Origin: an uncultured Flavobacterium sp.
GTDB lineage: Bacteria; Bacteroidota; Bacteroidia; Flavobacteriales; Flavobacteriaceae
NCBI RefSeq assembly: GCF_946478785.1
Contig: NZ_CAMLDD010000025.1
Coordinates: forward strand, 22,433-86,432
DNA length: 64,000 bases
Direction of reading: 5' to 3'
The first letter of the stretch is position 1. Every line of letters begins with the position of its first letter. Positions 1-64,000 of the stretch are shown here, piece by piece. The translations under genes were made by a program, and so were the position numbers. The notes under the pieces were generated by a model. It saw only the letters and a program-made list of their open reading frames with translations. It did no database searches and was not told the DNA's origin.

Positions 1-98
1 AGAATTATAAACCAGGTTTCTTTCTCGGTCATAACACCTCTTGACGTTCCGGAAGGGCGCTTAAATTCGAGCATGTATATGTGGTAAGTTGCTTTCAT
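1..98 (-). CDS. menC: o-succinylbenzoate synthase-like protein, 5' end only
   Basis: The 5' end of a minus-strand gene that leaves the window at base 1. The ATG is at 98-96 and 32 codons are visible. The peptide begins MKATYHIYMLEFKRP and continues PSGTSRGVMTEKETWF. This resembles the N-terminal capping domain of enolase-superfamily o-succinylbenzoate synthases (MenC, menaquinone pathway) of Bacteroidota. The call rests on recognising this start pattern only; the catalytic barrel with its Lys and metal-binding residues lies outside the window. Another enolase-superfamily member is possible. Confidence 0.5.
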   Translation of the reverse strand, partial: MKATYHIYMLEFKRPSGTSRGVMTEKETWFII

Positions 99-115
99 AT
101 GTGATGTGTTTTTAA

Positions 116-193
116 ACCATATAAGTGATTATAAGAAAATTTAAGCTCTGCTTTGGGGCAAATTTTAAATGAACTTATAATCACTTATATGGT
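116..193. repeat. Perfect 20-bp inverted repeat upstream of the menC-like gene
   Basis: The left arm 116-135 (accatataagtgattataag) and right arm 174-193 are exact reverse complements, with a 38-nt loop. Inside the loop, AAAATTT and AAATTTT could extend a second stem. It lies between the stop of the TPR gene (205) and the start of the menC-like gene (98), so it would form a large hairpin in the 5' region of the latter. There is no clear T-run, so it is not a standard terminator. Confidence 0.8.
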
Positions 194-204
194 GAAATAT
201 TTTT

Positions 205-1407
205 TTAATTGTACAATTTCAAAACCCTTTCAAAGTCTGATGAGGGTAATCCGGCTTTCTGGAAAAGAGCGAAATCCTGTTTGGTTTTCTCTATCCAGCT
301 TAAACTATCGGTTACGTTTTGAGACTGGTATTTTTTATAAATTGGTTTTGCCAGACTATAATCGTCGCTTACTAAATAAGCATGCGCTAAATTTAGTTTT
401 ATCAATAATTCGGTATCGTCTAATTTTTCGCCTTCTTTTAAAAGCTTAATTGCTTTTCCGTATTGTTTGGTTAAAATATAGCTGTAACCAATTGAGCTAT
501 AATCTAGTACTGTAGCTTTTCCTGCAGCAATTATAGTATTCAATTTAGGAATAGCTTCGTTGTATTTTTGTAATTTTATCAAAGTATTTGCCTGAGTCCG
601 CAAATCATTATACACATTTTTTGAAATAGCGGCATCATTATAACATGCATTTCCAAAATCCTTGTAAACCTTGGTTTTTTCTATTGCAAGTAATTTTTGA
701 TATTCACCATAGCGATATTGCTTCATGATTTTATCCAGAATACAAACGCAAAAATCATCAGAATTGGCCATTTTTTGAGCCATTGTTGAGGTTTTGCACA
801 AGCTCACAATTTCATTCTTATTGTCCTGATTCCAACCACGGTTAAGCTTTGTGTCCACCCAAGGCACGACTTCTAAAACTATTTTTTGTTTCAATAACCA
901 ATTTTTGCTTTCGAAACCAAACCAAATTGTACTGGTATTTACTTGCAGACAAGAAGATTTATCGAGTGATAAACGTTTAGCATCTTTGCTTACAGGTTCT
1001 GTCTGCGAATGACAGGCGTCATTGACTTTTCCGTTATCAATGTATTTTTTGGCATTGGCATCAGAAGTAAAAATGGCATAAGTACATTTGTCATCACCTG
1101 AAATTTTTGACATCAGGAATACTGCTCCTGCAGAACCCTGGCCTATTCCGTATGGGTCTGGAATAGCTTTTAGAACAGAAACCAAACTATTGGCCATTTG
1201 CTGATTTTCATCCAAAAGTGTTATTCGGTAAACAATTTCAGTAGTACCAACGGGTAAATCTTCCGTTTTGATTGTTATTCTGTCACCAGCAGAAACGATA
1301 ATTTCTTTTGTAGTAGCGCGTTCCTTGTCCCAATACCCATCTTTTTGCGCAAAAGCATTATAAAAAGAACCAATTAAAAACAAAACAAATATTTTCTTCA
1401 AATTCAT
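205..1407 (-). CDS. Secreted TPR-like protein of unknown function
   Basis: A 400-residue protein with a signal peptide (about residues 1-20, MNLKKIFVLFLIGSFYNAFA, cleavage before Q), so it is probably periplasmic or outer-membrane facing. The middle contains cysteine-bearing segments. The C-terminal part (about 270-380) is helical with tetratricopeptide-like repeats, for example the stretch around LIKLQKYNEAIPKLNTII and a following LTKQYGKAIKLLKEGEKL. Such repeats usually bind proteins. No enzymatic motif was recognised. It stands alone on the minus strand, and a dispersed structured repeat lies about 20 bp upstream of its start. Confidence 0.65.
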   Translation of the reverse strand: MNLKKIFVLFLIGSFYNAFAQKDGYWDKERATTKEIIVSAGDRITIKTEDLPVGTTEIVYRITLLDENQQMANSLVSVLKAIPDPYGIGQGSAGAVFLMSKISGDDKCTYAIFTSDANAKKYIDNGKVNDACHSQTEPVSKDAKRLSLDKSSCLQVNTSTIWFGFESKNWLLKQKIVLEVVPWVDTKLNRGWNQDNKNEIVSLCKTSTMAQKMANSDDFCVCILDKIMKQYRYGEYQKLLAIEKTKVYKDFGNACYNDAAISKNVYNDLRTQANTLIKLQKYNEAIPKLNTIIAAGKATVLDYSSIGYSYILTKQYGKAIKLLKEGEKLDDTELLIKLNLAHAYLVSDDYSLAKPIYKKYQSQNVTDSLSWIEKTKQDFALFQKAGLPSSDFERVLKLYN

Positions 1408-1427
1408 CTTTTATGGATTAACACGTT

Positions 1428-1503
1428 TAGCCCTGATGGGAACGGCATCCTTTTGTGGCGGGGTTCGCCACAAAAGATACAGTGGACAGCAGGAAATAGC
1501 TTC
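1428..1503 (+). repeat. Structured dispersed repeat, copy 1
   Basis: A segment starting tagccctgatggg and ending near aggaaatagct. Its core is a perfect 10-bp hairpin: TTTTGTGGCG (1451-1460), loop GGGTT, CGCCACAAAA (1466-1475). The same layout recurs at 24472-24549, and a diverged inverted copy is at 60434-60490. The stem bases differ between copies but stay paired. Flanking CCTG and CAGG segments could extend the stem. Confidence 0.8.
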
Positions 1504-1568
1504 TCAAAATTCAAAATATCAATAGCAATGTCAAAATTCAATTTCAATTTCAATGCCAAAATTATAAA

Positions 1569-1593
1569 AGGCTTCGACTTCGCTCAGCTTGAC
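1569..1593. repeat. GGCTTCGACTTCGCTCAGC-type short intergenic repeat
   Basis: The stretch ggcttcgacttcgctcagct followed by tgaca is much more GC-rich than its surroundings. It matches a short iterated intergenic motif that I recall from many bacterial genomes. It lies between the helicase gene and the structured repeat. The function is unknown. Confidence 0.45.
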
Positions 1594-1633
1594 ATTTTTA
1601 ACCTGAAACATTAAACCTGAAACTAAAGATTCA

Positions 1634-3172
1634 TCAATCCGGTTCGTTCATGATTTTCTCACGATACTTTTTACCGATTAATAAGGTCATTTTTAATTTA
1701 TAATCGTCAACCAGCCATTCGCGGTAGTTTTTACTGCATTGGCTTAGGCATTTTGCATAGCGTTTGATACGGCATTCGATATCATCATCAAGCTCTTTTG
1801 CTAATGATTTTGCTTCCTGCAGCGTTTCGGTATTGTCGACACACATTGCTGCGTGTTGTTCTAATGATTTGTCTAAAACTACTTTTGAACGTAAATTTTG
1901 CTTGATGATTAGTTTGTGTTCTTCATCAACATCAAAAGTAACATCAGCAGTTTTGCTGAATTTAGCACGCAACTCCGGTGGCATGCTGTATTTGAAATAC
2001 AATTCGATTTCGGTATCATCGCGCAGGTTTTCTAAGTAAAACTCCGGTGATTTAAAAATATGCTGCCAGTTAACCGGCTCACTCCATAATCCAAAACGCG
2101 CTGCATTATTACCTAAATCGATAACTGTAAATTCGTCCTTACCAGGTAATTTACGAGATCCACGACCAATCATCTGGTAGTATAAGGTCAGTGATTTTGT
2201 TGCTCTGTTTAAGATAATGGTTTCAACTGTTGGTTCATCAAAACCTGTGGTTAAGATTCCGACAGAGGTTAAAATAGCATCCGGAGTCTTTTTGAACCAA
2301 GCCAAAATATCCTTACGTTCCTCTGCACTGCTTGTATTATCAAGGTGCCTGATATCGTAACCAGCTTCTCTAAAGGTTTCATAAACGTATAAAGAAGTAT
2401 GAATACCGTTGTTGAAAATCAGAGTCTTTTTACCCAATGAACGCTCTGTATAAGCATGCAAAAGTTTTTCCTGCATGATGGTATTGGTATATAAATCATC
2501 AGATGATTTTACGGTGTAATCTCCGTTGATCCCTACTTTTAGAGAGGTCAGACCTACATCATAGCTATAAGTTGTAGCACGCGCCAGGAATCCTTTGTCT
2601 ATCAACGAACTAATCGTGTCACCCACAATAAGTTCATCATAACTCTGGTGCATTGGTAATTTTATATTTGAACTCAAAGGAGTTGCCGTTACTCCAAGGA
2701 TAAAAGCATTTTTGAATGAGTTTAATAATTTTCTGAATGAATTGTAATGTGCTTCATCAATAATAACCAAACCAATGTTATCAAGATGTAATTTCTCGTC
2801 ATTAATACGGTTTTTCAAGGTCTCAACCATCGCTACAAAGCATGAATAATCGTTTTGATCGGGTAATTCTTTTACTTTACTGTTAATGATTTTATTGGAA
2901 ACACCAAAACCTTTCAACATTTTTGAAGTCTGCTTACAAAGTTCTATACGGTGCGTCAGAACCACAACTTTTTTATCATTATGGGCTAAATAACGACGAA
3001 CGATTTCAGAAAAAATCACAGTTTTTCCACCACCCGTAGGCAATTGATATAATAAATGATGTTGGGGAGGAGCATTGTCTAAACGTTCAAAAATAGCGTC
3101 AATGTCGCCTTTTTGGTATGCATAAAGTTCTTTTTTCTCTTCTCTTTCTATTTCTAAAGTGTTTTGAAGCAT
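1634..3172 (-). CDS. DEAD/DEAH-box superfamily 2 helicase
   Basis: An SF2 helicase with the classic motifs: Walker A in QLPTGGGKTVIFSEI (motif I), DEAH in LVIIDEAHYNSF (motif II), TAT in LGVTATPLSS (motif III) and QMIGRGSR (motif VI). Between them lies a RecA-like second domain with TSVGILTTGFDEPT. The length is about 512 residues from the chosen start. The start at 3172 (MLQNTLEIERE) is preferred because the 16 upstream codons in the longer frame read as non-conserved sequence. It probably unwinds nucleic acid using ATP; the substrate is not evident. The C-terminal 150 residues are charged and helical and carry no recognisable extra domain. Confidence 0.88.
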   Translation of the reverse strand: MLQNTLEIEREEKKELYAYQKGDIDAIFERLDNAPPQHHLLYQLPTGGGKTVIFSEIVRRYLAHNDKKVVVLTHRIELCKQTSKMLKGFGVSNKIINSKVKELPDQNDYSCFVAMVETLKNRINDEKLHLDNIGLVIIDEAHYNSFRKLLNSFKNAFILGVTATPLSSNIKLPMHQSYDELIVGDTISSLIDKGFLARATTYSYDVGLTSLKVGINGDYTVKSSDDLYTNTIMQEKLLHAYTERSLGKKTLIFNNGIHTSLYVYETFREAGYDIRHLDNTSSAEERKDILAWFKKTPDAILTSVGILTTGFDEPTVETIILNRATKSLTLYYQMIGRGSRKLPGKDEFTVIDLGNNAARFGLWSEPVNWQHIFKSPEFYLENLRDDTEIELYFKYSMPPELRAKFSKTADVTFDVDEEHKLIIKQNLRSKVVLDKSLEQHAAMCVDNTETLQEAKSLAKELDDDIECRIKRYAKCLSQCSKNYREWLVDDYKLKMTLLIGKKYREKIMNEPD

Positions 3173-3278
3173 GTAATTTTTGGGTTTTTGCAAAAATACA
3201 CCTAAAAAACAGTTTATCATCTTATTTTATCTTAAAATAAATATTTTTTTTAAATAAGATTTTTTATGAGAAACGCAT

Positions 3279-3818
3279 TTAAAGATCAATTTTGTCCAAA
3301 ATTGCTTCAAATTCATATTTATTTTTCCATTTTTGTTGAAGAGTTTCTTTTTGGATGGCAATAATTCTTACCTTAAATTCATTCAAAATTCCATTAGAAA
3401 TCACAAAATTTACCGCCTGCTCAAAAGAATTCAGCATGCTTTTGTAGAACAGCTCTTGTTTTATGAAGTTCGCAGATGAATAGGTTTGTGCAATTTCAAT
3501 ATTATAAAGCATAATATCGGCAATTACAAAAGGGTCAACTCCCAACGAAATAAAATGCTTAATGATTTTTTGTGCTACAGAGCGACGCATTTTTGCTTTC
3601 GGACGCCATTTTGCACCAGGCTTTTTTATGGGAAAATATTCATGTGAGATTTTTGTCTTGCTTTCCTGCAAAAGCTTATCCTCCTTGGGATTAAAAACAA
3701 AATCATAAAAGACTTTTACAGGGCTAAATTTCTCATACAACTCAATAATTTGTTCTTCGAGCTGTTCTTTATTTAACTCTCCTAAATATTTTTTTAAATC
3801 ACGTTTACTCATACTCAA
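3279..3818 (-). CDS. DUF6155 family protein
   Basis: A 179-residue cytosolic, lysine-rich protein. Its N-terminus (SKRDLKKYLGELNKEQLEEQ) and central basic segment (PGAKWRPKAKMRRSVAQKII) match what I recall of the DUF6155 family of Bacteroidota. No signal peptide, membrane segment or catalytic motif is visible. The basic central patch suggests nucleic-acid contact, which is inference only. It is divergently arranged with the DUF3817/MscS pair, and a TACTTTTG promoter element sits at 3831-3838. Confidence 0.65.
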   Translation of the reverse strand: MSMSKRDLKKYLGELNKEQLEEQIIELYEKFSPVKVFYDFVFNPKEDKLLQESKTKISHEYFPIKKPGAKWRPKAKMRRSVAQKIIKHFISLGVDPFVIADIMLYNIEIAQTYSSANFIKQELFYKSMLNSFEQAVNFVISNGILNEFKVRIIAIQKETLQQKWKNKYEFEAILDKIDL

Positions 3819-3830
3819 AGTTTAAGATTA

Positions 3831-3889
3831 CAAAAGTAAATTACTTTGTTGATTGATAATCAAAAAACCAACGATATTACTTAGTTTTG
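3831..3889. promoter_or_regulatory. Divergent promoter region with two TAnnTTTG elements
   Basis: The 97-bp gap between divergent genes holds TACTTTTG on the minus strand (3838-3831, for the DUF6155 gene) and TAGTTTTG on the plus strand (3882-3889, for the DUF3817/MscS pair). Both fit the flavobacterial -7 consensus TAnnTTTG. TTG-type -33 elements are only approximate, so this is a motif-based call. Confidence 0.5.
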
Positions 3890-3915
3890 CTTCTATATAA
3901 TTTAAAAAAAACATC

Positions 3916-4203
3916 ATGCTTAAGATTTTTAAAGTTACGGCCATATTAGAAGGAATTTCCTATTTAGCTTTATTTGCAAATATGCTCATTGTCAAACCCA
4001 CTAATTTAGATCTTTATAAGTCGCTTTTATACCCAATAGGAATGAGTCATGGTATATTATTTATCGGTTATGTTTTACTGGCCATCCTATTAAGAAAATC
4101 TCAAAATTGGGATTTAAAAACTTTTGGAATTATTTTGATAGCTTCACTTCTTCCGTTTGGAACTTTTTATGTAGAGAAAAAGTATTTAGAAAATAATGCA
4201 TAA
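3916..4203 (+). CDS. DUF3817 small integral membrane protein
   Basis: A 95-residue protein with three predicted membrane helices. The first segment (FKVTAILEGISYLALFANML) and the SHGILFIGYVLLAIL segment are typical of DUF3817, which is also found as the membrane part of YdzA-like proteins. The biochemical role is unknown. Its stop overlaps the start of the next gene by 8 bp (4196-4203), which implies translational coupling with the MscS-type channel. A functional link at the membrane is plausible but unproven. Confidence 0.8.
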   Translation: MLKIFKVTAILEGISYLALFANMLIVKPTNLDLYKSLLYPIGMSHGILFIGYVLLAILLRKSQNWDLKTFGIILIASLLPFGTFYVEKKYLENNA

Positions 4204-5452
4204 GCTTTTGGATAAAATATTCAACTTTTTATATCCTCTTTTCAGGGATTGGGGAATGGGCCGCAACTTTGCGTCTTACATCAGCCTGATTCTTAATATT
4301 GCCATCATGGTGGCGCTGGCTTTTGCGATTTATTATCTCGCAAAGTTAGTATTGGTAACGCTGACAGCTATTTTTGCACAGCGTACCAAAACCAAATTTG
4401 ATGATTATTTAATCCACAATAAAACAACAAAATACACGGCCTATTTAATTCCGTTTTTCTTTATTTACAAAGCAGTTCCCATCATTTTGGATAAATATGA
4501 GTATTGGGAAGCTATTTTTGGAAAAATAGTTGGTGTATATATAGTCTTGCTTACTTTATGGATTGTCAGGACCATTTTTAATTCTTTACGGGATTACTTA
4601 AAACAAAAACCGGAATACAGCGATAAACCTATTGACAGTTTCGTTCAGGTTATTATGATTGTACTTTGGATTTTTGGGGTTTCCATCATTATTTCGACAT
4701 TGTTTGGAATCAAACAAACCGATTTACTTACTATTTTAGGGACACTTTCGGCCATTATCATATTGATTTTCAGAGATACTATTTTAGGATTTGTTTCAAG
4801 TGTCCAGGTTGCTATCAACGATATGGTTCGAATTGGCGACTGGATTACGATGGATAAGTTTGGTGCCGATGGAGATGTTATCGAAATTAACCTGACAACT
4901 GTAAAAGTCCGTAATTTTGATAATACCATTACTACGATTCCCACGTATGCCTTAAGTTCCGACTCTTTTCAGAACTGGCGAGGCATGCAAAAATCTGAAG
5001 GAAGACGTATTAAAAGACATGTATTGATTAAAAGCAGTACTATTCGTTTTTTGAATGATGAAGATTTACATCAAATGAAAAAAGTGCAATTAATAAGTTC
5101 TTATATTGAAACCAGACAAGCAGAAATTGAAAAATATAATGACTTGCATGGTGTAGATAAAACTTTGTCCATCAATGGACGAAATATGACTAATTTAGGT
5201 TTGTTTCGAAAATACATTATGCAGTATTTAGTATTGCACCCGGGCTTGAATAAAGACCTTCAAATTATGTGTCGTCAGCTGCAATCAACAGAACATGGAG
5301 TTCCTTTAGAAATTTATGTTTTTTCGAGTGATAAACGCTGGGCAAATTACGAATATATTATGGCTGATATTTTTGACCATGTCATAGCTTCGGTAGGCTA
5401 TTTTGATTTGGAAATATTCGAATTACCTTCTAAAATTGGTCGTTTGGAATGA
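4196..5452 (+). CDS. MscS-family mechanosensitive ion channel
   Basis: A 418-residue inner-membrane protein. About four N-terminal hydrophobic segments (residues 20-185) are followed by the MscS core. The pore-lining helix region is TILGTLSAIIILIFRDTILG, and the beta domain contains RIGDWITMDKFGADGDVIEINLTTVKV, the MscS signature. The architecture and length resemble the YbdG/MscM-like branch rather than short MscS. Such channels release solutes on hypo-osmotic shock. The gene is translationally coupled to the upstream DUF3817 gene. A long inverted repeat just downstream (5468-5556) may act as a transcription stop. Confidence 0.9.
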   Translation: MHKLLDKIFNFLYPLFRDWGMGRNFASYISLILNIAIMVALAFAIYYLAKLVLVTLTAIFAQRTKTKFDDYLIHNKTTKYTAYLIPFFFIYKAVPIILDKYEYWEAIFGKIVGVYIVLLTLWIVRTIFNSLRDYLKQKPEYSDKPIDSFVQVIMIVLWIFGVSIIISTLFGIKQTDLLTILGTLSAIIILIFRDTILGFVSSVQVAINDMVRIGDWITMDKFGADGDVIEINLTTVKVRNFDNTITTIPTYALSSDSFQNWRGMQKSEGRRIKRHVLIKSSTIRFLNDEDLHQMKKVQLISSYIETRQAEIEKYNDLHGVDKTLSINGRNMTNLGLFRKYIMQYLVLHPGLNKDLQIMCRQLQSTEHGVPLEIYVFSSDKRWANYEYIMADIFDHVIASVGYFDLEIFELPSKIGRLE

Positions 5453-5467
5453 TTTTCTTTATTAAAA

Positions 5468-5556
5468 AGTTTCAGGTTTCAAGTTTCAAGTTTTTTAACC
5501 AGATGATAAACATCACCACAAAAAACTTGAAACCTGAAACTTGAAAACTTGAAACT
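5468..5556. repeat. Inverted TTTCAGGTTTCAAG repeat between convergent genes
   Basis: The left arm (5468-5496) is built from tttcaggtttcaagtttcaag plus six T. The right arm (5520-5556) is its near reverse complement with one extra unit (aaaaaacttgaaacctgaaa, then cttgaaaacttgaaact). It separates the convergent MscS and lipoprotein genes and may serve as a two-way terminator. Related units occur at 12230-12256 (gtttcatgtttcaagtttca) and near 1601-1624. Confidence 0.75.
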
Positions 5557-5983
5557 ATTCTTTCAACTCTTCAAAAACAAACTTCGAATTATTGTATTCT
5601 ATAGCTGTTCCGGGAATAAAACACGGAAGGTTTAGGTAAGTCCCAATTTCTCCGCTTCCTAAAAACAGTTTATTTTCCTTTTTCAATAAGGCAATCGGTA
5701 TTCTTTTCCAGCTTCCCCCATTAGAAATATAATGAAAATCACCTCTTAAAGTATCGCCTTTCATATCTCCTCTAACATCTCCAGAGTCTTTCCCCACTTT
5801 ATAGTACGATATTTCATAATGCCCGTAAAAACGTTTACTGTTCTTATTAATTGCTAAAATTGCTGTGTCTTTATTGTTTACAGCACGATAAACAGCATAT
5901 TTGTAGTCCTCTTTTTCTTCTTTAGAATTACAGGACAATAAAAAAGAAAATAACACAGAAACCGTTATAAATTTTTTCAGCAT
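5555..5983 (-). CDS. Small lipoprotein of unknown function
   Basis: A 142-residue protein from the chosen ATG at 5983. It begins MLKKFITVSVLFSFLLSC with a lipobox (LLSC, Cys18), so it is an acylated envelope protein. A longer reading from 6031 would bury this signal and is rejected. The body is beta-rich, with a DSGDVRGDMKGDTLRGDF stretch like small lipoproteins that carry repeated beta strands. No enzyme motif was recognised. The gene is co-oriented with the thioesterase gene, which ends about 75 bp upstream of its start. Confidence 0.65.
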   Translation of the reverse strand: MLKKFITVSVLFSFLLSCNSKEEKEDYKYAVYRAVNNKDTAILAINKNSKRFYGHYEISYYKVGKDSGDVRGDMKGDTLRGDFHYISNGGSWKRIPIALLKKENKLFLGSGEIGTYLNLPCFIPGTAIEYNNSKFVFEELKE

Positions 5984-6059
5984 TTTTAAGAGTTTTTTAC
6001 CCGAGTGATTATAAATATAAGCTTTGCGCAAAGTTAAACGAACTTATATAAAATTTATT

Positions 6060-6443
6060 TTACAAACGGTCTTTTACGAATTCAATTTTGGTTTTTCCAT
6101 GTGGTTTAGGTTTTCCATCTTCATCCAGATTTACCATTGTAGTGTGATCAATTGTAATAATAATTTCGCGTGTCATCATATTTCTTACGGCACATTTAAG
6201 GACTAAAGAGGTGGTACCAAATTTTACTACATCAATTCCAATTTCTACGATGTCACCTTGTCGTGCAGAACTTTTAAAATTGATTTCGGACATGTGTTTG
6301 GTAACCACTCTCGAATTTTCTAATTGCACAATGGAATATAAAGCCAGCTCTTCGTCAATCCAGGCTAACAGCTGTCCGCCGAATAAAGTTCCGTTTGGAT
6401 TTAGGTCTTGGGGTTTAACCCATTTTCTGGTATGGAATCTCAT
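6060..6443 (-). CDS. Acyl-CoA thioesterase (hotdog fold, YciA/BACH type)
   Basis: A 127-residue single hotdog-domain protein. The segment NPNGTLFGGQLLAWIDEELA carries the conserved GG and the acidic residue of the active-site helix. KSSARQGDIVEIGIDVVKFG is the following strand pair, typical of acyl-CoA hydrolases of the YciA/cytosolic acyl-CoA hydrolase group. Such enzymes hydrolyse acyl-CoA thioesters in the cytoplasm; chain-length preference cannot be read here. The C-terminus is shorter than in some family members but the fold is complete. Confidence 0.85.
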   Translation of the reverse strand: MRFHTRKWVKPQDLNPNGTLFGGQLLAWIDEELALYSIVQLENSRVVTKHMSEINFKSSARQGDIVEIGIDVVKFGTTSLVLKCAVRNMMTREIIITIDHTTMVNLDEDGKPKPHGKTKIEFVKDRL

Positions 6444-6701
6444 ATTTTTAGTTTATACGGGTAAAAATAGTTGTTTGGTCCCATAATCGAATTATGTTTT
6501 TTTATTAATACGTAAGATTTCAATAATTCGAAAATTTACTATTGAATTATTTCAAAAATCACTTTTAAAAGTCCAAATAATTAAAATTACAGTCAACGGA
6601 ATATTTTAATTTATGAACTTATTTTTTATAGAATTTGTCAGTAACTAAATCTGGGAAACGTATCTTTATAAGAGATATTTTTATAATTTTAAAGAAAAAC
6701 C

Positions 6702-7109
6702 ATGGCAGACAGAGACACTTTTTTAAAAGAATTCAGAGGCGAAACTTTAGGAACTATCAGCGCTCAGTCATCAGCTGATGAGTTATTTCAAAATCAAACC
6801 ATCAGACCCATTTTAAAACTTCAGAATGATTTATTCATTGCTGTTTTCCTTAATTATGTAAATAAGAACAAAGGTGATTTTTATTCTTATACGGTCGAAA
6901 AAAAACTGCAAGTAATCGAAAACTCCATTCAAAAAGATATCAAGTTCAGAAATTCCTTAAAAGGAATTGTAATGGCCCTTTTTACAATCGAAGAATACAA
7001 TACATACATTCAAAATTCTTCAAGCTTAAACAAAAGAATGATGAATTTGTTAGTTGACAGATTGAAAAGTCAGGTGCAGTTGTTTGAATTGGAATCGAAT
7101 TCGAAGTAG
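6702..7109 (+). CDS. Conserved hypothetical cytosolic protein
   Basis: A 135-residue, mostly helical protein with no signal peptide or membrane segment. It begins MADRDTFLKEFRGETLGTIS and ends with a helical KRMMNLLVDRLKSQVQLFEL segment. No family or catalytic motif was recognised with confidence. The gene is monocistronic. It converges with the E1 dehydrogenase gene, with a perfect bidirectional terminator between them. The 258 bp upstream are AT-rich and hold no recognisable gene. Confidence 0.6.
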   Translation: MADRDTFLKEFRGETLGTISAQSSADELFQNQTIRPILKLQNDLFIAVFLNYVNKNKGDFYSYTVEKKLQVIENSIQKDIKFRNSLKGIVMALFTIEEYNTYIQNSSSLNKRMMNLLVDRLKSQVQLFELESNSK

Positions 7110-7235
7110 ATTTCTTTAAATGGAAATAGAAATAATCGAAAAGCAGAATCAAAGTTTAGTTGAAATTTCTGCAACATCCTTTTAGAAAACAGATAATCAA
7201 CAAGTTATTTTTTTTTAAAATTTAAAAAAGAAAAA

Positions 7236-7282
7236 AAGGATTGACAAAACCGGAATTTGGAATCTCAATTTTGTCAATCCTT
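7236..7282. terminator. Bidirectional intrinsic terminator
   Basis: A perfect 14-bp inverted repeat, AAGGATTGACAAAA (7236-7249) and its complement (7269-7282), with a 19-nt loop. It is preceded by an A-run and lies between two convergent genes (6702-7109 plus, 7300-9276 minus). Confidence 0.85.
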
Positions 7283-7299
7283 AATATTAATAACTGAAT

Positions 7300-9276
7300 T
7301 TAATACGCTAATAACTCCTTTAAAACCTCTTCAAAACGATTTTTAGGCAAAAACTGATCTTCCAGTGCTTTTGTAAACGGAATTGGAGAATCCAGACTCG
7401 CTACTCTTTTTACCGGCCCGTCAAGATATTCAAAACACTGTTCCATAATTAAAGCTGAAATGTCACTGGCAATTCCACCGAACAAAGTATCTTCCTGATA
7501 AATTATTACTTTTCCTGTCTTTTTAACCGATGTAAAAATAGTTTCGGTATCCAGAGGCTGTAAAGTTCTTAAATCGATTAAATCAGCGTCGATATCCGGA
7601 TTTTTTTCTAAAGTTTCCAATGCCCAATGGACTGATGCTCCAAAAGCAATAATGGTTATTTTTTTACCTTCTTTAATTAAAGCCGCTTTTCCCAAGGGAA
7701 TCGTATAATAATCATTTGGTACATCCTGATAAACACTTCTGTACAACTGTTTATGCTCAAAAAACAACACTGGATTAGGATCGTTTATGGAAGTATTTAA
7801 TAACCCTTTTGCATCATATGGAAAAGCAGGATAAACCACTTTTAATCCTGGAGTTTTGGTGAACCATGCTTCGTTTGTTTGCGAATGAAACGGCCCTGCC
7901 TGGGTTCCGCCACCGCAAGGCATTCGTACTACAACATCCGCTTTTTCGCCCCAGCGATAATGTGATTTAGCCAGTAAATTTACAATCGGATTGAAACCGG
8001 TCGATACAAAATCGGCAAATTGCATTTCAACAATCGCCTTATAGCCGTTAATTGACAATCCCATTCCGGCTGAAACAACTGCGCTTTCGCAAATTGGAGT
8101 ATTTCGAACTCTGGCTTTTCCAAAAAACTCAACAAAACCGTCTGTTATTTTAAAGGCTCCGCCATACTCTGCGATATCCTGCCCCATAATGACAAGATTT
8201 TCATGTCGTTTCATGGACTGTTCCAAACTATTTCTAATGGCATCTATAAAACGAAGATTTTTAGATTCTGATGAATGACTAATTCCTTCATGTTCATACC
8301 GTTTGTAAACATCTCCTAATTCACCTTCAAGAGTTGGAATTATTTCTGGTTCTGCATTTGCTATGGCTAAGTTTTCATCAATTTCCTGTTTGATTTCGTT
8401 GTGAAGCTGTTCATCAAAGTCGGGTTTCAAAATTCCTTCTTCTGTCAAAAAATTTCGATAATTTGTAACAGGATCTTTTGCTGCCCATTCCTCCATTAAT
8501 TCCTGCGGGACATATTTAGTACCGCTGGCCTCTTCATGACCACGCATCCTAAAGGTTTTAAATTCTAATAAAACCGGATGTGGATTTTCCTGTATTTCTT
8601 CTTTCAGCTTCGAAAGTTTGTTATAAACTTCCAGAATATTATTCCCGTCAATAATATGACTTTCCATTCCGTACCCAATACCTTTATCTGCAAGGTTTTC
8701 ACATAGATACTGTTCATTGGTAGGAGTCGAAAGTCCATAACCATTATTTTCAATGATAAACATTACAGGTAATTTCCATACTGCAGCAATATTTAAAGCT
8801 TCATGAAAATCACCTTCGCTGGTTGCGCCTTCTCCGGTAAAAACGGCTGTTATTTTTTTATTATTCTGAAGTTTATCGGCTAAGGCGATTCCGTCTGCAA
8901 TTCCTAATTGCGGACCGAGATGCGAAATCATTCCGATGATTTTATATTTCTGGGTTCCAAAATGAAAACTGCGATCCCTGCCTTTTGTAAAACCATTCGC
9001 TTTTCCCTGCCATTGCGAAAACAATCGGTGCAGCGGAATATTTCTTGAAGTAAAAACTCCCAGATTTCTATGCATAGGCAACACATATTCCGATTCATCC
9101 AGAACTGCTGTAACGCCAACTGCTATAGCCTCCTGCCCTATTCCTGAAAACCATTTGGATACTTTTCCCTGCCGAATTAAGATGAGCATCTTTTCTTCGA
9201 TTAATCGAGGTTTCAGTAATTTTTTATATAAATCTAATAATTGAACATCAGTAAGGTCTTGTCTGTAAAAGATCAT
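7300..9276 (-). CDS. 2-oxoacid dehydrogenase E1, fused alpha and beta subunits
   Basis: A 658-residue thiamine diphosphate enzyme combining E1 alpha (about residues 1-315) and E1 beta (about 330-658) in one chain. This is the form used by many Bacteroidota for branched-chain 2-oxoacid (2-oxoisovalerate) dehydrogenase. The ThDP motif is present as GEGATSEGDFHEALN plus IENNGYGLSTPT. The beta part has MGQDIAEYGGAFK, PICESAVVSAGMGLSINGYK and the MQFADF segment. It feeds branched-chain acyl-CoA synthesis together with E2 and E3, which are encoded elsewhere. The start at 9276 (MIFYRQDLTD) is chosen because a promoter element lies at 9304-9297, upstream of this ATG but inside the longer reading. Pyruvate specificity cannot be excluded. 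Confidence 0.88.
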   Translation of the reverse strand: MIFYRQDLTDVQLLDLYKKLLKPRLIEEKMLILIRQGKVSKWFSGIGQEAIAVGVTAVLDESEYVLPMHRNLGVFTSRNIPLHRLFSQWQGKANGFTKGRDRSFHFGTQKYKIIGMISHLGPQLGIADGIALADKLQNNKKITAVFTGEGATSEGDFHEALNIAAVWKLPVMFIIENNGYGLSTPTNEQYLCENLADKGIGYGMESHIIDGNNILEVYNKLSKLKEEIQENPHPVLLEFKTFRMRGHEEASGTKYVPQELMEEWAAKDPVTNYRNFLTEEGILKPDFDEQLHNEIKQEIDENLAIANAEPEIIPTLEGELGDVYKRYEHEGISHSSESKNLRFIDAIRNSLEQSMKRHENLVIMGQDIAEYGGAFKITDGFVEFFGKARVRNTPICESAVVSAGMGLSINGYKAIVEMQFADFVSTGFNPIVNLLAKSHYRWGEKADVVVRMPCGGGTQAGPFHSQTNEAWFTKTPGLKVVYPAFPYDAKGLLNTSINDPNPVLFFEHKQLYRSVYQDVPNDYYTIPLGKAALIKEGKKITIIAFGASVHWALETLEKNPDIDADLIDLRTLQPLDTETIFTSVKKTGKVIIYQEDTLFGGIASDISALIMEQCFEYLDGPVKRVASLDSPIPFTKALEDQFLPKNRFEEVLKELLAY

Positions 9277-9296
9277 TTGGTTGGGTTTTGCTGTTT

Positions 9297-9324
9297 CAAA
9301 TATATTAAAATATAACAATTCAAA
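9297..9324 (-). promoter_or_regulatory. Promoter of the E1 dehydrogenase gene
   Basis: On the minus strand, TTTG (9324-9321) is followed by a 16-bp spacer and TATATTTG (9304-9297), a good match to the flavobacterial TTG...TAnnTTTG promoter. It implies a short leader and supports the ATG at 9276. Confidence 0.6.
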
Positions 9325-9410
9325 CACTAAGGGTTAGATAAATAACACTGCAAATGATTAAGAGTTCAATAAATAGAAAATATAGACTGAAAAGTAATTT
9401 TTTGCATCAT

Positions 9411-10160
9411 TTAACCAACAAAATAAGGAGCCAATATATCTTCAAAATTATATAAACCTTCTTCTTTGTCTTTTAAATTTTCGGCTACAAATACTACACC
9501 GCTGCCAAAAGCTTCACGGGAAATACTCTCATGAATTAATCTGACAGTTTGAAAAGGAAACCCGAAAACAACTTCATGCTTGCCTACAATTCCACCGGCC
9601 CTTACCGAATTTATATCATTTTCTTCCAAATCCAATGTTTCTGCGATTTTAAGGGCTGTTCCTGAAACACCGTCTTTTCCCTTAAAATGTTCTTCAATGA
9701 TTTCGATATCAACCCACGGAGCAATTCTCTTCAAGAATTTAGATGCAAACAACAGATAATTCACTCCCAGCGTAATGTTTGGGCTCCAAAACACCGTCGT
9801 TTGCGTTGAAAGAGTCTTTAAAAAATCTTTTTCTTTGTTAGAATAATGAGAAATTGCAGAGATGATTTTTATCTTTCTTTTGCTGGCTTCCTCTCCATAA
9901 CTGTAAATTCCGGAAGCTGACGAAAAATCAATTATCATATCGACAGGGCTATTATCCAGTAATTCGGCTATAGATACAGACGTACTGGAGTAAATCTTTC
10001 CTGTCTCATCAGGGGTAATTCCTAAATATTCAGAAACAGTTCGATTATCTAAATTGCTGCTTTTTTTTAAAACCCATTTTAAGGAAAAATTTTTGTTTTG
10101 TAATATTACCGAAGCCACAGCTTTGCCTGTTTTCCCAAATCCTATTAAACCTATATTCAT
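9411..10160 (-). CDS. DapB-like dihydrodipicolinate reductase family protein
   Basis: A 249-residue protein with an N-terminal Rossmann motif (GLIGFGKTG, residues 4-12) and a DapB-type C-terminal domain. The active-site stretch reads EEHFKGKDGVSGTAL (156-170). His158 and Lys162 correspond to E. coli H159 and K163. The second conserved His (E. coli H160) is Phe159, and one residue is missing before SGTA. The VGKHEVVFG segment also fits DapB. It may be the lysine/diaminopimelate-pathway reductase or a divergent paralogue with another substrate. Because of the deviations I do not assign dapB. It is divergent from the oxygenase gene. Confidence 0.72.
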   Translation of the reverse strand: MNIGLIGFGKTGKAVASVILQNKNFSLKWVLKKSSNLDNRTVSEYLGITPDETGKIYSSTSVSIAELLDNSPVDMIIDFSSASGIYSYGEEASKRKIKIISAISHYSNKEKDFLKTLSTQTTVFWSPNITLGVNYLLFASKFLKRIAPWVDIEIIEEHFKGKDGVSGTALKIAETLDLEENDINSVRAGGIVGKHEVVFGFPFQTVRLIHESISREAFGSGVVFVAENLKDKEEGLYNFEDILAPYFVG

Positions 10161-10356
10161 GAATGCCTTTTTTTTATAAAAATAGATTTTTTTCTTGTAA
10201 AACAGCGTATTTATGGAATTGTTAACATTTTACAACCCAAAAAGAAGAGTTAAATTAAATTATAATCAAAAAACAAATATCTGTGGTTTTATTAAAATCA
10301 CAGTTTTGAAAGCCAATTTTAATATAATTTTTAAAATTCAAAACTAAAATATTCTC

Positions 10357-10364
10357 TACATTTG
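10357..10364 (+). promoter_or_regulatory. TACATTTG -7 element for the 2OG oxygenase gene
   Basis: TACATTTG fits TAnnTTTG and lies 50 bp before the ATG at 10415. No convincing TTG -33 element is seen at the usual distance. Confidence 0.5.
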
Positions 10365-10414
10365 TAAGGCAAAAGGTTTCAATGGCCTTTCACAATTAAA
10401 TAAAAATGTAAAGT

Positions 10415-11365
10415 ATGCAAAACATTCCTAGTGTAGACTTACGTGATTTCCTTTCGGACAACCCGGAACGTAAACAAAAATTTGTAAATGAAATCGGCAG
10501 TGCATTTGAAAACATTGGCTTCGTAGCCCTAAAAGGTCATTTTTTGGATGATCAGCTGGTAGGCGAGCTTTATGGAGAAATTCGAAAATTTTTCTCCTTG
10601 CCAATTGAGACCAAGCATCAATATGAAATTCCCGGAATTGGTGGTCAGAGAGGTTATGTTTCTTTTGGAAAAGAACATGCCAAAGGGCGCAAAGAGGGAG
10701 ATTTGAAAGAGTTCTGGCATTTTGGCCAATATGTTGATGAAACTTCAAAATATGCTTCAGAATATCCGGATAATGTTGAAGTAAAAGAATTACCACGTTT
10801 TAATATTGTAGGTAAAGAAGCCTATCAAATGTTAGAAAAAACAGGTGTTTATGTGTTAAGAGCCCTTGCTTTGCATTTAGGTCTGGATGAGTTTTATTTT
10901 GACCAATATGCCAAAGAAGGTAACTCAATTTTAAGACCAATACATTATCCTCCAATTACTTCTGAGCCAGAGAATGCCATTCGTGCAGCTGCTCACGGTG
11001 ATATTAACCTGATTACGCTTTTAATGGGAGCGCAGGGAAAAGGATTGCAGGTTCAAAATCATAATGGCGAATGGATTGATGCCATTGCAGAAGATGATGA
11101 ATTGGTAATTAACGTAGGCGATATGTTGTCAAGACATACTAATAACAAACTAAAATCGACTATACATCAGGTAGTTAATCCGCCAAGGGAATTATGGGGA
11201 ACTTCACGTTATTCGATTCCGTTTTTCATGCATCCTGTAAGCGATATGCGTCTGGATTGTTTAGAAAACTGTATTGATGCCGAAAACCCTAAGAAATTTG
11301 AAGATATTACAGCGGGAGATTATTTATATGAACGTTTAGTAGATTTAGGTTTAATAAAAAAATAA
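10415..11365 (+). CDS. 2-oxoglutarate/Fe(II) oxygenase, isopenicillin N synthase family
   Basis: A 316-residue cytosolic oxygenase. The N-terminal DIOX_N region (about 1-120) is followed by the jelly-roll domain with iron ligands H194 and D196 (AAHGDINL) and H251 (STIHQVVNP). R265 and S267 (SRYS) are the residues that bind 2-oxoglutarate in this family, which favours a 2OG-dependent enzyme over true IPNS chemistry. The natural substrate is unknown; such proteins are conserved in flavobacteria without biosynthetic clusters. A terminator (11389-11422) closes the unit directly downstream. Confidence 0.9.
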   Translation: MQNIPSVDLRDFLSDNPERKQKFVNEIGSAFENIGFVALKGHFLDDQLVGELYGEIRKFFSLPIETKHQYEIPGIGGQRGYVSFGKEHAKGRKEGDLKEFWHFGQYVDETSKYASEYPDNVEVKELPRFNIVGKEAYQMLEKTGVYVLRALALHLGLDEFYFDQYAKEGNSILRPIHYPPITSEPENAIRAAAHGDINLITLLMGAQGKGLQVQNHNGEWIDAIAEDDELVINVGDMLSRHTNNKLKSTIHQVVNPPRELWGTSRYSIPFFMHPVSDMRLDCLENCIDAENPKKFEDITAGDYLYERLVDLGLIKK

Positions 11366-11388
11366 TCTTTAAATTTACGAGAAGTAAT

Positions 11389-11422
11389 AAAAAGACATTG
11401 AGTTCATGCTTAATGTCTTTTT
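11389..11422 (+). terminator. Intrinsic terminator of the oxygenase gene
   Basis: AAAAAGACATT (11389-11399) pairs perfectly with AATGTCTTTTT (11412-11422), and the 3' arm ends in the T-run. It separates the oxygenase gene from the GxxExxY unit. Confidence 0.85.
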
Positions 11423-11436
11423 GCTTTATAAAATTA

Positions 11437-11873
11437 GAACGCCGATGACGCGGATTTTAAAATAATATTATGGGTATACTTTTACATGAAGAATTAACCA
11501 AGTCAATACTTAAAGTTTTTTATGATGTTTATAATGAATTAGGCTATGGATTCCTTGAAAGAGTTTATCAAAATTCACTATACTATGAACTTAAATCAAA
11601 CGGATTTAAAGTAGAAACTCAAAAAAGAATAAAGGTTTATTATAAAGAAATAGAAGTTGGTGAATATATTGCTGATATAATAGTTAATGATTTTGTCATA
11701 TTAGAATTAAAAGCACAAGAATACTTAATAGAAGCTAATGAATTTCAATTAATAAATTATTTAAAAGCTACAAATTGTGAGGTAGGACTCCTTTTAAATT
11801 TTGGAAAAAAACCTGAATTTATTAGAAAAGTATATCAAAATTTCAAAAAATAAAATCCGCGTTATCTGCGTTC
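11437..11873 (+). mobile_element. 437-bp GxxExxY unit bounded by 23-bp inverted repeats
   Basis: The left end is 11437-11459 (gaacgccgatgacgcggatt, then tta). The right end is 11851-11873 (taaaatccgcgttatctgcg, then ttc). They are reverse complements at 21 of 23 positions. The only gene inside starts 11 bp after the left repeat, and its stop codon is the first three bases of the right repeat. The unit sits between a terminator and the start of the SUI1-type gene, only 14 bp before that ATG. No transposase is encoded and no clear target-site duplication is visible, so autonomous movement is not shown. I call it a putative mobile or mobilised unit. Confidence 0.55.
11470..11853 (+). CDS. GxxExxY protein, PD-(D/E)XK nuclease-like
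   Basis: A 127-residue protein with the name-giving motif GFLERVY (Gly27, Glu30, Tyr33). The nuclease-fold signature is D69 in EYIADIIV and E79-L-K81 in VILELKA. This matches the GxxExxY family, which has a PD-(D/E)XK-like core and unknown function. The residues needed for metal-dependent nuclease chemistry appear intact. It is the sole gene inside a 23-bp inverted repeat pair and is more AT-rich than its neighbours. The previous transcription unit ends in a terminator, so it needs its own promoter, but no TAnnTTTG element was found in the 47 bp before the ATG. Confidence 0.88.
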   Translation: MGILLHEELTKSILKVFYDVYNELGYGFLERVYQNSLYYELKSNGFKVETQKRIKVYYKEIEVGEYIADIIVNDFVILELKAQEYLIEANEFQLINYLKATNCEVGLLLNFGKKPEFIRKVYQNFKK

Positions 11874-11887
11874 AAAAAAACATTCCA

Positions 11888-12220
11888 ATGGACTTACAAG
11901 ATCAATTAAAAAATTTATTTCCGGATCATATCGAATCTAATGAACCCGAAGAAGTTCAGGAACAGGAACATGTACTTTATGTGCAAAAAGAACCTATGAT
12001 CTGCAAATTCGAAAAAAGAAAAGGAAAACCCACGACCATAATCGAAGGCTACGAAGGATCTGATGAAGATTTTAAAATCCTGGCCAAAGAAATTAAAACA
12101 AAGCTAAGCGTTGGCGGAACTTTTAAGGATGACTCTATTATCATTCAGGGAGATTATCGTGATAAGATTATGGCAATTCTAAAAGAAAAAGGCTTTAAAA
12201 CAAAACGAGTTGGAGGTTAA
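11888..12220 (+). CDS. SUI1/eIF1-like translation factor (YciH type)
   Basis: A 110-residue protein starting MDLQDQLKNLFPDH. The eIF1/SUI1 fold occupies about residues 35-110: KRKGKPTTIIEGYEGSDED, then the glycine-rich GGTFKDDSIIIQGDYRDKI hairpin that is diagnostic of the family. Bacterial members are thought to influence start-codon fidelity but are non-essential. The longer frame from 11801 overlaps the upstream gene and is rejected. The upstream GxxExxY unit ends only 14 bp before the ATG, so its native 5' region may have been displaced. Confidence 0.87.
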   Translation: MDLQDQLKNLFPDHIESNEPEEVQEQEHVLYVQKEPMICKFEKRKGKPTTIIEGYEGSDEDFKILAKEIKTKLSVGGTFKDDSIIIQGDYRDKIMAILKEKGFKTKRVGG

Positions 12221-12316
12221 AAAGTTTTTTTAGTTTCATGTTTCAAGTTTCAAGTTGTCCATGAAGTTATAAAACCTTTGTCCCTTTGTTACTCAGAACC
12301 TTAGAACCTCAAAAAA

Positions 12317-13198
12317 ATGATACAAAAATCAGAATTAATACTAAATCCGGATGGAAGCGTTTATCACCTGAACCTTCGTCCTGAACACATCGCTAACGAT
12401 ATAATTTTTGTTGGAGATCAGAATAGGGTTGAAAAAATTACCCAGTTTTTTGATTCAATTGAATATTCTACACAAAAAAGGGAATTCAAAACCCAAACCG
12501 GAATTTACAAAGGTAAAAGAATAACAGTAATATCAACCGGAATCGGTCCTGATAATATTGATATTGTGCTAAACGAATTAGATGCTTTAGTCAATATTGA
12601 TTTAGAAACCCGTCTGCCAAAAGAAGAATTAACTTCCCTAAATATCATCCGGATTGGAACTTCTGGGTCCTTGCAGGCAGATATTCCTGTAGATAGTTTT
12701 GTAATGTCCAAATTTGGATTAGGATTAGACAATATGCTCCGCTCCTATTTGATTGATGGAATTTCAGAAGATGGTCTGGAAGATGCTTTTATAATGCATA
12801 CCAATTGGGATATTCGAAAAGGGAGACCGTATGCAATTCCGTGTTCAGAAAAATTAGAAAAAATAATTGAATCTGATAAAATATTCAAAGGTATCACAGC
12901 TACTTCCGGAGGATTTTATGGCCCACAAGGAAGAGTCTTGCGCTTAAATATTCAGGACGAGGAATTAAACAATAAAATGGATAATTTTAATTTTAATGAT
13001 AACCGAATCACCAATTTAGAAATGGAAACGGCAGCAATTTATGGATTATCAGCACTTTTAGGACATAATGCCTTATCTTTAAATGCTATCATCGCCAATC
13101 GTGCTTCAGGAACTTTTAGTGAAGACCCTTACAAAGCGGTTGATGAGTTGATTGCGTATACGTTGAATAAATTGGCAGAAAAACAATTAGATATTTAG
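12317..13198 (+). CDS. Nucleoside phosphorylase (PNP/UDP family)
   Basis: A 293-residue cytosolic enzyme of the PNP_UDP_1 fold. The STGIGPDNIDIVLNELDAL segment is the typical phosphate/active-site region, IRIGTSGSLQADIPVDSFV follows, and the C-terminal NLEMETAAIYGLSALLGH has the MET motif that contacts ribose. It most resembles uridine-phosphorylase-like members that cleave nucleosides to base and ribose-1-phosphate in salvage. Base specificity is not readable. Upstream (12230-12300) lies a short repeat related to the TTTCAAG family. Confidence 0.87.
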   Translation: MIQKSELILNPDGSVYHLNLRPEHIANDIIFVGDQNRVEKITQFFDSIEYSTQKREFKTQTGIYKGKRITVISTGIGPDNIDIVLNELDALVNIDLETRLPKEELTSLNIIRIGTSGSLQADIPVDSFVMSKFGLGLDNMLRSYLIDGISEDGLEDAFIMHTNWDIRKGRPYAIPCSEKLEKIIESDKIFKGITATSGGFYGPQGRVLRLNIQDEELNNKMDNFNFNDNRITNLEMETAAIYGLSALLGHNALSLNAIIANRASGTFSEDPYKAVDELIAYTLNKLAEKQLDI

Positions 13199-13237
13199 TC
13201 CATTTAAAAATTAGATAATTGGTTTAAAATTAAAAAA

Positions 13238-13618
13238 ATGATTTTAAGAGTTGCGCGACACACCAACAATTTAGAAATAATTGAAAATTTTTACATCAAT
13301 GTTTTGGGTTTTGAAAAACTCGGCGGTTTTCAAAATCATAATAATTATGATGGTATTTTTATTGGAATACCTGATTCAGACTGGCATTTTGAATTCACTC
13401 AATCTGAAACTAAAGCAGACCATACATTTGATGAAGATGATATTATTGTCCTTTATCCCGATACAATTAGAAAATATAATATGTTGTTAGAGAGATTTTA
13501 TGATCATGAAATTTCGAGGATAACTGCAATAAATCCGTATTGGAATGAAAATGGACAAATGTTCCTGGATCCTGATGGTTATCGTATTGTAATATCGCCT
13601 TTAAAAGCAACAAATTAA
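13238..13618 (+). CDS. VOC family (glyoxalase/bleomycin-resistance fold) protein
   Basis: A 126-residue single VOC domain. It opens with RVARHTNNLEIIENFYINVLGFEKLGG, the classic first strand-helix-strand, and ends FLDPDGYRIVISP, the conserved closing strand with the metal-ligand region. Metal-dependent lyase, dioxygenase or sequestering roles are all possible. It is followed 8 bp later by a DUF4265 gene, so the two are probably co-transcribed. Confidence 0.85.
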   Translation: MILRVARHTNNLEIIENFYINVLGFEKLGGFQNHNNYDGIFIGIPDSDWHFEFTQSETKADHTFDEDDIIVLYPDTIRKYNMLLERFYDHEISRITAINPYWNENGQMFLDPDGYRIVISPLKATN

Positions 13619-13625
13619 TTACAGA

Positions 13626-14099
13626 ATGACAGAAACACACACAAAAGTCCTATTTAGATATTATAGTGATTTATTAGAAGAAACAGTTGTAGAAACGATG
13701 TGGGCAGAAATTATCGATTTAGAAAAAGGATATTTCAAGTTGGATAATATTCCTTTTTTTGGTCCTCTAATCGCTACAGACGATATTTTCTTTGCAGAAT
13801 ATGATAAAGATGAAGAACGTCTGGTTTACAAAAAGACAATAGAAAGTTTTGGTAATTCAATTCTTCAGGTTGTAATTTTAGAAAAAGGTTTTAACAAGGA
13901 AATAATCAGTGAAAAACTAAAGTCAATTAATTGTTTATCAGAAAGTTTGAACGAAACCTTATTTGCAGTTGAAATTCTAAAAGAAGTAGATTATTCCATT
14001 GTAAAAAACCTTTTAAGTGAATATGAAGCGACTTCAATAATTGATTTTGCAGAACCCTGTCTTTCAGAAAAACACAGAACAGATTTATTAAAAAACTAA
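13626..14099 (+). CDS. DUF4265 domain protein
   Basis: A 157-residue acidic cytosolic protein. The N-terminal part (VLFRYYSDLLEETVVETMWA, then NIPFFGPLIATDDIFFAEYD) matches DUF4265, a family of unknown function seen with immunity-like or stress genes in some bacteria. No catalytic motif, signal or membrane segment is present. It is 8 bp downstream of the VOC gene. DUF4265 proteins can be immunity proteins in toxin clusters, but no toxin is nearby and I do not infer that role here. Confidence 0.75.
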   Translation: MTETHTKVLFRYYSDLLEETVVETMWAEIIDLEKGYFKLDNIPFFGPLIATDDIFFAEYDKDEERLVYKKTIESFGNSILQVVILEKGFNKEIISEKLKSINCLSESLNETLFAVEILKEVDYSIVKNLLSEYEATSIIDFAEPCLSEKHRTDLLKN

Positions 14100-14157
14100 A
14101 CAACAAACTTATAATATCGCATACAAAACAAACAACTTAACTTAAACTTAAACTATA

Positions 14158-15009
14158 ATGAAAACCGTAAAAATTGCAGGTGTTCCAGAACACTTCAATT
14201 TGCCATGGCAGCTATGCATTGAAAATGGCGAATTTGAAGCTGAAAATATAGATTTACAATGGAAAAATATTCCTGAAGGTACCGGTAAAATGTGTCAGAT
14301 GCTTCGTGATGGTGATACTGATATTGCTGTTATTTTGACAGAAGGCATTATAAAAGATATCGTTGCAGGAAATCCAAGTAAAATTGTTCAGATTTATGTG
14401 CAATCTCCGTTAATTTGGGGTATTCACGTTGCAGCCCAATCTGATTTTCATACGATAAAAGATCTTAAGAATAAAAAAGCTGCTATTTCACGATTAGGTT
14501 CAGGATCACAATTAATGGCGTATGTTAATGCACATGAGCAAGGCTGGGAAACTGATGATTTAGAATTTGAAATTATTAATACCATTGACGGAGCTGTTGA
14601 AGCTCTTACAAACGGAACTGCAGATTACTTTATGTGGGAACGTTTCATGACCAAACCGCTTGTTGACAAAGGAGTTTTCAGACGTGTTGGGGATTGCCCA
14701 ACTCCATGGCCTTCTTTTGTAATTGCTGTTCGTGATGAGTTTTTGAAAAAAAATCCTAAAACAATAGAGAAAATCCTTGAAATAATTAATGATACAACAC
14801 ACGATTTTACTCAAATTCCGGATATAGACAAAAAACTGGCTGATCTTTTTAATCAAAAACCGGAAGATATTCAGGAATGGCTAAAGCTAACACAGTGGTC
14901 ACAAAAAAATTTAACCGAAAAAACTTTTATTAAGATTCAAAATCAGTTATTTGATCTGGGAATTATTGATAAAAAAAGTACTTTTGCTGAAACCGTAAAA
15001 GCGATGTAA
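14158..15009 (+). CDS. Substrate-binding-protein-like, NMT1/SsuA type, no signal peptide
   Basis: A 283-residue protein with the type-2 periplasmic binding fold: AGVPEHFNLPWQLCIENGEF at the N-terminus, DGDTDIAVILTEGIIKDIV, then the hinge segment KKAAISRLGSGSQLMAYVNA. This is like SsuA/TauA/THI5-type binding proteins. It starts directly with the first strand (MKTVKIAGV) and has no signal peptide or lipobox, so it appears cytosolic. No ABC ATPase or permease is linked. It may be an intracellular ligand-binding or THI5-like enzyme. It is followed 19 bp later by the transglutaminase-like gene. Confidence 0.8.
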   Translation: MKTVKIAGVPEHFNLPWQLCIENGEFEAENIDLQWKNIPEGTGKMCQMLRDGDTDIAVILTEGIIKDIVAGNPSKIVQIYVQSPLIWGIHVAAQSDFHTIKDLKNKKAAISRLGSGSQLMAYVNAHEQGWETDDLEFEIINTIDGAVEALTNGTADYFMWERFMTKPLVDKGVFRRVGDCPTPWPSFVIAVRDEFLKKNPKTIEKILEIINDTTHDFTQIPDIDKKLADLFNQKPEDIQEWLKLTQWSQKNLTEKTFIKIQNQLFDLGIIDKKSTFAETVKAM

Positions 15010-15028
15010 AACACTGCTTTTTATTGCT

Positions 15029-15961
15029 ATGATAAAAATTCCAAAAATTGACTTTCCGCAATTAAAATCCAAACTACAGATAAAATCTCCGTGGGACAGG
15101 ATCATTATTATGGTATTAAGTCTTTTAATTACTATTCCGGTTTTTATCATACTACATCAAAACCTTATCGATTTAGAATGGTCATTTAATTTAGACCGAA
15201 TCTTTATTTTTCTGCTTGTTTTTGCTGCCATTTTCTTTTTTTTGATGTTGCTGCGTACTATTATCTTAATTTGTATAGCACTATATTTATTGGTTTTATT
15301 CTACGGAACTGTTATTGGAGATTATGGCTTTACCGAAATATCAGAAGATTATAATTCCATGATTTATACCATGTCAGATAATCCTTTTCCGCAAGATATC
15401 ATTGTGGCAAAACTGCTGCCTTTTCCAAATAAATCAAAAATTATAAATGCCATTGAATATCAGGATCCAAAAGTGCGAAATTTTGCCATTATGGCCACTA
15501 CAAAGCATTTTAAGAATATAAAAGGATATTCTGATTACAGAACAATAATTCAATGCTTTGCTGTTTTTAAGGAAATCAATGATCGATGGAATTATGTTAA
15601 TGATCCAAAAGAAGGCGATTATATTGCGACTGCAAGTGAATCATTACAATATTTTTCTGGTGATTGTGATGACCATTCTATTTTAATGGCTGCTGCTATC
15701 CGTTCTATTGGAGGAACACCAAGATTAATCCATACGAAAGGACATATTTACCCTGAAATACTTATAGGTTCCATGATTGATCTGGAAAAAGTCAATTATT
15801 TGATTAAAAATGTACTTTTTGTGAAAGAAAGTAAAGGAAAAATAATTCATTATCATATTGATGAGCGCGGTCAGGTCTGGATGAATTTAGATTATACTGC
15901 CCAATATCCGGGTGGTCCTTTTTTATATGAAGAGATTTTAGGAGCTTTGACTTTAAAATAA
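15029..15961 (+). CDS. Membrane-anchored transglutaminase-like protein
   Basis: A 310-residue protein with two or three N-terminal membrane helices (about residues 28-50 and 60-100). The soluble domain carries the transglutaminase-like Cys-His-Asp arrangement: SGDCDDHSILMAAAIRSIGG (Cys), IHTKGHIYPEIL (His), and a downstream Asp in MNLDYTAQYPGG. These proteins may act as proteases, peptidases or cross-linking enzymes at the membrane. The domain is complete. It probably forms an operon with the preceding binding-protein gene, and a strong terminator follows at 15992-16015. Confidence 0.82.
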   Translation: MIKIPKIDFPQLKSKLQIKSPWDRIIIMVLSLLITIPVFIILHQNLIDLEWSFNLDRIFIFLLVFAAIFFFLMLLRTIILICIALYLLVLFYGTVIGDYGFTEISEDYNSMIYTMSDNPFPQDIIVAKLLPFPNKSKIINAIEYQDPKVRNFAIMATTKHFKNIKGYSDYRTIIQCFAVFKEINDRWNYVNDPKEGDYIATASESLQYFSGDCDDHSILMAAAIRSIGGTPRLIHTKGHIYPEILIGSMIDLEKVNYLIKNVLFVKESKGKIIHYHIDERGQVWMNLDYTAQYPGGPFLYEEILGALTLK

Positions 15962-15991
15962 AAAAATATACATTGCTCAAAATAAAAAAGC

Positions 15992-16015
15992 CTGTTGGAA
16001 TTTGAATTCCAACAG
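15992..16015. terminator. Bidirectional intrinsic terminator
   Basis: CTGTTGGAATT (15992-16002) and AATTCCAACAG (16005-16015) pair perfectly, with AAAAAG before and CTTTTTT after. It ends both the transglutaminase-like gene (plus) and the his operon (minus). Confidence 0.9.
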
Positions 16016-16038
16016 ACTTTTTTACATTTTTCTTTAAA

Positions 16039-16635
16039 CTACTTCTGACGTTTCTTTAAAATATCAACCACATCATTGAGCTGAAAACCTTTTGCCTGCA
16101 ATAAAATCAGATAGTGAAAAAGCAAGTCGGCACTTTCACTTAGGAACAAATCATCGTTATTATCTTTTGCTTCGATAACCACTTCTACGGCTTCCTCACC
16201 TACTTTTTGTGCAATTTTATTGATTCCTTTAGCAAATAAAGAAGCCACATAACTTTGCTCAGAATCAGCATTTTCTCTTCTTGTTGCAATTGTTGCTTCC
16301 AAATGAGATAGAAATCCGTAGCTTTCTTTATTTTCTTCCTGCCAGCATGTATCTGCTCCCGTGTGGCAAGTTGGCCCCACTGGCCTAGCCTGAATTAAAA
16401 GCGTATCACCATCGCAATCATTTTTAATGTCTACCAAATTCAAAAAGTTACCACTCTCCTCGCCTTTTGTCCAAAGCCTTTGTTTTGAACGGCTAAAAAA
16501 GGTAACTTTTTGTGTTTCTATTGTTTTTTGAAGCGATTCTTCGTTCATGTAGCCCATCATCAGGACATTTTTAGTTTCCGAATCCTGAATAATGGCCGGA
16601 ATCAATCCGTGTGCACTTTTTATATCTATGTTCAT
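16039..16635 (-). CDS. hisIE: Phosphoribosyl-AMP cyclohydrolase / phosphoribosyl-ATP pyrophosphatase
   Basis: A 198-residue bifunctional enzyme for steps 2 and 3 of histidine synthesis. HisI occupies about residues 1-105, with the metal/active-site block NDCDGDTLLIQARPVGPTCH and the second zinc Cys in GADTCW. HisE occupies about 110-198, with a MazG-like helix pair (KVGEEAVEVVIEAKDNNDD) that binds Mg2+ and pyrophosphate. It is the last gene of the his operon, 98 bp after hisF across a low-complexity tract. Confidence 0.97.
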   Translation of the reverse strand: MNIDIKSAHGLIPAIIQDSETKNVLMMGYMNEESLQKTIETQKVTFFSRSKQRLWTKGEESGNFLNLVDIKNDCDGDTLLIQARPVGPTCHTGADTCWQEENKESYGFLSHLEATIATRRENADSEQSYVASLFAKGINKIAQKVGEEAVEVVIEAKDNNDDLFLSESADLLFHYLILLQAKGFQLNDVVDILKKRQK

Positions 16636-16699
16636 ATGTTTTATTTAATGATTGAAAAATTTAAAGATTTAAAAAATATCTACTAGATTTTCTTTCCTC

Positions 16700-16740
16700 T
16701 TTATTCTATTTTCTATATTCTATTTTCTATTTTCTATATC
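16700..16740. repeat. Low-complexity TCTATTTTCTATAT tract
   Basis: Several near-perfect tandem units of ctattttctata fill the hisF-hisIE gap and run into the hisF stop codon. It is a simple repeat and could vary in length between strains. Confidence 0.7.
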
Positions 16741-17489
16741 CGAACTTCTATATTATTTTTTTTAAGTTCTTGTTTTAAGGCTTTAATTTCGATTTCTTTA
16801 AAATGAAAAACACTCGCTGCCAAAGCCGCATCCGCTTTTCCAAGTTTAAAAGAATCCACAAAATGCTGTATATTTCCAGCACCACCCGAAGCAATTATCG
16901 GAATATTAATCAATTCTGATAATTTAGCCAAAGCTTCGTTTGCAAAGCCATTTTTGGTTCCGTCATTATCCATCGAAGTGAATAATATTTCACCTGCTCC
17001 GCGTTCTGCCACTTCCATCGCCCAATCAAATAGATTGAGTTCTGTTGGTACTTTTCCACCCACTAAATGAACAATCCATTGTCCGTCGATTTGTTTGGCA
17101 TCAATAGCCACTACAACGCACTGGCTTCCAAATTTCTGAGCCAGATCATTAATCAGTTGTGGATTTTTCACTGCTGATGAATTAATCGAAACTTTATCGG
17201 CTCCATTATTCAGCAGAATTTCAACATCTTCTACAGACGAGATTCCACCGCCAACCGTAAACGGAATATTGATTTTCTCCGCCACACTTCGCACCATGTT
17301 TACCAGGGTTTTTCTACGTTCTTCCGTAGCCGAAATATCCAGAAAGACCAATTCATCCGCACCTTCTGCAGAGTAAATTTCTGCCAGCTCCACCGGATCT
17401 CCGGCATCACGCAAATCTACGAAATTAACGCCTTTTACGGTTCTTCCGTTTTTTATATCTAAACAAGGAATGATTCTTTTTGCAAGCAT
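16734..17489 (-). CDS. hisF: Imidazole glycerol phosphate synthase, cyclase subunit
   Basis: A 251-residue TIM-barrel enzyme beginning [20 protein letters not shown]. Asp11 (CLDI) and the barrel-2 aspartate in [10 protein letters not shown] are the catalytic acid/base pair. The phosphate-binding loops VGGGIS and IASGGAGN are intact. It uses ammonia from HisH to make IGP and AICAR. The start at 17489 is used; the in-frame extension to 17537 ([16 protein letters not shown]) is translated dispersed-repeat DNA, not HisF. Confidence 0.97.
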
Positions 17490-17497
17490 TTTTTTAG

Positions 17498-17590
17498 TTG
17501 TTTCACAGAGATTCACGAAGATTTCACAGAGATTCACAAAGATTTTTTAGCGAATCTTTGTGTTTTGCTTTGTGCAACTTTGCGAAATAA
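17498..17590. repeat. TTTCACAGAGATTCAC repeat, hisA-hisF junction
   Basis: The 16-mer tttcacagagattcac occurs at 17501-17516 and again at 17522-17537. It is followed by a hairpin, CACAAAGATT (17535-17544) with AATCTTTGTG (17553-17562). The same 16-mer is found at 29468-29483, so this is a dispersed family. Confidence 0.8.
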
Positions 17591-17591
17591 T

Positions 17592-18317
17592 CTATTTATT
17601 TAAAATATAATTCTCTAACTGTTTCAAAGTAATTCTGCCTTCGTAGATTGCTTTTCCAATTATCGTCCCTTCACATCCCAATTCAGCTAATTTTGGTAGT
17701 TCGTCAAAAGTTGAAATTCCACCGGAAGCAATTAATTTTATTCCTTCAGCTTCTGCTAAAATTTTAGCATAAAGATCAAAACTAGGCCCTTCCAGCATTC
17801 CGTCTTTGGCAATATCAGTGCAAATAACGTATTGGATTCCTTTGGTTTGATAATCCTGAATAAACGGAATCAAATCTTCATCTGAATCTTCCAGCCAGCC
17901 AGAAACAGCGATTTTTTCGTCTTTTGCATCAGCTCCTAAAATGATTTTTTCCGAACCATATTCTGAAATCCATTTTTGGAAAATTTCTCTGTTTTTTACA
18001 GCAATACTTCCACCTGTAATTTGATTGGCACCGCTTTCAAAAGCAATTTTTAAATCGGCATCCGATTTTAAACCGCCTCCAAAATCAACTTTCAATTTGG
18101 TTTGTGAAGCAATCTGCTCCAAAATTTTATAATTGACAATTTTGCTTGATTTTGCTCCGTCCAAATCTACTAAATGCAAATATTCGATTCCGTGTGCTTC
18201 GAATGATTTTGCTACTTCAAGCGGATTTTCGTTGTAGATTATTTTGGTATCATAATCGCCTTTTGACAAGCGAACACATTTTCCGTCAATGATATCTATG
18301 GCTGGTATTATTCTCAT
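17592..18317 (-). CDS. hisA: ProFAR isomerase
   Basis: A 241-residue (beta/alpha)8 enzyme, 1-(5-phosphoribosyl)-5-[(5-phosphoribosylamino)methylideneamino]imidazole-4-carboxamide isomerase. The start [20 protein letters not shown] holds catalytic Asp8 (AIDI). The second catalytic Asp is in [15 protein letters not shown]. Phosphate-binding glycines are in DFGGGLKS and IASGGIS. The KGDYDT segment separates it from HisF. It acts upstream of HisHF in the same operon. Confidence 0.97.
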
Positions 18318-18394
18318 TATTGTTATTTTAGATTTCTGATTTTAGATTTTAGATTCTAAAAATTGAAATTGATTTTTGATATTGTTATTGCAAT

Positions 18395-18988
18395 TTAAAT
18401 ATTGGAATTTAACTTCAAAAAGTTCTCCAATATTTTCTCTCCAACAGCACCACTTTTTTCCGGGTGAAACTGGGTTCCGTAAAAATTATCTTTTTGCAAA
18501 GCCGATGCGTATTCTAATTCGTAATTCGTTGTAGCAATGGCTTCAGCGCAATTTGGTGCGTAAAAACTATGCACTAAATACATAAATTCGTTCTCCGGAA
18601 TTCCCTTAAACAAATCCGATTTTAAATCATAAATCTGATTCCAACCCATTTGTGGCACTTTTACTTTTGAAGTAAATTTAATCACATCCACATCAAAAAT
18701 ACCCAAACCTTTGGTATTCCCTTCTTCAGACGAATTGCACATCAATTGCATACCGAGGCAAATTCCGAAAACCGGCTGTTTCAAATTCGGAATCAAACTG
18801 TCCAAACCGCTTTCTTTCAGCTTTCGCATAGCATAACTCGCTTCTCCAACACCAGGAAAAATCACTTTGTCAGCAGCCTGAATTTCTGCAGGAATATTAC
18901 TCAAAACAGCTTTAAAACCAAGCCTTTCAATAGCAAACATAATGCTTTGAATATTTCCTGCTCCGTAATTTATAATTACTATTTTCAT
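18395..18988 (-). CDS. hisH: Imidazole glycerol phosphate synthase, glutaminase subunit
   Basis: A 197-residue class I glutamine amidotransferase. The nucleophile Cys lies in VFGICLGMQLM. The His-Glu pair is in YGTQFHPEKSGAVGE. The oxyanion-region segment FPGVGEASYAMRKL is conserved. It supplies ammonia to HisF, encoded two genes downstream. The preceding junction with hisB carries a perfect 16-bp inverted repeat. Confidence 0.97.
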   Translation of the reverse strand: MKIVIINYGAGNIQSIMFAIERLGFKAVLSNIPAEIQAADKVIFPGVGEASYAMRKLKESGLDSLIPNLKQPVFGICLGMQLMCNSSEEGNTKGLGIFDVDVIKFTSKVKVPQMGWNQIYDLKSDLFKGIPENEFMYLVHSFYAPNCAEAIATTNYELEYASALQKDNFYGTQFHPEKSGAVGEKILENFLKLNSNI

Positions 18989-19008
18989 TTATTTAGTTTT
19001 TGGTTGTC

Positions 19009-19047
19009 AGTTTTTGGTTGATAGCCATCAACTATCAACCAAAAACT
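19009..19047. repeat. 16-bp perfect inverted repeat, hisB-hisH junction
   Basis: AGTTTTTGGTTGATAG (19009-19024) is the exact complement of 19032-19047, with a 7-nt loop. A related sequence (ttgttagtttatagtttttg) occurs upstream of the VWA gene near 31567-31591. It could pause or attenuate transcription within the operon. Confidence 0.8.
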
Positions 19048-19054
19048 ATAAACT

Positions 19055-20191
19055 TTAAAGCATTCCTTTTGTACTTGGCAAAATCATTTTCTCCGTATCT
19101 CTTTTCACCGCCACTTTTATTGCTTTCGCGAAAGCTTTAAAAATCGCTTCAATTTTATGGTGCTCATTGATTCCTTCTGCTTTGATGTTGATGTTGGCTT
19201 TGGCACCATCAGAGAATGATTTAAAGAAATGATAAAACATTTCTGTTGGCATTTTACCTACCATTTCGCGTTTAAATTCGGTTTCCCAAACCAGCCAGTT
19301 TCTGCCTCCAAAGTCAATAGCAACCTGCGCTAAACAATCATCCATTGGCAAACAGAAACCATAACGCTCGATACCTAATTTATTCCCCAAAGCTTTTGCA
19401 AAAACTTCTCCCAAAGCAATCGCAGTATCTTCAATCGTGTGGTGTTCATCAACTTCTAAATCGCCTTTTACCAATATTTCCAAGTCCATTTGACCGTGAC
19501 GCGAAATCTGATCTAACATGTGATCGAAGAAAGCGATTCCCGTATCGATTTTGCTTTTTCCTGTTCCGTCTAAATTCACATTAATAAAAATATCCGTTTC
19601 GTGGGTTTTACGGGTAATTGATGCCGAACGTGCCTCTAATTTCAAAAATTCATAAATCGTTTTCCAGCTTGTTGTCTGAAGTATGATTGTTTCATCCAGT
19701 TCCTCACGTATTGATGAAATTTCGTTGCTTCCAACTCCGTCCGTAATATTCATAAAAATAGCTTTTGCACCTAAGTTTTTAGCCAATTCAACATCTGTTA
19801 AACGATCTCCTAAAACAAAGGAATTCGCCAAATCATATTCAGGGTTATTCAAATATTTCGTCAGCATTCCTGTTCTTGGTTTGCGAGTTGGCGCATTATC
19901 TGCAGGAAAAGATCTGTCGATAAAGACTTCATCAAAAAAAACTCCCTCATTTTCAAAGGCTTTCAATACAAAATTTTGCGTTGGCCAAAACGTATCTTCC
20001 GGAAAACTATCTGTTCCCAAACCATCCTGATTTGTCACCATCGCTAGTTCATAATCTAATTCACTGGCTATTTTTGCCAAATATTGAAAGGCTTTTGGAT
20101 AAAACTCCAGTTTATCCAGGCCATCCAATTGTAAATCTGCGGGTTCTAAAACAATCGTTCCGTCACGATCGATAAAAAGTACTTTTTTCAT
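19055..20191 (-). CDS. hisB: Histidinol-phosphatase / imidazoleglycerol-phosphate dehydratase
   Basis: A 378-residue bifunctional enzyme. The N-terminal HAD-type histidinol phosphatase (about 1-165) has the nucleophile motif [21 protein letters not shown], and the D-rich [12 protein letters not shown]. The C-terminal IGP dehydratase (about 185-378) has the two Mn-binding HHxxE motifs, [16 protein letters not shown] and [17 protein letters not shown]. This E. coli-like fusion is usual in Bacteroidota. It follows the small secreted-protein gene by 21 bp. Confidence 0.97.
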
Positions 20192-20212
20192 TTTTCTAAC
20201 TAATAAAACTTA

Positions 20213-20644
20213 TTATTGGCATTCTGTATCTTCAGACATATTACTCATCTTTTGTTTAGCAGTATTCTCTGTTACTTCTTCACAATATATATTATTAACA
20301 AGTAAACCTGTTTCAAAAACTAATTGTACATAAGTGATTTTTCCTGCTTCAACTTCAACTTCAAATTTTTCAGCACCTTCTTTAGATTTTTTTCCTCCGA
20401 ATTGAACAGAGCATTTGTGTTTGCCAACGGGAACTTCATGTATAGAATATTTTTTATTATTCAGTTTACAAACAAATTTTTCATCAATAAACGTTTTAAA
20501 TGCTTGCGCTGATCCGGCAAAACCAGTTGAACGCAAGAAATAAATTTTACCCGTTTCTATATTTTCTTTGTCCTGAGCATTCGTTAAAGAAGTGAAACAT
20601 AATGCAATCAAAAGTGTCAACATCAATTTATATATTTTTACCAT
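20213..20644 (-). CDS. Small secreted protein (DUF2846-like) inside the his operon
   Basis: A 143-residue protein with an N-terminal signal peptide (MVKIYKLMLTLLIALCFTSL, cleaved near TNAQ). The body is a beta-rich domain with GKIYFLRSTGFAGSAQAFKTF, then VPVGKHKCSVQFGGKK, resembling DUF2846-type envelope proteins. The tail has two Cys. It has no obvious link to histidine synthesis but sits between hisC and hisB with gaps of 29 and 21 bp, so it must be co-transcribed. It may be a passenger gene. Confidence 0.65.
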   Translation of the reverse strand: MVKIYKLMLTLLIALCFTSLTNAQDKENIETGKIYFLRSTGFAGSAQAFKTFIDEKFVCKLNNKKYSIHEVPVGKHKCSVQFGGKKSKEGAEKFEVEVEAGKITYVQLVFETGLLVNNIYCEEVTENTAKQKMSNMSEDTECQ

Positions 20645-20673
20645 TCTTTAAAATATTAAATTTTTTAATAATT

Positions 20674-21723
20674 TTATTTAAACTCTTTTAATTCCTTAAT
20701 CAAAACAGCATTTTCCTCTGGAATTCCAATCGTAAAACGCAGACAATTTTCACATAAAGGCTGAGTCGTTCTGTTTCTGATTACGATTCCTTTTGCAATC
20801 AATTCATCATATCTTTTATTCGCATTATCAACTTTTACCAGTACAAAATTAGCTTCTGTTGGGTATACTTTTTCAACAAAATTAATATTTGCCAAAACTT
20901 TAAGCAATTCCTCCCTTTGTTCGATTATCGAAGCTATTTCATCTTTTATTTTATCAGAATCTTTCAAACGGGTAATGGCTCTTTGCTGAGTCAGTTCGTT
21001 TACATTGTACGGCGGTTTGATTTTATTCAAAACCGAAATTACCGCTTCAGAAGCATAACAGATTCCTAAACGGATTCCAGCCAAGCCATAAGCTTTTGAA
21101 AGCGTTTGCGTAATAACCAGATTTGGATATTCATCAATTTCTGTCAGCCAGCTTTCTTTATCCGAAAAATCAATGTAAGCTTCGTCAATTACAACCAAAC
21201 CCTTAAAATTTTGAAGCAATTTCACCACACTTTCATCTGAAAAGGAATTTCCTGTTGGATTGTTTGGCGAACATAAAAAGATGATTTTTGTATTCCCATC
21301 AACAACTTCTAAAATCTTCTCCACCTGTGGCTGAAAATCGGTTGAAAGTAAAACTTCCCTGTTTTCTACAGCATTAATGTTAGCTAAAACACTATACATT
21401 CCGTAGGTTGGCGGCAGTGAAATAATGTTGTCTGTTTTCGGTTCACAGAAAGCCCTGAAAAGTAAATCTAACACCTCATCACTTCCGTTTCCTAATAAAA
21501 CCTGACTTTGTTTTACATTATTATTTTTAGCCAAAATCGCTTTAACCGAATTCTGCTGTGGATCCGGATAACGGTTCACACCATTTTGAAACGGATTTTC
21601 ATTCGCATCCAAAAAAATCATTTCGGCTGTATCAAAATCTTCAAACTCATCACGGGCAGAAGAATATGGTTTTAAAATTTTTACGTTTTCACGTGTTATA
21701 GTGTTTATATCAAAAGTGCTCAT
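20674..21723 (-). CDS. hisC: Histidinol-phosphate aminotransferase
   Basis: A 349-residue PLP fold-type I aminotransferase. The PLP Lys is in TQTLSKAYGLAGIRLG. The substrate/phosphate-binding NxPxG segment is SPNNPTGNSF, and VVIDEAYIDF holds the Asp that contacts the pyridine nitrogen. The C-terminal RFTIG Arg binds the substrate. It converts imidazole acetol phosphate to histidinol phosphate. It is second in order after hisD, across a 134-bp junction with a palindromic repeat. Confidence 0.97.
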   Translation of the reverse strand: MSTFDINTITRENVKILKPYSSARDEFEDFDTAEMIFLDANENPFQNGVNRYPDPQQNSVKAILAKNNNVKQSQVLLGNGSDEVLDLLFRAFCEPKTDNIISLPPTYGMYSVLANINAVENREVLLSTDFQPQVEKILEVVDGNTKIIFLCSPNNPTGNSFSDESVVKLLQNFKGLVVIDEAYIDFSDKESWLTEIDEYPNLVITQTLSKAYGLAGIRLGICYASEAVISVLNKIKPPYNVNELTQQRAITRLKDSDKIKDEIASIIEQREELLKVLANINFVEKVYPTEANFVLVKVDNANKRYDELIAKGIVIRNRTTQPLCENCLRFTIGIPEENAVLIKELKEFK

Positions 21724-21738
21724 TATAGTCTTTTTGTT

Positions 21739-21849
21739 CCTGCAAGGTTTTTAAACCTTGTAGGTATGATTATTATTAAGGATTTCAAAAAAATCAAAAT
21801 TTTCTAAGTTTGACATGCTATACCTACAAGGTTTTGAAAACCTTGCAGG
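21739..21849. repeat. CCTGCAAGGTTTT palindromic repeat pair, hisD-hisC junction
   Basis: The left unit 21739-21766 and right unit 21821-21849 are near-perfect inverted copies. Each is itself palindromic; the right one has AAGGTTTTGAAAACCTT. The pair brackets about 54 bp of AT-rich DNA. It has the form of a REP/BIME-like element. Confidence 0.8.
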
Positions 21850-21857
21850 ATTACTAT

Positions 21858-23141
21858 CTATTTTAAAGATTGTAATCGTAATGTCACCGCATTTTTATGT
21901 GCCTGCAATCCTTCGGCTTCTGCCATAACTTCAATCGCTTTACCAATATTCTGAATTCCGGTTTCTGAGATTTTCTGAAATGTCATCGATTTCATAAAGC
22001 TATCCAGATTTACTCCACTGTAATTTTTGGCATATCCATTTGTTGGTAGCGTATGATTTGTTCCTGAAGCATAATCCCCAGCACTTTCAGGCGTGTAATT
22101 TCCAATAAAAACAGAACCTGCATTTACTATCCCGTTACAATAAAAATCATCATATTCTGAACAGATGATAAAGTGTTCCGGTCCGTATTCATTGATTAAG
22201 TCCAAAGCAATTTTGTCATTTTCTACAAAAATCAATTTCGAATTTGCAATTGCTTTTTTGGCTATTTCTTTTCTTGGCAATTCTTCAAGCTGAATTTGAA
22301 TTTCCTTTTCCACTGCTTCAATAATCCTTTTCGAGGTAGAAACTAAAATTACCTGACTATCTGTTCCATGTTCTGCCTGTGATAATAAATCTGAAGCTAC
22401 GAAGGCAGGAACAGCTGTGTCATCTGCCATAATCAATAATTCTGATGGTCCTGCAGGCATGTCAATGGCAACTCCAAACTGTGTTGCCAATTGTTTTGCT
22501 ACTGTTACAAATTGGTTTCCGGGTCCAAAAATTTTATATACTTTCGGAATTGATTTTGTTCCAAATGTCATTCCGGCAATCGCCTGAATTCCACCTACTT
22601 TTAAAATTTTGGTTACACCGCATAAATTCGCAGCATATAAAATCGCCGGATTTATTTTTCCGGATTTATCAGGAGGTGAACATAACACAATTTCTTTACT
22701 ACCTGCAATTTCCGCAGGAACAGCCAGCATCAAAACGGTAGAAAACAAGGGAGCTGTTCCGCCCGGAATGTACAAACCAATTTTTTGAATCGGTCTTTTT
22801 TCCTGCCAGCAGTTTACGCCTTCAATAGTTTCAACTGAAATTTTTTCTGTCTTTTGTGCTGTATGGAATTTATAAATATTGTTTTTAGCCAGCTGAATCG
22901 CTTCTTTCAGCTCCGTTGAAACAGAATTAATTGCTTCTTCAATTTCTGCTGTTGATACTTCGTAATTATCTAAAGTAATTCCGTCAAAGATTGAAGTGTA
23001 TTTTGCAACCGCTTTATCTCCTTTTTTCTGTACTTCCTTAAAAATTTCCTTTACCGTAACTTCGATGTCATCGATCGTTTTGGTTGGTCTTTTTAATATC
23101 TCTGACCAGGTGTTCGGTTTTGGGTTATTTATTTTATTCAT
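21858..23141 (-). CDS. hisD: Histidinol dehydrogenase
   Basis: A 427-residue zinc enzyme catalysing the last two oxidations to histidine. Signature segments are PGGTAPLFSTVLMLAVPAEI, GPGNQFVTVAKQLA, the zinc/substrate His in LLSQAEHGTDSQ and YGPEHFIICSEY, and the HTLPTNGYAKNYSGV loop. The length and domains are normal. It is the second gene of the operon; the gap from hisG contains a 17-bp inverted repeat. Confidence 0.97.
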   Translation of the reverse strand: MNKINNPKPNTWSEILKRPTKTIDDIEVTVKEIFKEVQKKGDKAVAKYTSIFDGITLDNYEVSTAEIEEAINSVSTELKEAIQLAKNNIYKFHTAQKTEKISVETIEGVNCWQEKRPIQKIGLYIPGGTAPLFSTVLMLAVPAEIAGSKEIVLCSPPDKSGKINPAILYAANLCGVTKILKVGGIQAIAGMTFGTKSIPKVYKIFGPGNQFVTVAKQLATQFGVAIDMPAGPSELLIMADDTAVPAFVASDLLSQAEHGTDSQVILVSTSKRIIEAVEKEIQIQLEELPRKEIAKKAIANSKLIFVENDKIALDLINEYGPEHFIICSEYDDFYCNGIVNAGSVFIGNYTPESAGDYASGTNHTLPTNGYAKNYSGVNLDSFMKSMTFQKISETGIQNIGKAIEVMAEAEGLQAHKNAVTLRLQSLK

Positions 23142-23169
23142 AATATTTTATATTAAATCCCAAATTTTT

Positions 23170-23287
23170 AAAATTCCAAATTCCAATTATTGTGTTGATT
23201 TACAACAAATAACACCATTCTTTCACTTTCACTTGTCAAAAATATTAAGTTAGCAAAGCTGTTGTCAATGTTGGAATTTGGAATTTT
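23170..23287. repeat. 17-bp inverted repeat, hisG-hisD junction
   Basis: AAAATTCCAAATTCCAA (23170-23186) pairs perfectly with 23271-23287, enclosing an 84-nt loop. The sequence belongs to a TTGGAATTT-type family. It lies within the his transcript. Confidence 0.75.
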
Positions 23288-23307
23288 ATAATTTTGAATT
23301 TTATTTC

Positions 23308-24165
23308 TTACAGTACCATTTTCTCAATTGGGCAAACCAAAATTCCTTCAGCTCCGGCTTCTTTCAACTGATCGATTACGTCCCAAAAAGTATCTTTATC
23401 GATTACTGAGTGTACGCTGCTCCAGCCTTCCTCAGCTAATGGCAAAACGGTTAAGCTTCGTAAAACAGGCAATATTCTGCCAATTTCATCAATCTTTTCG
23501 TTTGGCACGTTCATTAAAATATATTTTGAATTTCGTGCTCTTAATACCGACTGGATTCTAAATTTAAGTGTGTCAATATGTTTTTGAATTTCAGGAGAAA
23601 CCTTTGGAGAAACCGCTAAAACTGCTTCACTCTTCAGAATCACTTCAACTTCTTTCAAATTGTTTTTGAACAAAGTGCTTCCGCTTGAAACGATATCAAC
23701 AATAGCATCAGCAAGACCAATATTTGGCGCAATTTCTACTGATCCTGAAATCTGGTGAATATCAACTGTCAATCCGAATGAACCAAAATATTCGGTAACC
23801 GTATTGGGATAAGAAGTCGCCACTCGCAAACCTGCTAAATCCTGAATAGAATTGTACTCAAAAGTTTTAGGAACTGCAACAGAAACTTTGCATTTTGAGA
23901 ACCCTAGTTTTTGAATTACTTCAATATGCTTTCCTTTTTCTACTAATAAATTATCACCTACGATTGCTAAATCTACTACCCCATCAATTAAATACTGTGG
24001 AATATCTGAATTTCTCAAATATAAAACTTCTAACGGAAAATTAGAAGCCTCTGCTTTTAACTGATCGTTTCCGTTGTTGATTGAAATACCGCAGTCTTTT
24101 AGAATTTGAATGCTGTCTTCGTTTAAACGACCTGATTTTTGAATTGCAATTTTTAAAGTACTCAT
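23308..24165 (-). CDS. hisG: ATP phosphoribosyltransferase, long form
   Basis: A 285-residue enzyme for the first, committed step (ATP + PRPP). The start MSTLKIAIQKSGRLNEDSIQ and the PRPP-binding segment DAIVDIVSSGSTLFKNNL are typical. The C-terminal ACT-like regulatory domain (about 215-285, VPNEKIDEIGRILPVLRSLT onward) marks the long, histidine-feedback-inhibited form, so no HisZ is needed. It is the first structural gene, after the leader peptide and attenuator. Confidence 0.97.
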   Translation of the reverse strand: MSTLKIAIQKSGRLNEDSIQILKDCGISINNGNDQLKAEASNFPLEVLYLRNSDIPQYLIDGVVDLAIVGDNLLVEKGKHIEVIQKLGFSKCKVSVAVPKTFEYNSIQDLAGLRVATSYPNTVTEYFGSFGLTVDIHQISGSVEIAPNIGLADAIVDIVSSGSTLFKNNLKEVEVILKSEAVLAVSPKVSPEIQKHIDTLKFRIQSVLRARNSKYILMNVPNEKIDEIGRILPVLRSLTVLPLAEEGWSSVHSVIDKDTFWDVIDQLKEAGAEGILVCPIEKMVL

Positions 24166-24215
24166 TTTTCTTTTTTTGTTTAATTAATAGTTTGAGTACA
24201 AAGAATAGGTAACAA

Positions 24216-24246
24216 AAAACCCGTTTGATGTACTCAAACGGGTTTT
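24216..24246 (-). terminator. his operon attenuator terminator
   Basis: On the minus strand, AAAACCCGTTTGA (24246-24234) and TCAAACGGGTTTT (24228-24216) form a perfect 13-bp stem with a 5-nt loop, followed by more T residues. It lies 27 bp after the leader-peptide stop and about 50 bp before the hisG ATG, the classical position for transcription attenuation. Confidence 0.9.
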
Positions 24247-24273
24247 AAAATATGATGATTTACATGCATATCA

Positions 24274-24333
24274 TTAACACATCGCCTGAGAGCAATTATG
24301 AAAATGATGATGATGTAATTGATTTGCAAACAT
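24274..24333 (-). CDS. hisL: his operon leader peptide
   Basis: A 19-codon ORF reading MFANQLHHHHFHNCSQAMC. It has four consecutive His codons plus a fifth two positions later, all CAT. It lies between a TAnnTTTG promoter and an intrinsic terminator, upstream of hisG. By analogy with enterobacterial hisL, ribosome stalling at the His run when charged His-tRNA is scarce would prevent the terminator from forming. I see the peptide and terminator directly; the antiterminator pairing is not resolved. Confidence 0.9.
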   Translation of the reverse strand: MFANQLHHHHFHNCSQAMC

Positions 24334-24365
24334 TATGGTTGATTTTTTATTCTTTGATTCGGTTG

Positions 24366-24397
24366 CAAATATACAGGTAAATTTCATAAAAAAGCAA
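24366..24397 (-). promoter_or_regulatory. his operon promoter
   Basis: On the minus strand, TTG (24397-24395), a 21-bp spacer, then TATATTTG (24373-24366) fits the flavobacterial TTG/TAnnTTTG promoter. Transcription would start about 25 bp before the leader-peptide ATG at 24333. Confidence 0.7.
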
Positions 24398-24471
24398 TTT
24401 TTATTTTAACTTAACGATAGTTTATTGTTAAATATATTTCAAAACGATTCATCTGATGAAAAGCTAAACCC

Positions 24472-24549
24472 CTAGCCCTGATGGAAGCAGCATCCTTTTA
24501 TGCCGGGGTTCGGCATAAAAGATATAGCGGACAGCAGGAATTAGCTCCT
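24472..24549 (+). repeat. Structured dispersed repeat, copy 2
   Basis: Same layout as 1428-1503: ctagccctgatggaagcag at the left, the hairpin TTTTATGCCG (24496-24505) GGGTT CGGCATAAAA (24511-24520), then tagcggacagcaggaattag. Stem bases differ from copy 1 at three positions, each compensated on the other arm. The 469-bp gap 24166-24634 holds this repeat, the his promoter, the leader ORF and the attenuator. Confidence 0.85.
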
Positions 24550-24634
24550 TAAAAATTTCTGTTCAACATTGGAAATTGCTGCATTTTAAAACGTTAGATT
24601 TATGTATCTTTAAGTAACTATTAATTGATGGATA

Positions 24635-25267
24635 ATGAGGGATATATTAAAAAAATATAGTAACAAAACAAAAGCCGCTTTTATATTACTGATTGTGATG
24701 CTGATCATCGTGCTGAGTAATTTTAATACGCTGCGAAATTCTAAAAAAGTCAACGAAAACATCAATACTATTTATAATGACAGGCTGGTTGTGGCATACT
24801 ATATTTTTCAGTATGCGAATGAACTTAATTTTATAAAAGCTGAAGCCCAGAAAGAGAATTTAAACGATATCACGAAAAATGATGAAATTAAAAATGCATT
24901 GAAGATAATTCATACAATTGATGATTTGTATTTTAAAACGGTTCTGACCCCGAAGGAAAAAATTCATTTTAATAATTTTCTGGCTTCCTGTTCAGAAATC
25001 AATAAAGATGTACAAAATAAAAACTGGAGACATATTGTGCCGCTATGTGATAAGGCTTTAAACACGCTAAATCAGCTTTCTGAAATTCAGGTGAAGGAAG
25101 GCAAGGCAAAACTGGCCAATGCCAATGCAATGCACAGCGGCAATAATACGCTGGGGCAGCTGCAGATTGCTCTTTTGATTGTTTTGGGCGGTATTACTTT
25201 TTATTTATTGATTATAAAAAAGCCTAAAAAAAATATTAAGATTCCGGAATCGCCGAGTCTGAATTAA
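24635..25267 (+). CDS. Orphan membrane protein with MCP-like four-helix-bundle sensor domain
   Basis: A 210-residue protein. An N-terminal membrane helix (residues about 13-31), a periplasmic all-helical region (about 32-170) and a second membrane helix (about 176-193) are followed by a short basic tail. The helical region resembles the 4HB_MCP ligand-binding domain of chemoreceptors (SKKVNENINTIYNDRLVVAY). There is no HAMP, signalling or kinase domain, and no chemotaxis gene is near. A partner protein would be needed for any signalling; the function is unknown. Confidence 0.7.
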   Translation: MRDILKKYSNKTKAAFILLIVMLIIVLSNFNTLRNSKKVNENINTIYNDRLVVAYYIFQYANELNFIKAEAQKENLNDITKNDEIKNALKIIHTIDDLYFKTVLTPKEKIHFNNFLASCSEINKDVQNKNWRHIVPLCDKALNTLNQLSEIQVKEGKAKLANANAMHSGNNTLGQLQIALLIVLGGITFYLLIIKKPKKNIKIPESPSLN

Positions 25268-25272
25268 AAATC

Positions 25273-25302
25273 AAAAGCCTGCGGATTGTTTCGCAGGCTT
25301 TT
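25273..25302. terminator. Bidirectional intrinsic terminator
   Basis: AAAAGCCTGCG (25273-25283) and CGCAGGCTTTT (25292-25302) pair perfectly with an 8-nt loop, between convergent genes. Confidence 0.9.
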
Positions 25303-25313
25303 GGATTTATTTC

Positions 25314-26315
25314 TTAATCATTTTGATTTTGCATTCCGAAAAGGTTTCCTTTCTGAAATAACTTCAAATCCTGCTTTAAAGCTTTGCTGTTGCGTTTTGT
25401 AAGTTCTTTAGCATCTAAATCGCTTAAGTCCGGTTTTCCGGCATTTACCCATGCCGTGTACCAAAAACTTGCTGTTGCGGTTATGGCTTTTTTCATTTGG
25501 TTTTCGACCATTCCGTTTAGTTCTGTATGCAATTTGGCTGCATATTCATCTGAAAATTTAGCCGAATTGTATTTGCTTTTTACAATTTTGCCTTCAGCAT
25601 CCACCACGAAAACCTGATTTTCAGGTGTTGAAGTTCTAAGTTTTTTATCAACCGCTAATAATGGCTCAACCAAACTGTGGGTATCTTTGATCATATCCCA
25701 GGTTGCCTTATGAACATCTTCATAATATTGAGCTTCAGGTACATTTAGCTTGTAATTTTTAACGAATAATTCCGGCAATTTGCTTTCCCAAAGAGAATGG
25801 ATTCCTTTTTGACCGGTTAACTGTCCGTCATGATTGGCAGAAGTATGCAACGGCATATGTGCATCGCCAATATAATGACCTAAATCTGCTGCAAGAAATA
25901 AAATTTCAGCTCTGTTTTTTTCTTTGAACGCTTTCGTCAATTTAATCATCATATCTTCGATGTACCAAGGCAAAATTCCGTTATCGTTTAAAAATTTGGC
26001 ATCGTATTTTTTAGTCACTTCCTCTAAAGTTCCAGGTAAACTGTCGATTGGAGACTTGAAGTTTTCCAGATCAACATAATGCCTTGGATTTTCATCTTTG
26101 TATTTTAAAGCATATTTACGAATGTCCGGAACTGAAGCTTCCTGCGTAATAAAATCGATATGATTGTAAAAAAACACTTGTAGTGACTGAGGCAAAGCCA
26201 TTACGGCTGCTTTATTGATTCGTTCGTGGCCAACAATTCCCCATGAGAGAGTCAAAAATCCAATTCCGATTGCAAAAACAGCAATTAGTTTTGGGTTCAT
26301 TTTAAAGTTTTTCAT
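25314..26315 (-). CDS. Secreted zinc-dependent phospholipase C / S1-P1 nuclease-like protein
   Basis: A 333-residue protein with a signal anchor or peptide (residues 1-24), then WGIVGHERIN. The mature N-terminal Trp and His resemble the PC-PLC/S1-P1 superfamily, where the N-terminus ligates zinc. Further ligand candidates are in HIDFITQEASVPDIRKYALK, ENPRHYVDLENF and AADLGHYIGDAHMPLHTSANHDGQ, the hallmark HxxxDxHxPLH motif. It could cleave phospholipids or nucleic acids outside the inner membrane. An alternative ATG at 26300 exists; the hydrophobic segment is retained either way. Confidence 0.82.
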   Translation of the reverse strand: MKNFKMNPKLIAVFAIGIGFLTLSWGIVGHERINKAAVMALPQSLQVFFYNHIDFITQEASVPDIRKYALKYKDENPRHYVDLENFKSPIDSLPGTLEEVTKKYDAKFLNDNGILPWYIEDMMIKLTKAFKEKNRAEILFLAADLGHYIGDAHMPLHTSANHDGQLTGQKGIHSLWESKLPELFVKNYKLNVPEAQYYEDVHKATWDMIKDTHSLVEPLLAVDKKLRTSTPENQVFVVDAEGKIVKSKYNSAKFSDEYAAKLHTELNGMVENQMKKAITATASFWYTAWVNAGKPDLSDLDAKELTKRNSKALKQDLKLFQKGNLFGMQNQND

Positions 26316-26334
26316 TTGAAGTATATTTAAGGCA

Positions 26335-26470
26335 CAAATTTACCTCTTTTAAAGATAACTCAAAAAAATACCAATTAATAATGAGTTAATTTAACTTTTA
26401 CTGTTTTTAAAGCCCTTTAAGTGACAGAAACTCATTTAGCATAGATCTTTCAGCTTTTCCGATAAATTTG
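26335..26470. promoter_or_regulatory. Divergent promoters, TAAATTTG on each strand
   Basis: TAAATTTG occurs on the minus strand (26342-26335, for the phospholipase-like gene) and on the plus strand (26463-26470, for the secreted protein gene at 26498). Both match TAnnTTTG, and each lies under 35 bp from its gene. Confidence 0.5.
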
Positions 26471-26497
26471 TATTAATTTTACTCAAAAAATTACCGT

Positions 26498-27457
26498 ATG
26501 CGCCTGTTTCAATCCATTATTTTTTTCCTGATTTCCATTTCTATCTGCTCCGCACAGGACGATCTTGTGCAATTAAAAAACGTTAGTGATACCATTTTAA
26601 ACACCAAACGAACATTAAAAATAACCGATGCTCCGGATGGAGTAAAAACAATGCAGCAATTATTTCCCGGGAAATTATATAAAATGTCTGAAAGTAATAC
26701 TTTTGTAAGCTGGAAATGTAAAAGCTGCAAAACTACTGCTTACACTGATGTAAATGGTGTTGAAGGCGACCAGTTGTTTCCTTATACAGAAGGTGTTGCG
26801 ACAAGACTTGATACTACAATTAATTATTCAGATTCAAAAGGGAACCAATTCAAAATGTTGGTTTTTAATCATTCCGTTTACGATACTGATGGTTTGCAGA
26901 CTGGCCGTTTTAGCGGAGGTCTTTTGGGATTAGCTAAATTTACAAAAACCGAAAATGTATGGGAAATGAAATCTTTTCAGCCCGGAATTGCAGCCTTTGG
27001 TGCTTTCGCCAGAATTCCCGCCTTAAAACTTGTAGAAATTGGAGACGATCAATATGCGTTTACATTAATTCATGCCAATGGCGGTGCTGGTGCTCCTTAT
27101 AATGGTTACCTCTATCTTATTGCCGGGTTTGATGGAAAATATCAGACTTTAATGGAAGTTGGAGATTACAGACTTTCGAATAATGCTGAAGGCGGTACAG
27201 AATGGTCAAGTACTTACACCGTTATTAATGACGGCAAGAAAAAGTTTTTCAGGGATTTTGTCATTACAACTACCGGATTTTATAAAAAAGCAAAAGGTAC
27301 TGAAGATGATTACGAAATTGAAATGCCAAAGGAACTCAGCGAAATGGCTAAAACTAAAAAGCAATTTAATTTTGTGATAGAAAAGCATTTTTCATTCAAA
27401 GGAAAATGGTACAATATTACAGGTAAACCTGTAGTGAAATATTCTAATGTAAAATAA
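26498..27457 (+). CDS. Secreted protein of unknown function
   Basis: A 319-residue protein with a signal peptide (MRLFQSIIFFLISISICSA, cleavage before Q). The N-terminal region has a CKSCK pair (about residues 72-76). The rest is beta-rich with segments such as GGAGAPYNGYLYLIAGFDGKY, suggesting a beta-propeller-like or sandwich fold. No enzyme motif was recognised. It converges closely with the YeiH gene, 10 bp apart, so the genes share a termination region without a clear hairpin. Confidence 0.6.
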   Translation: MRLFQSIIFFLISISICSAQDDLVQLKNVSDTILNTKRTLKITDAPDGVKTMQQLFPGKLYKMSESNTFVSWKCKSCKTTAYTDVNGVEGDQLFPYTEGVATRLDTTINYSDSKGNQFKMLVFNHSVYDTDGLQTGRFSGGLLGLAKFTKTENVWEMKSFQPGIAAFGAFARIPALKLVEIGDDQYAFTLIHANGGAGAPYNGYLYLIAGFDGKYQTLMEVGDYRLSNNAEGGTEWSSTYTVINDGKKKFFRDFVITTTGFYKKAKGTEDDYEIEMPKELSEMAKTKKQFNFVIEKHFSFKGKWYNITGKPVVKYSNVK

Positions 27458-27467
27458 CTGATTTATA

Positions 27468-28430
27468 TTAATGGAAGTATAAAATAGAAGCCAACCCCAA
27501 ACCTGCAATAAAAACCCAAAGAAAAACACCTTGCAATAAAGGCTTCACTCCTACTGATTTTAGGGTGTTTAGATTTAATGTTGCTCCAATTAAGAACAAA
27601 GTAATCGTTAAACCTATTTTTGCAATACTTACAATGCCTGATGCAATAATGGTTGCAGGTACATAAGTATTAAAAAACATTGCCAAAATAAACAATCCGA
27701 TGAAATAAGGAATCTTGATTTTTGAGTTTTTATTTTTGAAAATAACTGCTGTCAAAATAGAAATCGGGATAATCCATAAGGCTCTCGCCAGTTTTACTGT
27801 TGTTGCAACCTGCAAAGCTTCAGGTCCATATTTATTTGCTGCTCCTACAACAGAACTCGTGTCATGAATAGCAATGGCACACCACAAGCCCAAATCTTTC
27901 TGGGACAAATCGAGTTGGTGTCCGATGAACGGAAAGATAAATAGGGCAATGGAGTTTAGAATAAAAATTACACCCAATGCAATTGAAGTCTGATTTTCAC
28001 TTGATTTAATTACCGGCGAAATAGCGGCAATGGCACTTCCGCCACAAATGGCAGTTCCACACGAAATTAAATGCGATGTTTTTTTCTCGGTTTTAAGCCA
28101 TTTCCCTAAAAGTATTCCGAAAATAAGCGCGCTGAAAATTGAAAAAACAGTCAGTAAAAAGCCTTCTTTTCCAGCTGAAATTGCTGATGTTGCATTCATT
28201 CCAAAACCTAAACCCACCACAGAAAATTGCAATAAAAATGTTATTGCTTTGTGATTGAATGCTATAAACGGATTTCCAAAAACATTTACAATCAACACAC
28301 CCAATAACAAAGCAATTGGTGGCGAAATAATTGAAAACAGACACAAAATGATTACTGCTCCAAAAATAAGCTGCTGAAGAAAAAGATTTACTTCAAATAA
28401 ATGGGAAGCTGTATGTTGTTGTGTTTTCAA
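27468..28430 (-). CDS. YeiH family putative sulfate exporter
   Basis: A 320-residue integral membrane protein with about nine or ten helices. The GTAICGGSAIAAISPVIKS block and the WCAIAIHDTSSVVGAAN segment are the conserved signatures of the YeiH/UPF0324 family (PSE, putative sulfate exporter). The substrate is assumed from the family; taurine-derived sulfite/sulfate export is described for some members. It lies 73 bp downstream of a LysR regulator on the same strand, which probably controls it. Confidence 0.85.
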   Translation of the reverse strand: MKTQQHTASHLFEVNLFLQQLIFGAVIILCLFSIISPPIALLLGVLIVNVFGNPFIAFNHKAITFLLQFSVVGLGFGMNATSAISAGKEGFLLTVFSIFSALIFGILLGKWLKTEKKTSHLISCGTAICGGSAIAAISPVIKSSENQTSIALGVIFILNSIALFIFPFIGHQLDLSQKDLGLWCAIAIHDTSSVVGAANKYGPEALQVATTVKLARALWIIPISILTAVIFKNKNSKIKIPYFIGLFILAMFFNTYVPATIIASGIVSIAKIGLTITLFLIGATLNLNTLKSVGVKPLLQGVFLWVFIAGLGLASILYFH

Positions 28431-28503
28431 AATAGGGTACTTGATATTACCCTACAAAGGTCTGCTCTTTATATTGAATTCGCCAATCGTTAAATACAAT
28501 CGA

Positions 28504-29400
28504 CTATAACTTCAGGTTATAATAAGAAGAAATATTTTGAATGAATAATTCAGATAAGGCATCTGATTTCCCGAGTAGTGTAATGATGTAAAAATATCTT
28601 TCGATGGTTAGACTTTCGACATCTAAAACAATCAGTTCGTTATTTTTAAGCTCTTTATCAACCGCATGGATTGACATGAAGGCAAAACAATCTGAATTGA
28701 GTAAATATGATTTTATACTTTCTGTACTTCCTAATTGCATTTCGATTTGCAGATTGGATAATTTTACGCCTACTTGCTTTAAAGCATATTCTATAACTTC
28801 AAGTGTTCCTGAACCCCTTTCACGGGTTATAAATTTCATCGTTTTTAAATTTTTTAATGAAATTATGTTTTGTTTTACCAAAGGATTTTTGGTATTGCAA
28901 ACCAAAACGAGTTCGTCTTTTATAAACGGAACATATTTGATCGACTGATTTTTAGATTGTCCTTCTACAATTCCGATTTCGATTTCCTTGTTGATTAAGG
29001 CGCTTTCGATTTGTTCGGTATTTCCGTTCAGCAAATTGACTTTTATATCTTGTTGCTTTTGATGGAATCGTGCTAAAACCGGCGAAATAATATATTGCGA
29101 AATAGTCGTACTTGCTCCTAACCTTAATAACCCCTGGCGATCCTTGATAAAAGAACTCATCTCAAAGTCGATTTCGCGGTAGATTTCGAAGATGTTTTTT
29201 GTGTGTTTCAGCAGAATTTCTCCAGCTGGCGTTAAGGCAATTTTAGAACCGTTTCGTTCAAAAAGCTTGGTTTTATAAGTTTCTTCGAGTTCCTGAATAT
29301 GTTTGGATACTGCTGGCTGCGTAATGTACAATTCAGTTGCCGCTTTAGTAAAGTTAAGGCGGAGTGCAACGGTGTAGAAAACTTTTAGCCTGAAATCCAT
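28504..29400 (-). CDS. LysR-type transcriptional regulator
   Basis: A 298-residue regulator. The N-terminal winged HTH is LRLNFTKAATELYITQPAVS followed by KHIQELEE. The effector domain (about 90-290) has the type-2 binding fold (RLGASTTISQYIISPVLARF). It belongs to the CysB/CbbR-like group usually found beside yeiH. LysR genes are normally divergent from their targets, but here the gene is co-directional and upstream of yeiH, so it may be autoregulated with it. The effector is unknown. Confidence 0.9.
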   Translation of the reverse strand: MDFRLKVFYTVALRLNFTKAATELYITQPAVSKHIQELEETYKTKLFERNGSKIALTPAGEILLKHTKNIFEIYREIDFEMSSFIKDRQGLLRLGASTTISQYIISPVLARFHQKQQDIKVNLLNGNTEQIESALINKEIEIGIVEGQSKNQSIKYVPFIKDELVLVCNTKNPLVKQNIISLKNLKTMKFITRERGSGTLEVIEYALKQVGVKLSNLQIEMQLGSTESIKSYLLNSDCFAFMSIHAVDKELKNNELIVLDVESLTIERYFYIITLLGKSDALSELFIQNISSYYNLKL

Positions 29401-29420
29401 TTTATTTATTTATAAATTCT

Positions 29421-29509
29421 TTGCAAATCTCTGTGTGAAAGCTTTGAGAAACTTTGTGTTATAATTATTTCACAGAGATTCACAGAGTTTTCGCAAAGTT
29501 ACACTGAGA
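29421..29509. repeat. CACAGAGATTCAC dispersed repeat, second locus
   Basis: An imperfect inverted element. gcaaatctctgtg and tgaaa (from 29423) face tttcacagagattcac (29468-29483). aactttgtgt (29450-29459) faces gcaaagttacac (from about 29492). It shares the 16-mer with 17501-17537. It lies between the VWA gene and the LysR gene. Confidence 0.75.
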
Positions 29510-29526
29510 TAAAATAATATAATAAT

Positions 29527-31554
29527 CTACAACAACCCATTATACTTCCTAACAAACCATTCAGTAGTTAATAAAGTAGCAATTAAAATTAACAACCAAA
29601 CCCAGTCAATTAAAGGTGTTTTGGTTGAGATATTTTTCTCAATCGATTTGTATTCTTTATTTTCCAAAAGCTGCTGAATCAAATCATCGGCCTGATCCTG
29701 GAAAAAGGCTTTTCCGTTTGTCTGCAACGCTAATTGTTTTAACTTTTGAACATCCGGATTTACGAATTGCTTTTCGATATCAAAATCTAAAATCTCAAAA
29801 CGACTGGAATAAACTGTGTTAGTATTCAGTTCTTTTACTGTAAAACTATATTTTCCGGCTGCTAAACCATCTAAATTTGCCGAGAAAGAATTATTTCCTT
29901 TCAATAAATCGTAATTTTTGGTTTGTTTGGTCTCTGCATTTTTAACTGTGATGGTTAGTCTGGCTTTTTCATCAAACTCATAATTTTTATTGAAATATTG
30001 CGCATTGATCACAATCGCTTCTCCCGAATTATAAAAACTTTCGTGCGTTACAACCAATGATTTTTTTGAAGCTGATGTTGCCAAATACTGGATAATCTTA
30101 TCTGTAAAAACATCATATTTTTCAAATGACTGATTATCAATATGACTTTGTAGACGCCATTTCCAACTATTTTCTCCTAAAAGAAAAGCAGTTCTTTTGC
30201 CTTGATTTTCGGCGAAAGCCAATAAAGGAGCATTTGTAGAAACATTTCTGATTTTTGATGAAAGCAAAACGGAAACGTTTCCATTTGTGGTAATGGTTCC
30301 GAATAAATTCTGCAATGGCGGAAAGTTTTCAAAACCTATATTTTCAATGGCAAACAAATTAAACTGCGATTGAAACTCGTTTAAATAATCTTCTCTTTGA
30401 CCGCTCATTTTAAAAACCAAACTATTCTGTTTTTGGTTCAGAAAATTAAAATCGGTGTTGTTCCCGGTAATAATAAAAGTATTTGTTCCGGCTAATTTCT
30501 TGTTATCAAAAATAGGTTTAAAAGCACTATTTGGCTGATACAAAACCAAAACCGACACCTCATTTAATTTGTCAACTTCATTAGGTTTTACCAGAATCAC
30601 TTTACGTTGGGCATTCGTTTCAATTGAACGTTTCAACGCTCCAATATCCGGATGATTTATTGACGAAACTATAGCAATGGTTGATTTTTGGTCAATCACT
30701 TCAACAGCAAAATTCTTGACATTATTATAGCTGTTTTTCTCTTTTGCATTAGAAGAAATATTGGCCCTGAAAATTTGCAATCCTACTTTATCGGCAGGCA
30801 AAAGCAAATTTAAAGCAGCCGTTTTTTTAGACGAGGAAAAAGACACTTTCTCTCTGGCAACAACCGTGTTTCCTTGTGAAATGGTAAAATCTGCATTTAT
30901 GGATTTATCTCCTGCATATTGCAGAAAAACTTCAACCGGGAATTTATTTTTATGAAAGGCGTATTTGTTTACGTTTAACTGATTGATTTTTAAATCAAAA
31001 AAAGTGGTTGTATCTCCCACAACCAAAGGATACACTTTATTGACAGGATCAAAACGATAGACATAATCATTTCCTGTAGTCTGATTTCCATCCGTAATGA
31101 TAACCGTTGGAAAAATCAGGTTTTTATTGATGCTTTTTAAATTCTTCGCAACTTCATCAAGATTGGTTTGCTTTCCTTTAAAATCAAATTTTTCAGAAGG
31201 GTTAAAATCTGCATCAAACTGATACGACTGAATTTCAAATTTGTCCTGAAGAGCCGGATTCGAAATTAATTTCTGGTATAATTCAGCAACCTTCTTATCT
31301 GATTTTAAAGCCGTAATCGAACTCGAATTGTCAACCACAATTGCCAAAGGGGTTTTGGTAACTTCAAGTGAATTTTTCGTCATAACAGGATTAATCAGTA
31401 AAACCAATAATCCGAAAATGATTAAAAAACGCAAAAAAGCCAAAAACAGATTCATTTTCGAATCGTTTTTGGCTTTATAAAAATATTGAAAATACGACAA
31501 TCCACCAGCTATTACTAAAGAAAGTAATAATAATAGAATCGTGTTTGTAGTCAT
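29527..31554 (-). CDS. VWA-domain membrane protein (BatA/aerotolerance-like)
   Basis: A 675-residue protein. Two N-terminal membrane helices (about 5-25 and 36-56) are followed by a von Willebrand A domain with MIDAS motif D75-N-S77-S-S79 (AIVVDNSSSI) and the later TVIITDGNQTTGND. A long beta-rich periplasmic region follows, then a C-terminal helix (VWLLILIATLLTTEWF). It resembles the large membrane VWA proteins found beside BatA/BatB in Bacteroidota, but no MoxR ATPase or other Bat gene is adjacent. The role is unknown. Confidence 0.82.
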   Translation of the reverse strand: MTTNTILLLLLSLVIAGGLSYFQYFYKAKNDSKMNLFLAFLRFLIIFGLLVLLINPVMTKNSLEVTKTPLAIVVDNSSSITALKSDKKVAELYQKLISNPALQDKFEIQSYQFDADFNPSEKFDFKGKQTNLDEVAKNLKSINKNLIFPTVIITDGNQTTGNDYVYRFDPVNKVYPLVVGDTTTFFDLKINQLNVNKYAFHKNKFPVEVFLQYAGDKSINADFTISQGNTVVAREKVSFSSSKKTAALNLLLPADKVGLQIFRANISSNAKEKNSYNNVKNFAVEVIDQKSTIAIVSSINHPDIGALKRSIETNAQRKVILVKPNEVDKLNEVSVLVLYQPNSAFKPIFDNKKLAGTNTFIITGNNTDFNFLNQKQNSLVFKMSGQREDYLNEFQSQFNLFAIENIGFENFPPLQNLFGTITTNGNVSVLLSSKIRNVSTNAPLLAFAENQGKRTAFLLGENSWKWRLQSHIDNQSFEKYDVFTDKIIQYLATSASKKSLVVTHESFYNSGEAIVINAQYFNKNYEFDEKARLTITVKNAETKQTKNYDLLKGNNSFSANLDGLAAGKYSFTVKELNTNTVYSSRFEILDFDIEKQFVNPDVQKLKQLALQTNGKAFFQDQADDLIQQLLENKEYKSIEKNISTKTPLIDWVWLLILIATLLTTEWFVRKYNGLL

Positions 31555-31631
31555 ATATTTATTTGTTTATAGTTGTTAGTTTATAGTTTTTGGTTCTGAA
31601 CAATAACAACAAACCATCAACAATCAACTTA

Positions 31632-32378
31632 TTAAGTAAGCATTCCTCCGCAAACATTTAAAACCTGCCCAGTAACATAAGCACTCATATCTGAAGCAAG
31701 GTAAAGACATGCATTGGCAACATCTTCAGTAGTTCCGCCACGTTTCAACGGAATCCCGTCTCTCCAGCCTTTCACTACATCTTCAGGTAATTTTGCAGTC
31801 ATCTCTGTTTCAATAAATCCGGGAGCTATTGCGTTGCAACGAATATTACGAGAACCTAATTCTAATGCTACGGATTTTGTAAAACCAATTGCACCAGCTT
31901 TTGAAGCCGCATAATTAGTTTGTCCAGCATTTCCTGAAACTCCAACCACAGAACTGATATTGACAATAGAACCAGAACGTTGTTTTAAAAAGGTTTTCTG
32001 AATCGCCTTTGTCATATTAAAAACCGATTTCAAATTCACATCAATAACCTGATCAAAATCAGCCTCAGACATACGCATCAATAAGTTATCTTTTGTAATT
32101 CCGGCGTTGTTTATCAAGATATCAACAGTTCCAAAATCTGCCAGAACAGCGTCAACAAAAGTCTGCGCTTCATTAAAATCTGCCGCATTTGACTGGTATC
32201 CTTTCGCTTTAATCCCTAAACCGTTCAGTTCTGCCTCTAAAGCCTGAGCCGATTCAACAGATGAGCTGTATGTGAAAGCAACATTTGCTCCATGTTTAGC
32301 AAAAACTTCAGCAATTCCTCTTCCAATTCCACGACTGGCACCAGTAATAATGGCAACTTTTCCTTCTAATAATTTCAT
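31632..32378 (-). CDS. fabG: 3-oxoacyl-ACP reductase
   Basis: A 248-residue short-chain dehydrogenase. The NADPH motif is TGASRGIGRG, the structural NNAG is in LINNAGITKDN, and the catalytic Ser-Tyr-Lys are in VNISSVVG and TNYAASKAG. It reduces 3-oxoacyl-ACP in fatty-acid synthesis. The ATG at 32378 is preferred over the in-frame TTG at 32384. The length and the C-terminal VTGQVLNVCGGM are typical of FabG. Confidence 0.93.
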   Translation of the reverse strand: MKLLEGKVAIITGASRGIGRGIAEVFAKHGANVAFTYSSSVESAQALEAELNGLGIKAKGYQSNAADFNEAQTFVDAVLADFGTVDILINNAGITKDNLLMRMSEADFDQVIDVNLKSVFNMTKAIQKTFLKQRSGSIVNISSVVGVSGNAGQTNYAASKAGAIGFTKSVALELGSRNIRCNAIAPGFIETEMTAKLPEDVVKGWRDGIPLKRGGTTEDVANACLYLASDMSAYVTGQVLNVCGGMLT

Positions 32379-32473
32379 ATTCAAAAATTAATTTTTTTTT
32401 ATTTTTAGCTATTGTCTTTTTAATAATTATAACAATCACAAAAAGGTACATTCAGGGGATATGAATGACTTGT

Positions 32474-32481
32474 CAAATATA
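32474..32481 (-). promoter_or_regulatory. TATATTTG -7 element for fabG
   Basis: TATATTTG on the minus strand (32481-32474), 96 bp upstream of the fabG ATG. The nearest TTG upstream is 26 bp away, longer than usual, so the -33 element is uncertain. Confidence 0.45.
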
Positions 32482-32674
32482 TGATAATTCCCTTTTTAAA
32501 AAAATAACAATTGCAATAACCTTTAAACAATATCATTTAAATTTTATATCTGACTAAAACTGTCTCTGCTCAACTCAACCATAATAATCGAATATATATA
32601 CCATTATAATAATGATACAAACTATTGTTTTGTGTCAGGTGTAATTATCTAAGAGCAGTTATTTTTTTGTCAGT

Positions 32675-32755
32675 TTAATTGTTTTTGGTGTAGTCGTCAC
32701 TGTCACAAATCAGGATAACAACCAGAACGAAAATTATAAACATTACTATTCTCAT
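32675..32755 (-). CDS. Candidate small membrane peptide (26 aa)
   Basis: A short ORF lies in the 810-bp gap between fabG and the DUF4302 gene. It has Met-Arg, one hydrophobic helix (IVMFIIFVLVVILIC) and a polar acidic tail (DSDDYTKNN). The frame stays open upstream to an ATG at 32836, which would add 27 residues and a second hydrophobic stretch (53 aa total). This topology is seen in small membrane proteins and type I toxin-like peptides, but nothing shows it is expressed. The rest of the gap holds the fabG promoter, a terminator (32941-32968) and a GC-richer stretch (32977-33060). Confidence 0.35.
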   Translation of the reverse strand: MRIVMFIIFVLVVILICDSDDYTKNN

Positions 32756-32940
32756 AATTATTAGTTTTAAGTTATTTTGAAGAAACATCAATTCTAAGAC
32801 GATTTCGTATATTAAACTTTGTATTTCAATACTCATCTCTTTAAAGTAAATTTGCTTAATAAGTACTGATTATCAATATTCTTTTAGTTTTGAAAAACGA
32901 AACAACACAATTGATACATTATCAAGGTTTATATGAAAAA

Positions 32941-32968
32941 ACCGCCTCAAATTTTAGGTTGAGACGGC
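32941..32968 (-). terminator. Intrinsic terminator downstream of the SusCD locus
   Basis: On the minus strand GCCGTCTCAA pairs with TTGAGGCGGT (two G-U pairs), with an 8-nt loop and a following T6 run. It lies 220 bp beyond the last gene of the uptake operon and probably ends it. Confidence 0.75.
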
Positions 32969-32976
32969 TTTTAAAA

Positions 32977-33188
32977 ATAGTAGGCACTTCTACCAGAGTT
33001 GGGATTGTGTGATCTCGCGTTTACCGGACAAATAATGGTATCACGCGGATCGTTTTATATCAAAACATAATTTTCTTTCATCAAGAGTGAACGATTTGTT
33101 TTGGAAGTTCTTCCCCAATCAAATCAGCAGTATCCTGACAGCAAAATTTATGGTGTCTTTTTTCTTTAAATAGTGTTTAAATTAATTT
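32977..33188 (-). other. Unexplained GC-richer stretch with hairpin and coding-like fragments
   Basis: Bases 32980-33060 are clearly richer in G+C than the flanks. They contain a bulged hairpin: GATC-T-CGCGT (33011-33020) faces ACGCG-GATC (33043-33051), with ACC/GGT inside. In two minus-strand frames there are stop-terminated, start-less peptides with ordinary composition, QDTADLIGEELPKQIVHS and DTIICPVNARSHNPNSGRS. It may be the eroded end of a gene or a structured 3' untranslated region of the uptake operon. Confidence 0.3.
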
Positions 33189-34562
33189 CTAAAGTGAGTT
33201 AGCAACCATTCTAAAAGGAGTTGTTGTACTTGTAAAAGTATATCCTCTATAACCAATAGTCGGTATCTCTGTAAAATAAAGACCATCAGGATCCATAAAT
33301 TCATCATCAAGCGCTTTTAAAAAAGATGGACGTGAGATTGTTGGTCCTTCCGGATCAGTACCTGATTGGCCTGGGGTAGCAGTACCTGATTTCCAAACAC
33401 CCGGAATAAATGTAACGATTTTGTTTACCTCATCTGCTTCTATAGTAAAATAGTGGTAATATCTCATTTCTGCTAGGTCGTCACCAGATCTGTATTCTAT
33501 ATAATTAGTCCCATCACTGTTATTAAACCAAAGCTGTGCTCTTATAAGCGGTACTCCGCTAGCTTGCTCTATGTCTTCTAATAAAGATAAAAATAACGGA
33601 GAGTTTGGTCCTTCATATTCTGTAAAACCACGCATATAGGCATAAACATTATTTCCGCCTCCTGGTAACAGTAATTGATAATCATCCGTTAAAATCAAAG
33701 GTTCTGTTCTATATTTAATTGTAGCACTCACCCCGGTTGTACCGGTTGCCGTAAAATCACCAGTATTATCATCATAAACAAACTCGGTTAATTCCTGATT
33801 GTTGACTACTAAAGCCGGACTTACAGAAATACCTTTTTTTGTGAAAGCAACACCCATAGCATAACTCATGTTATAACCCAGTTCTATAGAATTTGCAATT
33901 GCAAATCGAGATCTGAAAGCATAATTAAAGTCCAATTCATGAATATCAGTACCATCATTAATTTCCAATACTCTAAAAATAGGACCTTTAGCTAAACCCA
34001 TTAAATTTTGGGCCATTTTTGTATTTAATTCGAGATCTGTCCAATCTTCAGCTGTTGCTTTTACGAAGCGCAATTCCTGAAAACTACGATTGGTTCTAAA
34101 AATTATTTCACCATTTTCCTGTCCGTAATATAAAAACTGAAAATCTCCTTTGTATCCTTTACCTTTTAATCCCAACGTGGGAAAACTATTTGAATCAGAT
34201 AACAAGTGTATTCTGTTTTTGGTAGAGAATATTAAACTAACTGTGCTGCCTAACTCAATACTGTAATCACTATTATAAGTATTGGTATCGCTATCAAAAT
34301 CAGATGCCATAGCTACTTTTCCGTCAGCAGAAAATTTAAACAAATGCGTAAATCCTCCAAGTTGGGTATTATCTGTATAATAAACTAATTTCCATCCGTA
34401 TTCAGATGAAAGCAAGACATCATTAAGCTCTTTTTTTCGGGCATTTATTCTTTCCGTTGGCGTCTCATCAAATTTTTGTTCTGCTTCATTCTGGTCGCAG
34501 GCTCCTAATTGTGTTGCCAGAAAAGCAATAATCAGAAACTTAAATATATTTTTTATTTTCAT
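33189..34562 (-). CDS. DUF4302 outer-surface lipoprotein of the uptake locus
   Basis: A 457-residue lipoprotein with a signal and lipobox (LATQLGAC, Cys22). The segment RINARKKELNDVLLSSEYGWKL near the N-terminus is typical of DUF4302 proteins, which occur at the end of SusC/SusD loci. The remainder is beta-rich. The role is probably substrate binding or handling at the cell surface. It is the last gene of the unit, 40 bp after the HExxH lipoprotein. Confidence 0.85.
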   Translation of the reverse strand: MKIKNIFKFLIIAFLATQLGACDQNEAEQKFDETPTERINARKKELNDVLLSSEYGWKLVYYTDNTQLGGFTHLFKFSADGKVAMASDFDSDTNTYNSDYSIELGSTVSLIFSTKNRIHLLSDSNSFPTLGLKGKGYKGDFQFLYYGQENGEIIFRTNRSFQELRFVKATAEDWTDLELNTKMAQNLMGLAKGPIFRVLEINDGTDIHELDFNYAFRSRFAIANSIELGYNMSYAMGVAFTKKGISVSPALVVNNQELTEFVYDDNTGDFTATGTTGVSATIKYRTEPLILTDDYQLLLPGGGNNVYAYMRGFTEYEGPNSPLFLSLLEDIEQASGVPLIRAQLWFNNSDGTNYIEYRSGDDLAEMRYYHYFTIEADEVNKIVTFIPGVWKSGTATPGQSGTDPEGPTISRPSFLKALDDEFMDPDGLYFTEIPTIGYRGYTFTSTTTPFRMVANSL

Positions 34563-34602
34563 AATGTTTTCTTTTTTTTAAGTTAACCTAACCTCAATTA
34601 GT

Positions 34603-35466
34603 TTAATTTCCATTTAGTACAGCTGTAGTATTTTTTTCTGCTTCATCCCTTAAAGCATAAAAATCCACATTGAACTCTTTTTTGAAATATTTGACAACAA
34701 TAGCTTCTTTCGCTCTTATTGCAGCAACAGCTGTCTCATTTTGTATACCTGTCAAAAAGGTCTCATATTCATCTTTGGAATTAATAAGCATAATAGAAGC
34801 CATTTCAGCAAAATCCTCATTAATATTCGATTTCGCATAAGCTGAAATAAATCCTTCTTCATTAGCATTTTGATCTGAAGTAGCATACCAGTCTGCCGTG
34901 TAACCGGATGGTGTTATTTTTGCCATCGATTTTTGATCATATGGCTTATGCTGATTCAAAATATGAATGTATTCATGCTGAATCGTATGGATAAATTGTT
35001 TGACGTTTTCTGTGTCTGTCATATCTACATTATCAGTTTCAAAAAGTGTTACTCTTTGTCCGCCTTCCGCCAAACCCAAAGTAATAGTTCCGGTGAAGTC
35101 TAAATTCATTCCCCCAACCATTACAATTTCACGCGGAGCAATTTTCTTTACAAAATCCGGACCGGCAACTGCCATATAACTATTCAGCCAGATTTTTTGT
35201 ATAATTTCTAAAACTTGCTGTACTTTATCCTCCTGAGGTGGATACAGGTAACGATTATTGTCAACGGTATACTGGTTCCATTTGTATTGAACATTTATAT
35301 TATAAGGATTTAAATAATTAGCTGTAATCCAATTATCTAATGCTGTTTGAGGAGGATTTGTGACATCTAATTGACTACCTTCAGGCTGATCTTCATGTGT
35401 ACATCCTGTAAAAGCAATTGCCGCTATTGCCAAAAAAGTGATTGTATATTGTTTTACTATTTTCAT
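34603..35466 (-). CDS. Substrate import-associated zinc metallohydrolase lipoprotein
   Basis: A 287-residue lipoprotein (lipobox AFTGC, Cys22). The zinc motif is IQHEYIHILNQH: H164-E165-x-x-H168, with H173 as a candidate third ligand. It matches the HExxH lipoprotein family that accompanies SusC/SusD and DUF4302 (substrate import-associated zinc metallohydrolase). It probably cleaves or processes a substrate before uptake. The target (peptide, protein-bound metal or other) is unknown. It lies between SusD and DUF4302 with short gaps. Confidence 0.87.
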   Translation of the reverse strand: MKIVKQYTITFLAIAAIAFTGCTHEDQPEGSQLDVTNPPQTALDNWITANYLNPYNINVQYKWNQYTVDNNRYLYPPQEDKVQQVLEIIQKIWLNSYMAVAGPDFVKKIAPREIVMVGGMNLDFTGTITLGLAEGGQRVTLFETDNVDMTDTENVKQFIHTIQHEYIHILNQHKPYDQKSMAKITPSGYTADWYATSDQNANEEGFISAYAKSNINEDFAEMASIMLINSKDEYETFLTGIQNETAVAAIRAKEAIVVKYFKKEFNVDFYALRDEAEKNTTAVLNGN

Positions 35467-35481
35467 GTGCTTGCTATTAAT

Positions 35482-36957
35482 TTATCTTGGATTTTTTTCG
35501 ATACCATTTGTTGATGCCTGAAGTGGTATTTGTAATGCCCGGCGATTGTCATCTTTAGTTAAAATATTCGTTGGCTCATTGTACGTTTCATGTTTAACTT
35601 CTAAATTAAATCGTTTAATATCAAACCATCTGATGCCTTCCTGTACAAAGTCTTTCCTGCGTAGTTCTCCTATAGCATTTATGTATGATTTTTGCAAATC
35701 AGTCAGAGCATAAAAAGGAGCATATTCATTTTGGACTGCAGGATATTTATCAACTATTAATTCATCAGTCAAAATATCGGTTTCCGGATCATGATTCCAC
35801 GTTCTTGTTCCAATAAAATATTGCAATGCTCCTCTTGCTTCCTCTATTCTGTTAGCCATTACAAGTGATTCTATCCTATTCAAATAGAATTCATCATTAC
35901 TGAATAATACTATTGCAATATATCCGTAACCAATACCTGCATTGGCATTTGTATATTTGTACTGTTCATAAAACTTGGGTACAAATGATGTATTGTTATT
36001 GTAGCTTAAGTATACATAAAGCCATTCTTTATTAAAAATATTTGTTGCGGCACCTAAAATCTCATTTTGTCTGGCTAATGTTAGCTGAAACCTGTTTTGA
36101 GAAAAAGATCTTGTGTAATATGACGTCACTGAGGCAATTAATAAATTTGTTTCCTCAGTTGGCTCACCATAAATTTTTAATTGAGTACCATAATCAAGAT
36201 TCACATAAGATCCATAATCTCTTAATTTTCCATCCGGATTAGCTGCTAATTCATCGGTAAGTTCAATAACTCTTTGCCAATTTCCTTTTATCAGATAAAA
36301 ACGTGATGCAAAAGCTTTAGCTGCGTCTTTATTAAAATGGAATTTACGCTGATTGTAACCATCGGTAACATATTTTAGTCCTTCTTCTATATCATTTTCC
36401 AGATAGTCATAAACTTCCTTTATTGAATTTCTTTTGTATTTTTTGATTAATACATCTTCCGGTTCTGTTACATATGGTATTCCTAAATCTGTATCAGCAG
36501 TAGCCGGATCGTAACGTTTAGACCAAAAAGAAACCAACATAAAATGGGCATAAGCCCTCGCGATTAAGGCTTCTCCTTTCTGCGGATTTAAGCTTGCAGG
36601 GCTGCCTAGCTCCTCAATAGCCTCAAGTGCTTTATTAGCATGGGCAATTGCAACATAACAAGCATTCCAATAATTGGTCTGTGTGTCAGTACCAGTATTG
36701 TTGTTCATTTCCCAGTTGTAGTTTTCTGAATTCATAACTGTAAATAATCCAGGATCACCACTATCAAAAACATTGTCAGTCATGGTTTCGGCAAACTCTA
36801 TATAAGATGCATTTGGATAAGCATTAACCAGCAATTCAGAAATTTTTTCAGGTGTATCTATTTGTGTCCTGTTATCGGGGGTTTCAGAAAGAAATTCATC
36901 ACAACTACTAATACTTATAAGTAGTAATAATGCTGATATAATTTTTAATTTTTTCAT
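35482..36957 (-). CDS. SusD/RagB family nutrient-binding lipoprotein
   Basis: A 491-residue lipoprotein with a signal and lipobox (LISISSC, Cys19). The N-terminal SusD region (CDEFLSETPDNRTQIDTPEK) and TPR-like helices (GEALIARAYAHFMLVSFWS) are characteristic. The C-terminal REGIRWFDIKRFNLE region and the end with LQIPLQ are also family-typical. It forms the lid of the SusC barrel and binds the substrate at the surface. It lies 12 bp after susC. Confidence 0.95.
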   Translation of the reverse strand: MKKLKIISALLLLISISSCDEFLSETPDNRTQIDTPEKISELLVNAYPNASYIEFAETMTDNVFDSGDPGLFTVMNSENYNWEMNNNTGTDTQTNYWNACYVAIAHANKALEAIEELGSPASLNPQKGEALIARAYAHFMLVSFWSKRYDPATADTDLGIPYVTEPEDVLIKKYKRNSIKEVYDYLENDIEEGLKYVTDGYNQRKFHFNKDAAKAFASRFYLIKGNWQRVIELTDELAANPDGKLRDYGSYVNLDYGTQLKIYGEPTEETNLLIASVTSYYTRSFSQNRFQLTLARQNEILGAATNIFNKEWLYVYLSYNNNTSFVPKFYEQYKYTNANAGIGYGYIAIVLFSNDEFYLNRIESLVMANRIEEARGALQYFIGTRTWNHDPETDILTDELIVDKYPAVQNEYAPFYALTDLQKSYINAIGELRRKDFVQEGIRWFDIKRFNLEVKHETYNEPTNILTKDDNRRALQIPLQASTNGIEKNPR

Positions 36958-36969
36958 AATATTTATAGA

Positions 36970-39900
36970 TTATAATGAAATGTTTAAAGTAAATGTATAT
37001 TGAGTTGTAATTGGTAATGCTACACCTCCCGTATTACGAAATTCAGGGTCCTGACCGTTTAATCTTTTATCTGAATAAATTAATAATGGATTAATTGCTG
37101 ATCCCTTTAATGTAAAATTTGTTACTCCTATTTTTTGTTTGAAAGCTCTAGGGAATTCCCAACTTAAGGATACATTTTTTAATCTGACAAAATCTCCATC
37201 TGCGATACGCGCATCTGAAAAATTGTATGTGTTATAAGCGATTCCCAATGATTTTGATTCGGTATTGTAATTATTAATTAAAGCCTTATCCGCTATTACG
37301 GGTACATTGGTATTATTTTCATCTCCGGGATTAATCCAACGATTGGAAAAATCTTTTGGAAAAACAGTTAAGTCACTATATTCACTGGAATAAACAGGAT
37401 TTAAACGAACTTTATTTCCTCCGGATGCAACAACAAAAACGTATAGTGACCAATTTTTATAAGTAAAAGTATTTGAAAGTCCAAAAGATTTATTAGGTTC
37501 TATTGAACCCTCATATTTTAAATAATCAGTTATTTTATCACTATCATAAAAATTTGCTCCCGCAATATTATCCGATACTCCATCTTTCATTGCAAAAGTT
37601 GGTAACCCCTGATTATTCAATCCTGTAAAACGATAAGAATACAGAGCATTTCTTGGATGACCAATAGTATTTCCACCTGTTCCTTCGACTAAATCAAAAA
37701 CTGTTGGATCGTTTTCCAATTTTGTAATTTTCTGATTATATACAGAAAAATTAAAAATAGTTGACCATTTAAAATCTTTGATGGCTACATTTTTAGTAGC
37801 CAGGCTAATTTCAAGACCTTTAGTTTCCATATTGGCATTATTACCTTGTTTGATTGTTTGTCCGCCAATTCCTGATGTTATTACATAATCAACTAAATCA
37901 AAAGCTTTACGGCTGTATACATCTGTTGTTAATTGCAGTTTGTTGTTGAATACGGCAAGATCGAAACCTAAGTTAGTCTCAAATTGTTTTTCCCATGTCA
38001 AATCTGCATTTTGCAATTGGTCTATACTAATACCGGATTCTTTATCGCCAAGATTTACACGATCAGTGATAAAACTTTTATAAATTGCTAATGAATTAGT
38101 AGCCGGACCTGCTGTCGCAGTAAGTCCGTAAGAAGCTCTCATTGCTAAATTATTAATAGATTTAACATCTCTCATGAAATTTTCTTCCTTAACATTCCAT
38201 TTTCCACTAAGAGTAAAGGTCGGCAGCCAACTGGATGAATTATTATTACCCTGTCTGTTTGAACCATCATAACGTCCAGTAACCGATGCTGTATAACGTC
38301 TATCGTAAGTATATCCCATTTTTCCAAAGAAGCCTACCGTTCTTTCTCTTTCTGCATTAAATCCAAAATAAGAATCACCTTCAGTAATCGCTTTATCTAA
38401 TATTCTTGGATCTGTAAAACCAGTAAGACCTTTATTATATTGTATGCCATAAGCGGTAACATTGTCGCTATTTCTATCTATGGACCTTAGTTCTGTACCA
38501 AATAATCCCTCAAGTTCATGCTTAAAATTTAAAGTACGTCTATAGTTTACGCTATTTCTTATATAATAGGAAGTCATATCGTCTGTAAATTTCCTTAACA
38601 TTCCACCATTAGGAAGAACGGAAACTTTTGGAACTGTTAAATCATTTGGATCCTGATATAAAAAAATATTTTCGTTTCTCACAGCAGTTGTTTCTGCTGC
38701 ATTATAAGCGCCAATTATATTTGAATTTTCACGAATTTTATGCTCCCTTCCAGTATTGGCATAACGGGCAGACCCAGCAAAATTATAAGTCAGGTAAGGA
38801 TTAATTTTATATTCTAAATCCATTTGGAAACGAATATCTTTTACCTGAATTTCCATTAAATTATTTTCAAGTTCATTCAAAATATTAAAAGGTGCCCAAT
38901 TGCTTCTATAATATTCCAAATTGCCATTGTCATCGTAAGGTCTTAGAGTTCTGTTTGTATTTAACACATACTTAAAAGGATTAATATCAAAATTTCGGGT
39001 TGTCGCTCCATAATAATCATCTTTTTCACTGTCATAACTTCCAGGGGCTCCCTGATTTCTTATCGAAGCCTGTGTAGTTAGCGTAATATTTAAGTCTTCA
39101 TTAATATAAAAAGTACCTTTTAAGTTTGATGAAAGCTGTTTTACATGATCAGCAATACTCCAGCCCGGATCACTATAATAAGCTAATGAAGCATACATCG
39201 CATTATTTTTTCCTCCACTAGAAAAACTTAATGAATGATTTTGGGCAATCGAAGGTCTAAAGAGTACCTTAAACCAATCTGTATTGGCTAGTTCATATTT
39301 TCTTAAAAAAGCATTGCGCCCAGCCGGATCATTACTTACTAAATAGCTGTCTGTTCCGGGAATATACGTATTAATTCCTCTGGCTAAAATATTATAAACT
39401 CCTCCATAACGTCCTTCTGCAGTCGAAGGCAAATCTAAAAATCCTTTTGCTTCAACTTCTTTCAAAATACTCATCGTTTCTTTTGAATTCAAAATGTCAT
39501 ATTGGCTATAATTAGGTGTTGTTCTAGCCGTTTGGTCTAATGAGTATGTTATCTTTAACGGAGAATCTTTTCGTCCTTGTTTTGTAGTTACAACCACAAC
39601 TCCATTTAAAGACCTTGACCCATAAATCGAAGTTGCAGACGCATCTTTCAAAATTTCAATGCTCAGTATATCATTAGGATTTATTCCGGCAACTGAAGAA
39701 CTTAATAACGTTGCAGAATTTCCGGAAGCCAAATCAGATACAGACACATTAATAATATCTTCCTGAACAACACCATCAATAACCCATAAAGGCTTTGTAT
39801 CTCCAAAAATTGAAGAAGATCCACGAACCGTAATTTTTGGAGTTGTCCCAAATGTTCCTGAAATATTCTGTACAGTAACCCCTGCCGCTTTTCCTTCTAA

Positions 39901-40641
39901 TACTCTGCTTATATCAGCTAATCCGTTAATTCTAAGTTCTTCAATAGGAATTTTACTAACAGCACCTGTAAAAGTTCTTTTTGAGGTTTTTTCATAACCT
40001 GTTATAACTATAACCTCTTTTAAACTTTGCCCAACTTCAGCTAAAATGATTGTTGGTGAAGTATTCTCTATTCCAATTTCTTTGGTTTCCATTCCAACAT
40101 AAGAAACAACCAGTTCATGACAATTTATTGGTACTTTGATAGAAAAGGTACCGTCAAAATCCGTCAACGCAACAGTTTTAGTCCCTTTGGCCGTTACTGT
40201 CACTCCTGGCAGAGGCACTCCGTTTTGGTCAGTAACTTTTCCTTTAATAACAACAGGATCTGAATAGTTATTTAATTTTATATTATTTTGCAAAATAATC
40301 TGATTGCTTATTTCTGTAAAATTAATACTCAGTGGTTTCAGGATTTGATTAAGAATATTAGACAATGTTTCCTGATTAGCCTTGATACTAATTTTTTGAT
40401 TTAGCTGTGGTAATCTTGAATTATACGAAAATTTTACGTTTGCAGACTTTTCAAGCTTAGATAAAACATTATCCAAACTTAAATTCTCAACTGCAATAGT
40501 GACTTTTGTATCTAATTTTCTTTGTCCATTCACACTGTTTGCCAGAGTGACACTTGAAAATATAAGCGCTAAGATGAACTGAAATAGTGTTATTTTCATG
40601 ATTCGATAGAGTAATCGTTGTTTACCAACTGATTTTTTCAT
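36970..40641 (-). CDS. SusC/RagA TonB-dependent transporter with STN signalling domain
   Basis: A 1223-residue outer-membrane protein. A signal region (about 1-40) is followed by an STN/secretin-like domain (about 45-110), a carboxypeptidase-regulatory-like beta domain (about 130-215, IKGKVTDQNGVPLPGVTVTA), the plug (about 225-350, with SIEILKDASATSIYGSRSLN) and a 22-strand barrel. The STN domain marks a transducer that signals through FecR to the ECF sigma factor encoded upstream. It imports a substrate with SusD using TonB energy. The substrate is not readable; no glycoside hydrolase is linked. Confidence 0.95.
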   Translation of the reverse strand: MKKSVGKQRLLYRIMKITLFQFILALIFSSVTLANSVNGQRKLDTKVTIAVENLSLDNVLSKLEKSANVKFSYNSRLPQLNQKISIKANQETLSNILNQILKPLSINFTEISNQIILQNNIKLNNYSDPVVIKGKVTDQNGVPLPGVTVTAKGTKTVALTDFDGTFSIKVPINCHELVVSYVGMETKEIGIENTSPTIILAEVGQSLKEVIVITGYEKTSKRTFTGAVSKIPIEELRINGLADISRVLEGKAAGVTVQNISGTFGTTPKITVRGSSSIFGDTKPLWVIDGVVQEDIINVSVSDLASGNSATLLSSSVAGINPNDILSIEILKDASATSIYGSRSLNGVVVVTTKQGRKDSPLKITYSLDQTARTTPNYSQYDILNSKETMSILKEVEAKGFLDLPSTAEGRYGGVYNILARGINTYIPGTDSYLVSNDPAGRNAFLRKYELANTDWFKVLFRPSIAQNHSLSFSSGGKNNAMYASLAYYSDPGWSIADHVKQLSSNLKGTFYINEDLNITLTTQASIRNQGAPGSYDSEKDDYYGATTRNFDINPFKYVLNTNRTLRPYDDNGNLEYYRSNWAPFNILNELENNLMEIQVKDIRFQMDLEYKINPYLTYNFAGSARYANTGREHKIRENSNIIGAYNAAETTAVRNENIFLYQDPNDLTVPKVSVLPNGGMLRKFTDDMTSYYIRNSVNYRRTLNFKHELEGLFGTELRSIDRNSDNVTAYGIQYNKGLTGFTDPRILDKAITEGDSYFGFNAERERTVGFFGKMGYTYDRRYTASVTGRYDGSNRQGNNNSSSWLPTFTLSGKWNVKEENFMRDVKSINNLAMRASYGLTATAGPATNSLAIYKSFITDRVNLGDKESGISIDQLQNADLTWEKQFETNLGFDLAVFNNKLQLTTDVYSRKAFDLVDYVITSGIGGQTIKQGNNANMETKGLEISLATKNVAIKDFKWSTIFNFSVYNQKITKLENDPTVFDLVEGTGGNTIGHPRNALYSYRFTGLNNQGLPTFAMKDGVSDNIAGANFYDSDKITDYLKYEGSIEPNKSFGLSNTFTYKNWSLYVFVVASGGNKVRLNPVYSSEYSDLTVFPKDFSNRWINPGDENNTNVPVIADKALINNYNTESKSLGIAYNTYNFSDARIADGDFVRLKNVSLSWEFPRAFKQKIGVTNFTLKGSAINPLLIYSDKRLNGQDPEFRNTGGVALPITTQYTFTLNISL

Positions 40642-40731
40642 AATTTTGATTTGTTTTGATTAATACTGTTCAAGCGTATTTTTTTAGAAACATAATAAAA
40701 TGACTCTTTACAGAGAGTTATTTAATTTATT

Positions 40732-40762
40732 AAGTGTCGGGTGTTACAGCATTCCGACACTT
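40732..40762. repeat. Hairpin between fecR and susC
   Basis: AAGTGTCGG (40732-40740) and CCGACACTT (40754-40762) pair perfectly with a 13-nt loop. A T-run follows only on the plus strand. In the susC mRNA it would sit in the intergenic leader, 91 bp before the start, and may affect fecR/susC ratio or mRNA processing. Confidence 0.6.
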
Positions 40763-40821
40763 TTTTTGTAGTTTTATCACATAGGCAACAATTTGGTTTT
40801 ATTAAAGATTACATTATTGTT

Positions 40822-41937
40822 TTAGTTACAGCCCTGTGATGTTATTATAATTTGATTTCCATTCATCTCAAAACTGGTATCACTGCCAATACTCTGACAA
40901 ATAATTTTAAGTTTTTCTGATAGTGGTTGGTCACTTAATGAGGTTGTTAAATAACAATCCCTTAATTTGTCCTTAGGGAAATCAATCTTTACAAGGTATG
41001 CCTGTTCTATTGTTTTTAAAATCTGATCTATAGGAATATCATTAAATTCAAAACTCAATTGTTCAATATTGCCACCACTGCCTAATGTCTTGTCTTCCGT
41101 GATATCTGTTATCTTATTAAATTTTAAGTTGCCTCTTATGAAACGTAAGGCCTGATTGGGAAGTAAAACGATCTGTTTATTCTGATCTGAATTTGCAACC
41201 AATTCGTTTGAGCTTACCCTTACTTTCCCAGTACGGACAAGCACTTCAACATTTGGGTAGTCCGAGTAAGCTTTTACCCGAAAACTAGTACCAACTACCT
41301 TTGTAACAATTTCGTTTGCGTAAACTAAAAATGGCTTATGGGGATTTTTACTAATTTCGAAAAAACCTTCTCCTGATAAATAGACTTTTCTTTCGTTACC
41401 TGTAAAGATTTTAGGATAACTTAATTTACTATTAGGCTGCAACAGGACAGAACTGCCATCTGATAAAGTAATTACTTGTGGCTTGTCAGAATTATTTGTT
41501 TGCTCAACAAGTCCTTCATTATTATCATTAACAAGTTCTTTATAAGTCAAAACAGTATAATTGTTTCGAAATTGATTTTGATAAAACCAAACCGATAAAA
41601 ATCCAAAAAATACAGCCGCCGCTGCACCTGTTAGCCAATACTTTTTTAAGTATCTGACACCATCGTTTTCAGTTGATTTATTGAGATTTTCTATCTCTTC
41701 AATTTTAATCCATGTTGATTGTAGTGCGAGATTTAGTTCAGAAGAAGAAACAATAGTATAAGGTACTTTCATCGCCAGCAATAAAAGTCTGGCATCTTCA
41801 ACCAATTTAGCCCGATGCTGATTTTCTAAAGTCCACTCTTCCCAGCCTTGTTCGTCAACTTTGGACAAAATCCATGTTCGGAATGATTCGTCAGATAAAA
41901 AATCTTCTATTTCGATATAATAATTACGTTTTTGCAT
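40822..41937 (-). CDS. FecR family anti-sigma factor
   Basis: A 371-residue single-pass protein. The cytoplasmic N-terminal part (1-98) binds the sigma factor. One membrane helix lies at about 101-119 (WLTGAAAAVFFGFLSVWFY). The periplasmic FecR domain (about 145-250) has LSDGSSVLLQPNSKLSYP. The C-terminal DUF4974 domain (about 295-365) has FEFNDIPIDQILKTIEQAY. It relays the state of SusC's STN domain to the sigma factor. It sits between the sigma gene and susC, as expected for this signalling class. Confidence 0.93.
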   Translation of the reverse strand: MQKRNYYIEIEDFLSDESFRTWILSKVDEQGWEEWTLENQHRAKLVEDARLLLLAMKVPYTIVSSSELNLALQSTWIKIEEIENLNKSTENDGVRYLKKYWLTGAAAAVFFGFLSVWFYQNQFRNNYTVLTYKELVNDNNEGLVEQTNNSDKPQVITLSDGSSVLLQPNSKLSYPKIFTGNERKVYLSGEGFFEISKNPHKPFLVYANEIVTKVVGTSFRVKAYSDYPNVEVLVRTGKVRVSSNELVANSDQNKQIVLLPNQALRFIRGNLKFNKITDITEDKTLGSGGNIEQLSFEFNDIPIDQILKTIEQAYLVKIDFPKDKLRDCYLTTSLSDQPLSEKLKIICQSIGSDTSFEMNGNQIIITSQGCN

Positions 41938-42027
41938 CTATAGATAAGGTTACAAAAACACAGAGGACAGCTTTCTTATTATATACTCATCAATTTTGAT
42001 TTTTTTTTTGATTTTTTTTAAAATAAA

Positions 42028-42636
42028 TTAAAAAGCACTTGAAGACAGCAATGCAACAATTGAAAAACTTCCTTTCCATTCCTTGCGAAGAGTAAGTAAT
42101 CCGCGATGTAGAAGATTACTTGCAGATTGATAATTCACCTCTAACATTTCTGCAACTTGTTCTACCGTGAGCCCTTGATTATACCTTAAAAATAAAGCCT
42201 CCTTTTGACGCGGAGGCAAATCGTTTAATAATTTATTGAGATGCAAAACACGTTCAGCAGTTGTTTCATCAGCTATAAGTTCATGTTCTACCGAAAAATC
42301 AAAAAGAAATTCAATTGAATCTGTATTTGCAATTTTTCTAAAAATATGATCCCGTTCATATAAACGCGCAATTCTCTTTCGGACACTTGATAATAGATAA
42401 GCCTTTACCACATTAGGTTCTTGCAAAGATTCACGATATAACCACACATCTGCAAATACATCCTGAACACAGTCCTGAACTTTTTCAGCAAAAGGAGAAA
42501 ATGAGTTTCCGTAATTAATCAAATCACCATAGTACTTTTCAAAAAGCAAAGAAAATGACTTTTCATCACCTGATTTAAGTTTACTCCAAAGTTTATGATC
42601 ATCATAAGTTTTCATTGTCAGGGTCTGGGTCTTCAT
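42028..42636 (-). CDS. ECF RNA polymerase sigma factor (FecI-like)
   Basis: A 202-residue sigma-70 group 4 factor from the ATG at 42636 (MKTQTLTMKTYDDHK); an ATG at 42615 is also possible. Region 2 spans DEKSFSLLFEKYYGDLINYG to VQDCVQDVFADVWLY. Region 4 has LPPRQKEALFLRYNQGLTVE followed by the HTH QVAEMLEVNYQSASNLLHRG. It directs transcription of the susCD unit when FecR is signalled. The 90 bp to the fecR start contain a T-rich tract but no clear terminator. Confidence 0.93.
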   Translation of the reverse strand: MKTQTLTMKTYDDHKLWSKLKSGDEKSFSLLFEKYYGDLINYGNSFSPFAEKVQDCVQDVFADVWLYRESLQEPNVVKAYLLSSVRKRIARLYERDHIFRKIANTDSIEFLFDFSVEHELIADETTAERVLHLNKLLNDLPPRQKEALFLRYNQGLTVEQVAEMLEVNYQSASNLLHRGLLTLRKEWKGSFSIVALLSSSAF

Positions 42637-43198
42637 AAAAATTGTTTTTAATAAATACAGTTCAATTTTTATCATGGGGACAAACGAAAAATATCCAAAT
42701 TCCTAACTTATCTCTCACTGAGAATAAAGAACTTAATTATCCTGATAGACTTCAATTAGTATGGTAATTTTATTTAGCAAAAATTAGATTAAAATCAATA
42801 TAAAATATACCATTGTAATTCAGTTTGTCATGTAATAAAAATTATATCTGCAAACCTCATTAAAACTTCACTATTTTATGGTATCCTTTTGTATCAAAAA
42901 GCTGCCTCATTTGTTGTAATTGATATATTTGAAATTTTGTTTAATAAAAAACATCGCTGCTCTAATAAAAAACCCCTTCTGACTAAGTATAGCAATTATA
43001 AATCATTAAAACTTCCTAACAATTTTGATTTTTAAAAACTGTTCTTTTTAGATAAAGATGGTTTCAAAAAATAATTCCTCATAAAAAATGATTCTTTCCT
43101 GATTATAAAGCAACTATTATTCATAAAATCTAAACATAAAAAATAAAAAAGCCTTACTAAAAAGTAAGGCTAATAATAAATTCTTATTTCTGTATAGC
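42637..43198. other. AT-rich gap upstream of the sigma gene
   Basis: 562 bp without a credible gene. It contains a plus-strand TATATTTG at 42924-42931 with no gene to serve, several ORFs of 30 codons or less on the minus strand, and a terminator at 43151-43170. I found no TAnnTTTG element close to the sigma gene start, so it may use a different promoter class. Confidence 0.5.
43151..43170 (-). terminator. Intrinsic terminator of the 43199-43627 gene
   Basis: GCCTTACT (43151-43158) and AGTAAGGC (43163-43170) form a perfect 8-bp stem with a 4-nt loop. A T6 run follows on the minus strand, just after the stop codon. Confidence 0.88.
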
Positions 43199-43627
43199 TT
43201 AAAAAGCCACATTCCATCTTGGTAATTTTGCGTTTTCATCTAAGAAACTCTGTAAAATCTGTCCTTCAACTGCAGTTGGAATAGCTTTTACATCAGCGTT
43301 AAAAGTTTCATACCAAACCACTTCTAAAACTTCAATATTTTCTAATTTCATTTGAGCAGGCCATGAATATTTTCTTCCCGTTTTTGCAAATTGATGGCCG
43401 TTTACAATTTTATCGTATAAGCCGCCATTTTTACTTTTTAAAGTCCCATCATTCTGAACAGTTCCGGTAGAAGCTACCATGATTAATTCCTTTTCATCAC
43501 CTTCAACTGCATACACAACAAAAACTCCAGCACCTGTTTCAGGAGCGTTACATGCTTGTTCTAAACTGTCTTCTATAGTAAAAGTAAAACTATTGCTTAC
43601 TTTAAATTTTTCTAATTCTTTGTACAT
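43199..43627 (-). CDS. Conserved hypothetical protein, possible GIY-YIG-like fold
   Basis: A 142-residue cytosolic protein. Pattern elements recall a GIY-YIG nuclease fold: GAGVFVVYAVEG as the first strand pair, VASTGTVQND, a GGLYDKIVNGHQF helix, and a Glu in TAVEGQILQSFLDENAKLPRWN. The second YIG-type motif and the usual Arg are not obvious, so catalytic activity is doubtful. It is a single gene with its own terminator. Confidence 0.55.
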   Translation of the reverse strand: MYKELEKFKVSNSFTFTIEDSLEQACNAPETGAGVFVVYAVEGDEKELIMVASTGTVQNDGTLKSKNGGLYDKIVNGHQFAKTGRKYSWPAQMKLENIEVLEVVWYETFNADVKAIPTAVEGQILQSFLDENAKLPRWNVAF

Positions 43628-43709
43628 ATTTTTTGTTATTAAGCTACTAAAGCTCTGAGAATCTCAGTTACTAAGTTTTCTATTTTTATTCCATGCATTT
43701 TAAAAATGT

Positions 43710-43738
43710 AAAAGTCTCAACAAAATATTGAGACTTTT
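43710..43738. terminator. Intrinsic terminator of sucD
   Basis: AAAAGTCTCAA (43710-43720) and TTGAGACTTTT (43728-43738) pair perfectly with a 7-nt loop, 28 bp after the sucD stop. Confidence 0.88.
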
Positions 43739-43766
43739 AGGAATTTATTATTTTCAATACTGGAAA

Positions 43767-44639
43767 TTATCCAAGTATTTCTTTTACTTTTTTACCAATT
43801 TCAGCTGGCGAATCAACAACGTGGATTCCGTTGTCTCTCATAATTTGTTTTTTAGCAGCAGCTGTATCATCAGAACCACCAACAATAGCACCTGCGTGCC
43901 CCATTGTTCTACCAGCAGGAGCAGTTTCTCCGGCGATAAAACCAACAACTGGTTTACGGTTACCGTCAGCTTTAACCCATTTAGCAGCATCAGCTTCTAA
44001 TTGACCTCCAATTTCACCAATCATGATGATAATTTCAGTTTCAGGATCGTTCATTAATAATTCTACAGCTTCTTTAGTAGTAGTTCCAATGATAGGGTCT
44101 CCACCAATTCCGATAGCAGTAGTAATTCCTAAACCTTGCTTTACAACCTGATCAGCAGCTTCATAAGTTAAAGTTCCTGATTTAGAAACGATACCAACAG
44201 TTCCTTTTTTGAAAACGAAACCAGGCATGATACCAACTTTAGCTTCTCCCGGAGTAATGATACCAGGACAGTTTGGACCGATTAATCTTGAATTTCTTTC
44301 TTTAACATAATTATTAGCCTTAATCATATCTGCTACAGGAATTCCTTCAGTAATTGCAATAATTACTTTAATTCCGGCATCAGCAGCTTCCATAATTGCA
44401 TCAGCAGCAAAAGCTGGTGGAACAAAAATGATAGAAGTATCAGCTCCGGCTTGATCTACAGCATCTTTTACTGTGTTAAAAACCGGACGGTCTAAATGGC
44501 TAGTCCCTCCTTTTCCAGGAGTAACACCACCAACAACATTAGTACCGTACTCAATCATTTGAGAAGCATGGAAAGTTCCTTCGCTTCCTGTAAATCCTTG
44601 AACAATTATTTTGGAATCTTTATTAACTAAAACACTCAT
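43767..44639 (-). CDS. sucD: Succinyl-CoA ligase, ADP-forming, alpha subunit
   Basis: A 290-residue TCA-cycle enzyme. The CoA-binding Rossmann part starts [20 protein letters not shown]. The swivelling domain has [20 protein letters not shown]. The phosphorylated His lies in GHAGAIVGG near the C-terminus. With the beta subunit (sucC, not in the window) it converts succinyl-CoA to succinate with substrate-level phosphorylation. It is monocistronic, with a strong terminator downstream and a TACTTTTG element upstream. Confidence 0.96.
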
Positions 44640-44674
44640 GATATATATTTTATGTAGTTTTTAAAATTGTGATG

Positions 44675-44682
44675 CAAAAGTA
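44675..44682 (-). promoter_or_regulatory. TACTTTTG -7 element for sucD
   Basis: TACTTTTG on the minus strand (44682-44675) lies 36 bp upstream of the sucD ATG and fits TAnnTTTG. No good TTG -33 element is at the usual distance. Confidence 0.5.
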
Positions 44683-44725
44683 AGGTTTTGTAACTTATTT
44701 TTACCTTTTTTCTTGGCAAAAAATA

Positions 44726-45088
44726 TCACGAAAATTGACTCATTTGATAACCTCTGTACAATTTACCATCTTTTATCTGCCAAATCGTAAAAAAATGAGC
44801 TAATAACATTTCCTCGCGAGGATTTTCAATCGTTTTTACAAAATGAGAATAACGTACTGAAACCAAATCATCTTCGGCTATTATATGACTAATTCTAACT
44901 TTTGAACGTACATAAGCACGGCTCAGTTCATTAGCCATGTTTATTATCGAATCGTAATCCATATGGATTAATCCTTTACTGCTATTCCAGTCAATTGTAA
45001 CATCTGGATGCAGATAGGCTTTAAAAATTTCACTATCAATCAAGGCATCCGATTTATAAAATTTCTGAACAAATTCTTTGATAGACAT
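44726..45088 (-). CDS. NTF2-like (SnoaL-type) protein
   Basis: A 120-residue single-domain protein with the alpha+beta cone pattern of the NTF2 superfamily: an N-terminal helix pair (IKEFVQKFYKSDALIDSEIF), a central HPDVTIDWNSSKGL, and closing strands VSVRYSHFVKTIEN and HFFTIWQIKDGKLYRGYQ. It could be a small enzyme or binding protein; no catalytic residue can be assigned. It starts 2 bp after the lpxD2 stop, so it is co-transcribed with the lipid A cluster. Confidence 0.8.
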   Translation of the reverse strand: MSIKEFVQKFYKSDALIDSEIFKAYLHPDVTIDWNSSKGLIHMDYDSIINMANELSRAYVRSKVRISHIIAEDDLVSVRYSHFVKTIENPREEMLLAHFFTIWQIKDGKLYRGYQMSQFS

Positions 45089-45090
45089 AG

Positions 45091-46020
45091 TTATTTTAAT
45101 TTACTTAGAATTTCAGGAATTTTTTTGATATTAGCTAATTGCTTCAACTTTTCTCTTGATTCTTCGATTGGGGTTCCAAAATAAGATTTTCCGCCTTCAA
45201 CCGATTTTGTAACACCTGTCTGTCCCATAATAACAGCCTTCGCTCCTATTGTAATACCGCTTGTTGTGCCAACTTGTCCCCAAATAGTTACTTCATCCTC
45301 AATAATAACACAACCGGCAATACCGGTTTGAGAAGCAATTAAACATTTTTTCCCTATTACAGAATCATGTCCAACATGTACCTGATTGTCAATTTTTGTC
45401 CCTTCGCCAATTGTCGTATCGCCTGTTACACCTTTGTCAATCGTACAAAGAGCACCAATGCCAACATTGTTTTCAATTACAACTCTTCCACCGGAAATTA
45501 ACTGATCAAAACCATCAGGACGTTTTTTGTAATAAAAAGCATCAGCTCCTAAAATAGTTCCCGCATGAATAATTACATTATCACCAATCACGGTATGATC
45601 ATATATGGAAACATTAGAATGAATCAAACAATTTTTACCAATTGTAACGTGGTTACCAATAAAAGAGTTGGGCTGAATAACGGTTCCTTCTCCAATTTTT
45701 GCAGATTCAGAAATAGCTGCATTGGCAGATTGAAAGGGTTTGAAATGTTTGGTTAGGGTATTAAAATCTCTAAAAGGGTCATCAGAAATTAAAAGTGCTT
45801 TACCTTCAGGGCAGTCTACTTTTTTATTAATTAAAACAATTGTAGCTGCAGATTGTAAAGCCTTGTCATAATATTTTGGATGGTCAACAAAAACTATATC
45901 TCCGGGCTCAACGACATGTATTTCGTTCATGCCTAAAACCTCAAAGTTTTTGTCACCAATAAATTCGCAATTAAGCAAATTTGCAATTTCTTGTAAAGAG
46001 TGAACTTTTGGAAATTTCAT
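45091..46020 (-). CDS. Second LpxD-type N-acyltransferase paralogue
   Basis: A 309-residue protein with the LpxD layout. The N-terminal uridine-binding-like domain (about 1-100, IANLLNCEFIGDKNFEVLGM) is followed by a left-handed beta helix of hexapeptide repeats (about 105-265). The catalytic-type His is in KIDNQVHVGHDSVIG. It differs strongly from the LpxD at 49074-50117 and is about 40 residues shorter. It may acylate another sugar nucleotide or act with a different acyl chain; a redundant LpxD is also possible. It lies downstream of efp in the same orientation. Confidence 0.85.
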   Translation of the reverse strand: MKFPKVHSLQEIANLLNCEFIGDKNFEVLGMNEIHVVEPGDIVFVDHPKYYDKALQSAATIVLINKKVDCPEGKALLISDDPFRDFNTLTKHFKPFQSANAAISESAKIGEGTVIQPNSFIGNHVTIGKNCLIHSNVSIYDHTVIGDNVIIHAGTILGADAFYYKKRPDGFDQLISGGRVVIENNVGIGALCTIDKGVTGDTTIGEGTKIDNQVHVGHDSVIGKKCLIASQTGIAGCVIIEDEVTIWGQVGTTSGITIGAKAVIMGQTGVTKSVEGGKSYFGTPIEESREKLKQLANIKKIPEILSKLK

Positions 46021-46030
46021 ATTTTATACT

Positions 46031-46138
46031 TAGAAAATTTGTCAATCAGAGAATGTGTCAATTAGAAAATGTGTCAATTAGAAAATAAAAATTATTCAAT
46101 TCTGTATATCAATTTTCTAATTGACTCATTGACAAATT
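46031..46138. repeat. GTGTCAATTAGAAAAT direct and inverted repeats
   Basis: Three consecutive variants of agaaaatgtgtcaatt lie at 46031-46079. A facing inverted copy is attttctaattgactcattg (then acaaatt) at 46112-46138. They occupy the efp-lpxD2 junction. Confidence 0.7.
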
Positions 46139-46151
46139 ATCCAATTAAAAA

Positions 46152-46718
46152 TTACTCTTTTACACGCTCCATGTAAGAACCTGAAGCAGTATCTATTTTA
46201 ATTTTGTCTCCTTCATTGATAAATAAAGGTACGTTTACAGATGCTCCTGTTTCTACTGTAGCAGATTTTGTAGCATTTGTTGCTGTATTTCCTTTTACTC
46301 CAGGTTCAGCGTAAGTTACCTCTAAAACAATTGAAGCAGGCATATCAACTGACAAAGGCAAATCAGTTTCTGTATTAACCTGAACCATTACATTCGTTCC
46401 TTCTTTTAATAACCCAGGAGCATCTAAAATACTTTTATTTAAAGAAATTTGCTCAAAAGTTTCAGCATTCATGAAGTGAAATTCTTCTCCTTCAGCATAT
46501 AAAAACTGATACGTATGTGTTTCAACACGTACATCTTCAATTTTGTGTCCGGCAGAAAATGTATTATCCAATACTTTTCCTGTTGTTAAGCTTTTTAATT
46601 TTGTTCTTACGAAAGCGGGTCCTTTCCCTGGTTTTACGTGAAGAAATTCAATAATTTTATAAATATCGTGATTGTATTTGATACATAATCCGTTTCTAAT
46701 ATCTGAAGTAGATGCCAT
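46152..46718 (-). CDS. efp: Elongation factor P
   Basis: A 188-residue three-domain factor that relieves ribosome stalling at polyproline. The KOW-like domain I has the loop VKPGKGPAFVRTKLKSL, whose tip Lys32 corresponds to the modified Lys34 of E. coli. The OB domains follow (GTNVMVQVNTETDLPLSVDM, then the C-terminal GDKIKIDTASGSYMERVKE). No modification enzyme is encoded nearby. It lies within the lipid A cluster between lpxA and lpxD2. Confidence 0.97.
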   Translation of the reverse strand: MASTSDIRNGLCIKYNHDIYKIIEFLHVKPGKGPAFVRTKLKSLTTGKVLDNTFSAGHKIEDVRVETHTYQFLYAEGEEFHFMNAETFEQISLNKSILDAPGLLKEGTNVMVQVNTETDLPLSVDMPASIVLEVTYAEPGVKGNTATNATKSATVETGASVNVPLFINEGDKIKIDTASGSYMERVKE

Positions 46719-46832
46719 TTTTTATTTTTGATTTAATAATGTAGATTTTAGATTCAAAAGAATCCGTAATCTTCATTGATTGTTATTTTTATATTATATT
46801 CTTTAATGATAGCCAGAAATCTAAACTCTAAA

Positions 46833-47618
46833 TTAATAATTCCCTGAATACCCTTTCATTACCCCTCTTGATGAATTTCTAATGAAATCTAAAATTTCAT
46901 CTCTTTCGGGAGTAGCTTCCATTTCAGCTTCAATGATACTCAAAGCTTGTGTTGTATTATAATTCTTTTGGTATAAAATTCTATAAATATCCTGTATTTC
47001 CCTGATTTTTTCAGTTGTAAAACCTCTTCTTCTCAGCCCTACAGAATTGATACCTACATATGACAATGGTTCTTTTGCCGCTTTTGTAAATGGAGGAACG
47101 TCTTTTCTCAATAATGATCCTCCTGAAATCATAGCATGATCTCCAACACTAATAAATTGATGAACAGCTGATAGTCCTCCAATAATAGCATAATTACCAA
47201 TAGTTACATGACCTCCTAAAAGAACTCCGTTAACAATTATCGCGTTATTACCAACATGACAATCATGGGCAATATGGGCAGTTGCCATTATTAAACAATT
47301 ATTACCTATAACTGTCTGACCAGAAGCTATTGTTCCTCTATTGATAGTTACACATTCTCTTATGGTACAATTATCGCCAATGATAGCTAAAGAATCTTCT
47401 CCTCCAAATTTTAAATCCTGAGGAACTGCTGAAATTACTGCACCTGGAAAAATATTACAATTTTTTCCAATTCGGGCACCTTCCATAATGGTTACATTTG
47501 AACCTATCCAGGTACCATCACCAATAATAACATTATTGTGAATAGTTGTAAAAGGCTCAATTACAACGTTTTTAGCGATTTTAGCGCCAGGATGAACATA
47601 TGCTAATGGTTGATTCAT
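46833..47618 (-). CDS. lpxA: UDP-N-acetylglucosamine O-acyltransferase
   Basis: A 261-residue hexapeptide-repeat enzyme for the first step of lipid A synthesis. The left-handed helix starts VHPGAKIAKNVVIEPFTTIH. The catalytic His region is MATAHIAHDCHVGNNAII (His125-type), followed by GGLSAVHQFISVGDHAMISG. The C-terminal helical domain (GLRRRGFTTEKIREIQDIYR) is typical. It takes 3-hydroxyacyl-ACP as donor. It lies downstream of lpxC-fabZ. Confidence 0.96.
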   Translation of the reverse strand: MNQPLAYVHPGAKIAKNVVIEPFTTIHNNVIIGDGTWIGSNVTIMEGARIGKNCNIFPGAVISAVPQDLKFGGEDSLAIIGDNCTIRECVTINRGTIASGQTVIGNNCLIMATAHIAHDCHVGNNAIIVNGVLLGGHVTIGNYAIIGGLSAVHQFISVGDHAMISGGSLLRKDVPPFTKAAKEPLSYVGINSVGLRRRGFTTEKIREIQDIYRILYQKNYNTTQALSIIEAEMEATPERDEILDFIRNSSRGVMKGYSGNY

Positions 47619-47692
47619 CTGTATTTTTTATATTTTAAATTAAAATAGTCTAATTTGGGCAACAAACGTAAACAATAAATTTGATTAAATTA

Positions 47693-49081
47693 TTATTGTT
47701 TTTTGGCAATTTGAGCCATTAATTCTGCCTCAGCAACTAATTTTCCATTAGCGTAAGCATTTGCCTGCATGTGACAAATTCCTCTTCTGATAGGAGAAAT
47801 CAAATCACATTTAAAAATTAAGGTATCACCAGGTAATACTTTATGTTTAAATTTAACATTATCTATTTTCATAAAATAAGTCAAATAATTTTCAGGATCC
47901 GGAACTGTACTTAGAACTAAAATCCCACCAGTTTGTGCCATCGCTTCAACAATTAATACACCCGGCATTACCGGAGCATCAGGAAAATGCCCAACGAAGA
48001 AATTTTCATTCATGGTAACATTTTTCAATCCAACTACATGGGTGGATGACATTTCAATAATTCTGTCAATTAACAAAAAAGGAGGTCTGTGAGGCAAAAC
48101 AGCCATGATTTTATGGATATCCATCAAAGGTTCCTGATTCAAATCATAAACAGGAATATGGTTTCTTTGCTCAATTTTTATAATTTTTGCTAATTTTTTG
48201 GCAAATTGAGTATTTACATAATGACCCGGTTTATTCGCAATAATTTTCCCCTGGATTCTAACTCCAATTAAAGATAAATCACCAATAACATCCAAAAGTT
48301 TATGTCTTGCAGCTTCGTTTGGATAATGCAAAGTTAAATTATCAAGAACACCATTTGGCTTAACCGAAATTTCATCCTTCCCAAAAGCTTTTTTAAGGCT
48401 TTCCATTGTAGATGCTGAAATTTCTTTATCTACATAAACAATAGCATTATTTAAATCTCCGCCTTTTATCAATCCATTTTCCAATAAAGATTCTAATTCA
48501 TGTAAAAAACTAAATGTTCTTGAGTTTGAAATTTCCTCTTTAAAATCAGCAATACTTTTTAAAGTAGCGTTCTGGGTACCTAAAACCTTAGTTCCGAAAT
48601 CTACCATTGTAGTTACCTGATAATCGTCGCTTGGCATAACAAGAATCTCACTTCCTGTAGTTTCGTCTGTAAATGAAATTACTTCTTTTACGACATAAAC
48701 ATTACGCTTTGCGTCTTGCTCTTCTATTTCAGCTTTTTCAATTGCTTCTACAAAATATTTTGAAGAACCATCCATAATTGGAAGTTCTGAAGCATTTAAT
48801 TCTATAATAACATTATCCAGATCACACCCAACTAATGCGGCTAAAACGTGTTCAGGAGTTTGAATTTTTACACCTAATTTTTCTAAATTGGTACCTCTTT
48901 GTGTGTTAACTACATAATTGGCATCAGCCTCAATTATCGGCTGACCTTGCAAATCAATCCTAACAAAAGTGAAACCATTATTAATCGGAGCAGGTTTAAA
49001 AGTCATTGTAACTTCTTTACCAGTATGTAATCCAACTCCTGTTAGTGAAATTTCATTCTTGATGGTTTTCTGTTTAACCAT
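47693..49081 (-). CDS. lpxC-fabZ: Bifunctional LpxC deacetylase / FabZ dehydratase
   Basis: A 462-residue fusion typical of Bacteroidota. LpxC (about 1-300) is the zinc UDP-3-O-acyl-GlcNAc deacetylase, with zinc ligands in TPEHVLAAL and [15 protein letters not shown] and the catalytic His in [10 protein letters not shown]. FabZ (about 310-462) is a hotdog dehydratase with the active-site His in [14 protein letters not shown] and Glu in [14 protein letters not shown]. The ATG at 49081 gives an 8-bp overlap with lpxD (ATGGTTAA); an ATG at 49090 is also possible. Confidence 0.96.
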
Positions 49082-50117
49082 TATTTCCATTTTTTGGGTT
49101 TATTATTTGTTTTTTTAATTCTTCTAATTCGGCAACAATCTTAGGTAAGTTTTTAAAATGTACATATGATTTACTAAAATCACTATAACCAAATGTAGGA
49201 CTTCCCTGTAAGGTTTCATCATCTTTAATATTTCTTGCAACACCCGACTGAGCCTGAAGTCTGACATTATTACCAATTGTTAAATGGCCTGCGATACCAA
49301 CCTGTCCGCCAATCATACAGTTTTCTCCAATTTTTGTAGAACCTGCAACACCTGTTTGAGCAGCAATTACGGTATTTTTACCAATCTCTACATTATGAGC
49401 AATCTGAATTTGATTGTCCAGCTTTACTCCTCTTCTAATAATGGTAGAACCTAGCGTAGCTCTGTCTATTGTAGTATTGGCACCAATATCTACATTATCT
49501 TCAATAATAACGTTGCCTATTTGTGGCACTTTATTATATTCTCCATCCTCATTTGGCGCAAAACCAAAACCATCAGCACCAATAATAGTTCCGGAATGAA
49601 TGGTGCAATTATTACCTATAACGGTTTCAGAATAAATTTTAGCGCCCGCAAAAATATGTACATTATCGCCAATAACAACATTATCGCCAATAAAACTGTT
49701 TGGATATATTTTTACATTGTCGCCCAAAACCACATTCTGACCAATATAACTAAAGCTTCCTAAATATAAATTTTCTCCGTATTTAGTTCCTTCAGATATA
49801 AAAGTCTGTGGCTCGATTCCGTTTTTATTTAATTTTACCTGATTATAAAACTCTAAAAGTTTAGAAAAAGACACATAGGCATCTTCAACTTTAATTAAGG
49901 TAGTAACTATTTCAGATTCAGGCACAAAAGAATCATTAACAATTGTTACGGATGCTTTTGTGGTATAAATATGATTGATGTATTTAGGATTTGCCAGAAA
50001 AGTCAGTGAACCCTCCTCTCCTTCTTCAATTTTAGACAGTCGAAAAACTTCGGCATTGGGATTCCCAACAACCTCTCCTTCTAAAATTCCTGCTATTTGT
50101 TCTGCTGTAAATTTCAT
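49074..50117 (-). CDS. lpxD: UDP-3-O-acylglucosamine N-acyltransferase
   Basis: A 347-residue enzyme for the third step of lipid A synthesis. The N-terminal uridine-binding domain (about 1-100) has [19 protein letters not shown]. The hexapeptide beta helix (about 105-300) includes [20 protein letters not shown] and the catalytic His in [21 protein letters not shown]-terminal helix closes the trimer ([17 protein letters not shown]). It is the first gene of the lpxD-lpxC/fabZ-lpxA unit. Confidence 0.96.
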
Positions 50118-50213
50118 CTTATTGGATTCTATTTTTTATACGAATAAGATGGAACTCTCTCTGTAACGTTCTACTTATATTCAAAAAAAATGCACTGGTT
50201 TGTTTCATTCCGA

Positions 50214-50221
50214 CAAAAATA
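50214..50221 (-). promoter_or_regulatory. TATTTTTG -7 element for the lipid A cluster
   Basis: TATTTTTG on the minus strand (50221-50214), 97 bp upstream of lpxD. It fits TAnnTTTG; a -33 element is not evident. Confidence 0.4.
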
Positions 50222-50247
50222 TAAAAAATAGGTTTTAAATGTTAATT

Positions 50248-51477
50248 TTAAATAAGTTGTTTTGGAAAACAGATGTAATATTTTGTTACCAATTTAGATA
50301 ACGATTTCAAATTCAACTGGTCAGATGCTTCGACAACATCTTCAATTGTTTTATCCTTTTTAAAAATCCGTATCGGTTCTGCTTCTTTACTGTATGCTTG
50401 ATTTTTAATTTTCCCTCTAAAGATAAAATAATCTGCTTCTAACTGTGAGATATTGTGTTCCCTGGCAAATTTTTCTTTTAATTCCTGAACTTCTTCAGTC
50501 GGAATTTTTTCACCACTCATTTTAATTTTCAATAAATCTCTGTTGATAATCATTTTACTCAGCGTTGAAAGTATAAAATCATCTTGCCTTTGCCAGACTT
50601 TTAAAGCACTAATAATATCAAAATCATCTAATTGTGAAAATAAATCAAGATTTTCTGCATTAAAATCTTCAAGTGTAATTTTATTTTGCATAAAAAACTG
50701 AAGTGGTTCGCTGCAAGGCAAACTGATCCCTTTCAGAGTTAATTCTTTGGCCCTTTTTAAGACTTTCATCAAAATTAACTCTGCCACCAAACTGGTTTTA
50801 TGCAAGTAAGCCTGCCAATACATTAATCTTCTTGATAGCAGAAATTTTTCTACTGAATAAATTCCTTTTTCTTCAATAACCAAAACGCCATCAACGACAT
50901 TCATCATTTGGATCAATCTTTCAGAATTTACATTTCCTTCGGCTACTCCTGTGTAAAAACTATCGCGCTTTAAATAATCCATTCTATCCATATCTAACTG
51001 GCTTGAGATCAATTGTAGCATGAATTTCCTATGATAATCGCCTTTAAAAACCTGAATTGCCAGACTTAATCTTCCGTCAAATTCATCATTGAGCTGATTC
51101 ATAAACAATAAGGAAATAGCTTCATGATGCACATCTTCAACAATGCTTTTTTCCATAGCATGCGAGAAAGGTCCGTGTCCAATATCATGCAGTAAAATAG
51201 CAATATACAAGGCATTCTCTTCTTCAGGTGAAATAGCAACGTCTTTAAAACGAAGTGTTTCAATTGCTTTTTGCATCAAATGCATACACCCAAGTGCATG
51301 ATGAAAACGAGTGTGATTGGCTCCCGGATAAACCAAATATGATAATCCCATTTGTGATATACGTCGCAAACGCTGAAAATATGGATGCTGTATCAAATCA
51401 TAAATAAGCTCATTCGGAATAGAAATAAAGCCATAAATGGGATCATTGAATATTTTTAACTTATTGATTTGAGTCAC
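50248..51477 (-). CDS. HD-domain phosphohydrolase (SAMHD1/dNTPase-like)
   Basis: A 409-residue cytosolic HD hydrolase. The metal motif is H...HD...D: FHHALGCMHLMQKAIE, then LLHDIGHGPFSHAME, with the later Asp in SSQLDMDRMDYLKRDSFYTG. The N-terminal DPIYGFISIPNELIYDLIQH segment is typical of the dNTP triphosphohydrolase-like family related to SAMHD1. It probably hydrolyses nucleotides; substrate and allostery are unknown. A TATATTTG element lies at 51507-51500. Confidence 0.87.
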   Translation of the reverse strand: MTQINKLKIFNDPIYGFISIPNELIYDLIQHPYFQRLRRISQMGLSYLVYPGANHTRFHHALGCMHLMQKAIETLRFKDVAISPEEENALYIAILLHDIGHGPFSHAMEKSIVEDVHHEAISLLFMNQLNDEFDGRLSLAIQVFKGDYHRKFMLQLISSQLDMDRMDYLKRDSFYTGVAEGNVNSERLIQMMNVVDGVLVIEEKGIYSVEKFLLSRRLMYWQAYLHKTSLVAELILMKVLKRAKELTLKGISLPCSEPLQFFMQNKITLEDFNAENLDLFSQLDDFDIISALKVWQRQDDFILSTLSKMIINRDLLKIKMSGEKIPTEEVQELKEKFAREHNISQLEADYFIFRGKIKNQAYSKEAEPIRIFKKDKTIEDVVEASDQLNLKSLSKLVTKYYICFPKQLI

Positions 51478-51499
51478 TATCTGGTTATTTTTAGGTCAA

Positions 51500-51666
51500 C
51501 AAATATAAGTAATTAAGTATAAAGAGTTTTAGGTTTTTAATTTAAAAAATTGAAATAATCACTAATTCTCAACTTAAAAAACTAATAAAATCAAGGATAA
51601 TGTTGATAAATAAAAATTACTTTATGAAATCACATAAAGAAGTCGTTTTGAAAATTGATATATTTG
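51500..51666. promoter_or_regulatory. Divergent promoters, TATATTTG on each strand
   Basis: TATATTTG lies at 51507-51500 (minus, for the HD hydrolase) and at 51659-51666 (plus, for guaC, 25 bp before its ATG). The 213-bp gap is otherwise AT-rich with no gene. Confidence 0.55.
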
Positions 51667-51690
51667 AAAGTAACAAAAATTTAGAAAATC

Positions 51691-52731
51691 ATGAGAATAG
51701 AAACCGAGCTTAAATTAGGCTTTAAAGATGTGATGATCAGACCCAAAAGATCAACTTTAAAAAGCAGGTCTGAAGTATCTTTAGAAAGAAATTTTAAATT
51801 TTTGCACAGTACAACGTTATGGACAGGAATTCCTATTATGGCAGCCAATATGGATACTGTGGGCACTTTTGAAATGGCTGCTGTTTTAGCCAAAGAAAAA
51901 CTTTTTACTGCGATTCACAAGCATTATTCACTTCAGGAATGGAATGATTTTTTGAAAAATGTAACCTCAGATTTCTTTGATTATATTGCTGTCAGTACGG
52001 GAACCGGAAAGGAAGATGCCTCTAAAGTTGCTGAAATTATCAAAGCAAATCCGTCACTAAAATTTATCTGTATTGATGTAGCCAACGGATATTCAGAACA
52101 TTTTGTCCAGTTTTTAAAACAAACACGAAAACAATATCCTGATAAAATTATCATTGCCGGGAATGTGGTAACAGGCGAAATGACGGAAGAATTATTATTG
52201 GCCGGAGCTGATATAGTAAAAGTCGGAATTGGTCCCGGATCCGTTTGTACAACACGTGTAAAAACAGGTGTTGGATATCCGCAGCTTTCAGCCATTATTG
52301 AATGTGCCGACGCTGCTCATGGTTTGGGCGGACATATTATTAGCGATGGAGGATGCAGTACACCAGGCGATGTTGCGAAAGCCTTTGGTGCAGGATCCGA
52401 TTTTGTTATGCTTGGCGGAATGCTAGCCGGACATACTGAAAGTGGCGGTGAATTGATTGAAGTAAATGGAGAAAAATTCAAACAATTTTACGGAATGAGT
52501 TCAACTACAGCAATGGAAAAACATGTTGGCGGAGTTGCAGAATACAGGGCTAGTGAAGGAAAAACGGTTCAGGTTCCCTTTAAAGGTAAAGTAATCAATA
52601 CTGTGTTGGATATTTTAGGAGGTTTACGAAGTACCTGTACTTATGTTGGGGCTTCAAGACTGAAGGAACTGACTAAGCGAACAACGTTTATAAGAGTAAG
52701 TGAACAGGAAAATCAAGTTTTTACAAAATAA
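51691..52731 (+). CDS. guaC: GMP reductase
   Basis: A 346-residue TIM-barrel enzyme of the IMPDH/GMPR family without CBS domains, converting GMP to IMP with NADPH. Catalytic Cys186 is in [20 protein letters not shown]. The phosphate-binding [20 protein letters not shown] and [12 protein letters not shown] segments are conserved. The flap segment [20 protein letters not shown] favours GMPR over IMPDH. It balances purine pools. It is probably monocistronic or read through into the GNAT gene 26 bp downstream. Confidence 0.96.
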
Positions 52732-52757
52732 TATTATAATACATTCTAAAATTGAAC

Positions 52758-53255
52758 ATGATTACAATTTCTCAAGCAACAGCAGAAGACATCAAAACCA
52801 TTCAGGAAATCACATATATAACATGGCCAATTACGTATGGCAAAATTCTATCTAAAGAACAATTAGATTATATGCTTGATTTATTTTATTCTGATGCAGC
52901 TTTAAATGATCAATTTGAGAAAAAAGAACAATTATTTTATTTGATTTCAGAAGATGAAGCAACTTTGGGTTTCATTGGAATTGAACATAATTACAAGAAT
53001 GAGTCTGTAACAAAAATTCATAAGATATATCTCTTACCCGAAACACAAGGGAAAGGCATTGGAAAAAAAGTAATTGAAAAGATTGAAAAATTGGCCTTAG
53101 AAAACCATTCAATTGCTTTGTTTTTAAATGTAAACAGATCCAATTCAGCTTTAAGTTTTTATAAAAAATTAGGCTTTAAAGTTATTGATGAAGTTAATAT
53201 TGATATTGGAAAAGGATATTTAATGGAAGATTATGTGATGGAAAAGAAGTTATAA
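52758..53255 (+). CDS. GNAT family N-acetyltransferase
   Basis: A 165-residue acetyltransferase from the ATG at 52758. The acetyl-CoA motif A is KIYLLPETQGKGIGKKVIEK (Q/RxxGxG), and motif B has LNVNRSNSALSFYKKLGFKV. The substrate is unknown. The start at the ATG is preferred over an in-frame TTG six bases upstream. Its stop abuts the stop of the convergent pentapeptide gene with no spacer, so the two mRNAs may overlap. Confidence 0.9.
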   Translation: MITISQATAEDIKTIQEITYITWPITYGKILSKEQLDYMLDLFYSDAALNDQFEKKEQLFYLISEDEATLGFIGIEHNYKNESVTKIHKIYLLPETQGKGIGKKVIEKIEKLALENHSIALFLNVNRSNSALSFYKKLGFKVIDEVNIDIGKGYLMEDYVMEKKL

Positions 53256-53828
53256 TCAACTTATAATAACATTGTGTTTAAACAATAAACCTTTTACTTC
53301 ATTCAAAGAAAAAACAGCTTTTTTAAGTTTAGTTTTGGATGGGTCAATCGTATAATTATAGCTTGTTTTAAAATCGGCTTTGTTCGCAATTGCTTTATTA
53401 AACTCAGACCGATACAAATCACAATTATCAAAAATCACGCTTGTAAGATCTGTGGCCATAAAATCGACGGCAACTAAACTGCAATCTGTAAAAGTTGTTC
53501 CTTTTATTTTTAAGGTGTAAAACTTTGAAAAATCCAGAGTACAATTATTGAAATGTATCTCGAAAATGAGTTTGTCGCACATGGCAAAATTCACGTCTTT
53601 GATTTCACATCGATTAAAAGCAGCCGTTCTAAAAGCCACATAATTGATTTTTGCCTCATTAAAAATACAATCATTAAAGATGCAGTCAATAAAAGTAACA
53701 GCTAAAAAAGTACAGGCAGAAAAATTACAATTATTAAAAACACAACTTTCAAAATCCTTGAAATTAGCCCCATCCCTATCGTAAATGATGCTATTATATT
53801 CTTTATCAAGGAAATATTGACTTGTCAT
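53256..53828 (-). CDS. Pentapeptide-repeat protein (Qnr/McbG-like architecture)
   Basis: A 190-residue protein built from A(D/N)LxF-type pentapeptides: CVFNNCNFSACTFLAVTFID, then CIFNDCIFNEAKINYVAF, and later GTTFTDCSLVAVDFMATDLT. It folds as a right-handed quadrilateral beta helix. A C-terminal helical segment (DPSKTKLKKAVFSLNEVKGL) resembles the dimerisation region of Qnr-like proteins, some of which protect gyrase from quinolones or microcins by DNA mimicry. Whether it does so cannot be read here. Confidence 0.82.
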   Translation of the reverse strand: MTSQYFLDKEYNSIIYDRDGANFKDFESCVFNNCNFSACTFLAVTFIDCIFNDCIFNEAKINYVAFRTAAFNRCEIKDVNFAMCDKLIFEIHFNNCTLDFSKFYTLKIKGTTFTDCSLVAVDFMATDLTSVIFDNCDLYRSEFNKAIANKADFKTSYNYTIDPSKTKLKKAVFSLNEVKGLLFKHNVIIS

Positions 53829-53923
53829 TAAAGATCAATTGTTATTAAATTTAAATAAATCATTATGGATGAATTCCATAGTTAACTTTAGCATACTAAA
53901 GTCTATAAGTTGCAGTACTTATA

Positions 53924-53987
53924 TTAACCACAAATTACTCAAATTAGCGCTAATTAATTTGTGAAAATTTGTGTAATTTGTGGTTAA
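53924..53987. repeat. TTAACCACAAATTAC inverted repeat
   Basis: TTAACCACAAATTAC (53924-53938) and its exact complement (53973-53987) flank an inner palindrome AATTAGCGCTAATT (53942-53955). It lies between the MFS gene stop and the pentapeptide-protein start and may act as a terminator or a repeat element. Confidence 0.8.
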
Positions 53988-54008
53988 AATATTTTTAGAA
54001 ATTACTAA

Positions 54009-55322
54009 TTATTTTTTATGTACTCTTCGTAAAAGGAAAATAGCAATCACAAAAAAGATTCCTAAAAATACGATAGCCAATCGAGGGCTTCCCGTAATCT
54101 GATCGATAATTCCGTAAAGACACATTCCTATTACGATTCCTATTTTTTCGGCTACATCATAAAAACTAAAAAAAGAAGCAGTATCTTCTGTTTCTGGCAA
54201 TAATTTTGAATATGTTGAACGTGATAAAGCCTGAATTCCCCCCATTACAAATCCGGCCACTGTAGCCATTACATAAAAATGCATCGGTAAAGTAATGAAG
54301 AAAGCCAAAGCACAAAAAACTGCCCAAATGCTATTGATTACGATTAAAGTTGGAACATTTCCGAATTTTTCTGAAGCCCTTGAAGTTAATACAGCTCCGA
54401 CAACTGCAACCAATTGTATAATTAAAATGCAGATGATCAATCCTATTGTACTTTCTTCTTTAGAAGCCCAAGTAATTTCCTGAGCGCCAAAGTATGTAGC
54501 CACAAGCATAACGGTCTGAACAGCCATACTTGATACGAAAAAACCACCTAAATATCTTCTTAAAGGAATATTATCTTTCAATATAGCCCAAACCTTCTTT
54601 AATTCTTTAAAACCATTAAATACAACATCATTGGATAACTTTTTATTGGTTTCTTTACTTCCTTTAGGCAAAAAATAATAGCTGTACTGACTAAATAAAA
54701 TCCACCATACTCCTACCATTACGAAAGAATATCGCATAGCTTTCATAGCTGCTTCACCATCTGTTCCCGTAATTCCAAAAACTTTTGGTTTCATAATCAT
54801 CGCCAGATTGATAATAAGCAAAATAACACTCCCAATATATCCTAAAGAATATCCTTTGGCACTAATTTTATCCTGCTGTTCCGGAAATGCGATATCCGGC
54901 AAATAAGAATTATAGAAAACCAAACTTCCCCAGTAACCAATAAGTCCAAGAAAGTAAAATAATAATCCGATGTAAATGTTCTCAAGATTGAACCAATACA
55001 GCCCCATGCAGGATAGAGCTCCAACATAGCAGAAAAATTTCATGAACGATTTTTTATTGCCAACATAATCTGCAATACCAGATAATAATGGCGAAAAAAA
55101 GGCTACAAATACAAAGGCAAATGCTGTAACAAAGCTAATAAGAGCTGAATTTTTCAATTCCAATCCAAAAACTTCTATATAGTGTCCTCGCTCAGAAAAT
55201 AAGGCTTCATAAAAAATAGGAAATACAGCGGATGCAATGGTAAGCGTGTAAACTGAATTTGCCCAATCGTAAAAAGCCCAGGCATTCAATAATTTTTTAC
55301 TCCCTTTTGGTAAGTTGGTCAT
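54009..55322 (-). CDS. MFS transporter (UMF1/Atg22-like)
   Basis: A 437-residue membrane protein with about 12 helices. The start NAWAFYDWANSVYTLTIASA is the signature of the UMF1 family of the major facilitator superfamily, related to yeast Atg22. The second half has VMGGIQALSRSTYSKLLPET, also typical. Substrates of bacterial members are unknown. It is separated from the pentapeptide gene by an inverted repeat. Confidence 0.88.
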   Translation of the reverse strand: MTNLPKGSKKLLNAWAFYDWANSVYTLTIASAVFPIFYEALFSERGHYIEVFGLELKNSALISFVTAFAFVFVAFFSPLLSGIADYVGNKKSFMKFFCYVGALSCMGLYWFNLENIYIGLLFYFLGLIGYWGSLVFYNSYLPDIAFPEQQDKISAKGYSLGYIGSVILLIINLAMIMKPKVFGITGTDGEAAMKAMRYSFVMVGVWWILFSQYSYYFLPKGSKETNKKLSNDVVFNGFKELKKVWAILKDNIPLRRYLGGFFVSSMAVQTVMLVATYFGAQEITWASKEESTIGLIICILIIQLVAVVGAVLTSRASEKFGNVPTLIVINSIWAVFCALAFFITLPMHFYVMATVAGFVMGGIQALSRSTYSKLLPETEDTASFFSFYDVAEKIGIVIGMCLYGIIDQITGSPRLAIVFLGIFFVIAIFLLRRVHKK

Positions 55323-55419
55323 GGTTTTGGTTTTGACGGCTAATTTATTTATTTTTTCTTATAAACATCATTAATGTTCATTAATAAATAATGAATGATT
55401 TGTTTGCACTCAAATTTTG

Positions 55420-55893
55420 TTATTGATGATGATAAGGCTCATTTCTTAAAATAGTGAAACCACGATATAATTGTTCTATAAAAAACAAACGCACCATCTG
55501 ATGCGAAAAAGTCATCAGCGAAAGCGAAATTTTACCTTGCGCCTTATTATAAACCGTTTCGGAAAATCCATAAGGACCGCCAATTACAAAAACCAACGTT
55601 TTAATTCCGGAATTCATCTTTTTTTGTAATTCTTCAGAAAAACCAACGCTTGAGAAATTTTTTCCGTTTTCATCCAACAAAATTAATTGATCTGTTGGTG
55701 TCAATTTAGATAAAATCAACTCGCCTTCTTTCTCTTTTTGCTGGCTTTCCGATAAATTTTTTACGTTTTTAATATCTGGAATAATTTCTAAATCAAATTT
55801 GATATAAAACGACAAGCGTTTCATATAATCATCAATTAAAGTTTGCAATGATTTGTTATCCGTTTTGCCAATGGCGATAAGTTTGATATTCAT
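55420..55893 (-). CDS. rlmH: 23S rRNA (pseudouridine1915-N3)-methyltransferase
   Basis: A 157-residue SPOUT methyltransferase. MNIKLIAIGKTDNKSLQTLI starts the family. LVFVIGGPYGFSETVYNKAQ is the knot-forming SAM-binding loop. The C-terminal LSLMTFSHQMVRLFFIEQLY and the terminal RNEPYHH are invariant RlmH features. It modifies pseudouridine 1915 in helix 69 of 23S rRNA. It is downstream of chrA, 43 bp apart. Confidence 0.97.
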   Translation of the reverse strand: MNIKLIAIGKTDNKSLQTLIDDYMKRLSFYIKFDLEIIPDIKNVKNLSESQQKEKEGELILSKLTPTDQLILLDENGKNFSSVGFSEELQKKMNSGIKTLVFVIGGPYGFSETVYNKAQGKISLSLMTFSHQMVRLFFIEQLYRGFTILRNEPYHHQ

Positions 55894-55936
55894 ATTAATG
55901 GATTTCTGAACAGCAAAGATAAAAATGATTCGGAGT

Positions 55937-57103
55937 CTATAGTATTAATTTTATTAGTATACCTAAAAATGCTGCTATTAAAATGATAATCGGTTCGGAT
56001 ATTTTTTTTATAAATAGTAAACCCAAAATAGTCAGAATAGCAATTAATGCTGTCCATACGTCAATAATACTTTTTGAAGCAATTATAATCACAGCTCCAA
56101 CTAATGCCCCAATAACTGCTGCTGTAATACCTGTAACGAAAGTTTTTATAGATTCATTTTTTGCAATTTTATGAAAGTAAGGAGCCGGAATAACCGTGAA
56201 TAAATAACAAGGCAGAAATGTTGCTAATGAAGACACACATGCACCGGAAAATCCGGCAACAATATATCCTATAAAAGCAACCGTAATTACCACAGGTCCA
56301 GGAGTTATCATGGCTATGGCTACGGCATCAAGAAATTGCTGTTCAGTCAGCCAATGGTTTTCTGTAACAACTCCTGCATACAAAAATGGAATTATCGCTA
56401 AACCGCTTCCAAAGACAAAGGCACCAGCTTTGATAAAGAAAATTGCTATTTTCTCTAAAGTTGTCATATCATCATTAAAAAATAAAATAGGCAGCATAAA
56501 CAACGAGTATGTTTTTTTAGTTCTCCACCAATTTTGAGGCGATTTATAAAGCATATATATAAAACCTGCACAAATAAATAATAAAATATGCTCTCGTTTT
56601 GTTACCAGGGTTATAGTCAAAGAAAGCCCAAATATTAACCATAAAAGCCAATTTTTTTTTAGTGATTCTAATGTGAATTTTCCAATAGATTTTTGTGTAA
56701 GTTTATAAGAACTCATTACTATAATTCCAATTACTGCCGCGCCAACACCATAAAATATAGCTTGCAGCCATGAAAGTCCTCCGTGAATTGTATACGTAAT
56801 ACTAAGCAGAACAACAATAATAAAAGAAGGAATTATAAAAGCTAAACCAGCCAGTGTAGCACCTAAAATTCGATAATGTATAAACCCTAAATAAATACCT
56901 AGCTGTGCCGCTAAAGGTCCTGGAGCTAATTGTGCAAGTGCCAGTCCTTCTTTATAATTTTCTTCTGAAATCCATTTACGTTTTTCTACTAAATCTTCAT
57001 GCATGTATCCCACTAAAGCTACTGGGCCGCCAAATCCGGTTGTTCCTAATTTTAAAAAATAGTAAACAAGCTGTCGTAAAGTATAAGTTGGTTTTTGTAT
57101 CAT
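55937..57103 (-). CDS. chrA: Chromate transporter, two-domain ChrA
   Basis: A 388-residue membrane protein with two CHR domains in tandem. The first (about 1-195) has LGTTGFGGPVALVGYMHEDL and GLALAQLAPGPLAAQLGIYL. The second (about 210-388) has IKAGAFVFGSGLAIIPFLYA and AIAMITPGPVVITVAFIGY. The GxGxP and PGP motifs are intact. It is the long-chain type that exports chromate. It follows the outer-membrane-like gene by 12 bp and belongs to a unit with the ChrB-AraC fusion. Confidence 0.93.
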   Translation of the reverse strand: MIQKPTYTLRQLVYYFLKLGTTGFGGPVALVGYMHEDLVEKRKWISEENYKEGLALAQLAPGPLAAQLGIYLGFIHYRILGATLAGLAFIIPSFIIVVLLSITYTIHGGLSWLQAIFYGVGAAVIGIIVMSSYKLTQKSIGKFTLESLKKNWLLWLIFGLSLTITLVTKREHILLFICAGFIYMLYKSPQNWWRTKKTYSLFMLPILFFNDDMTTLEKIAIFFIKAGAFVFGSGLAIIPFLYAGVVTENHWLTEQQFLDAVAIAMITPGPVVITVAFIGYIVAGFSGACVSSLATFLPCYLFTVIPAPYFHKIAKNESIKTFVTGITAAVIGALVGAVIIIASKSIIDVWTALIAILTILGLLFIKKISEPIIILIAAFLGILIKLIL

Positions 57104-57114
57104 TTCAATTTTCT

Positions 57115-57612
57115 TTAAAATAAAACTCCTATTTGAAATCCAATAGTAAATGTTGCCGGTTTATCATTACCAAATCGGGCAGGCAAAGGCAAAGCTGCAT
57201 AATAACTGCAATTTTCACTTTTAATAAGAGTTTTATTAAAAACTGGCGTAAAGCCATATCTTCCCGAAGTTTCAAAAGCGACTCTTCCCGCAAAAGAAAA
57301 TCCGCTTCCTAGAGGCACGAGGACTCCTGGATGAAAGGTTAAATTACTTGATTTACTTACTCCGTCTTCGTCTTTGATGGTTGGAACAATTTCGAAAGAA
57401 AATCCTACTTTAGAAGTTTTCCATAAATTGATTCCTATTGGAAAAGCAACAACATAATGCCCGTCAAAATTTGTTGTTGTTTCGCCTTCACTGAAAGTAA
57501 CAATTGGATGCATAATACCCACATATCCATTTATTTTTGGATAAGTAGTCTGGGAATAAGAAGCTGTATAAATTAGTAAAAAAAGAAAAATAAAATTTGT
57601 AACCCGTATCAT
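57115..57612 (-). CDS. Secreted outer-membrane-like protein in the chromate unit
   Basis: A 165-residue protein from the ATG at 57612. The signal peptide (MIRVTNFIFLFLLIYTASYS, cleavage before Q) is followed by beta strands with alternating hydrophobic residues: GYVGIMHPIVTFSEG, HYVVAFPIGINLWK, VGFSFEIVPTI and a last strand FTIGFQIGVLF. The end with Phe and the strand pattern suggest a small outer-membrane beta barrel. It lies between the ChrB-AraC fusion and chrA and may assist export across the outer membrane (inference). Confidence 0.65.
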   Translation of the reverse strand: MIRVTNFIFLFLLIYTASYSQTTYPKINGYVGIMHPIVTFSEGETTTNFDGHYVVAFPIGINLWKTSKVGFSFEIVPTIKDEDGVSKSSNLTFHPGVLVPLGSGFSFAGRVAFETSGRYGFTPVFNKTLIKSENCSYYAALPLPARFGNDKPATFTIGFQIGVLF

Positions 57613-57694
57613 TTTGTTTTGTTTTATCGATTTAGACAAAACTACGGAGCTTAAAAAGCAACAAATAGGATACTATTTACTTTTTGTATCTGAA

Positions 57695-58543
57695 TTACTT
57701 TTTATTATTTTTTTTTCTAAATGAAGAAGGATTTTCACCTGTATGGAGTTTGAAAATTCTGGTAAAATGACTTTGATCTGAAAACCCTGTTAAATAAGAG
57801 ATTTCGGTTAACGTATAATTGGAATTCTGTATAAGGTTAATGGCTTTTTCAATTCTGATTTTTCTAATATAATCACCAAAATTAAGGTCTTCAAAATATT
57901 TAGAAAACTCCCTCGATAAGTAAGAAGGGTTCAATTCTAAATCAGTTGATATTTTTTTGAGATCAAAAGTATATTGTGCATCAATTTGATCCTGAATCAT
58001 TTCTTTTAGTTCATTTACCCAACCCGGAACTTTCTTTTTCTCTTTTTTGTTTGTTTTTAAAAACTTTATATACACTTCATGAAGCAAATTTTCAAAAGGG
58101 CTATTTTGAAGGTGTTTTTGGTTATACAGATGAGAAGCCCAACTATATAAAGCATCATAAATTACGATCCCCATTTCTAAAAGTTTAGAATCATCAGTTA
58201 TATTATGAGCCAATCCTGCTGAAATAGCCCAAAGTCCTGCCGATTCTTGAGCAATATCATGTCTGTCTGTATCGGCTCCCCGAACTATTTTTGAAATGAC
58301 AGTAATTGCAGAATCGTCAATTTTATGTTTTTTAATTATATAATCAAAAGTACATTGATCTTCATAATGCGTGTATTCGACTCCGGGAATATCAAATGGA
58401 ATCGCATTTAACTTTTTTGCTTCTTTAATAACATTATCAAAAGGGACATAAATAAATTCAGCTTCAGCATCAACAAATTTCTGAATAAGCCATGGACAGG
58501 CTAAACGGTCTATTTTAGGTCGTTCACGGGTAATCCATTTCAT
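57695..58543 (-). CDS. ChrB-domain/AraC-type fusion regulator
   Basis: A 282-residue protein. The N-terminal ChrB-type domain (about 1-150) starts WITRERPKIDRLACPWLIQK and has PGVEYTHYEDQCTFDYIIKK and KIVRGADTDRHDIAQESAGL, as in chromate-resistance ChrB proteins. The C-terminal AraC/XylS HTH (about 185-280) has LNPSYLSREFSKYFEDLNFG and LTEISYLTGFSDQSHFTRIF. The architecture suggests a chromate-responsive activator in which the ChrB part is the sensor. It lies 3 bp after the ABM gene and upstream of chrA. Confidence 0.88.
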   Translation of the reverse strand: MKWITRERPKIDRLACPWLIQKFVDAEAEFIYVPFDNVIKEAKKLNAIPFDIPGVEYTHYEDQCTFDYIIKKHKIDDSAITVISKIVRGADTDRHDIAQESAGLWAISAGLAHNITDDSKLLEMGIVIYDALYSWASHLYNQKHLQNSPFENLLHEVYIKFLKTNKKEKKKVPGWVNELKEMIQDQIDAQYTFDLKKISTDLELNPSYLSREFSKYFEDLNFGDYIRKIRIEKAINLIQNSNYTLTEISYLTGFSDQSHFTRIFKLHTGENPSSFRKKNNKK

Positions 58544-58546
58544 TTG

Positions 58547-58864
58547 TTACTTATTAAGAATTGTAGCTTTATTTTCATAAACGGTTTCAAAATGTTCTAC
58601 AATTGGAAATGGTTCATAATATTCATGCAAAATTCTTCTCCATTCTAAATAAGCTTCTGAAGTTCTGAAACCGATTGTATGATCTTCAAGAGTATTCCAA
58701 TTAACCAATAAAAGATACTTATTTTCTACTTCTAGGCATTTCTCTAAACGATGTCCAAAATATCCTCCGACAGAAGCTATATATTGACTAGCTTTTGCAA
58801 AATCAACTTCGAACTGATTTGACAAATCTGGTTTAATGAAAAGAATGGCAGCTTCTAATATCAT
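58547..58864 (-). CDS. ABM-domain protein (dimeric alpha/beta barrel)
   Basis: A 105-residue protein of the antibiotic-biosynthesis-monooxygenase-like ferredoxin fold: LEAAILFIKPDLSNQFEVDF, VGGYFGHRLEKCLEVENKYL, LLVNWNTLEDHTIGFRTSEA. Such small proteins act as monooxygenases, heme-related enzymes or stress-response factors. It starts 3 bp after the adenosine deaminase stop and ends 3 bp before the ChrB-AraC start, so the genes are tightly coupled. Confidence 0.82.
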   Translation of the reverse strand: MILEAAILFIKPDLSNQFEVDFAKASQYIASVGGYFGHRLEKCLEVENKYLLLVNWNTLEDHTIGFRTSEAYLEWRRILHEYYEPFPIVEHFETVYENKATILNK

Positions 58865-58867
58865 AAT

Positions 58868-60286
58868 TTAATTTTTAGAAAATTCATTCTCAAAAATTTT
58901 AAATCTGGCATCCAGATCTTTCAGTAATTGCTTTTTTACAGCTATATCCTGAATAAAACTGTAATTGATACTGTTGTAAACATATTGCTTTATTGTTGCA
59001 TAAGAAACATCATGATATCTTTTCGCCAATAAAACATATTGTTCCGTCATATTGGTTCTTAAGATTCCGGCATCATCGGTACTGATTACGATTGGCACAT
59101 TAAATTCTTTATAAAGTGTAAATGGATGCCTACCCTCTTTTACTTTCAAAATAAATTCGTTACTGGCTAAATTAATCTCAATCGGAATATTGTTTTTTGA
59201 CATATAACGCAATAAGTCATAGGAGTTTGCCTCGTAAGCAATATCTACTCCATGGCCAATTCTATTAGCTCCTGCTGTATAAATTGCCGAACTAATATGC
59301 CAGGTCAAATCCTCTGGCTGAACTAATCCTAATGTCAGTTCTCCGGCATGAAGCGTATATTTTACATCTGGAAAACGAGAATGATAATATTTAAACATAA
59401 CCATGTGAAGCCAATAGTCTTTCATTGAATTTTCTCCATGTTCAGGTGAAACGATGTTTACACCTGCAACAAGTTTACTTTCGTTAGCAGAAATAAAAGC
59501 AATAACCAGGTTTTTAAATAAATCAACAGGCTCCATAAAACGTAATACAAAATTCTGATAGCGCATTGTAAAACGCTCATCATCCATTTTTAAATCTTTA
59601 TGCAGTTTGGCTATAAAATTAGAATTGAAATCTTCAGCATATTTTTTAGCGTCTCTCTGTTCAATCAATTTACACAAATCATCCAGAAATTTTAAAACAG
59701 CTTTTTCATCTTTCTGACTGGCTGCCTGACGGAGTTTTGAATTAAAATAGGAAAGATCATCTACCTTCATATCGCAAGGAATAATCGATAATTGTGTTTC
59801 AATATAACTCACATTTTCTGAAAGTGCACGCTTTTTTAATTCTAATAAACCTTCGGCAAAATGTCCGTCGATTACAGGGAAAAACTTATCGAATGAATCA
59901 AAAAACAAATCATCTGAAGGAACTGAAACTCCATTATAATCTTTTGCAGACCAGGTTTGCATAACTTGCTGGTGATAAAATGCCAGCTGACCTTTATTTT
60001 TTAGAGAAGAAAAAGTTTCCCAATTGCCATTTGAAGGTTTGGCTCTTACAACTTGCATTGTTTCTAAATTCAGATAAAAATCTTCTTTAATTGCTCTTTC
60101 CAAAAGAGGTTCTGCATAGATAGATCCTGAGAAATGATGATGTAAATCGCCTCCTTTTGGCATTTGCTGAAAAAAAGCGGTTAAGAGCGCTTCGTTGTTT
60201 CTGATCTTTTCCAAATAACTTTTAGCCGATTGCGAAAAGCTGATTTGCATTGCCAAAAAACAGAAAGTTGTAATTATCCTCGTCAT
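58868..60286 (-). CDS. Secreted adenosine deaminase (ADGF-like)
   Basis: A 472-residue metal-dependent deaminase with a signal peptide (TRIITTFCFLAMQISFSQ). The zinc motifs are GDLHHHFSGS (HxH), YTLHAGELTL (His, Glu), NRIGHGVDIAYE (His) and VISTDDAGIL (Asp). The insert between the HxH motif and the second zinc ligand makes it longer than cytosolic ADA and like secreted ADGF/CECR1-type enzymes. It would deaminate adenosine outside the cytoplasm. It is the first gene of the chromate-type unit, with no obvious functional link. Confidence 0.9.
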   Translation of the reverse strand: MTRIITTFCFLAMQISFSQSAKSYLEKIRNNEALLTAFFQQMPKGGDLHHHFSGSIYAEPLLERAIKEDFYLNLETMQVVRAKPSNGNWETFSSLKNKGQLAFYHQQVMQTWSAKDYNGVSVPSDDLFFDSFDKFFPVIDGHFAEGLLELKKRALSENVSYIETQLSIIPCDMKVDDLSYFNSKLRQAASQKDEKAVLKFLDDLCKLIEQRDAKKYAEDFNSNFIAKLHKDLKMDDERFTMRYQNFVLRFMEPVDLFKNLVIAFISANESKLVAGVNIVSPEHGENSMKDYWLHMVMFKYYHSRFPDVKYTLHAGELTLGLVQPEDLTWHISSAIYTAGANRIGHGVDIAYEANSYDLLRYMSKNNIPIEINLASNEFILKVKEGRHPFTLYKEFNVPIVISTDDAGILRTNMTEQYVLLAKRYHDVSYATIKQYVYNSINYSFIQDIAVKKQLLKDLDARFKIFENEFSKN

Positions 60287-60307
60287 AGTCTAAGTTTAAA
60301 TTACATG

Positions 60308-60315
60308 CAAATATA
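60308..60315 (-). promoter_or_regulatory. TATATTTG -7 element for the adenosine deaminase/chr unit
   Basis: TATATTTG on the minus strand (60315-60308), 22 bp upstream of the ATG at 60286. It fits TAnnTTTG. No TTG is seen at the usual -33 distance. Confidence 0.5.
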
Positions 60316-60433
60316 GTTAATTCGAAAGACTTTTCAGATTACTAAAATTGGAGTTCAAATTATGATTAAAAAATAATTATAACCTGAACTCAATTTTATC
60401 TTTTGGAGCAGAAAGATCAGTAATTTTCAGCAA

Positions 60434-60490
60434 GCATTGTCCAGCTTTCCGTTAGACTTTTTTATGCCGAACCCCGGCACAAAAGAATTT
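60434..60490 (-). repeat. Structured dispersed repeat, diverged inverted copy 3
   Basis: On the minus strand the hairpin reads TTTTGTGCCG (60484-60475) GGGTT CGGCATAAAA (60469-60460), with one G-U pair, followed by acggaaagctgg. This is the same core as copies 1 and 2 in the opposite orientation, with eroded flanks. The 535-bp gap 60287-60821 otherwise holds only AT-rich DNA and promoters. Confidence 0.75.
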
Positions 60491-60777
60491 CCACTTCAAA
60501 CGAAGTTCACTTAACTCCAATTAAAATAAAAGCTAGGTTAATTAATCGGGCTAAAGGAAATATTTTGCTTTTTACAAATCATTTTAAAGACTTTTTTAAA
60601 CAATTTATACACATACAAAAAACAAATAATGAGCTTTTAAAGATCTTTAATTTAAGGAATCATTAAAAAATTAAAATGTCTCACTAAACTATTACGATTT
60701 CATTTTTTTATTCTTTAAACAGATTTTATTTTTTACTGATAAAACTATGCCTTTTCCAAATTTTGCTATTCAGCATT

Positions 60778-60805
60778 TTTGTTTCGATTTGTTTCTTTAA
60801 CTTTG
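60778..60805 (+). promoter_or_regulatory. Promoter of the thioredoxin-like gene
   Basis: TTTG (60778-60781), a 16-bp spacer and TAACTTTG (60798-60805) fit the flavobacterial consensus and lie 17 bp before the ATG at 60822. Confidence 0.6.
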
Positions 60806-60821
60806 TTCAAAACATATAAAG

Positions 60822-61316
60822 ATGAAACAATTAGTTCTATTGCTTATTGCTTTTGCTACATTCTCCTGTTCAAAAGCCCAAAAGAGCCAGTTTTCAGAAG
60901 AAGCTTTATCTGAAAAATTATTAGCTGTTGATGGAGACGAGGTTGCTTTTAAAGATATTTTAAAAAAACACGAAGGAAAAACTTTAGTCATTGAAGTTTG
61001 GGCTTCATGGTGTGGCGATTGCATAAAAGCAATGCCTAAAATAAAAGAATTACAAGCAAACAATCCTGATGTAGCTTATCTATTTATTTCTGCTGATAAA
61101 ACGCCCGATAAGTGGAAAGTTGGAATTGAAAAACATCAATTGAAAGGTGATCATTTTATGATGAATGACGGAATGAAAGGTGTTTTCGGAAAAGCTATTG
61201 ATCTGGACTGGATTCCGAGATATATCATTGTTGACAAAACAGGAAAAATTGTTTTGTACCGCGCCATTGAAACCGACTTTGATAAAATCAATGAAACATT
61301 AAAAAATCTGAAATAG
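60822..61316 (+). CDS. Thioredoxin-like (TlpA-type) lipoprotein
   Basis: A 164-residue envelope protein. The signal ends in the lipobox ATFSC (Cys16). The thioredoxin fold contains the active-site ASWCGDCIKAMPKI (Cys64, Cys67; WCxxC) and the cis-Pro region DLDWIPRYIIVDKTGKIV. It resembles AhpC/TSA-TlpA reductases that keep periplasmic cysteines reduced. The partner is unknown. It lies 63 bp upstream of tpiA on the same strand, and either gene may have its own promoter. Confidence 0.9.
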   Translation: MKQLVLLLIAFATFSCSKAQKSQFSEEALSEKLLAVDGDEVAFKDILKKHEGKTLVIEVWASWCGDCIKAMPKIKELQANNPDVAYLFISADKTPDKWKVGIEKHQLKGDHFMMNDGMKGVFGKAIDLDWIPRYIIVDKTGKIVLYRAIETDFDKINETLKNLK

Positions 61317-61379
61317 AGTGAGGTCTTATTTCTTTTTTCATATAAACTCTAAAAAAACAAAAAATTAATAACTATCCAA

Positions 61380-62132
61380 ATGAGAAAACAAATTGTCGCA
61401 GGAAACTGGAAAATGCATAAAAATGCTGAACAAACCGAAGAATTATTAAACGAGTTAATTACAAAGATACCTGCAAAAACTAATGCTCAGGTAATTGTGG
61501 CACCAACATTTATCAATTTAGCTGCTGCTGCTGCCAAATTAAAAAATACGCCAATTGGTGTCTCGGCACAGAACGTTCACCAGGCAGAAGGAGGCGCTTT
61601 TACAGGGGAGATTTCTGCTGACATGCTAAAAAGTGTTGGAGTAAATACGGTAATTTTAGGTCATTCAGAGCGAAGAGCTATTTTCAACGAAACTGATGCT
61701 TTAATCGCTAATAAAGTTGATACCGCTTTAAAACATGAAATGACAGTTATTTTCTGTTTCGGAGAAGAATTAAAAGACCGTCAATCCGGTAATCATTTCA
61801 ATATCGTTGAAAATCAATTACGTGATGGAATCTTCCATATTGCTAAAGAAGCATGGTCAAATGTAGTTTTGGCATACGAACCAGTTTGGGCAATTGGAAC
61901 TGGTGAAACTGCATCTCCGGAACAAGCTCAGGAAATGCATGAATTTATCAGAGAAACTATTCGCAAAGCTTTTGGAAATGATATAGCTGATGAAGTTTCT
62001 ATCTTATATGGTGGTTCAGTAAAACCTGAAAATGCTAAAGAAATCTTCTCTAAACCAGACGTAGATGGTGGATTAATTGGTGGAGCAGCCTTAAAAGCAG
62101 ATGATTTCCTTGCTATTGTAACAGCTATCTAA
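61380..62132 (+). CDS. tpiA: Triosephosphate isomerase
   Basis: A 250-residue TIM barrel. Asn9 and Lys11 are in AGNWKMHKN, the catalytic His in ILGHSERRAIFNE, and the catalytic Glu in AYEPVWAIGTGETASPEQ. The phosphate-binding loops SILYGGSVKPENAKEI and DGGLIGGAALKADDF are intact. It interconverts DHAP and glyceraldehyde-3-phosphate in glycolysis/gluconeogenesis. It ends at a perfect terminator shared with the convergent M1 peptidase gene. Confidence 0.98.
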   Translation: MRKQIVAGNWKMHKNAEQTEELLNELITKIPAKTNAQVIVAPTFINLAAAAAKLKNTPIGVSAQNVHQAEGGAFTGEISADMLKSVGVNTVILGHSERRAIFNETDALIANKVDTALKHEMTVIFCFGEELKDRQSGNHFNIVENQLRDGIFHIAKEAWSNVVLAYEPVWAIGTGETASPEQAQEMHEFIRETIRKAFGNDIADEVSILYGGSVKPENAKEIFSKPDVDGGLIGGAALKADDFLAIVTAI

Positions 62133-62152
62133 TCAACAAAATATATCTTAAA

Positions 62153-62183
62153 AAACCCGATAAAATTAATTTTTATCGGGTTT
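62153..62183. terminator. Bidirectional intrinsic terminator
   Basis: AAACCCGATAAAA (62153-62165) and TTTTATCGGGTTT (62171-62183) pair perfectly with a 5-nt loop, between tpiA and the M1 peptidase gene. Confidence 0.9.
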
Positions 62184-62204
62184 CCTTTTTTTGTATTAAA
62201 AAAT

Positions 62205-63857
62205 TTACTCTGTAATATTAGAACTTGTTACATAAAAATCTTTACCAACTTCAATCGTTCTGTTATCACCGGTAACTCTTTCAGATTTCCATTCTGTAGT
62301 TGGATTAAGCCACTTGTCAACTCCATTTAATTTTACTTTTACAGGCATATCAAATTTAGCAACACAATTAGACCAATGATATTCTAAAGACCCGTCTTTA
62401 AAAATATATTCCAAAATCGGAATCTGAGTTGTTGTTAAATATTGGGAAAATACTCTGTTAAAATTTATTCCAGACTGCGCATTAATATAATCTTCAATCT
62501 GTTTAGTCGTGACTGTCTGATGGTAAAAAGTACTATTTAATCCTCTTAAGATGGATTTCCATTTCGCATCATCATTAATTATCTGGCGCATCATATGCAG
62601 CATATTGGCTCCTTTCGGGTACATGTCACCGGATCCTTCATTATTTACATCATAATGACCTATAATTGGAATATCATTTTCAATGTTTTTTCTGCATCCT
62701 ATTACATATTCCGCACCTGCTTCCTTTTCGTAATAATATTCAACAAAAAGACTTTCTGAGTAATTGGTAAAGCTTTCATGAATCCACATATCAGCAATAT
62801 CTTTATAGGTAATATTATTTGCAAACCATTCGTGTCCAGATTCATGAATAATAATAAAATCGAATTTTAGTCCCCATCCTGTTCCACTCAAATCACGACC
62901 TAAATAACCATTTTTATAACCATTTCCATATGTAACACTGCTTTGATGTTCCATTCCTAAATAAGGTGCTTCCACCAATTTGTAACTGTCTTCATAAAAA
63001 GGATAAGGTCCAAACCAATTCTCAAAAGCTTTTAGCATTTTGGGCACATCTTTAAATTGTTCTTTCGCTAAAGCTAAGTTATCTCTCAAAACATAATAAT
63101 TACAGTCTAAATTGCCTTTTTCGCCTTTATATTTCTCAGAAAAATTCACATAATCCCCAATATTAATGTTTACTCCATAATTATTTATAGGATTAGAAAC
63201 ATACCAATTAAATGTTTTTGTACCATCTTTTTGTTTTTTAACGCTTTGCAATCTACCATTTGAAACGTCTGTCAAATCTCCCGGAACATTTACACTAATC
63301 AACATATTTTCTACTTCATCATACATGTGATCTTTACATGGCCACCAAACACTAGCACCCAATCCCTGACATGATGAAGCTATAAAGTCTTTTCCATTTT
63401 TATCCTTTTTCCAGGTAATACCACCATCCCATGGTGGATTAACTGCTTCTTTAGGTTTTCCACCAAAAGAAACAATAATTTCGTTAATTTCTCCCATTTT
63501 CTGAGCTGCAACCAACTGAATAAAAAAAGCATTTCCATCTCTCTCAAATTTCAATTCTTTTCCATCCTGGGTCACTTTATATATTTCCATTGGTTCCTGT
63601 AAATCAATCTGCATTTTCATACACTCGTCTAAAACTGCATATCGAATTGTATTAGAACCTAAAATAGTCTTATTTGCCGGATTTATCTTTACATCCAAAT
63701 GATAATACTTTAAATCCCACCACGCTCTTTCTTTAGTTATACTTCCTCTCAAAGAGTCTTGATGTGTAAACACTTTTTGCGGGTTACTAAGAAGTCCTTG
63801 TGAATTTGCAATAAAAGTCACTAAACAGGAAATAATAATGATTATATAATTTTTCAT
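62205..63857 (-). CDS. Secreted M1-family metallopeptidase
   Basis: A 550-residue zinc aminopeptidase-like protein with a signal peptide (MKNYIIIIISCLVTFIANS). The zinc motif is IIHESGHEW (H338, E339, H342) with the third ligand E361 in WIHESFTNY, i.e. HExxH-x18-E. The exopeptidase loop, GAMEN in classical M1 enzymes, reads YLGMEHQSS here (302-308), so the substrate amino-group recognition may differ. The N-terminal beta domain is complete. It is shorter than classical M1 enzymes because the C-terminal helical domain is short. Confidence 0.92.
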   Translation of the reverse strand: MKNYIIIIISCLVTFIANSQGLLSNPQKVFTHQDSLRGSITKERAWWDLKYYHLDVKINPANKTILGSNTIRYAVLDECMKMQIDLQEPMEIYKVTQDGKELKFERDGNAFFIQLVAAQKMGEINEIIVSFGGKPKEAVNPPWDGGITWKKDKNGKDFIASSCQGLGASVWWPCKDHMYDEVENMLISVNVPGDLTDVSNGRLQSVKKQKDGTKTFNWYVSNPINNYGVNINIGDYVNFSEKYKGEKGNLDCNYYVLRDNLALAKEQFKDVPKMLKAFENWFGPYPFYEDSYKLVEAPYLGMEHQSSVTYGNGYKNGYLGRDLSGTGWGLKFDFIIIHESGHEWFANNITYKDIADMWIHESFTNYSESLFVEYYYEKEAGAEYVIGCRKNIENDIPIIGHYDVNNEGSGDMYPKGANMLHMMRQIINDDAKWKSILRGLNSTFYHQTVTTKQIEDYINAQSGINFNRVFSQYLTTTQIPILEYIFKDGSLEYHWSNCVAKFDMPVKVKLNGVDKWLNPTTEWKSERVTGDNRTIEVGKDFYVTSSNITE

Positions 63858-63902
63858 TAATTATAAAATTTAAAATTTAAAACTCAAAAGGATCTGTATT
63901 AA

Positions 63903-63910
63903 CAAAGGTA
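63903..63910 (-). promoter_or_regulatory. TACCTTTG -7 element for the M1 peptidase gene
   Basis: TACCTTTG on the minus strand (63910-63903), 46 bp upstream of the ATG. It fits TAnnTTTG. Confidence 0.45.
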
Positions 63911-63970
63911 ATATTCAATTCTGTTTTATTAACATAACGTAATTTAAAAAAACAACATTTTGTAAAACAA

Positions 63971-64000
63971 AAAACCCTTCATCGATTGATGAAGGGTTTT
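63971..64000. terminator. Intrinsic terminator at the window edge
   Basis: AAAACCCTTCATC (63971-63983) and GATGAAGGGTTTT (63988-64000) pair perfectly with a 4-nt loop. It probably ends a gene lying beyond the right edge of the window. Confidence 0.85.

Follow-up and report, generated by a model that had tools for sequence, protein, structure and literature searches.

The window, by which we mean the whole 64-kb stretch of DNA analysed, contains a compact unit in which a single gene of the GxxExxY family is enclosed by two inverted repeat arms. The gene (11470..11853, plus strand, 127 aa), identified as an open reading frame and by TIGR04256, PF13366, alignment and an AlphaFold2 model, is preceded by a left arm at 11434..11459 (plus strand) and followed by a right arm at 11851..11876 (minus strand) that overlaps its stop codon; the pair was found as an inverted repeat and recovered by a word scan. 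According to the inverted-repeat scan the arms are 26 nt each, 88% complementary and 391 nt apart. In each, the word C[AG]CN[AG]A[GT] occurs twice at a spacing of 9 nt; the copies can be read from the sequence in forward orientation at 11440-11446 and 11449-11455 and in inverted orientation at 11855-11861 and 11864-11870. Because their core (11437-11459 and 11851-11873) agrees at 21 of 23 bases, the 437-bp unit with 23-bp inverted ends described in the initial annotation stands, as does its remark that the right repeat starts at the stop codon: the right arm begins at the TAA of the GxxExxY gene. That annotation had also set the unit precisely between a terminator and the next gene, and the same boundaries were recovered here. 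On the left, a 2OG-Fe(II) oxygenase gene (10415-11365; open reading frame, Pfam) is followed by its terminator-like hairpin at 11389..11422 (plus strand; an inverted repeat with arms 11389-11402 and 11409-11422), which lies outside the unit and forms its left boundary; on the right, downstream of the unit, an SUI1 reading frame (PF01253; open reading frame, Pfam) starts at 11888.

When up to three mismatches are allowed, the arm pattern occurs just twice in the 64 kb, with 0.00 occurrences expected from 100 shuffles, and the GxxExxY unit is the sole pair of complementary word-built arms that the word scan finds in the window. The predicted RNA fold of the unit has a z score of -5.7. The unit does not qualify as a DNA transposon or insertion sequence, since the GxxExxY gene is the only reading frame between the window arms and no transposase is found there; nor is it a 23S rRNA intervening sequence (S23), since it lies between two protein genes and not in a 23S gene, and its protein belongs to PF13366. 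A search of Rfam with positions 10000-14000 of the window returned two matches, both far below the gathering threshold.

The window protein scores 127.7 bits against TIGR04256 (cut-off 35) and 132.1 bits against PF13366 (PDDEXK_3; cut-off 22), the only Pfam family assigned to it. A nuclease-like fold with D69, E79 and K81 had been suggested for this protein, and the intact motif and the predicted structure favour that suggestion: the three residues are conserved without exception in an alignment of family members (50 of 50) hand-picked from the collected loci, and the AlphaFold2 model (pLDDT 93.2, pTM 0.86) has fold matches that, together with the invariant residues, point to a PD-(D/E)XK enzyme. 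The nucleases listed as closest are SSO0001 (4ic1), which we take to be a Cas4 protein, and the archaeal Hjc (1gef). A PDB sequence search with the window protein gave no convincing match, a phage collection gave none at E 1e-5, and PADLOC gave nothing beyond a weak Cas4b match (E 0.0015). The dN/dS of the gene is 0.05 against two of its relatives (L001 and L002) and lies between 0.025 and 0.074 over seven pairs, with dS saturated in some; such low values imply that the protein works, be it for the host or for the system. Genes of the family were present in 73 of the 148 genomes of a phylum draw and in 97 of the 121 genomes of a genus draw.

The oxygenase–SUI1 site in relatives

In Flavobacterium sp. 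CF136, the closest named relative identified, a 96% identical protein is encoded at the same site, and an oxygenase gene lies upstream of GxxExxY in 42 of the 80 loci collected by the window-protein search. The site itself was surveyed through 90 SUI1 loci (30 + 60) of the genus draw, in which the more similar SUI1 genes were favoured. Among the 82 oxygenase–SUI1 intervals that could be read, the gene was present in 15 and absent from 67, the closest relatives included, and the repeats were not simply degraded; the empty sites for which a comparison of relatives had been proposed are hence at hand, and the opposite picture, of a gene present in all relatives between decaying repeats, is not what was found. 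In the closest relatives (L142-L168) the interval is 82-133 bp long and lacks word-arms. Both arms are kept without the gene at 4 of the 67 gene-less sites (L170, L177, L191 and L202), and weaker traces of arms occur at L180, L181, L182 and L216. The state of the site thus ranges over full, arms-only and empty. The filled locus L002 and the empty locus L168 can be aligned until just before the left arm, and in this one pair no target-site duplication is evident. The entire site table has 125 rows, duplicates included, and its 58 filled rows represent 50 distinct sequences; besides the 15 filled sites of the survey they comprise 43 rows for the window and for loci added on account of their GxxExxY gene. 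As side observations, the empty sites L142-L168 have a different periodic hairpin in the interval, AAATTCCAAATTCC...GGAATTTGGAATTT, and reverse words are multiplied in the interval of L019 (12 copies), L076 (23) and L079 (16).

In a tree of 85 proteins, built on 133 columns, without the early-stop sequence L012, and with the direction of change not readable, the label "at this site" requires four changes, forced by starred branches; one of them is owed to L015, counted as a non-site gene merely for lying on a contig that breaks off within it, which leaves three changes. Two lineages occupy the oxygenase–SUI1 site, that of the window and a second one (18 rows, L048 to L222) which shares one starred clade with GxxExxY genes from other sites; the metagenome-bin locus L038 also clusters with these non-site genes. 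The descent of the gene appears to be mostly vertical.

The two arms of a unit have been compared with each other and with those of other species at 48 of the 50 distinct filled sites, L187 and L214 being skipped. Within a unit the mean score is 23.5, with a range of 21-26 across all classes of species distance, and the cross score between the left arm of one species and the right arm of another drops from 25 to 15 with distance. At 60-70% gene identity, for example, the within-unit score is 24.3, the cross score 14.8, and the scores for orthologous arms are 20.8 (left-left) and 15.0 (right-right). The within-unit score was higher than the cross score in 608 of 622 species pairs and higher than both orthologous scores in 444, pairs that are not independent since they have species in common. 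In close species the orthologous arms are, as expected, more similar than a unit's own two arms. The arms vary between species and yet remain complementary within each unit, which is to say that they evolve in concert. Plain decay of an ancient insertion was considered and rejected, since after such decay the two arms within a unit should resemble each other no more than arms compared across species. Concerted arms could be produced by template switching, a known way of keeping stems paired (PMC8794818), by cutting and repair, or by selection for the stem.

A shared word and its dispersed hairpins

Inverted arms that score beyond the 99th percentile of a set of 822 random intervals are found in both sets of GxxExxY loci (57 of 79 and 19 of 29) and at 22 of 29 S23 loci. 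The word, at least twice forward upstream and at least twice reverse downstream, accompanies 56 of the 79 GxxExxY loci (a set from the window-protein search that includes duplicates and orthologues) and 15 of the 29, and this arrangement was seen at 0 of 29 S23 loci and in 0 of 834 random control intervals. A phylum-wide draw of 30 GxxExxY loci, which included best-scoring copies and a few from the genus Flavobacterium, has the word at least twice per side in 23 and at least once per side in 29. Genes of this family elsewhere do have like ends, as the idea of a unit with its own termini would lead one to expect, and across Bacteroidota the gene and the word-arms go together. In the named plasmid records, seven of eight of which were read (Persicobacter was left out), clear arms occur in two of the seven, those of Bacteroides and Bernardetia, both Bacteroidota; arms are absent from the records of Prevotella, Sphingomonas, Fusobacteria and Treponema, and in that of Gemmatirosa (L318) the reading frame is badly delimited and the arms are ambiguous. 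Most named records outside Bacteroidota are without arms; such arms do occur at single loci of genomes reached via Ignavibacteria (L083) and Delongbacteria (L098) records. Searches of the open-licence literature turned up no account of such arms at genes of this family.

The arms also exist without the gene, dispersed as hairpins of about 130 nt. When 20 regions around strict matches to a two-word pattern were examined in six genomes, a GxxExxY gene was found in 2; by inspection, 10 of the remaining 18 have both arms and no gene (one of them inside-out) and 8 have a single arm or pieces. These hairpins have two stems, one outer and one inner, together with a loop and a small hairpin on either arm, and in the gene-bearing units the GxxExxY gene occupies the position of the loop. 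From ten copies a structure of five helices was derived, in which the double-change cells number 22, versus 11.1 in shuffled alignments and at most 8 in slid ones, and RNA folding of solo hairpins gives z scores from -5.6 to -9.6 in four of four cases; Rfam had 0 matches at the gathering threshold for four hairpin loci. One genome (G020) has at least 16 hairpin places whose alignment has sharp ends (best pair 95% identical, median 84%), and a second has four places with a likewise sharp-ended alignment. A further pair shares 96% identity along 178 bp; the insertion that forms its query copy is missing from 8 of 8 relatives examined, in which the corresponding place is short (27-92 bp between the flank matches). 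Two hairpins have unusual forms: in the inside-out copy at L243 (~813-949) the right arm precedes the left, and in the solo hairpin at L249 (~897-1120) an unrelated second inverted repeat is nested in the loop.

A scan of 800 kb of one GxxExxY genome revealed 23 complementary pairs in the expected order and 2 inside-out, with 0 under a Markov null; the figure of 23 uses each right arm once (26 if arms are shared), and one pair has a 1112-nt gap. Two of the three GxxExxY reading frames in these 800 kb have clear arms (inverted-repeat scores 19.0 and 21.0), and the third has weak ones (10.0). A second GxxExxY genome has 3 complementary pairs in 200 kb, and three genomes without the gene, at 200 kb each and one of them of quite different G+C, have 0.

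A model of the hairpin was found in 35 of 121 genomes, in a scan that scored at most 28 candidates per genome on both strands, its per-genome numbers being neither full counts nor counts of places. These are 35 of the 97 GxxExxY genomes versus 0 of the 24 without the gene (p = 9e-5, a statistic that ignores kinship); among genomes of up to 4.3 Mb the figures are 10 of 65 versus 0 of 24 (p = 0.035, again ignoring kinship). The modelled hairpin is absent from 62 of the 97 GxxExxY genomes, that of CF136 (G001) among them. A triple-word pattern, with 227 matches against 8 for its reversal, occurs in 44 of the 97 GxxExxY genomes versus 3 of the 24 others (p = 0.002), four of these 24 having been identified by elimination against the triple-word results; in G091, one of the three exceptions, the matches listed are a simple CACCAATCT-type repeat. 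Both halves of the solo-hairpin consensus are matched, at a score of at least 22, by 29 loci: 15 are non-site genes from the clade that includes the second lineage, 12 belong to the second lineage at the site itself, and the last 2 represent a single window-lineage locus in duplicate. The type of arm follows the lineage of the gene and not the site, and the window arms agree with just part of the consensus.

A putative nuclease with its own repeat

The closest parallel is the REPIN–RAYT system, in which a gene is flanked by inverted repeats that are also found as dispersed extragenic hairpins, and is itself largely vertical while the hairpins spread (PMC3116915). The repeats that flank the GxxExxY gene likewise recur as dispersed extragenic hairpins, and a mainly vertical gene and several repeat–gene pairs per genome are further likenesses. 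The enzyme differs, however, with a predicted PD-(D/E)XK fold in place of the Y1 (HUH) transposase of the RAYTs; so does the repeat, a word C[AG]CN[AG]A[GT] every ~9 nt instead of a GTAG-tagged REP; and the RAYT-like genes of the same genus have ends unlike those of GxxExxY. The unit is not a member of the REPIN–RAYT family, since the defining Y1/HUH transposase (PF01797) is absent and Pfam gives PF13366 only. We read it, with a probability of about 0.5, as the resident copy of a REPIN–RAYT-like two-part system, formed by a PD-(D/E)XK nuclease gene and hairpins of an iterated word on which the nuclease would act. The association of gene and hairpin is observed directly.

In such a system the GxxExxY nuclease would recognise the iterated word or the extruded hairpin, perhaps as a four-way structure formed by the two arms and the small hairpin on each, and then nick or cut it. 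Re-insertion or repair could disperse the gene-less hairpins, as has been proposed for RAYTs with REPINs, and arms that were cut might be repaired from another copy, which would restore the gene between lone arms and make the two arms alike. Re-homing of this kind is invoked because the site has been occupied repeatedly; re-occupied and arms-only sites would also suit a homing endonuclease element, whose nuclease cleaves alleles that lack the element, so that repair copies it into them. A REPIN–RAYT-like scheme with a PD-(D/E)XK enzyme and re-homing is the most economical model. More tentatively, GxxExxY may represent a second and unrelated kind of REP enzyme, which recognises iterated-word hairpins, spreads gene-less copies through Bacteroidota genomes and re-homes into lone arms, with arms and gene co-evolving. 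If this were true, a REPIN–RAYT-type partnership would have arisen independently with another enzyme, and a large class of Bacteroidota palindromic repeats would be accounted for; the word and its abundant hairpins in any event provide GxxExxY, a widespread family of unknown function, with a testable candidate substrate.

The initial annotation had seen in the unit a mobile element without a transposase. That gene and arms form a unit with no transposase inside, and that empty sites exist, agrees with this; a recent jump of the window copy is not supported, given the orthologues at the same site, the dN/dS of 0.05, the short arms and a dispersed part that is mostly gene-less hairpin. Its phrase "very small selfish element" is too narrow.

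The strong constraint at a fixed site also fits a function for the host. The arms could pair in the transcript to form a long stem, with the reading frame in its loop, and this stem would serve to insulate, process or stabilise the message, so that selection on the stem, and not mobility, would maintain them. The covarying stems, the folding scores of the solo hairpins and of the window unit, the concerted arms and the constrained protein are all compatible with such a host-serving RNA, but the many gene-less copies at unrelated places and the arms retained at some sites after loss of the gene make it an unlikely explanation. We give similarly little credence to the gene being cargo of ordinary MITEs, moved by a transposase encoded elsewhere in the genome and with arms kept alike by template switching, which is able to keep stems paired (PMC8794818). 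Like MITEs and other small mobile repeats, the solo hairpins are short, dispersed and gene-less, and comparable arms surround another gene in a viral contig (L356); but no parent transposon was found for these hairpins, a nuclease-fold gene has the same ends, no transposase was met between such arms in a non-exhaustive search, and the word is linked to GxxExxY across the phylum, with no such link for the other families tested (S23 0/29, Y1_Tnp 0/28).

It is far less probable that the hairpins are REPINs of RAYT-like Y1 transposases in the same genomes. Y1_Tnp matches are present in 81 of the 121 genomes; by a count from lists, 29 of the 35 genomes with the hairpin have one, versus 52 of the 86 others, so that GxxExxY does not stand out by co-occurrence alone. 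It does stand out by the ends of the genes: the word arrangement occurs at 0 of 28 Y1_Tnp loci (L444-L473, 30 loci, of which L458 and L460 were dropped), and 9 of these 28 carry inverted ends of a different kind, in several cases with GTAG-type words. Moreover, six of the 35 hairpin genomes (G020, with its 16 or more copies, G028, G045, G069, G070 and G123) are without any Y1_Tnp match at a threshold of E 1e-5, and RAYT-like genes were rejected as partners of the hairpin. Hairpins are frequent in bacterial intergenic regions and a terminator-like one is present at the site, but the idea that the repeat arose by chance, or that the arms are simple terminators next to an ordinary gene, can be dismissed, given 0.00 occurrences expected by shuffling, 0 of 834 controls, and arms 400 nt apart, which make no terminator.

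Arms of comparable design also surround genes of other families. In the viral contig (L356:1080-2421) they enclose an AbiJ_NTD4 / candidate defence PDC-S32 gene (reading frame 1380-2213), and at L359 and L363, which have a neighbouring reading frame in common, the arms are present and this gene is absent. The S23 loci (TIGR02436) resemble the GxxExxY units in that inverted, iterated arms enclose a small reading frame (22 of 29 exceed the 99th percentile of random intervals), and differ in the unrelated protein and in the words of the arms; at L111-L140 four-helix-bundle genes lie between such arms. At a conserved S23 site (L113-L118) the arm words vary from one species to another, yet the two arms of each locus agree.
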